Shown here in pieces: positions 1-22,314 of a stretch of 22,314 bases of DNA. The notes under the pieces were generated by a model that worked only from the letters and a program-made list of their open reading frames with translations, did no database searches and was not told the origin of the DNA. A program made the translations under genes and the position numbers. Within the stretch, counting starts at the first letter, position 1, and each line of letters begins with the position of its first letter. Source of the stretch: a virus; the IMG/VR virus record IMGVR_UViG_3300035698_003502, positions 1-22,314 of that record, one strand, 5' to 3'.

Positions 1-145
1 AAGGTTTGCCTCCGCTAAGGTCGGCACAGTTGGCGAATATGCCCGTAAAATCCGTCTCAGACCCGCCAGAAAAGTCAATGGTAGGGAATGCGCTTTTCTC
101 CGCCCACTCCTTTCCTTCATCCGTTTTGTTGTTCAAGTACTTCAT
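1..145 (-). CDS. hypothetical protein, 3' end outside window
   Basis: This is an open frame from an ATG at 145 that runs off the left edge, leaving 48 visible codons. The start lies inside the end of the preceding 38-residue gene, with a weak AAGAAG ribosome site before it. The visible part starts MKYLNNKTDEGKEW and is followed by a Gly/Ser/Asp-rich stretch. The alternative frame starting nearby is Arg-rich and looks non-coding. I recognise no family. Existence is likely from the tight packing of the operon, but the call rests only on open frame and composition. Confidence 0.45.
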   Translation of the reverse strand, partial: MKYLNNKTDEGKEWAEKSAFPTIDFSGGSETDFTGIFANCADLSGGKP

Positions 146-233
146 TGTAGTCTTCTTCTGTTATCTCCACAACACCTTCTTTTTCGAGGAACTTGCTGTT
201 GTGAAGCGAGGCTATCAGTGCGGCAAGTTCCAT
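117..233 (-). CDS. small hypothetical protein, 38 aa
   Basis: A 38-residue acidic protein starting MELAALIASLHNSKF and ending LEQQNG. Its ATG overlaps the TAA stop of the RNA ligase gene (TAATG), which suggests translational coupling, and a GGAG lies 8 bases upstream. The second half (about residues 19-33) is rich in Glu/Asp. No known domain is recognised. It is the last complete gene in the window and follows the RNA-repair genes in the same operon. Confidence 0.55.
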   Translation of the reverse strand: MELAALIASLHNSKFLEKEGVVEITEEDYNEVLEQQNG

Positions 234-1153
234 TAAAACAACTCCGGTTTTACAAGTTTGATTTGCAGGATTACATAGCGTTGTAGCAGCTTGAAGTTAA
301 CCGTGGGTTGCTTGAACTGCTTGATGAAGTCCCAAGTCTCTTCCTGAATGATGTCGTGGTAGACCGTGTTCAGGAGCCGTGGGATTTGTTTGGAGTGGAA
401 GGCCTCTCCAGTGTCGTCAGTGATCTTGTGGACAATCTTTTCAACCCGACCAGGAGTGACGTAAGCCTCCGCAATAAGCTGCTCGACGACGTCATTACTA
501 ATCTCGTTAGGGCCGAAGGCTTCGGCGTTCACCTCTTTGAAAAGGTTAGTTACCATCTTGGCGTAAACAGGTTTGCCAAACTTATTGATGAAGTCATAGT
601 TCTTGATAGTGACCCCCTCACCACACCCTTTCCCTTCCTCAATCATAAAGGTGTTCTGCTCAGCTAGTTGTTGAAAGCGCAGGGCGTCACCGTTCTTGAC
701 AATAGCCATGGGCGGAATGATAACGATACCCTGACCAGGAATGGAGTCAATAATGGGTCGTAGCGCGTCTTTGTATTCTTCGTAGTGGAGGTACACACCC
801 CTTACCTTATCAAAGACATCGAAGATGTAGAAGTTGCGCCAGGCTTCCTCTCGGTAAGTCTTTAAGCTGTGGGGTACAAGCCACTCCCCAAAGATGTTCC
901 AGTCTGAGAAAGATTTAGTTAGTTCTACAGCCAAGGGGTTACAGGCCATAGCGTTCATAAAACCAGCGTTATCAGAGCTAACTGTTAGGTTGCGGTTTCG
1001 GGAACCTGCTCCCAATCTCGAAGTGTCTTCCTCCCAGAATATCGAGGAGTTCGTTCCATCAAGCTTGGGGAATACATAGCAGGTCCCCGCTTCAATACCC
1101 TCCACTTCAGGCTTACCGAAACGGGAAAGGGAGTTATAACGTACGTAGCTCAT
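233..1153 (-). CDS. Rnl2-family RNA ligase
   Basis: ATP-dependent RNA ligase that would seal 3'-OH/5'-phosphate RNA ends through a covalent lysyl-AMP. The nucleotidyltransferase motifs are visible in order: motif I K30-LDGTN with the AMP-accepting Lys30, an Arg-rich segment near residues 51-54, motif III FGEW (Glu90), motif IIIa FYIFDVF (about 108-114), motif IV EGVTIK (Glu179) and motif V YAK (Lys199). The 306-residue length is close to T4 Rnl2 (334), including a C-terminal extension after motif V. The start ATG overlaps the upstream stop by 4 bases. A 5'-kinase-like gene and a metallophosphoesterase lie upstream on the same transcript, which suggests a complete RNA end-healing and sealing set. 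Family assignment is strong. A DNA-ligase role is less likely, because motif spacing and lengths fit Rnl2. Confidence 0.9.
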   Translation of the reverse strand: MSYVRYNSLSRFGKPEVEGIEAGTCYVFPKLDGTNSSIFWEEDTSRLGAGSRNRNLTVSSDNAGFMNAMACNPLAVELTKSFSDWNIFGEWLVPHSLKTYREEAWRNFYIFDVFDKVRGVYLHYEEYKDALRPIIDSIPGQGIVIIPPMAIVKNGDALRFQQLAEQNTFMIEEGKGCGEGVTIKNYDFINKFGKPVYAKMVTNLFKEVNAEAFGPNEISNDVVEQLIAEAYVTPGRVEKIVHKITDDTGEAFHSKQIPRLLNTVYHDIIQEETWDFIKQFKQPTVNFKLLQRYVILQIKLVKPELF

Positions 1154-1431
1154 TTGTTTTTCCTTATTAAGTCTACAACAACTTCGTGTATACCGGCTCC
1201 TCCGTTGTAGTAGTATACAAGAAACCTCTTCTCAAAGCTTGGTTCAATCATTAAGGAGAAACCAAAAGGGTCAATCTCCTCCAGCCTGTAAAACCAGTAT
1301 AGCTGGCCGTCAACTTCAACATAGTGTTGCCCGTGGGCTTCCTCAAGATCATAAAAGTCATCAGTGTCTTCAGGGAGGATGTCAAGATCACTCTCACCGA
1401 AGACACCATAAAACATTTCCATACTACTCAT
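1150..1431 (-). CDS. hypothetical protein, 93 aa
   Basis: An acidic 93-residue protein. It starts MSSMEMFYGVFGESDLD and has an aromatic-rich middle (QLYWFYRLEEIDPFGFS). I recognise no family. A GGAA lies 8 bases before the ATG at 1431, and a second in-frame Met occurs at residue 4. The stop overlaps the RNA ligase start by 4 bases, so the two are probably co-translated. Confidence 0.7.
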   Translation of the reverse strand: MSSMEMFYGVFGESDLDILPEDTDDFYDLEEAHGQHYVEVDGQLYWFYRLEEIDPFGFSLMIEPSFEKRFLVYYYNGGAGIHEVVVDLIRKNK

Positions 1432-1443
1432 CTACTTTGTTCC

Positions 1444-1587
1444 TTAGTTTTCCAAAGAGGCTAGGCGGTAAAGTTGCTCTAAGGCCTCTTTGTAGTCCTC
1501 AACTGTAATAGACACCATACCACACTCCTCATCGCCATAGTCACTGTTCTCAAGGGAGTCGAGTAAGTCTTTTAGGTTATTTTCCAT
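1444..1587 (-). CDS. small acidic hypothetical protein, 47 aa
   Basis: A 47-residue ORF starting MENNLKDLLDSLENSDYG and ending YRLASLEN. It has a perfect GGAGG ribosome site 7 bases before the ATG, which argues strongly that it is a real gene despite its size. The predicted protein is acidic and probably helical. No domain is recognised. It fills the gap between the 93-residue gene and the KOW-like gene. Confidence 0.7.
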   Translation of the reverse strand: MENNLKDLLDSLENSDYGDEECGMVSITVEDYKEALEQLYRLASLEN

Positions 1588-1589
1588 AG

Positions 1590-1976
1590 TTAGGCCTCCT
1601 CTACTACTTTGATACAGACTTTAACCCGCTTCCAACGAGGGCTATCTTTGAGAACTTTGCCACCTTTGTTGAAGGCGTCGGAAGCGGCTTGCTTTGTGTT
1701 GAAAACAGACTTACCGTTGTTAGTTTTGAAGAATAGCGTAGGGTCTGAGATGCTTTGGATTGCGTAGAATTGTGGCCCTGGAACACTGGGGAATAGTTCA
1801 ATCTCGTGTATAGCGGACCAATTGTTGCCCCCTTCTTCTGTGAGAGTCAAGTTAACACGGCAAGTGCAATCTATATCTACCTCGGTGACAAACCCCACAG
1901 TACCTACTGGGTGGCGGGAACCACCTTCATTGCTGATAATTTTTACTCGGTCGCCTACTTTAAATTTGTTTTTCAT
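1590..1976 (-). CDS. hypothetical protein with SH3/KOW-like N-terminus
   Basis: A 128-residue protein if translation starts at the ATG at 1976. An upstream extension to 2075 is open, but it overlaps the neighbouring gene and is Arg/Ser/Pro-rich, so I did not use it. The N-terminus MKNKFKVGDRVKII followed by GTVGFVTEV has the pattern of a small SH3-like or KOW beta-barrel. The C-terminal half has a pattern (FNTKQAASDAFNKGGKV) typical of short phage accessory proteins. Function is unknown and the ribosome site is weak. Confidence 0.65.
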   Translation of the reverse strand: MKNKFKVGDRVKIISNEGGSRHPVGTVGFVTEVDIDCTCRVNLTLTEEGGNNWSAIHEIELFPSVPGPQFYAIQSISDPTLFFKTNNGKSVFNTKQAASDAFNKGGKVLKDSPRWKRVKVCIKVVEEA

Positions 1977-1980
1977 AGCA

Positions 1981-2358
1981 TTACACTTTCTTGAATGAGT
2001 TGATAAAGGCGGCGAGGGCTTCTTCTGCCTCTCCGCCAAGCATGACCTTGTCTTTCGCGGTTTGGGCCATAACACTAATATCGTCCAACTTTTTTTGTCC
2101 CGCCTTTGTGACCCCCTTGTTGAACAAGGCCATGTTACCCTTACCTCGTTTGTGAGCTAGTGCATCCTTTGGGGAGTTGCTGTAGGAACTCGACGCTCCA
2201 AGGTAGGCTACAAGGTCCTCAAAGTCCATGTAGTATGGGCAAACCTCCCATGTTGGCTCTACGTAAGGGCGGGGGTGTTGCTCCTTAACCAAACGCGTCT
2301 GCTCATGGGTGATGGCCTCTACCCGCTGGAGGAAGTATTCTCGTTGTTTCTGATTCAT
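1981..2358 (-). CDS. hypothetical protein, 125 aa
   Basis: A mostly helical, charged protein. It starts MNQKQREYFLQRVEAITHEQ and has an aromatic/acidic middle (CPYYMDFEDLVAYLG, about 40-54). The C-terminus is Lys/Ala-rich and ends INSFKKV. No family is recognised. It lies 3 bases downstream of the metallophosphoesterase stop, so it belongs to the RNA-repair operon by position only. Confidence 0.7.
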   Translation of the reverse strand: MNQKQREYFLQRVEAITHEQTRLVKEQHPRPYVEPTWEVCPYYMDFEDLVAYLGASSSYSNSPKDALAHKRGKGNMALFNKGVTKAGQKKLDDISVMAQTAKDKVMLGGEAEEALAAFINSFKKV

Positions 2359-2361
2359 GTT

Positions 2362-2922
2362 TTATACCTTTGTTGCTTTTTTGATTTCTTCGATGTGGAG
2401 GGGCCTGAACCCCGTCTGCTCAACACAGACACAGAAGTGGTTTTTAGTAGGAGACTTCTCATCATGGATATGCCCATGGATGTTCTTCCCGTTTGGTTGT
2501 TTGGTCCTCTCGTCAATATCCTTTTGGAAGACAGGTACATGGGAGAACAAGAAGGGGTAAGCAGAATCTTTAAAGACCCTCCACAACATAACCTTCTGAA
2601 AGAGTTTGCGCTCAACAAAGAAGGGGATATTGTCGTGGTTTCCAACAATCAACCTCTTCTTGCCGTTAAGCCGTGGGTGGATGTTATTGGCGTAACGCTC
2701 CTTGTCTCCGAAGGTCACGTCGCCGAGGTGATACACCTTATCGTGTGGTGCAATGGTCTTGTTCCAGTTGTCTATTAACACCTCATCCATCTGCTGTGTT
2801 GAGTCGAAGAGTGCTGCCCTGGACTCAGAGTACTTTAGGATGTTAGTGTGTTGAAAGTGGGTGTCTGAGATAAACCACAAGTTGTTCTTAAAAGCTAGGT
2901 TTAACAAAGTGCTCTCCTTCAT
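2362..2922 (-). CDS. calcineurin-like metallophosphoesterase
   Basis: A two-metal phosphoesterase of about 186 residues. All metal-binding blocks are visible: SDTH (Asp20, His22), LGDV (Asp68), GNHD (Asn95, His96), SH (His128) and GHIH (His151, His153). The substrate cannot be read from sequence. Small phage and bacterial members act on phosphodiesters or on 2',3'-cyclic or 3'-phosphates. The gene overlaps the end of the kinase-like gene by about 35 bases. A TTG at 2907 has an AGGAG at ideal distance and may be the real start, in place of the ATG at 2922. Placement between a 5'-kinase and an RNA ligase suggests the 3'-end healing step of RNA repair. That role is inference. Confidence 0.88.
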   Translation of the reverse strand: MKESTLLNLAFKNNLWFISDTHFQHTNILKYSESRAALFDSTQQMDEVLIDNWNKTIAPHDKVYHLGDVTFGDKERYANNIHPRLNGKKRLIVGNHDNIPFFVERKLFQKVMLWRVFKDSAYPFLFSHVPVFQKDIDERTKQPNGKNIHGHIHDEKSPTKNHFCVCVEQTGFRPLHIEEIKKATKV

Positions 2923-3310
2923 AGTCTTCGAAACGTTCCCTCATACGGTTAACCGCTGCTTCTGGGACGTCATGGGTGTTACCAAAGTCGTTTGTCATAC
3001 GGTAGACCTCGATATTATAGCCAAGGTCCTCTGCATAGCTGATGTACTTGGTCATTTCCCAGCGTTGGGTAAAGGTGTTGGAAAGTACGAGGTCAGCGCC
3101 ACGGTCCATGACAATCTTCGCCATCTCAAAGATAGCTCCGTGATTATTACGCAACTCCTCTGGTTTCCAATTGTAAGAGTTGTGAATCTCGCAGAGCATA
3201 TCTGCTTCTAAGTGAACACAATTAAGGTTTGACTTTTTAACAAAGGTGGTCTTGCCAGAGCCAGGGAGGCCCCTCACTAAGAAAAGTATTGGTTTTCCTT
3301 CTCTAGTCAT
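2888..3310 (-). CDS. polynucleotide-kinase-like P-loop kinase
   Basis: A 140-residue P-loop phosphotransferase. The Walker A motif GLPGSGKTT spans residues 14-22, followed by LEADM with an acidic residue at 37, as in the 5'-kinase domain of T4 polynucleotide kinase. A C-terminal lid-like segment (RMRERFEDYEGE, about 122-133) carries arginines. Small stand-alone kinases of this AAA_33 type phosphorylate 5'-OH ends of nucleic acids or small substrates. Here the next two recognisable genes are a phosphoesterase and an RNA ligase, which favours a 5'-RNA kinase. There is no fused phosphatase domain, unlike T4 Pnkp, and the neighbouring metallophosphoesterase could supply it. Confidence 0.8.
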   Translation of the reverse strand: MTREGKPILFLVRGLPGSGKTTFVKKSNLNCVHLEADMLCEIHNSYNWKPEELRNNHGAIFEMAKIVMDRGADLVLSNTFTQRWEMTKYISYAEDLGYNIEVYRMTNDFGNTHDVPEAAVNRMRERFEDYEGEHFVKPSF

Positions 3311-3327
3311 AACAGTTATCCTAACTT

Positions 3328-3687
3328 TTAGTTGATTACACCCATCTTCTGTAGATCAAGGTACTGTCTAGTGTGGTACACTGAGATGCCCAACTCCTTA
3401 GAGAGCTTTTCTATTTTCTGTTGGTAGGCTAGTTTGTACTCTTCTTCCTTGTTGAGTGGGCGGTAACCCCAAACACTTACTTCTGGGCTACCAGCATAGT
3501 TTTCGTAAGGCTCCATTACGGATCTAAAGCGCAGGTGACAGTTCTGCAACCCTGATCGTTGAGCCTCAACTATTAAGTCTAGGGTGAGTTTGTGGATAGC
3601 CTCTAGAGAGAACTCCTGATTATCTTCAAGGGTGACGGTCTTGAAATTAACTTCTTTCCACTCTTCATAGTTGTCATAGTTTGTCAT
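3328..3687 (-). CDS. conserved phage hypothetical protein, 119 aa
   Basis: It has two parts: an N-terminal half with a hydrophobic helix and the segment NCHLRFRSVMEPYENYAG, then PEVSVWGYRPLNKEEE. The C-terminal helix (about 87-119) looks like a small helix-turn-helix (LSKELGISVYHTRQYLDL). The 'RS-MEPYE...VWGYR-L' pattern resembles a family of small phage proteins of unknown role that I recall only generally. It is the first gene after the terminator at 3711-3746 and is preceded by AGGAG at a rather long distance (about 13 bases). Confidence 0.7.
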   Translation of the reverse strand: MTNYDNYEEWKEVNFKTVTLEDNQEFSLEAIHKLTLDLIVEAQRSGLQNCHLRFRSVMEPYENYAGSPEVSVWGYRPLNKEEEYKLAYQQKIEKLSKELGISVYHTRQYLDLQKMGVIN

Positions 3688-3710
3688 AGTAAAAAGTACT
3701 CCTAAGGGGG

Positions 3711-3746
3711 AAAAGAAGCTCGCCAGCGCAAACCACGCCGACGAGC
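3711..3746 (-). terminator. Rho-independent terminator
   Basis: On the minus strand an 11-pair stem (GCTCGTCGGCG with CGCTGGCGAGC, two G-U pairs) closes a 7-base loop and is followed by TTCTTTT. It lies 20 bases after the stop of the zinc-binding gene. It would end or reduce the long transcript that carries the replication genes before the RNA-repair group. Confidence 0.8.
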
Positions 3747-3765
3747 CTATTATCTAGTTCATCTT

Positions 3766-3975
3766 TCATTCTTTCTTATCGAAAGCAGTACAAACGTCAA
3801 CCCAGATGGGGTCGAAGTCGTAGGGCCAAAAACACCACCCCTGCCTAACACCGTGGGGGTTTAGGCGGATATCTGGTTTAGAGTCTTTGTTTTTGATAGT
3901 CAAGCGGCAGCTACGGTGGTGCGTGCTCGGAGACAGTATACTCTGCTGAGACCACTTACAGTTAAAACAATCCAT
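3766..3975 (-). CDS. small Cys-rich, probably zinc-binding protein
   Basis: A 69-residue protein that opens with MDCFNCKWS (Cys3, Cys6), then has H-H--C near residues 19-23, a GWCFWPYDFDPIWV block and a final Cys. The Cys/His spacing suggests a zinc site. The 'HG-RQGWC-WP-DFDPIW--C' signature is one I know from uncharacterised phage and bacterial proteins, without function. It is the last gene before the terminator. Confidence 0.75.
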   Translation of the reverse strand: MDCFNCKWSQQSILSPSTHHRSCRLTIKNKDSKPDIRLNPHGVRQGWCFWPYDFDPIWVDVCTAFDKKE

Positions 3976-4002
3976 CTAGTTTTTCTTTATTGAGAGTCCT
4001 GG

Positions 4003-4275
4003 TTAGTTCATTTTGCTCTTATCTACCTTAACCTCACCCCCCTTACGGAAGATAGCCGACGAAACTGCAATAGCCGCCGCCACCACCCCCCTTATGAGCA
4101 GGAGGCTCAGAAAGATACCGAGGAAGATGGTAATAGGGAGCCACAAAGGTGAGAGAACCCACCACCAAGACCAAGCGATGGAACCCGTCAGTTTTAGACC
4201 AATGAAGAGGATCGTGAGAAGGCCAAAGAAACCTACACCCCCGGGAGCTTTTGCTGTGCTGTTTTTAGTTGACAT
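4003..4275 (-). CDS. small membrane protein, 'Fragile-X-F' type
   Basis: A 90-residue inner-membrane protein. The hydrophobic stretches FFGLLTILFIGLKLTG and then WSWWWVLSPLWLPITIFLGI extend to about residue 70 and suggest two or three membrane helices. The tail is basic (FRKGGEVKVDKSK). The GL-TI-FI-LKLTG-IAWSWWWVLSPLW pattern matches proteins commonly labelled 'transmembrane Fragile-X-F', a name with no known function. It sits beside another small membrane protein and a DUF1127 protein. A holin role is possible but unsupported, since no lysis genes are adjacent. Confidence 0.8.
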   Translation of the reverse strand: MSTKNSTAKAPGGVGFFGLLTILFIGLKLTGSIAWSWWWVLSPLWLPITIFLGIFLSLLLIRGVVAAAIAVSSAIFRKGGEVKVDKSKMN

Positions 4276-4298
4276 AAGATACTACCTTTTTGTTTGGG

Positions 4299-4478
4299 TT
4301 ATTTGGCTGGGCCGCGAGAGGCTTTATCATCTTGGAGCCAGACGAGATTATCGATGTCACCTCGGTTGATACCGATGTCTTGTAGCTCTCGGTTGGTGAG
4401 GCGGTTAAGTTGTTTCACAATGTCTCGGTGTTTTCGCCAAGTCATGAGATAGTTGTAGAATCGTTTGAAGATGTTCAT
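4299..4478 (-). CDS. DUF1127 family small basic protein
   Basis: A 59-residue protein starting MNIFKRFYNYLMTWRKHRD. The core QLNRLTNRELQDIGINRGDI (residues 23-42) is the hallmark of DUF1127 (YjiS-like): an Arg-rich helix, then L-R-EL-DIG-NR-DI. Start choice is firm, with AAGGG 7 bases before the ATG. DUF1127 proteins are common in Alpha- and Gammaproteobacteria, where some are linked to RNA turnover and to phosphate or carbon control. They are uncommon in phage genomes. The gene may be a host-derived regulator, which is inference. Confidence 0.85.
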   Translation of the reverse strand: MNIFKRFYNYLMTWRKHRDIVKQLNRLTNRELQDIGINRGDIDNLVWLQDDKASRGPAK

Positions 4479-4488
4479 AGGGTTTCCC

Positions 4489-4650
4489 TTAGAGAGTGTG
4501 TTTTGTTACAGAGCGAGCTTCTTCGTGACCATCAGAGATAGCCACCCCAACATACACAAAACCAGCGCCCAGGAGGGCGAAGGCAGTGCCTATTGTGATC
4601 AACGGCAGGGTAACAAAGATGAAAACTAATTGCTTGAGGAGTTCTTTCAT
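4489..4650 (-). CDS. small membrane protein, 53 aa
   Basis: A short ORF starting MKELLKQLVFIFVTLPLITI. An almost continuous hydrophobic run to residue 38 could form one or two membrane helices, followed by a polar tail ending SVTKHTL. The ATG overlaps the stop of the upstream gene (ATGA), indicating coupling. The role is unknown. Confidence 0.7.
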   Translation of the reverse strand: MKELLKQLVFIFVTLPLITIGTAFALLGAGFVYVGVAISDGHEEARSVTKHTL

Positions 4651-4853
4651 AGTACGTATCCTTTTTGGTAGTCAACCTCACCTTCGTAGCGGAAGTCATA
4701 CTCGTTCCAAGTTAGGTTGTGGTCTCTCCCACAGTAGTTAACCACAAGGAGAGAAATTTTATTGGTAGTGCTGTCTCTTTCGTAGCGAACAAAGTCAACA
4801 AGTACGTAACCGTTGTTGGTCTCAACGTGAAAGACCTCTTTGTCACCTGACAT
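4647..4853 (-). CDS. hypothetical protein, 68 aa
   Basis: A small protein with alternating hydrophobic and polar residues suggesting beta structure (VETNNGYVLVDFVRYERD, then LLVVNYCGRDHNL). No family is recognised. It overlaps both neighbours by 1-4 bases and is clearly part of the operon. Confidence 0.65.
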   Translation of the reverse strand: MSGDKEVFHVETNNGYVLVDFVRYERDSTTNKISLLVVNYCGRDHNLTWNEYDFRYEGEVDYQKGYVL

Positions 4854-5308
4854 TACATATCCTCTAGGACGATTAAGGGGATTTCATGTAGGTTTCGGCG
4901 ATGGGCCTCCTCTACGTGAGCAGCAGAAACCACGATCACCTCTGTCAAGGGCTGCTCAAAGAACTCAGAGGTGGACATAGCCACCCAGCGATACATTGAA
5001 AAGCTTCTCCCACCGATCTTCCGGTTCATATAGGCAAGACGATCCGGGTTTGGGTCGGTGCAGTAGATGCATTCCACTGTAGGATCTTTCCACAGGGTTT
5101 CAATCAGGGCCTCTGTAAACTCATCGATACCATAGATGGCGTGGGCGTTCATCTCGGAGAACAACCTAGCGTATTGTAGCTTAGCATCATCAGGGTGAGG
5201 CCGGAGCTTTACCTTCTGTCGGTTACCCTTGATAACTGGAGGGGGTTTCTTCTTGTTGGAGGACCCCTTGGGACGGCCTCGACCCCGTTTTTTCTCAGGC
5301 TCTTCCAT
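4853..5308 (-). CDS. AT-hook containing hypothetical protein
   Basis: A 151-residue protein whose N-terminus carries an AT-hook-like basic motif, KKRGRGRPKGSSNKKK (residues 6-21). The RGRPKG core typically inserts into the minor groove of AT-rich DNA. The rest (about 40-151) is an ordinary folded domain with FTEALIETLWKDPTVECIYC and a C-terminal block (EVIVVSAAHVEEAHRRNL) that I do not recognise. Nucleoid or genome binding is a reasonable guess from the motif. The gene starts where the glutaredoxin gene ends. Confidence 0.65.
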   Translation of the reverse strand: MEEPEKKRGRGRPKGSSNKKKPPPVIKGNRQKVKLRPHPDDAKLQYARLFSEMNAHAIYGIDEFTEALIETLWKDPTVECIYCTDPNPDRLAYMNRKIGGRSFSMYRWVAMSTSEFFEQPLTEVIVVSAAHVEEAHRRNLHEIPLIVLEDM

Positions 5309-5535
5309 TAGAGAGTCCCTTCCATCTTGACAGTGAAGAGTTCGTCATAACCACCAACGACCTTGAGGATCACAGGGACTTTCTTTTGTTGGATGTGTTC
5401 CACGACGATCTCTTTTAAACGAATATTTTCAATGTCATGGATATCGTAGTAGGAGGCGTCCACCTCTGCCTCCTCAAGGATCTTCCAAGCGGCTTCACAG
5501 AATTTACAGTCATCTGCTCCGATAACAAGATACAT
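5308..5535 (-). CDS. glutaredoxin-like redox protein
   Basis: A 75-residue thioredoxin-fold protein. The active-site pair is Cys10-Lys-Phe-Cys13, followed by a helix, then the cis-proline block KVPVI and a GGYDEL segment that usually binds glutathione or the partner. The size fits phage glutaredoxins and NrdH proteins. It most likely reduces the C-terminal Cys pair of the ribonucleotide reductase encoded just upstream (6080-7951), with three small genes between. Overlaps of 1 base with both neighbours show tight coupling. Confidence 0.88.
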   Translation of the reverse strand: MYLVIGADDCKFCEAAWKILEEAEVDASYYDIHDIENIRLKEIVVEHIQQKKVPVILKVVGGYDELFTVKMEGTL

Positions 5536-5750
5536 TAAGCTTCTTCCTCTTCTTCTGGTTCAATGATGGACTCCGCTAGGATCTCCGCCATCTCCAAGGC
5601 CATGTTGTTGGTGATCTGTCGGGTTACCACCCCCAAACGCCCGTCTTCATCTACGTGGAGTAGGATAAAGGGGCAGTTGTTCTTACCCTCAACAATATCT
5701 CGGCAAATCTTTAGGGCGTCTGGTGTTAGGTTTGTTTCGTTAGTTTCCAC
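5535..5750 (-). CDS. hypothetical acidic protein, 71 aa
   Basis: It begins at a GTG with AAGGAG 7 bases upstream. The protein has a central strand-like part (CPFILLHVDEDGRLGVVTRQ) and a very acidic tail (EPEEEEEA). No family is recognised. The start overlaps the end of the upstream 46-residue gene by 11 bases. Confidence 0.65.
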   Translation of the reverse strand: METNETNLTPDALKICRDIVEGKNNCPFILLHVDEDGRLGVVTRQITNNMALEMAEILAESIIEPEEEEEA

Positions 5751-5880
5751 GCCATTCTCCTTTGTGGTATGTTGTTTCTTCGTCCATGATGTAATCTACA
5801 GCGGTTCTTTCAGCCGCATCGTAACTACCATAAACGCCTAGTATTGAGTCTTCACCCGCCAGTAGTACAAAGAGTTTCAT
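5740..5880 (-). CDS. small hypothetical protein, 46 aa
   Basis: An ORF starting MKLFVLLAGEDSILGVYGSY, with AA-RTAVDYIMDEE after it. The pattern 'strand - xSILGVYxSxxxAxxxA' resembles short phage proteins of the DUF7336 kind, a comparison made from memory. A GGAGGGG lies some 10 bases before the ATG at 5880. The stop lies within the next gene, consistent with coupled translation. Confidence 0.6.
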   Translation of the reverse strand: MKLFVLLAGEDSILGVYGSYDAAERTAVDYIMDEETTYHKGEWRGN

Positions 5881-5885
5881 GCTAC

Positions 5886-6053
5886 TCACCCCTCCAACTC
5901 AGAGGTAATTACGCGCCAGTAGGAGTTGTCTTCGTCTTCGCGATTTTTGGATTCTTCGGCGGCGGCTTTCCATGCCCCCTTTTTTGTAAGGTAGGCACTC
6001 CAAGGGAGACCGTTGTAATCAAGTAAAATATAGACATTAGGTTGATCGCTCAT
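5886..6053 (-). CDS. small hypothetical protein, 55 aa
   Basis: An ORF starting MSDQPNVYILLDYNGLPWSA with a perfect AAGGAG 6 bases before the ATG, so expression is likely. The middle encodes EESKNREDED. The DNA for this piece recurs almost exactly in the gene at 21068-21463 (see the repeat entries). No known domain is recognised. It is the first gene after the ribonucleotide reductase. Confidence 0.7.
   Translation of the reverse strand: MSDQPNVYILLDYNGLPWSAYLTKKGAWKAAAEESKNREDEDNSYWRVITSELEG
5928..5958. repeat. 31-base dispersed repeat, copy 1
   Basis: Identical to 21410-21440 except for one base. Both copies are read in the same frame as EESK(N/K)REDED, in genes that are otherwise unalike. 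Confidence 0.8.
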
Positions 6054-6079
6054 GTTGTCTCCTTAGTTGGGTTGTTTGT

Positions 6080-7951
6080 TTATAGAATGTCGCAGCCACC
6101 CCCGACACAAGCCAGGGTCTGAGAGCCTTCTGTGTTATCTTCCTTCTCGTAGTCAGACAACTTGGAGAAGTCGATAGTTGGCATCTTAGCTAGAGCAGCC
6201 TCGTACTGTTCTTCTGAGATTGGGTCGTAAGGTGGTTGCTCATAGGTATGCTCAGAGTATGGCAAGAAAGAGATACCTGTGATGTAGTCAAAGTTCTGAT
6301 ACACCCAGTCACCAACCATAAGCCACTCATGCTCCTTGACGTAGATCGTGACAGAAACAGAGTGCTCAGACCAGTGCTTCTGGAAGAGCAGCCAGTTCTC
6401 CAACTGTTCAATTGCTGTTTGACCTCCAGCCTTGACAGACCCCCTTGGGGCCTTGATAGGGAAGTAGAACACAGTAGTTTTCTCTGGGGCAGTAATATCA
6501 GGCTCGTTTGGGACACCTTGATCTTTCATCATCTGCGTTAGAGGGTCCATGCTGGATTGTCGCACTGAGCGGATGTAGAAGTCAGAGAAGCGCCCGTGGA
6601 TACCAGAGGAAGAGTTTACTTTCTGAGAGACCGTACCAGAAGGCTTGATTGTTGTGACAGCTGCTGCTGGGTTGATACCTAGTTTGGCTGCGTAAAGCTC
6701 ATTTGTATCGATTGCTTGGAGCTTGAGCACTTCAAGAAGTTCTTCTGTTGGCTTCTGGAGCAGGGGGTTATCCTGAATGCCTGTTAGGGAAACGCCAAGT
6801 AGGGCTTCTTCCTCACAGTTACGTTGCCAAAGCTTACGGACGTAGGGGAAGTTCGTGAGGGTAGCTTGTAGAGTACCCAAGATAGCCGCCAGTCGTACTT
6901 TGCGAAGGAGGTCTTCCTTGGTGTCACCTTCTCTAGCAATCGCCTCTGATAGGTTACAGAGTTCCCCGTGTCTCAGAACGATTTCTGCACAAGGGTTTGT
7001 TCCCATAAGTAGGTCAGAATTACGACGTGCCGGGGCCATAGTGCGGGCACCTTGTCGGTTGTAGATACCTCGTTCACCGGAACCAGACTTCATCAAGGAA
7101 ACCCATTCTTCCATGAATTGTGCCATAGAAGGCTTCTGGTCATAGACTGCGGAGTTATTTGACAGGGCGCGGTGAGGGGCAATCTTCCACCACATACCTG
7201 ACTTGCAGTCACGGATTTCTGGGTCGGTGAGGTCTGAGAGGCTGATGAGAGCAGAGCGCCGGACACCGCCTACAACAACAATCTCTGCAATCTTACAGAC
7301 GATGTCGTGAACTTCTTGAGTGGTAAGTTTACGTCCTGCTGCCGACTTGAATACTAGTGTAAGGTAAGCAAAAAGATCCATAAGTGGTTTCGGACCAGAA
7401 GCTCGTCCACCCATAGTCTTAAGTCGAGAACCCTCGGGTCGTATCTTAGAGTAGTCCCATTCATGTACATTTCCTAAGTAAAGATCAGCGATAAGCTTAC
7501 GGAGGGCCTTGGCCCAACCTTCAGAAGAGTCCCCAATGGAGATTACTCGCTCTGACTTAGTGAAGTTATCGTTGATGATTGGTAGTTTGTTGACGTGTTG
7601 AGCCTCTGCCGAGAAACCAACCCCTGTTCCTGCCATGAGGATAAATAGAATCTCATCGAAGACTCGGGGGTTATCTACCACAGCAAAGCTACAGTTATAG
7701 CCTCGGAAGTGGTTCTGGGATAGCGCTGGTCCAGCAGCCCAGAGAGACCGCATGGAGGGCATCACTTCATGGTTGTATACGGCGTCATAGAGTTCGACCC
7801 AAAGGGAGTTGGGGAGGTTTTTGTCTTTAGTCTCCCCTTTCCAGAAGTCAATAAGTCGTGTCACAGTTTCCGCCCAAGTCTCTCGGCGACCTAGCTCAGG
7901 TATGAAGCGAGAGTAACGAGAGAGGTGGATGAAAGTTTGATAGTTGTCCAT
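6080..7951 (-). CDS. nrdJ: class II (cobalamin-dependent) ribonucleotide reductase
   Basis: Makes deoxyribonucleotides from ribonucleotides using adenosylcobalamin, so it needs no iron-tyrosyl subunit and works with or without oxygen. The sequence has 623 residues. Features visible: Cys87 in YNCSF and Cys332 in ELCNLSE (the reducible pair), Asn319-Pro-Cys321-Ala-Glu323 (thiyl-radical Cys with Asn/Glu), GVRRSALISLSD (229-240), KPSGTVS in the C-terminal half, and Cys615/Cys620 (CVGGGC) near the end for re-reduction. The C-x4-C tail and length fit the monomeric RTPR type. No nrdB-like gene is nearby. AAGGAAG precedes the ATG by 7 bases. A glutaredoxin gene three genes downstream is the probable electron donor. 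The host must supply or import B12. Confidence 0.95.
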   Translation of the reverse strand: MDNYQTFIHLSRYSRFIPELGRRETWAETVTRLIDFWKGETKDKNLPNSLWVELYDAVYNHEVMPSMRSLWAAGPALSQNHFRGYNCSFAVVDNPRVFDEILFILMAGTGVGFSAEAQHVNKLPIINDNFTKSERVISIGDSSEGWAKALRKLIADLYLGNVHEWDYSKIRPEGSRLKTMGGRASGPKPLMDLFAYLTLVFKSAAGRKLTTQEVHDIVCKIAEIVVVGGVRRSALISLSDLTDPEIRDCKSGMWWKIAPHRALSNNSAVYDQKPSMAQFMEEWVSLMKSGSGERGIYNRQGARTMAPARRNSDLLMGTNPCAEIVLRHGELCNLSEAIAREGDTKEDLLRKVRLAAILGTLQATLTNFPYVRKLWQRNCEEEALLGVSLTGIQDNPLLQKPTEELLEVLKLQAIDTNELYAAKLGINPAAAVTTIKPSGTVSQKVNSSSGIHGRFSDFYIRSVRQSSMDPLTQMMKDQGVPNEPDITAPEKTTVFYFPIKAPRGSVKAGGQTAIEQLENWLLFQKHWSEHSVSVTIYVKEHEWLMVGDWVYQNFDYITGISFLPYSEHTYEQPPYDPISEEQYEAALAKMPTIDFSKLSDYEKEDNTEGSQTLACVGGGCDIL

Positions 7952-7999
7952 TAAGGCTTCCTTGTTTTTATTGTTTTTATAGCGTGCCTCGTTGGGCGG

Positions 8000-8218
8000 T
8001 TAGTCTTCTGTCATAGGTCGGTGGTCAAGGAAGTAGCTAATGCTCTCTTCTGTGGCCTTTTGTTTACGCCACGCCTTACCTCCTTCTAGCATTTTACGGA
8101 GGTGTTCTTCCCGAGCTAGGTACTCTCCGATAGAGATACCCTGCTTTCGGGCGGCATACACTGCGCGTTCATGGTCACGGCGATCTTCTGCATCCCAGAT
8201 GTCATGGCTACTCGGCAC
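8000..8218 (-). CDS. hypothetical charged protein, 72 aa
   Basis: I chose the GTG at 8218 because a purine-rich GAGGAGGAGG lies just upstream. The longer frame to 8278 would start at TTG and add an Arg-rich stretch overlapping another gene. The protein is highly charged and helical (DIWDAEDRRDHERAVYAARK, then GEYLAREEHLRKML). No known family. Confidence 0.6.
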   Translation of the reverse strand: MPSSHDIWDAEDRRDHERAVYAARKQGISIGEYLAREEHLRKMLEGGKAWRKQKATEESISYFLDHRPMTED

Positions 8219-8291
8219 CCTCCTCCTCCTCATAGTCCAACCCGTAGTTGTCACAGTTATCCTGGCTGTATTCCTCAACGTCGTACTTCAT
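8208..8291 (-). CDS. very small acidic peptide, 27 aa
   Basis: A 27-codon ORF starting MKYDVEEYSQDNCDNYGLDY and ending EEEEGAE. It has GAGGGAGAG 7 bases before the ATG and fits exactly between neighbouring genes, overlapping the next start. Its repeated GAG codons double as the ribosome site of the downstream GTG-started gene. It could be a real peptide or only a coupling leader. Confidence 0.45.
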   Translation of the reverse strand: MKYDVEEYSQDNCDNYGLDYEEEEGAE

Positions 8292-8295
8292 GTGG

Positions 8296-8634
8296 CTACT
8301 CTCCCTCTTCCACTTCAACGTTTTCTTCCATCAACTTCAAGAGAGGGGGTTTTTCCTCTACCTTTGGCTTGGTACCTTCTAGGAACTTATCATAGGTAAT
8401 GAAACCCCTGATGAGGTCAAAGGAGTAGAACATAAAGCTACGCTCTTCCTCTGAGAACTTGGCACGAATATCTGGTGCTGTCAGGAAGCGTACCACAGCG
8501 GGGGTTGTATCAAAGACCTCGTACAAGAATTCGTTTGAGTAGAGCCAAGCTCGTTGCATCTCAATAGGAACCTCAACAGGGGGTGTTGGTGTTGTTTCAG
8601 CTTTAGTGGTCTTTGCTTTAGTTTTCTCAGTCAT
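8296..8634 (-). CDS. hypothetical protein, 112 aa
   Basis: The start at 8634 is preferred because AAGGA lies 7 bases upstream and just after the helicase stop. An upstream Met would overlap the helicase gene. The N-terminus (MTEKTKAKTTKAETTPTPP) is low-complexity Lys/Thr/Pro. The middle is helical (FLTAPDIRAKF, RSFMFYSFDLIRGF) and the tail is acidic (EENVEVEEGE). No family is recognised. Its position directly after the primase-helicase suggests a replication accessory role, which is only inference. Confidence 0.7.
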   Translation of the reverse strand: MTEKTKAKTTKAETTPTPPVEVPIEMQRAWLYSNEFLYEVFDTTPAVVRFLTAPDIRAKFSEEERSFMFYSFDLIRGFITYDKFLEGTKPKVEEKPPLLKLMEENVEVEEGE

Positions 8635-8644
8635 AGTTGTTTCC

Positions 8645-10372
8645 TTAAAAGTCGATTGCGTCAATTTCTTCATCTGTTATATCCATTGTTGTTGCCTTGA
8701 AACCACCTAGACTCTCATCTTTAGCAAAGAGTCTTCCGGTGTCGTGGTCATAACCTAAAGAGCCAGAAGGCCCGGTCAAACCTGTGTAGCGGCACTTAAG
8801 TACCTTTGTTGTGATCTTGTTTCGTTCACCCTCGTCCACCGCACCAGCATCTCTGGCAAAGGCAATAACATCCATACTGATCTGTTTGATAGAACCAGAA
8901 CCACGAATATCGTCTAGGGAGGGTAGTTTACCTTCCTCAAAGGACTTACCCTTGTTGTCTGTCTTTCGGAGGTGGGAGATTAGCCCCAACCAGATCTCAT
9001 GCTTCTTGACCAGCCGTAGCAGGTCATTCATAATACGATCCGTAGCCTCGTTACCAGTGAGACCCTCAGCACCTTCTGAGACAAGAATTGTGATGTGATC
9101 TAGAAAGAGGTACTTGACACCTTTCAGGGCCATGAACTCCAGGTGGTCAATGATAGAGCCATCCGCCAGGGAGCCGTGGTGATCAAGCACCATCACCCTG
9201 TCATCACCAAAGACCTTCTCGAAGCTGTCAATCTCTTCTTCCTCTGTCAGAGGTGTCTCAGTGACGTTCTTTTTGCTTTCCATCCCTAGAAGCTTACTTA
9301 CTGTCTCTGCTGGAGACTCCTCTAAACTAAGGATACCCACCTTTGAATCGGTGGTGTGGAGCAGGTGAAGCACAATCTCTCTTAGAATGGTACTCTTGCC
9401 GCTACCTGTCCCCGAGGTCCACAAGGTGATCTCACCAAACCTCATACCCTTGAGCTTCTGGTTGATACCTTCCATAAAGGGCGGGTACGGAACAGATTCA
9501 ATTGTCTTGTAGGCTTGGTACTTCTCCCAGAGGGCATCCTTGGTGAGGATACCAGCGGGGGTGTACTCCGAGGCATTCCACACAGCTTGTTGGACAGCGG
9601 CTGGCTCCTTGATCCAAAGATCAGAAGCATCCTTCTCAGAAGCCTTGACTACCTTACAGATGTCATAGCCAATGATCTTTGCTGCCTCTTTCATGGCAAC
9701 TTCACCAGCGTCGTCTTTGTCCATCCAAAGGATGATCTCTTTGTACTGCTTCCTCAGGTCTTCTCGTATGTCAACGAGGTCACCTGTCATAGTTGCTGAA
9801 CGCAAGGACATCACAGGGTAGAACTTCTTGTACTTCTTCCAAATGGCGGTGGCAACAGCCAGGGTGTCTTCCTCCCCTTCTGTAATGATCAACTTTAGAC
9901 CACCTGAGAAGAGATTGTAACCGAAGAGTCCTGTCACAGTGCCGATACAACCCTTGGACTTGAAGTCCTTTGGCATAACCCGCACCTTGTAGCCTTTTGG
10001 CCTCCCTTCAAAGTAGTTGTAGGGGTAGTACTTCTCATTGACGTTACCGTGGGTGTCGTAGGCTACCTTGACGCCATAGAACTCATAGACCTCTTTTGGA
10101 ACCTTACGTTTAGCATCCGAGGTGGAGACATAACTGTCCGTCACGGTATCGACTAGCTTAACGTAGTCAACCCAAGCACCCTTGTTAGTATTGGAGGAGA
10201 CCGCTTCAAACTCGGCCTCTAGTTCTTCTTCTTCTGTCATAGCGCCCTTCTTTCTTATGGTGGGTTTTAAACAACCTGGGGAAAAGCAGTAGGAGTGGCC
10301 ATCTTCGTAGACAGCACGGTTGTCACTACTTCCACAGAACTCACAGGCGATGTGCTCAACTATTCTTGACAT
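8645..10372 (-). CDS. T7 gp4-like DNA primase-helicase
   Basis: A bifunctional replisome protein of 575 residues, close to T7 gp4 (566). Domains in order: an N-terminal zinc finger (Cys10, Cys13, Cys29, Cys34) for template recognition; a TOPRIM primase core with Glu165 (TEGEED) and Asp218/Asp220 (WMDKDD); a linker; then a RecA-type helicase with Walker A GTGSGKST (321-328), EES (351-353), Walker B-like LFLDH (Asp425) and SHLRK (466-470). The acidic C-terminus (ITDEEIDAIDF) matches the T7 tail that contacts the polymerase. The start overlaps the end of the GIY-YIG gene by 17 bases, so its ribosome site (GGAG 10 bases upstream) lies inside that gene. Confidence 0.95.
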   Translation of the reverse strand: MSRIVEHIACEFCGSSDNRAVYEDGHSYCFSPGCLKPTIRKKGAMTEEEELEAEFEAVSSNTNKGAWVDYVKLVDTVTDSYVSTSDAKRKVPKEVYEFYGVKVAYDTHGNVNEKYYPYNYFEGRPKGYKVRVMPKDFKSKGCIGTVTGLFGYNLFSGGLKLIITEGEEDTLAVATAIWKKYKKFYPVMSLRSATMTGDLVDIREDLRKQYKEIILWMDKDDAGEVAMKEAAKIIGYDICKVVKASEKDASDLWIKEPAAVQQAVWNASEYTPAGILTKDALWEKYQAYKTIESVPYPPFMEGINQKLKGMRFGEITLWTSGTGSGKSTILREIVLHLLHTTDSKVGILSLEESPAETVSKLLGMESKKNVTETPLTEEEEIDSFEKVFGDDRVMVLDHHGSLADGSIIDHLEFMALKGVKYLFLDHITILVSEGAEGLTGNEATDRIMNDLLRLVKKHEIWLGLISHLRKTDNKGKSFEEGKLPSLDDIRGSGSIKQISMDVIAFARDAGAVDEGERNKITTKVLKCRYTGLTGPSGSLGYDHDTGRLFAKDESLGGFKATTMDITDEEIDAIDF

Positions 10373-11135
10373 TTTCTAGATACTCCGCCTGCCATCCGTA
10401 GATAGTCTTCTTTTCGCCCCTAGCAACCCTAGCAACAGAATCGTGGGCACATCCAATATACTTTGCCGCTTCTTTTGAATTGTTGAAGAGGTGCTGTTCA
10501 TCTGCTTTGGTGATGATGATAGGTTTCTTACCCGGACCCCAGTACTTAGGGTCCAGACCCCCGGGAATTAGGTTATCCCGAAGGTTGGGGTTACTAGCGG
10601 GTTTTCCTACTAACCAAGAACCTTGGTTTGGATTTCTCATATGGGCTTCGCTCATTTTCTGCCTAGTTTCTTCAGTATGGAACTCCTTAGTAATCCAACG
10701 GATTGCTGCAATGTGACCATTCAGGAAAAGACGTTCATCAGTGTCACCTAGCTTACTAGTAAGGCAGTCACACTTTGTTTGCCACTCAATTTCAGCTGCG
10801 TTTAGCCCACCTCGTGTATTGTAGTACTCAAGGATGTGAAAGTTAAAGGTTTCAATACCTTCTCTCTCTATAAGCTCTTTTACATGTTTGCTACTACCTC
10901 TGTAAGTGCGCCAAGGGGTTTCCTTACCATAGAGCTTACCCTTCCTTTTACCCCCATGAACAGTTTGCTTACGCCCAATGTAAAGTTTTCCTGTCGTAGT
11001 ACTTTCTATACAATAAACAAAACCAAATGTTTTTTTCGGGTTTATATGGGAGAGTGCGGGTGGAACAAGCCAATGGCCAAGGTTATCGCCTTTTTCGGTG
11101 TTACTAATTACTTCATACAGATATGCAAGATTCAT
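10356..11135 (-). CDS. GIY-YIG homing endonuclease
   Basis: Free-standing site-specific endonuclease likely to spread itself into related phage genomes. The 259-residue form starts at the ATG at 11135, with GAAGGA upstream. An upstream ATC-rich extension to 11165 lies inside the exonuclease gene. The catalytic domain has F-GFVYCIES (38-45) and KLYIGRK (50-56), the two GIY-YIG halves, then an Arg-rich helix and Glu115 region (LNAAEIEWQT). A NUMOD3-like HTEETRQKMSEAHM (153-166) and a C-terminal NUMOD1/HTH-like part (NNSKEAAKYIG...VARVARGEKKTIYGW) would bind DNA. It is wedged between the exonuclease and primase-helicase genes, overlapping both. Confidence 0.9.
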   Translation of the reverse strand: MNLAYLYEVISNTEKGDNLGHWLVPPALSHINPKKTFGFVYCIESTTTGKLYIGRKQTVHGGKRKGKLYGKETPWRTYRGSSKHVKELIEREGIETFNFHILEYYNTRGGLNAAEIEWQTKCDCLTSKLGDTDERLFLNGHIAAIRWITKEFHTEETRQKMSEAHMRNPNQGSWLVGKPASNPNLRDNLIPGGLDPKYWGPGKKPIIITKADEQHLFNNSKEAAKYIGCAHDSVARVARGEKKTIYGWQAEYLENVKNS

Positions 11136-11964
11136 ACTTATCCTTCGCAATCTTAAAATGGTCATCCTTAAAACGCCAAAGGTGGATTAGACGTCCATTA
11201 AAAACCATGTGATCGTAACCTTCTTCACCGTAGGCTTTACTATAAGCACGACATACAGCAGCTTCGTATTCTTCTCGTGTGGTAAGTCCCTCTAAATGCT
11301 TCGCAGCGGTCTTTGGGCCACAACCTTTTATACCTGGTATCTGGTCAACATTGTCACCCATTAACAACTGGTACCAGTAAAACCACTCTGCGTACTCTGG
11401 TGTCACTTCATACTTGTGAGCATGTTTGGTAGGGTGGATGTTGACAAAGTGCCAACCATCAATACAGTCAAGGTCCTTATCAATAGAACAAATGACATAC
11501 TCCTTACCGGTAAGCTTACACTCGTTAGACCAGATACGGATTAGATCATCCGCTTCACAGCCCTCAGAAATAACAGCACCCTCGCGGTCAGCAAGGTAGT
11601 CTTGGAGCTTGGGGAACCAAGAAGGTTTATTGCTCTGTACTGTTGTTCGTGCTGAGTTGATCTTGTAGTCGGGGTGGATGTCTTTACGGAAGTTAGTAGG
11701 ACCTCCTACAGCCATTGCCCAGTCATCAGCAAAAACAGACTCGATTGTGTCCTTCAAGAGCTTGTCGAGGTTCTTTTTAGCTTTGTTGAACCCTGTTGTC
11801 TCAAAGGAATGGGCAGCTGCTACCACTTGTCGATCATACTTCTCTTGATCGTAATCCCCTTTATCAAGTTTGTCCTTAAGGCGCTTTAGGTACTTGTTGT
11901 AGGTGATGTTCACATGCCAAGAAGCTTGGTAGGTAAACGGATCACCATCAATTAGTGCGATCAT
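11113..11964 (-). CDS. T7 gp6-like 5'-3' exonuclease (FEN family)
   Basis: Exonuclease of the 5'-nuclease superfamily, 283 residues (T7 gp6 has 300). In T7-like phages it degrades host DNA and removes RNA primers. Metal-binding acids are visible: Asp6/Asp8 (IDGDP), EADD in the middle, SIDKDLD, and then the helix-three-turn-helix block MGDNVDQIPGIKGCGPKTA. The promoter at 11986-12010 starts a transcript 29 bases before the ATG, and AGAGGA gives a good ribosome site. It is thus the first gene of its transcription unit. Confidence 0.93.
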   Translation of the reverse strand: MIALIDGDPFTYQASWHVNITYNKYLKRLKDKLDKGDYDQEKYDRQVVAAAHSFETTGFNKAKKNLDKLLKDTIESVFADDWAMAVGGPTNFRKDIHPDYKINSARTTVQSNKPSWFPKLQDYLADREGAVISEGCEADDLIRIWSNECKLTGKEYVICSIDKDLDCIDGWHFVNIHPTKHAHKYEVTPEYAEWFYWYQLLMGDNVDQIPGIKGCGPKTAAKHLEGLTTREEYEAAVCRAYSKAYGEEGYDHMVFNGRLIHLWRFKDDHFKIAKDKYESCISV

Positions 11965-11985
11965 AAAGTTGTCCTCTTTTTATTG

Positions 11986-12010
11986 TTTTCGTCATTAGTC
12001 GGCAGTATTT
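11986..12010 (-). promoter_or_regulatory. predicted phage RNA polymerase promoter, copy 1
   Basis: The minus strand reads AAATACTGCCGACTAAT then GACGAAAA, with the predicted start at the G at 11993. It matches 20803-20827 at 23 of 25 bases. Lined up with the T7 promoter (TAATAC...CACTATA-G), it keeps AATAC at -16 to -12, CTA at -5 to -3, and G at +1. It precedes the exonuclease gene. Confidence 0.82.
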
Positions 12011-12016
12011 TTCTAC

Positions 12017-12304
12017 CTATAGTTTCTTCGGGTTGAGTAAGCGGTATTCCAGCTTAGCGATGTTGTAAGACATCAGGTCTTTAAGGGTGAAACCTCTTGA
12101 TGTCGCAATAGCGTTGACATACCAAAGCACGTCACCTAGCTCATCACGGATTTGTTCTGTTCGTTGGTTTCCTGTGATACACTCCTTACGGCGTTCAGCG
12201 AGGACCTCCCCAGCCTCACTCCCCAGGCCAGTGAAGAGAATCTCATCTGTGGTACCTTCCGTGAAGAAGTCCATAGCGAGCTTACTGTAAAGTTTTGTCT
12301 TCAT
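12017..12304 (-). CDS. MazG-like nucleotide pyrophosphohydrolase
   Basis: A 95-residue all-alpha NTP-PPase fold. The metal-binding blocks are Glu30-Ala-Gly-Glu33 (GSEAGEV) and Glu55-x-x-Asp58 (RDELGDVLWY), the ExxE and ExxD hallmark. It would hydrolyse (d)NTPs to monophosphates and pyrophosphate. In marine phages MazG proteins are suspected of adjusting nucleotide or alarmone pools. AAGGTGA precedes the ATG. It is the last gene before the phage promoter at 11986-12010. Confidence 0.88.
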   Translation of the reverse strand: MKTKLYSKLAMDFFTEGTTDEILFTGLGSEAGEVLAERRKECITGNQRTEQIRDELGDVLWYVNAIATSRGFTLKDLMSYNIAKLEYRLLNPKKL

Positions 12305-12314
12305 GCTTTCACCT

Positions 12315-12554
12315 TCATACTTTCACTTTCATTCTAGTGTCATAAGCCCCTGAGGGGTTTTGTAGGGCGCAGAAAATTTCATTAAGCTGTACGTAGGACA
12401 AACAAATGATCTGGTACTCCTCGTTGTGCTCATCCCACTGTCTGATAAAGACCCTACTCTCGTCTGTGATAATTACGTTCACATCCTCAAAAGTACCCTC
12501 ATCGTCAAGAACCACGATGTCTGCGTAGTCTGATCCCAGCTCACTTGTGAACAT
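12315..12554 (-). CDS. hypothetical protein, 79 aa
   Basis: A small acidic, beta-rich protein (SDYADIVVLDDEGTFEDVNV, then RVFIRQWDEH, then QIICLSYVQLNEIFCAL). The 'strand-strand-strand then I-LS-xQLxEI' layout is common among tiny phage proteins with no known function. GAGGA lies about 9 bases before the ATG. It overlaps the preceding gene by 14 bases. Confidence 0.65.
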   Translation of the reverse strand: MFTSELGSDYADIVVLDDEGTFEDVNVIITDESRVFIRQWDEHNEEYQIICLSYVQLNEIFCALQNPSGAYDTRMKVKV

Positions 12555-12735
12555 TATGTTGTTCCTCTAGATATTTGTTGAATTGTGCTACCATAAGGTT
12601 GTGAGTCAACATAGCACACAACCAACCATTACCCTCGTGTTGGGTTAGCAAGTCGGTGAGGTGCGGTTGGCTCTCAGGGGTGATGCAGAAGTTAGTCACC
12701 TTAAAGGGTGATTCCTTTGGTTTATCGTTCATCAT
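12541..12735 (-). CDS. hypothetical protein, 64 aa
   Basis: Starts MMNDKPKESPFKVTNFCITP and continues with a helix (HLTDLLTQHEGNGWLCAML). GAGG precedes the ATG, which overlaps the upstream stop (ATGA). No family is recognised. Confidence 0.6.
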   Translation of the reverse strand: MMNDKPKESPFKVTNFCITPESQPHLTDLLTQHEGNGWLCAMLTHNLMVAQFNKYLEEQHNVHK

Positions 12736-12905
12736 ATTACCTCGTATTCTACAGGCTCATCACCAAAAGACTCTAGTTGTATCAACAACTCAGATAAGCT
12801 AAGGCTATTTATCCAGTCATAGAAATATAAGGAGTCAGAGTCTACGTAACAGTGCCCTGCCCAGTAGTGGCTTCGTAAGTTAGCTATACTATCAGAAATC
12901 TTCAT
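12732..12905 (-). CDS. hypothetical protein, 57 aa
   Basis: I start this gene at MKISDSIANLRSH (12905), which has AAGG upstream; an ATG at 12923 lacks a ribosome site. It is Ser/Tyr-rich (SHYWAGHCYVDSDSLYFYDW) with a short helix SLSELLIQLESFG. The function is unknown. Confidence 0.6.
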   Translation of the reverse strand: MKISDSIANLRSHYWAGHCYVDSDSLYFYDWINSLSLSELLIQLESFGDEPVEYEVI

Positions 12906-13164
12906 CTTTATAGTACCTTTCATAGAGGTTTACCAACCCCTTCTTGTCGGGGTGGCTGCGAACCCACATACCAGTGGCGGGTTCAAAGTGTTTCTTAAAG
13001 AAGTTGTCAAGCTTCCTGTTTCCAGTCTTAAACTCAGGGTCAATCTTGTAGGAAAGCCCGTCGAAGTCACCATCGCTCATAATAGAGGTATTCTTATACT
13101 CATAAGCGAAGGCGGCTACCGACAGGCGTATCCTATTCCGAGTTTCTTCGCAGAAGATTACCAA
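12892..13164 (-). CDS. conserved phage protein resembling LigA domain Ia
   Basis: A 90-residue protein with a TTG start overlapping the upstream stop, so translation is probably coupled. The N-terminal helix and block RIRLSVAAFAYEYKNTSIMS then DGDFDGL resemble domain Ia of NAD-dependent DNA ligase (Tyr, then ISDAEYD-L). The Tyr and two Asp positions are kept, but His is Glu and the second Tyr is Phe. The second half (NRKLDNFFKKHFEPATGMWVR) is unlike LigA. I know close relatives only as phage proteins without a function. NAD binding is a weak possibility. Confidence 0.6.
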   Translation of the reverse strand: MVIFCEETRNRIRLSVAAFAYEYKNTSIMSDGDFDGLSYKIDPEFKTGNRKLDNFFKKHFEPATGMWVRSHPDKKGLVNLYERYYKDEDF

Positions 13165-13379
13165 GCTACGTTGTATTCTTGGTATCCAGAGGTCTCTTGA
13201 ACACAGTAACCTTTCTCTTCAAGCTCAAGAATAACCTCTTTTGTCAGCTCTCTGGCAAGAACCCTACGATGCCCCTTATACGCTGCGTCTTCGATACTCT
13301 CAATAACCAGCGTAACCTTGCGGCTTTTAGATCGTATAATTTGTTCTCCCGCAGTAGCTAAGAATCTCATTTCATACAT
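13158..13379 (-). CDS. hypothetical protein, 73 aa
   Basis: A small basic protein (KSRKVTLVIESIEDAAYKGH, RVLARELTKEVILELEEKGY) with an alternating strand/helix pattern. It follows the DNA polymerase gene by 2 bases. GAGG in the polymerase's last codons serves as its ribosome site. No family is recognised. Confidence 0.65.
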   Translation of the reverse strand: MYEMRFLATAGEQIIRSKSRKVTLVIESIEDAAYKGHRRVLARELTKEVILELEEKGYCVQETSGYQEYNVAW

Positions 13380-13381
13380 AG

Positions 13382-14710
13382 TTAATGTACCTCATAGTAG
13401 TTTTTTCCAATTTTACAATCACCACAAACCATGTGGTAGATCCCGTATCTTTTCGGCGCTTCAATGAAGCACTCCATTATAATCTCCTTGGCACGTTCAG
13501 CTTGTTCTTCAGGGAGTTCGTAAGTGACTTCATCGTGGTAGAACAACAATAACTTGAAGTCAAGACCCTCTTCTTTGAGGCGTTTGTCAATCATCAGCAC
13601 AGTGGCCTTCATCACCACACTTTCAGCGCCTTGGATCAAGTAGTTGAGAGCCTTGTGTTTTGTATCGCAGTAGATTGGTCTCCCATCCAGACCATAAATT
13701 AATCCGGCAAACTCCACGTCAGCTTGGGTATCTTTGATAAGAGCATCTAACTTGGGGTACGCGGCTTGGAAGTGGGCCTTGAGTTTGCTACCGAGTGTAT
13801 CCTTGATCCCCAAGATGCGCGCCATCTTTGGCCCACCAGCGCCGTAGAGGAAGGCAAAGATAAAGGGTTTCGCAAGGGAACGCTCAACAGCTGCGTGGTC
13901 TATACCTGAGGCCTTCCTTACAGCAGCGGTAAGGATGTCAGCATTCTTCTGGTGGACATCCCCATCAAGCACCTCTTTGGTGAAGGAAGGGTCCTCCATG
14001 AAGTGAGCAAGGAGTCTTAGCTGGCACCCTGCTGAGTCTGCTGAAACCAGAACCCGCCCTGGAGGAGTGATGAAGAGCGATCGGAACTCCTCACCGAGGG
14101 TGGCCTTACCCGATGGTAGGTTGGCAATGATCTTGTGGGTCTGTCTGAAGGTGGGGGTGCCGATGTTAAAGACATCCCCGTGGAGCCGACCCTCGTCATC
14201 AATGTGATCAAACCAGCCCTGTAGGATGGACCTTCGAGAACGCAGGGTGTAGTACTCCGTTAGAATACGACCCACTTCCCCTAGTGGTTCCAGTGAGCTA
14301 TCGCTGAGCTTGGCAGAGGTCTTTCCGAGTCGTCCTGTCTTAGGGTCTCTCTTCCAGTTCCACTCATCGGGTTTCCAACCGATTTTAGCCAAGTACTGCT
14401 TAACCGTATCAGTGTTGCCAATATCACCATCAGCAAACTCAACCCTACAAAAGCCCAAAGACTCCCTGAAGAAAGGGCTAGAATCAACAGTGGTGTCATC
14501 AGGAAGGCCAAACCAATTGATAAGGTGTCTATTAAGTCCCCCTGCCTTCGTGTAAGTCGGTATCTTGACCGTACCATAGCGTTTTCCTGTAGTTGGTTCG
14601 TAGTCAGTTTTAGTGTCGGGGTCATAAACAATTGCTTTGGCGCTGAGAAGGGGGTTCACAAAGTCAGAGAACTCTTTTAGCTTCTCTTCAACTTTGTGGA
14701 CGAGTTCCAC
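13382..14710 (-). CDS. DNA polymerase family A, polymerase domain (split gene)
   Basis: Palm, fingers and thumb of a T7-type replicative DNA polymerase, 442 residues from a GTG with AGGGAGG 5 bases upstream. Motif A is VSADSAG (Asp225). Motif B has Arg277, Lys281, Phe285 and Tyr289 in R-LAKPFIFAFLYGAG. Motif C is YHDEV (His392, Asp393, Glu394). Phe285 sits at the position of E. coli Pol I Phe762 (Tyr526 in T7). The frame stays open upstream to 14779 and encodes AEQSENGWLFDREAA, which matches the T7 segment joining the exonuclease and polymerase domains. That segment is in a different frame from the exonuclease gene, so either a -1 shift, a mutation or two separate proteins must be assumed. 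Confidence 0.92.
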   Translation of the reverse strand: MELVHKVEEKLKEFSDFVNPLLSAKAIVYDPDTKTDYEPTTGKRYGTVKIPTYTKAGGLNRHLINWFGLPDDTTVDSSPFFRESLGFCRVEFADGDIGNTDTVKQYLAKIGWKPDEWNWKRDPKTGRLGKTSAKLSDSSLEPLGEVGRILTEYYTLRSRRSILQGWFDHIDDEGRLHGDVFNIGTPTFRQTHKIIANLPSGKATLGEEFRSLFITPPGRVLVSADSAGCQLRLLAHFMEDPSFTKEVLDGDVHQKNADILTAAVRKASGIDHAAVERSLAKPFIFAFLYGAGGPKMARILGIKDTLGSKLKAHFQAAYPKLDALIKDTQADVEFAGLIYGLDGRPIYCDTKHKALNYLIQGAESVVMKATVLMIDKRLKEEGLDFKLLLFYHDEVTYELPEEQAERAKEIIMECFIEAPKRYGIYHMVCGDCKIGKNYYEVH

Positions 14711-14779
14711 TGCCGCCTCCCTGTCAAAGAGCCAACCATTTTCAGACTGTTCCGCCCAAGGTAGTCCATCATGGTTTCG
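14677..14779 (-). other. frame overlap between DNA polymerase halves
   Basis: Between the TGA of the polymerase frame (14780-14782) and the TAA of the exonuclease frame (14677-14679) both frames are open. Homology with T7 polymerase moves from the exonuclease frame (MMDYL) to the -1 frame (AEQSENG) near 14755-14760, around CTT GGG CGG. No canonical X-XXY-YYZ slippery heptamer is present. Confidence 0.75.
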
Positions 14780-15363
14780 TCAGCTATAGCATCACCCACC
14801 CTCTTTTGCCCAGTATTCTTGACGTACTTACGGAATTCAGCTAAGAGGAACCTATAGACAAGAGAACCCAACCTAACATCCTGCTTCATGTAGTCCCACA
14901 TCTCTGGGTTGAAGTTCTCAAAACCCCCTGTGTAGTCTCCCTTATAGAAGGTACCAACCAATAGGCCGTACTTCTCCTTCTCTCCGGGGGTCTTTGCTTC
15001 ACGGTAGTTTCTCTCATTACGCTCCTCAAAGAACTGACCCCACTTGGCTAGAGAGTGTCCAAAACCAAAGCGTTTGAAGTTAAGGGTCTGGGACATGACC
15101 TTGGTACACCGGACCTTGGCCTTAGGTACCCAAACGTAGCCCAGGATTGACAAGGCGAGCTTCTGCATAGCAGGGATATCATAATCGTTAGCGTTGTGCG
15201 CTATGATGCCCTCTGCTGTGTCTAGGAAGTCCAAGAACTCCCGTAGCTGGTGGCTCTTGAACCAGTACTCCTTCCCTGTACCTATGTCAATAGCCCCTGC
15301 ACAGTGGAACTTAGTTACATTTCTTAGAAGGTTGTCATTCTCTGTGTCAAAGACTAGGTTCAT
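14677..15363 (-). CDS. DNA polymerase family A, 3'-5' exonuclease domain (split gene)
   Basis: Proofreading domain of the T7-type DNA polymerase. The start MNLVFDTENDNLL aligns with T7 gp5 (MIVSDIEANALL), so I prefer the ATG at 15363 over 15378; both have ribosome sites. Exo I is FDTE (Asp6, Glu8), Exo II AHNANDYDIP and Exo III MKQDVRLG. VTKFHC also matches T7. The last 25 or so residues (GRNSLKMVGSLTGRRQW...) are out of the homologous frame and look like read-through of the wrong frame. A complete protein would need to join the downstream polymerase ORF. The start overlaps the DUF3310 gene's stop. Confidence 0.9.
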   Translation of the reverse strand: MNLVFDTENDNLLRNVTKFHCAGAIDIGTGKEYWFKSHQLREFLDFLDTAEGIIAHNANDYDIPAMQKLALSILGYVWVPKAKVRCTKVMSQTLNFKRFGFGHSLAKWGQFFEERNERNYREAKTPGEKEKYGLLVGTFYKGDYTGGFENFNPEMWDYMKQDVRLGSLVYRFLLAEFRKYVKNTGQKRVGDAIADETMMDYLGRNSLKMVGSLTGRRQWNSSTKLKRS

Positions 15364-15877
15364 ACTTCCCCTTTTCATACTCCTCTAAGAAAGCTATGGC
15401 TTCTTGAACTGCAACGTAAGCTGCATCAAGATCTTCACTACCATCAGGTAGCCCTTCCAGAATTGCCTCCCCTATCCTGAGGTCCTTCACTAGCTCCTCA
15501 ATGGGGTCTAAAGTCTCAACCCTGGCCCCACCGCCTTCTTGGAAGTCCCCACGGGGTTTCTCCTTCCGGAGACCCCGCTCAAACTCAATCTCCTCAACCA
15601 AGCGGTTCCCATACCAAGCAATCTTTGTGGCGTCCTGTAGAGCGTCATCCTTCCCACCTAAGCGGAAAGAATACTTAAACACCTGGCCCAGAACGTGGGA
15701 TACGACACCGTTATGCCGTGCCAGAGCATACCGCATCAGATCCATGTATTCCATACCCTTAAGGAGGAACAGAGCCATGACTTCTGGGCCAAGAATCTTG
15801 TAGTGTTTTGGGTTGATTACTGCGTCTTGTTCTTCAGGTGTTAGGGTGCTGAAGTCACCATGGAAGTTATCTGTCAT
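15347..15877 (-). CDS. DUF3310-like protein, possible nucleotide kinase relative
   Basis: A 176-residue protein. The first part has INPKHYKI...GMEYMDLMRYAL and VLGQVFKYSFRLGGKDDALQDATKIAWYGNRLVEE (about residues 62-96), the DUF3310 layout (NPxHYk, then a KY-wR-G-K---L-Dl-Ka-wY block). T7 gp1.7, a nucleotide (dTMP) kinase, also carries such a domain. The C-terminal third (about 100-176) is an acidic helical extension. It lies directly upstream of the DNA polymerase. A role in dNTP supply is plausible but unproven. Confidence 0.8.
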   Translation of the reverse strand: MTDNFHGDFSTLTPEEQDAVINPKHYKILGPEVMALFLLKGMEYMDLMRYALARHNGVVSHVLGQVFKYSFRLGGKDDALQDATKIAWYGNRLVEEIEFERGLRKEKPRGDFQEGGGARVETLDPIEELVKDLRIGEAILEGLPDGSEDLDAAYVAVQEAIAFLEEYEKGKYEPSL

Positions 15878-16254
15878 TGAGATCCCTTTTTCTTGTTGTT
15901 ACCAGATAGTTTGTAGGAAACACATTCAGAGTAGTAGCCGTTTGAGGTGCCCAGCCAACGAACATCCACAGAGCCGCCGTTTGAACGGAAAGTGTAGAAG
16001 GTCCAAGTGCCACTTTCGCAAGAGTGATCTGCATCAGAAACCCTCTCCTCTACCACCAAGAGAGGGTGCCCGATAAGGTCTCCGAAATCTCCCGTAATGT
16101 CCTCAATATTAACACTCTCACAGCAGTCTTGTTCATGCCAGAAGAATAGGCTTGAACCGTCGCTGAAGGTGATTGTCATCATTTCATCATGCAACTCTGC
16201 ATCGATTTCTGTGGGTGTCTTACCAATAGCTTCTAATAAGGGTTGATTGCTCAT
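15874..16254 (-). CDS. DUF7448-like conserved protein
   Basis: A 126-residue protein with MTITFSDGSSLFFWHEQDCCESVNIEDITGD (26-56), a pattern of 'FxHxQDCCESVxIEDI-GD--DLIG-PLL--EE' followed by TWTFYTFRSNGG-VDVRW-G-SNGYYSE. I recognise this as a family widespread in phages and bacteria (DUF7448-like) without known function. The paired Cys and the His may form a metal site. Overlaps of 4 bases on both sides tie it to the operon. Confidence 0.78.
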   Translation of the reverse strand: MSNQPLLEAIGKTPTEIDAELHDEMMTITFSDGSSLFFWHEQDCCESVNIEDITGDFGDLIGHPLLVVEERVSDADHSCESGTWTFYTFRSNGGSVDVRWLGTSNGYYSECVSYKLSGNNKKKGSQ

Positions 16255-16433
16255 AACTCTTCCTCTTCTTTCATTACCTTAGCTTTCTCTTCTTGAACCC
16301 ACACCTTTAGTGAGGCCTTGTTAGAGAAGCCTAGTTGTTGAGCGGCCAGTTGTTCCGCTGACCAACGTGACCAGCCAGCATCAAATTCAAGGATGGCAGC
16401 AGCCTCCTCAAAGAGGTCATCTAGGCTGGCCAC
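16251..16433 (-). CDS. hypothetical protein, 60 aa
   Basis: A GTG-started helical protein (MASLDDLFEEAAAILEF, then AGWSRWSAEQLAAQQLGFSN) with a Glu/Lys-rich end (EEKAKVMKEEEEL). The middle could be a small helix-turn-helix. The start overlaps the end of the preceding gene. No family is recognised. Confidence 0.6.
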   Translation of the reverse strand: MASLDDLFEEAAAILEFDAGWSRWSAEQLAAQQLGFSNKASLKVWVQEEKAKVMKEEEEL

Positions 16434-16720
16434 TTTACTAGCACCCCGTTGACCTTTAGGGTTACGTTCACTTCAATGTCAATACGTTTCTTAGTTTCCT
16501 CTTTTTTAACTACATAGAGATTCCAACGCCCCGAGGTACCGTGGAATTCTAGGTGCCTGTTATCTGCGGGGCTAATGGTAAGTACCTCTCGAGAGTTCTT
16601 GAACAGAGTAAAAGGACCAGGACCCCCATAGAGCCTCAAGGAGTGTTCATAGCCATCAACACCTTCCACCAAGACCACTTGCTCTCCTTCAGAAAACCCC
16701 AGTGTATCAAAATTTTGCAT
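16421..16720 (-). CDS. hypothetical protein, SH3-like paralogue A
   Basis: I start at MQNFDTLGFSEGEQVVLVEG (16720), which has AGGA upstream, rather than the Met 12 codons earlier. The order F--LGF--GE-VV...L...F...V...R...G-W-LY resembles residues 1-75 of the 180-residue protein at 18057-18599. This suggests a duplicated beta-barrel domain. The C-terminus (RIDIEVNVTLKVNGVLVKW) adds two strands. The function is unknown. Confidence 0.65.
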   Translation of the reverse strand: MQNFDTLGFSEGEQVVLVEGVDGYEHSLRLYGGPGPFTLFKNSREVLTISPADNRHLEFHGTSGRWNLYVVKKEETKKRIDIEVNVTLKVNGVLVKWPA

Positions 16721-16752
16721 AGTTATACTTCCTATTGTTGTTTGATTTTTGT

Positions 16753-17172
16753 TCATTTAGATTTGTAGATTTTTCCGCCTGGGTTCACATTCCAAATAAA
16801 CTTGTCATAGTTAAAAGTTAAACAAGGTGGCCGCAGAAGACCCTCAATTTGAAGGGCGTGCTCTTTGGTCAGCCCTTGGCAGAGTAGCCGAAACTTAATC
16901 TTAGGACGCCACTGCTTGATCATTTTATCGATAAGGCGTGCGGGGGCCTTATCTCGCAAAACCTCCTCTTGAGAGATGAGATAGCGGGTCTCAACATCTA
17001 CCTCCGTTTTTAAACAGCTGTAACCAACGTAACCTTTCGAGGGTAGTCGGCAGTTCACACCCTTAAAGACACCATCGTAGAAGATATGGTAGACAACGTA
17101 GGTGCCATCGGGGTTTGTCTTTTCTCGGTAGAGTTTCCGCATTGCTTCTGAGTTAAAGCCACCTGTAAGCAT
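16753..17172 (-). CDS. GIY-YIG-like nuclease family protein
   Basis: A 139-residue protein. YVVYHIFYDGVF (25-36) and GYVGYS (47-52) stand where the GIY and YIG motifs should be, followed by an Arg and the typical tail: KFRLLCQGLTKEHALQIEGLL, then WNVNPGG, which mirrors 'i-il--glteeeAle-E...-N-t-GG' of GIY-YIG proteins. No separate DNA-binding module is seen, so it could be a minimal or degenerate homing endonuclease. Gene context is a run of small unknown genes. The family call is inferred from pattern, not certain. Confidence 0.6.
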   Translation of the reverse strand: MLTGGFNSEAMRKLYREKTNPDGTYVVYHIFYDGVFKGVNCRLPSKGYVGYSCLKTEVDVETRYLISQEEVLRDKAPARLIDKMIKQWRPKIKFRLLCQGLTKEHALQIEGLLRPPCLTFNYDKFIWNVNPGGKIYKSK

Positions 17173-17627
17173 TAGTAGTACTCCAGCACTGCTGCGATTG
17201 CATCTTCAAGGTTATCATGTTTCTCTGAGGCCATCGCCTCGTAGAAGGGGTGGGGTAGATCCTCTGGGTCGCAGAAGAGGATGATGATCTTGTGTTTAGT
17301 GTGGGCGAACATCACCTCCATGGCGGTGCCTGTTCCCTTACCCGAAGAGCGACGTGAATCCACAAGTAGGACTTTCGAGTTAGCAATGTCCTCCATGTCC
17401 TGCTTAAAGATGCGCTTACAGATGTTTAGGCTCTTAGTAACTTCCTCAAGGTGGTCAATACCTTGTAGCTGATCGTGGAAGGACACCCGTCGAGTTGGGT
17501 CCAGGGAGTCAATCCCTGCGCCTTCAAACACCTCTGTGGCTTTACTTCGCCAGCTGGTCATATGATCAACAGAAACGTCTTCCATTGGGCCACAAAGATA
17601 AACGTGGTTTTTGTGCTTAGTTGTCAT
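17172..17627 (-). CDS. nucleoside 2-deoxyribosyltransferase-like protein
   Basis: A 151-residue protein starting MTTKHKNHVYLCGPMED, with an AAGGAGG ribosome site 6 bases before the ATG at 17627. The YLCGPM block binds the phosphate/ribose in this fold. It is followed by LDPTRRV, a middle helical part (NICKRIFKQDMEDIANSKVL), LLVDSRRSSGKGTGTAMEVMFA (G-GTA-E motif) and HKIIILFCD. Relatives cleave N-glycosidic bonds of (deoxy)nucleosides or nucleotides, so a salvage or base-exchange role near the DNA synthesis genes is reasonable. The exact substrate is unknown. Confidence 0.78.
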   Translation of the reverse strand: MTTKHKNHVYLCGPMEDVSVDHMTSWRSKATEVFEGAGIDSLDPTRRVSFHDQLQGIDHLEEVTKSLNICKRIFKQDMEDIANSKVLLVDSRRSSGKGTGTAMEVMFAHTKHKIIILFCDPEDLPHPFYEAMASEKHDNLEDAIAAVLEYY

Positions 17628-17811
17628 CGAAGCCTCCTTCACGAAGTAGTTGTTCTAGATCGAGTATGATTTGCTCTGTAACCGCCTCTGCTTCAAGCTG
17701 CGCAGCCTTGGGTGCACCAAGGTCTTTAAAAAGCTCGCTCATAGGCTTAATCTTTGGGTGAGACGCCTTGTACTTAGCAAGCAGCCTCTTAATTTCTACA
17801 TGGTTGTTCAT
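17617..17811 (-). CDS. hypothetical helical protein, 64 aa
   Basis: Starts MNNHVEIKRLLAKYKASHPK and continues as an alpha-helical, Glu/Leu-rich protein (EAEAVTEQIILDLEQLLREGG). AAGGGAG lies 8 bases before the ATG. The end overlaps the deoxyribosyltransferase-like gene by 11 bases. No family is recognised. Confidence 0.65.
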   Translation of the reverse strand: MNNHVEIKRLLAKYKASHPKIKPMSELFKDLGAPKAAQLEAEAVTEQIILDLEQLLREGGFDDN

Positions 17812-17823
17812 TGGTTGTCTCCC

Positions 17824-18060
17824 TTATGATTTACTGGCAATTTTAGCAACCAAAGCCCAAACAGACTGGTTGCGGTTGTGAGCCTTGACCTCACCTTTAA
17901 CCTCACTAGGGTGGATGTCTAGAGCCAAGTTCCCATACTCTGTAGCGGTGAACTCATAGTCAGAGGTGTCTGCGAGGTCAGAGATGTTGTAGGCGTGGGT
18001 TTCTGCAATTAGTTTTCTGTTGCTGCGGTTACCTACATAGACTTCAATAAACAGACTCAT
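17824..18060 (-). CDS. conserved hypothetical protein, 78 aa
   Basis: Pattern MSLFIEVYVGNR---RKLIAETHAYNISDLADTSDY...HNRNQSVWALVAKI. This resembles short proteins I recall from marine phages without a function. The last helix (HNRNQSVWALVAKIA) is the clearest part. It overlaps the upstream gene by 4 bases. Confidence 0.65.
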   Translation of the reverse strand: MSLFIEVYVGNRSNRKLIAETHAYNISDLADTSDYEFTATEYGNLALDIHPSEVKGEVKAHNRNQSVWALVAKIASKS

Positions 18061-18599
18061 GCTACTTCCTCGTAGTTAAGGAACACCTTTTTTGTCCGGC
18101 CTTGATCTTGGAAAGAGATGTCAACGCTGGCTTCTCGGACCAACCGACGTTCTTCACAGTAGGCCTTGTAGGTGCTTGGGGTTGAGTAGTACTCCAAGAC
18201 CCCGTAGGCAGAGGCTAAGGTTCTTTCTTTATTAGCTGAGGTTTCCAACTTATCTGACGTAGGGTCCTCTACATCCTCAATGATGCCCTTGAGGGCAGAA
18301 ATCACAATGAGGTCTCTGAGGTGGTAGTCGGTCCCTGTCACTAGTAGCTGCGTTAGGGTGGGTTGCTTATCAGAGGCTGGTTCTTCGTAGAGTTTCCAAC
18401 CAGTAGCAACTTGACCATCGAAGTACAAACCACCATCACCTCGAATACCTGGGCTACCGTAGAATACTTCAAGAGTTTTTGGTGTAAAGGACAAACTTTT
18501 AGAGTCCCAGCCATATCGTTCCAAGTAGGAATCCTGGGGACAGCCTTGGCAAACGACCTTATCTCCAGCCTTGAAGCCTAGTTGTTTAAAAGTTTTCAT
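18057..18599 (-). CDS. hypothetical protein, SH3-like paralogue B
   Basis: A 180-residue protein. The first 75 residues (MKTFKQLGFKAGDKVVCQG...GWKLYEEP) match the pattern of the 16421-16720 protein. The second part (about 80-180) has a helical region and a C-terminal piece (LVREASVDISFQDQGRTKKVFLNYEE) that parallels the RIDIEVNVTLKVNGV strand pair in the paralogue. The ATG overlaps the upstream stop by 4 bases. The function is unknown. Confidence 0.7.
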   Translation of the reverse strand: MKTFKQLGFKAGDKVVCQGCPQDSYLERYGWDSKSLSFTPKTLEVFYGSPGIRGDGGLYFDGQVATGWKLYEEPASDKQPTLTQLLVTGTDYHLRDLIVISALKGIIEDVEDPTSDKLETSANKERTLASAYGVLEYYSTPSTYKAYCEERRLVREASVDISFQDQGRTKKVFLNYEEVA

Positions 18600-19198
18600 A
18601 GTGTAGCTCCTTCTCTCTTTTTAAAGCTCTCTGTAACGTCTTGTTGAATGATAGCTAGGTGTAGGTTAGAAATGTGTTCTGCGCTATCAAAGTGTTGAGG
18701 GTAGGCGTCGAAGAGGGTCTTGCACCAGTTATCCCACCAGAACTCACTACCCTTCTCGTTAACAAGCTCGTGATACTTCCCTGCACTACTTGGTTTAGCA
18801 AAGGTCTTGGAGTCCAACCCTAGAATGTTTAGGTTGTGTACGTCCAGACAGGCAGTATCCCGGCCCAGGAGTTGTAGGAAGAACGACGCCTTGGTGATAC
18901 CAATACCCCGCATAGTCGCTAACTGTTGTGACAAAGAGACAGTGTCTTTTGAGGGGTTCTGGACGTCTTCCATGAACTTCCCCTTGTCCATCTGGTTGTA
19001 GTCCTCGTAGGCGGTAATCTTGTTACCCCAGCAGTGGCGTGAGGTAAGTCCCTCTTCTATGAGAGAGTTGGTGACGACTGGCAACGTCAGGAACTTCACC
19101 CGAATTGAACCAATGACAAAATAGAAGAGGCTGTCAAGGGCACGGAGTCCTGTGTTGTAGACAAAATCACGGATGGCAGGTACGTCAGTCTTATACAT
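18596..19198 (-). CDS. HhH-GPD DNA glycosylase-like protein
   Basis: A 200-residue helical protein. LATMRGIGITKASFFLQLLG (93-112) fits the helix-hairpin-helix of base-excision glycosylases, and ACLDVHNLNILG (116-127) has Asp119 where the catalytic Asp of the HhH-GPD family sits (usual form D-H--R). There is no iron-sulphur Cys cluster. It could remove damaged or modified bases, or recognise host or phage modified DNA. Relatives in phages are mostly uncharacterised, so activity is uncertain. GGGGA lies 9 bases before the ATG. Confidence 0.65.
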   Translation of the reverse strand: MYKTDVPAIRDFVYNTGLRALDSLFYFVIGSIRVKFLTLPVVTNSLIEEGLTSRHCWGNKITAYEDYNQMDKGKFMEDVQNPSKDTVSLSQQLATMRGIGITKASFFLQLLGRDTACLDVHNLNILGLDSKTFAKPSSAGKYHELVNEKGSEFWWDNWCKTLFDAYPQHFDSAEHISNLHLAIIQQDVTESFKKREGATL

Positions 19199-19201
19199 TC
19201 T

Positions 19202-19612
19202 TTAGTGTTCCCCTGTATTTAAGATTTCGTAGGTATCACCAACAAACTTGAAGAAAGTGGGGAAGGGTTCCTCCTCATAACGGTAGTATCCGTCATAGAC
19301 CCTATTGTTATCAACCCAAGGCGACAAGAAATTCAGGAAAGCCTCCAACTCTGAATTGTAGTCTTTAAAGTCACAGTCTACAAACAGATATTTATCACAG
19401 CTGTGAGAAACACTGTCTAAATTACTATGGCTAAAAGGGTAGTGGTAGAATGAACAATTTTTTAACATGTAACGCCAACGGGCAGAATGGAAAGGGCCTT
19501 TTTCTGGTGGCTCCTCAAGGGGGTTTAACATGAATTCTAGTGTTTTGATGACCTCTGCTGGGGTTTCCTTCTTTAAGGCTACCTCCAGATGTAGTTTGGT
19601 ATACATACCCAT
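19202..19612 (-). CDS. conserved phage protein, MGMYT family, 136 aa
   Basis: The start MGMYTKLHLEVALKKETPAEVI then LEFML...P--KGPFHSARWRYMLKNCSFYHY has the order of a small conserved family (MGMYTE--...TP--VI--L-YM...W--ML) seen in phages and bacteria, with no known function. The C-terminus is rich in aromatic and acidic residues (YDGYYRYEEEPFPTFFKF). It is the first gene after the terminator at 19634-19661, with GGGA upstream. Confidence 0.7.
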   Translation of the reverse strand: MGMYTKLHLEVALKKETPAEVIKTLEFMLNPLEEPPEKGPFHSARWRYMLKNCSFYHYPFSHSNLDSVSHSCDKYLFVDCDFKDYNSELEAFLNFLSPWVDNNRVYDGYYRYEEEPFPTFFKFVGDTYEILNTGEH

Positions 19613-19633
19613 AGTATTATTCCCAGTTTGATT

Positions 19634-19661
19634 AAAAAGGAGAACCCCTTACAGGTTCTCC
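19634..19661 (-). terminator. Rho-independent terminator
   Basis: On the minus strand a perfect 8-pair stem GGAGAACC / GGTTCTCC with a 7-base loop is followed by TTTTT. The 5' arm is the last coding part of the HNH gene, and its TAA stop lies in the loop. It closes the ssDNA-binding protein unit. Confidence 0.88.
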
Positions 19662-20095
19662 AGTTGTTTTCGTTTGTTTACCCTACCTTTCGTAGTAGGA
19701 CTGTCCTCACCAGTTCGACACCTACAATAAGCAGTAAAGGCGGGATGGTTCAGGTTTTCTTTTTGGGTGCCCCACTTCAAGTTCTCTGGTGTGTTATTCT
19801 CAACATTGCTGTCGATGTGTATAACAACAGACTCGTTAAAAGGAGGAAGCCCGTGGAAAGCCAAACAAACCATACGGTGTATCCTGACGGTTCCTGTATC
19901 TTTATATCTCATACCAAGAACGTAGTAGTTCTTACCCTTGTACTGTTTGGTGCCATAGATGGGTTTAGTCTTGTAAGAACGCACCCCTCCGTTTGGGAGA
20001 GGTACGCCTTCTTTTGGATCTTTCCAGATTCTACCCCAAGACGATGCTCTGATGGGTAGACCGGGAACCTGCCGCCATTCTTCAATGGTTCTCAT
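19649..20095 (-). CDS. HNH homing endonuclease
   Basis: A 148-residue endonuclease. The N-terminal NUMOD4-like part (EEWRQVPGLPIRASSWGRIW) is followed by the HNH_3 core: RIHRMVCLAFHG (71-82) and VIHIDSNVENNTPENLKWGT (90-109), where H-D-N-N-L-W are the usual metal and fold residues. The usual Asn before the His is Ile here, which might reduce activity. It sits 12 bases after the ssDNA-binding gene, as many phage homing genes sit beside replication genes. Its last codons form one arm of the terminator. Confidence 0.88.
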   Translation of the reverse strand: MRTIEEWRQVPGLPIRASSWGRIWKDPKEGVPLPNGGVRSYKTKPIYGTKQYKGKNYYVLGMRYKDTGTVRIHRMVCLAFHGLPPFNESVVIHIDSNVENNTPENLKWGTQKENLNHPAFTAYCRCRTGEDSPTTKGRVNKRKQLENL

Positions 20096-20107
20096 GGGCA
20101 GACTCCC

Positions 20108-20752
20108 TTAACTAAAAGGGATATCGTCGTCCAACTCATCCAAGTCTACCTCTTCCTCTTGAGGCTTCGACTTCGACTTCTTGCCAGCGTTGGCAGAGGG
20201 GGTGTCCTCACTTGGTTTGGAGTGAACTACTTCCATCTCCACAGAATCAAAGGTCTCTCCAGGCTCCGGCTTGTATTCAAGCAACTTAGTCACTTGGATA
20301 GCCATCAGCATAGAGGCAACACCCTCTGTACCTTGGTAGGTATAATCGTATTGGAAGACTCGTACATTGCCTATAGACTGGTTGCCGATAGTCTTTGGGT
20401 CAAGGTCGTTCATCCCACCAAGGATCTTTACAGGCTCCGAGGGTTCACCGTTAGCTTTTGACACCTTCTTACGAAGAGTGACTGCAAAGTAGGGTTTACC
20501 TGCTTCATTCTTCACAACTTCACGGACAACCTCACCGAGTTCATCCAATGTGTCGTTACCTTCTGAGTCCTTCACTTTACGGCGAAGGGGCTTAAAACGC
20601 ACGTTATTCTTAGCCCATTCAAGAGCCAATGCTTTATCTGTGGTTCGAACGCTCAGCTCCCAGTAATCTGGTTTACCAGGCTCAGGATTCTTTACGGGGG
20701 AAGTAGGGTCACACTTGACCCACCACAGTTCTACGTCTTTGATAATAGCCAT
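20108..20752 (-). CDS. T7 gp2.5-like ssDNA-binding protein
   Basis: A single-strand DNA-binding protein of 214 residues (T7 gp2.5 has 232). The first 150 residues have the alternating strand pattern of an OB fold (DYWELSVRTTD, PYFAVTLRKKV, GNVRVFQYDYTY). The rest is a disordered, Lys/Ser-rich and then acidic tail ending LDELDDDIPFS. An acidic aromatic-ended tail is essential in gp2.5 for contact with the polymerase and helicase. Here it looks like a bacterial SSB tip (DDDIPF). AAGGA lies 10 bases before the ATG. The promoter at 20803-20827 serves the gene. Confidence 0.85.
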   Translation of the reverse strand: MAIIKDVELWWVKCDPTSPVKNPEPGKPDYWELSVRTTDKALALEWAKNNVRFKPLRRKVKDSEGNDTLDELGEVVREVVKNEAGKPYFAVTLRKKVSKANGEPSEPVKILGGMNDLDPKTIGNQSIGNVRVFQYDYTYQGTEGVASMLMAIQVTKLLEYKPEPGETFDSVEMEVVHSKPSEDTPSANAGKKSKSKPQEEEVDLDELDDDIPFS

Positions 20753-20802
20753 TTGTTATCGTCCTTGTTATTGTTATTGGTTTTTGTGACGGTTTGCTTC
20801 TG

Positions 20803-20827
20803 CTTTCGTCATTAGGCGGCAGTATTT
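20803..20827 (-). promoter_or_regulatory. predicted phage RNA polymerase promoter, copy 2
   Basis: The minus strand reads AAATACTGCCGCCTAAT then GACGAAAG, with the predicted start at the G at 20810, 58 bases before the ssDNA-binding protein ATG. It matches the copy at 11986-12010 except at position -6 and the last base. The A/C-rich leader after it has little structure. Confidence 0.82.
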
Positions 20828-20828
20828 A

Positions 20829-21071
20829 TTAGTCAATGATTTCATAAATATACAGATCTCCATCGTAGAGTTCTGTGTAGGTCTCACAACCGGGGGTTTC
20901 CCCTTGGATGAAGACCGACAAAGCGCCCTCTTCTAGTAGGAATCCCTCTTGGAAGTAAGGTACAACTACGGTATCTGGGTAACCGTCCGGACCAATGATC
21001 TCAATCTTGACATCTTGTTTGGATACCGCTAACTTGTAGCGGAGGGCGTAGAGTGATTGTTCCTTCATCAT
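20829..21071 (-). CDS. hypothetical protein, 80 aa
   Basis: A small acidic beta-rich protein (VKIEIIGPDGYPDTVVVPYF, then EGALSVFIQGETPGCETYTE). The start overlaps the upstream stop (ATGA). No family is recognised. It ends just before the phage promoter. Confidence 0.65.
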   Translation of the reverse strand: MMKEQSLYALRYKLAVSKQDVKIEIIGPDGYPDTVVVPYFQEGFLLEEGALSVFIQGETPGCETYTELYDGDLYIYEIID

Positions 21072-21463
21072 AGGAAGTCTAACATAGAAGTTTCTTCATC
21101 GCAGTCAAAAGTGGAGTTGTAGAAAGAAATCATCACGGACTGCATGTAGCTGGTCATATCATAACCCCTGTCATGGTCTTGGACGATGTGCTCCAGGTTA
21201 TCACTGAAGTAGAGAGAAGTACCATCTGGCCAACAATCGCCCCCTGTTATCCAGCAGTCTTTTATAGGAGGTCTCTCAGGGGAGCCTTCGTAGGGGGGTT
21301 TGGGGTGGTGCATCTCAACACCTCCTATAAACTCACGTTCACCGTATCTTTGACCCCAAATGTGAACAGCCCCTTTATCACCTTTCAGAGTCCAGACGTA
21401 GCATACCTCGTCTTCGTCTTCGCGCTTTTTGGATTCTTCGTAGCCGAATTCAAAGTTTGACAT
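21068..21463 (-). CDS. hypothetical protein, 131 aa
   Basis: Starts MSNFEFGYEESKKREDEDEV with AAGGAAG about 8 bases upstream, followed by VCYVWTLKGDKGAVHIWG and a Pro/Gly-rich centre (HHPKPPYEGSPERPP). It is rich in aromatic and acidic residues. The EESKKREDED piece is encoded by DNA almost identical to 5928-5958. I recognise no family, though the WTLKGDKGAVHIWG beta pair suggests a small all-beta protein. Confidence 0.68.
   Translation of the reverse strand: MSNFEFGYEESKKREDEDEVCYVWTLKGDKGAVHIWGQRYGEREFIGGVEMHHPKPPYEGSPERPPIKDCWITGGDCWPDGTSLYFSDNLEHIVQDHDRGYDMTSYMQSVMISFYNSTFDCDEETSMLDFL
21410..21440. repeat. 31-base dispersed repeat, copy 2
   Basis: 30 of 31 bases agree with 5928-5958. 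It is read in the same frame as that copy, encoding EESKKREDED. Confidence 0.8.
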
Positions 21464-21478
21464 TATTTTGCTTCCTTT

Positions 21479-21583
21479 CTAGTAAGCCCCACACCAAGCG
21501 CAGGGGTGGTGTTCTCCATTCTCGCCTTCTACACCCTCGTCATTACACCAACAACAAGGTTCATCGTGTTCTTGTTCTGCCAA
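21479..21583 (-). CDS. mini zinc-ribbon-like peptide, 34 aa
   Basis: A 34-codon ORF from a TTG at 21583, just after the RNA polymerase stop, with AAAGAAG as weak ribosome site. Residues 10-13 (CCWC) and 28-31 (CAWC) give two C-x2-C pairs with a His-rich centre (EHHP), like a tiny zinc ribbon or zinc knuckle. The TAG stop lies 16 bases before the next gene's ATG. Start codon and expression are uncertain. The Cys pairing makes a chance ORF less likely. Confidence 0.5.
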   Translation of the reverse strand: MAEQEHDEPCCWCNDEGVEGENGEHHPCAWCGAY

Positions 21584-21593
21584 GTATTCTTCT

Positions 21594-22256
21594 TTAGGCA
21601 AAGGCGAAGTCTGACTTGAGTATTTCTCTAACATCTAGTGTTCCTTTGTTAGGTAAAAGGTCTAAGGCATCGACCTGTGCAAAGATGTACTCAAGAGGTT
21701 CACTCTCATACAACTCAACGAAGGTTTCTCTGACAAAGCCAAATAAGTGACCCATGTTCCCAGCGTGACAACCAAAGGAATCGTGGACCACAGTAATAGA
21801 GTAGTCTGACCCATCAACCACCATGTTTACATGGGTGGCGTCTAGGTTGTGAACAACGTTAGGGGAAGTGCCTGTCTTCTGTTTTTGCTTGTCTAAGGTG
21901 GCTTCTTGCCAAACACTCAGAGAGAGCCTAATGCGGTCTTCCCCATAGTAGAAGCTGACGTCACTTATGAGGGGTCTTCTGTAGTTGTGTCGGAAGGGAA
22001 ACCCTGTGATAGGAGTCCTGTACGCTAGGTGCCTCCCTCTGTCATTCTCTCGCTGAGCTAGTTGTTGGAACAGCTGGAGCATCTTGGCAGGACCTCCAAG
22101 CTCCTTGTAGCAGATATCGTACACTAGGCTACCAAGCATGTAACCCCACTTAGGCTCCTTGTCTCGGAGGTAGTCACTGAGTCCACGGGTGTCTTCCACC
22201 ACCTGTTCCCCCATACCTTGCCGAGTACCCCCGTAAGCTAGTGTCATAACGTTCAT
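21594..22256 (-). CDS. T7-type RNA polymerase, C-terminal part (3' exon or fragment)
   Basis: Catalytic C-terminal part of the single-subunit phage RNA polymerase that would transcribe the phage genes. It matches T7 RNA polymerase from about residue 633 to the end: MTLAYGG (motif B, Tyr639), NVVHNLDATH (His784 equivalent at residue 142), VHDSFG (motif C, Asp812 equivalent at residue 159) and the FAFA foot. The N-terminal domain and motif A are absent. The frame begins exactly inside motif B, where T7 reads KR-VMTLAYG. Here the bases before AACGTTATG encode no KR and an in-frame TGA stands 4 codons upstream, so an intron or homing endonuclease insertion is likely. The ATG at 22256 has no ribosome site and is probably not a real start. 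The true exon probably begins about 22253. Confidence 0.9.
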   Translation of the reverse strand: MNVMTLAYGGTRQGMGEQVVEDTRGLSDYLRDKEPKWGYMLGSLVYDICYKELGGPAKMLQLFQQLAQRENDRGRHLAYRTPITGFPFRHNYRRPLISDVSFYYGEDRIRLSLSVWQEATLDKQKQKTGTSPNVVHNLDATHVNMVVDGSDYSITVVHDSFGCHAGNMGHLFGFVRETFVELYESEPLEYIFAQVDALDLLPNKGTLDVREILKSDFAFA

Positions 22257-22262
22257 TTGTAT

Positions 22263-22314
22263 TCAACCAAGTTCGTTAGTCTTGGCCCGATTAGAACCGC
22301 GCAAATTTGATTCC
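22263..22314 (-). other. partial ORF / 3' end of insertion in RNA polymerase gene
   Basis: The last bases before the RNA polymerase part hold an open frame ending LRGSNRAKTNELG-stop (TGA at 22263-22265) and a hairpin (CCAAG / CTTGG, 22267-22285). This could be the end of a homing endonuclease ORF plus the 3' end of a group I intron (P9-like hairpin, terminal G at 22254). The sequence stops here, so the intron core cannot be checked. Confidence 0.4.

Follow-up and report, generated by a model that had tools for sequence, protein, structure and literature searches.

The locus and the RNA polymerase fragment at its edge

The window, by which we mean the whole stretch of DNA analysed, is an entire IMG/VR record of 22,314 bp that lacks terminal repeats and has nearly all its genes on the minus strand. 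It carries a T7-like replication block (RNA polymerase fragment, DNA polymerase, 5'-3' exonuclease, and primase-helicase) and also encodes a class II ribonucleotide reductase. The nearest cultured relative of this phage is Roseobacter phage DSS3_VP1 (Naomviridae, Noahvirus), which has the other replication genes in the same order and whose RNA polymerase is 55% identical to that of the window over the same 219 residues. Two homing endonuclease genes of the window appear to be free-standing: a SegE-type GIY-YIG gene between the exonuclease and primase-helicase genes (10356-11165, minus strand) and an HNH_3 gene (19649-20095, minus strand). They are possible partners for collaborative homing.

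The RNA polymerase gene lies at the contig edge. Its open reading frame runs from 22256 to 21594 on the minus strand (220 aa), and residues 2-194 match positions 162-367 of the Pfam RNA_pol profile (PF00940, E 3e-25). The match begins only at profile position 162, and about 510 N-terminal residues are therefore absent. What is left is the 3' exon of a T7-family single-subunit RNA polymerase (21594-22253, minus strand; 219 codons from NVMTLAYGG to the stop), which keeps the end of motif B (NVMTLAYGG) and motif C (VVHDSFG), as single-subunit enzymes of the T7 type do. It is matched by 78 relatives, with up to 79% amino acid identity. The comparison with the closest of them (L002) gives a pN of 0.14 against a pS of 0.80, with synonymous sites saturated, which indicates purifying selection.

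The break in this gene is sharp. The polymerase alignment runs uninterrupted through ...RKTVKR-NVMTL(A/G)YGG in 79 of the 83 related loci, and L002 (79% amino acid identity) reads RKTVKR-NVMTLAYGG, unbroken. At the junction in the window, which reads ...GGTTGAATACAAATG^AACGTTATGACACTAGCTTACGGG on the minus strand, the homology goes no further than the first base of the AAC codon for Asn, and 61 nt remain to the contig edge. The interruption therefore falls precisely at KR-NVMTL, on a codon boundary, a sharp junction of the kind expected of a group I intron. A first-pass annotation of this DNA had described an abrupt start of homology at NVMTLAYG, which the 79 continuous relatives and the profile match from position 162 bear out. 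It had also reported that CAA ATG replaces the Lys-Arg codons, with a TGA four codons upstream, and that the ATG lacks a ribosome site. The codons 5' of the exon do read TGA ATA CAA ATG in the polymerase frame, and a Shine-Dalgarno sequence is absent before the ATG. As a start codon this ATG is implausible; the intron ends with these three bases.

A frameshift or sequence error in a continuous polymerase gene would have a precedent in the same record, where the DNA polymerase gene is broken by one. Yet nothing like ...DKKIWRKTVKR occurs in any frame of the 61-nt tail, including its three forward frames. With no polymerase-like coding in this stretch, a simple sequencing error is no explanation, and we give this reading practically no weight, as it is refuted within the visible 61 nt. 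The interruption at this exact point seems peculiar to the window. A scan of the viral collection for family genes with a non-Arg codon at the same position gave seven chance matches, all outside RNA polymerase, so the window alone shows an insertion at KR^N. A tblastn search across motif B for split polymerase genes in phage records matched five records, all of them unsplit.

We also searched IMG/VR for the missing 5' exon with the 5' half of L002. This returned 21 loci; those examined either run on across the junction or stop before it, and a contig ending at KR was not among them. The 3' exon might accordingly come from a dead or rearranged polymerase copy, in which intron and exon are present and a functional 5' exon is absent upstream; that the 5' exon lies off the record, and that this search found no contig ending in ...KR, would both fit. 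We consider such an origin very unlikely because the exon is intact over its 219 codons, evolves under the constraint given above, keeps motif C, and sits in its usual gene context. Furthermore, two relatives with complete data (L036 and L071, described below) have both exons of an interrupted polymerase gene, and these are collinear.

A 36-nt element at the 3' end of the insert

The record shows just 61 nt of the insert and lacks the P3-P8 core, the 5' splice site, and the 5' exon. Rfam searches of the whole window and of its last 415 nt gave no group I match, as expected when the core lies off the contig. The final base of the insert is a G at 22254 that directly precedes the AAC codon, the terminal G of group I introns. 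The 36 nt that end on this base (22254-22289, minus strand) make up a group I intron 3'-terminal element. It consists of CGG, a 6-bp hairpin GCCAAG-ACTAACGAA-CTTGGT (22266-22286, minus strand; stem 22286-22281 with 22271-22266, loop 22280-22272), and the tail TGAATACAAATG with the terminal G. Judged by its position, the hairpin may be of the P9.1/P9.2 type. The last visible 25 nt (22290-22314, minus strand) reach the contig edge and hold neither P7/P9-like sequence nor an Rfam match. An exact search for the tail in IMG/VR returned no matches, and neither the tail nor its peptides had a significant BLAST match in the related records. Folded alone, the tail does no better than shuffled sequences (z 0.29), so the case for the intron stands on homology and covariation, not on stability.

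The homology appeared in a sensitive BLAST of the contig end against phage records, which matched 31 nt of Mammaliicoccus phage phi116 at 87% identity (E 0.2, weak when taken alone). The match stops at the junction of the window and lies in unannotated DNA between two pieces of nrdF, where Rfam places a group I core (66 bits). The phi116 exons rejoin as RDESI-HGVYIG, and the BLAST match ends exactly on the last base of the intron. The 3' termini of the two introns are almost alike (CCTAACGAACTTAATTGAATAAAAATG^ in phi116 vs ACTAACGAACTTGGTTGAATACAAATG^ in the window), although the phi116 intron sits in another host gene and another phage group and is compact, without an endonuclease. The nrdF gene that it interrupts (L108, PV389079.1 20629-21964) had been deposited as two separate subunit CDS.

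We then looked for the element by pattern. A strict pattern recovered only an intron in a capsid gene (L109/L110, 109 bits). A looser one (AAGNCTAACGAACTTNNTTGAA) brought up seven IMG/VR loci and had no match in 257 Gb of contigs from bacteria and archaea. In six of these loci the element sits where a group I match has its 3' end (L109 and L110, 109 bits each; L114, 91.5; L115, 57.1; L112, 43.7; and L113, 25.5, the last two correctly placed though under the Rfam cut-off of 50 bits); in the seventh (L111), the sequence starts 44 nt upstream of the element. A BLAST of the intron end of L113 against phage records gave Pseudomonas phage matches in tape-measure and hypothetical genes (E 4), which we rejected as chance. 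The element terminates phage group I introns in nrdF, capsid, ribonucleotide reductase, DNA polymerase, and terminase genes. Its common form is 36-37 nt long: CGR, a stem with a 9-nt loop (NCUAACGAA), and a tail UUGAAU...G that ends at the splice site.

The variable pairs of the stem (columns 16/34 and 17/33 of alignment A1) are standard pairs in all eight sequences, with three pair types each. The search pattern had N at both outer pairs and so did not select for their covariation; none of 500 shuffles reached their covariation score. The window agrees with the other introns in features that were not used to fetch them: the CGR, the two covarying outer pairs, and the terminal G 13 nt after the start of TTGAA.

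Blind tests of the terminal element

From seven introns, with the window excluded, we built a covariance model, R1. It scores 51.3 bits in the window (E 7.1e-12) from 22289 to 22254, ending one base before the exon; six of its seven introns had been fetched by a partly window-derived pattern, so this score is not fully independent, while the blind tests that follow are. The best R1 match away from intron ends reached 13.6 bits in 792 kb.

In the polymerase-bearing relative L071 (IMG/VR 3300034072_000514), R1 gave a blind match at 4965-5000 (36 bits), and the polymerase homology begins at base 5001. Rfam, run afterwards, found a 71-bit core upstream of this match. A search with RF00028, which does not depend on R1, identified seven introns in 13 polymerase-bearing relatives, the one in L071 included. 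R1 marks the 3' end of six of these seven (27-47 bits in four, 24 and 19 in two), which makes the terminus a regular feature of group I introns in the phage lineage of the window. Among the six is an intron in the large terminase gene of DSS3_VP1 (31.5 bits), with R1 ending at ...AAACG^ATCATGGCT, where exon 2 (IMASVIGAVRGN) has its first codon. This cultured relative shares the terminal element at the edge of exon 2 with the window but differs in that its large terminase gene is interrupted and its polymerase gene is intact. As a practical matter, R1 can reveal a group I intron whose core is lost beyond the contig end, using no more than the final 36 bases.

Two records met in these tests deserve mention in their own right. 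A group I intron that carries an ORF splits the large terminase gene of DSS3_VP1 (L124, MN602266.1 4390-6410), and the locus was deposited as two 'putative terminase large subunit' CDS plus a hypothetical protein. The 79-kb contig IMGVR_UViG_3300034072_000514 has four group I matches (L071, L119, L122, and L123), including those in the RNA polymerase gene and in a DNA-polymerase-like gene.

The abundance of such introns, several per genome in this lineage as in the 79-kb relative, gives some room for an assembly chimera, in which the last 61 nt would belong to the intron of another gene or phage and be misjoined to the polymerase exon; misjoins are also favoured at contig ends. But such a join would have to hit the exact base where a 3' splice site meets the codon boundary of the exon. 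An assembly misjoin normally requires a k-mer common to both sides, which is lacking between the intron end and the exon start. We regard a chimera as very improbable, and about equally improbable is the insertion of something other than a group I intron (a free-standing homing endonuclease gene, a group II intron, an IStron, or an intein). The two apparently free-standing endonuclease genes of the window lend this some credit, against which the terminal element is of the group I type, as R1 finds. Two of these candidates were rejected directly. Group II introns end in AY, after domain VI, and the insert ends in ...AAATG (UG); an intein is contradicted by the lack of in-frame coding through the insertion, with a TGA four codons upstream.

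Homology and covariation establish that the polymerase gene of the window is interrupted by the 3' end of a predicted group I intron, homologous to Rfam-confirmed introns and abutting exon 2 exactly. The first-pass annotation had proposed a group I intron with its terminal G at 22254, or a homing endonuclease insertion. The first part is upheld by a 36-nt element that matches known intron 3' ends and ends on that very base; the endonuclease part is likely but weaker, with 16 codons in view.

A probable endonuclease of the intron

These 16 codons and a stop (ESNLRGSNRAKTNELG and the TGA; 22263-22313, minus strand) form the probable end of an intron-encoded homing endonuclease. The open frame overlaps the hairpin, with the same frame and the same TGA as in L114, whose GIY-YIG ORF (Pfam 1.7e-8) enters the terminal hairpin and stops at the hairpin TGA (...RAKSNELS and stop). 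The intron of DSS3_VP1 has the same order of core, ORF, and hairpin. The last seven codons in the window are forced by the conserved hairpin RNA; independent evidence comes from the nine preceding codons, which are open, and from the 25 nt upstream of the hairpin, which lack the P9 helix of a compact intron. On these grounds the intron of the window probably encodes an endonuclease ORF, though with clearly less assurance than we attach to the intron itself. ORFs that overlap intron structure are already known (PMC3073962).

Motif B is a repeated target of group I introns

The polymerase family has three intron sites within 45 nt, all in or adjoining motif B, of which that of the window is KR^N. 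The second site is found in L035-L037 (IMG/VR 3300037336_000061, 3300022859_000059, and 3300023429_000057), which share with the window the polymerase family, motif B, and the terminal hairpin (R1 39 bits, with their terminus among the seven of the model). Their intron, complete in L036, lies six codons (18 nt) beyond the window site, at CTGGGT^TACGGC, and unlike that of the window has a degraded endonuclease, with a stop codon inside the terminal hairpin. The intron core of L036 scores 74 bits with Rfam, and by inspection its P1 (ACUGGGU/GCCCAGU) pairs the U of the 5' exon with G. The third site is that of L071, where the intron interrupts the same gene and is complete, with its R1 match at the exact exon edge, but is inserted fifteen codons (45 nt) beyond the window site, at GGCATGGGT^CAACAAGTG. 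Its P1 (CAUGGGU/GCUCAUG) again pairs the 5' exon U with G by inspection, and an intact 182-aa ORF of HNH appearance lies between core and hairpin.

Since introns of relatives occupy two further points of motif B, this motif is repeatedly targeted: the catalytic motif B of phage RNA polymerase is a recurrent target of group I introns. Among the 83 loci, in some of which the first half of the gene is truncated, insertions elsewhere in the polymerase gene were not found. By inspection only, the introns of L113, L117, and L122 end just before what appear to be motif-B-like exons (YGAG/FGGG) of DNA-polymerase-like genes.

The three motif B sites agree with the view that introns persist at places where the gene would not survive imprecise loss and the endonuclease has its most conserved target (PMC2988022), the reason argued in that work for the preference of introns for essential motifs. 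The group I introns of phage DNA polymerase genes, which occupy several functionally important sites (PhiI/W31, Pf-WMP3, SPO1, phiL7; PMC3428280), are the closest known systems. Like the window, where splicing is predicted, they combine a self-splicing class of intron, often an HNH endonuclease, and a conserved stretch of an essential polymerase (PMC3428280); the host gene in the window is instead a single-subunit RNA polymerase. The place of the endonuclease gene differs too: it is in P6a in Pf-WMP3, PhiI, and W31 and apparently just before the terminal hairpin in the window.

Predicted splicing and its consequences

The evidence from the sequence makes it very probable that a group I intron splits the RNA polymerase gene of this marine phage between the Arg and Asn of motif B (KR^NVMTLAYG). 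The catalytic core of the intron, P3-P8 with a G-binding P7 such as the introns of the relatives have, and the 5' exon would lie just beyond the contig edge. In the first of the two transesterifications of splicing, an exogenous G would attack after a 5' exon U paired in P1; in the second, as in other members of the family, exon 1 would attack after the terminal G at 22254 and rejoin KR to NVMTLAYG. The probable intron-encoded homing endonuclease would cut the conserved motif B DNA and so let the intron spread into intronless alleles.

The insertion site corresponds to what we take to be R632/S633 of T7 RNA polymerase, adjoining K631 and seven residues before Y639. Without splicing the gene would yield no active polymerase, and transcription by this enzyme would thus depend on splicing. 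As the intron is in the enzyme that drives phage transcription, splicing is a possible control point. That motif B is a recurrent landing site in marine phages and also the seat of a splicing switch that delays or gates transcription, with the intron kept partly for regulation as well as by homing, seems to us unlikely; a regulatory role of splicing as such a switch is speculative.

Among phage genes, DNA polymerase, nrd, td, terminase, and others are known to host group I introns. In the open-access literature that we searched, no such intron is reported for the single-subunit RNA polymerase gene of a phage. What is new here is the host gene, the insertion site, and the occurrence of three sites close together in motif B; the element itself is of a known kind.

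Other features of the window

The ribonucleotide reductase of the window (6080-7951, minus strand) is of the B12-dependent class II type, and in its place in the gene order DSS3_VP1 has separate alpha and beta reductase subunits. The DNA polymerase (13382-15378, minus strand) is spread over two frames, with the exonuclease part at 15354-14764 and the polymerase part at 14755-13382 in another frame; both align to a single gene of DSS3_VP1, and the two-frame state is either a sequencing error or a natural split. Finally, a 31-nt coding stretch at 5928-5958 is repeated with 97% identity at 21410-21440, 15 kb apart. Both copies encode an ESK(N/K)REDED peptide, in two small genes that are otherwise different.
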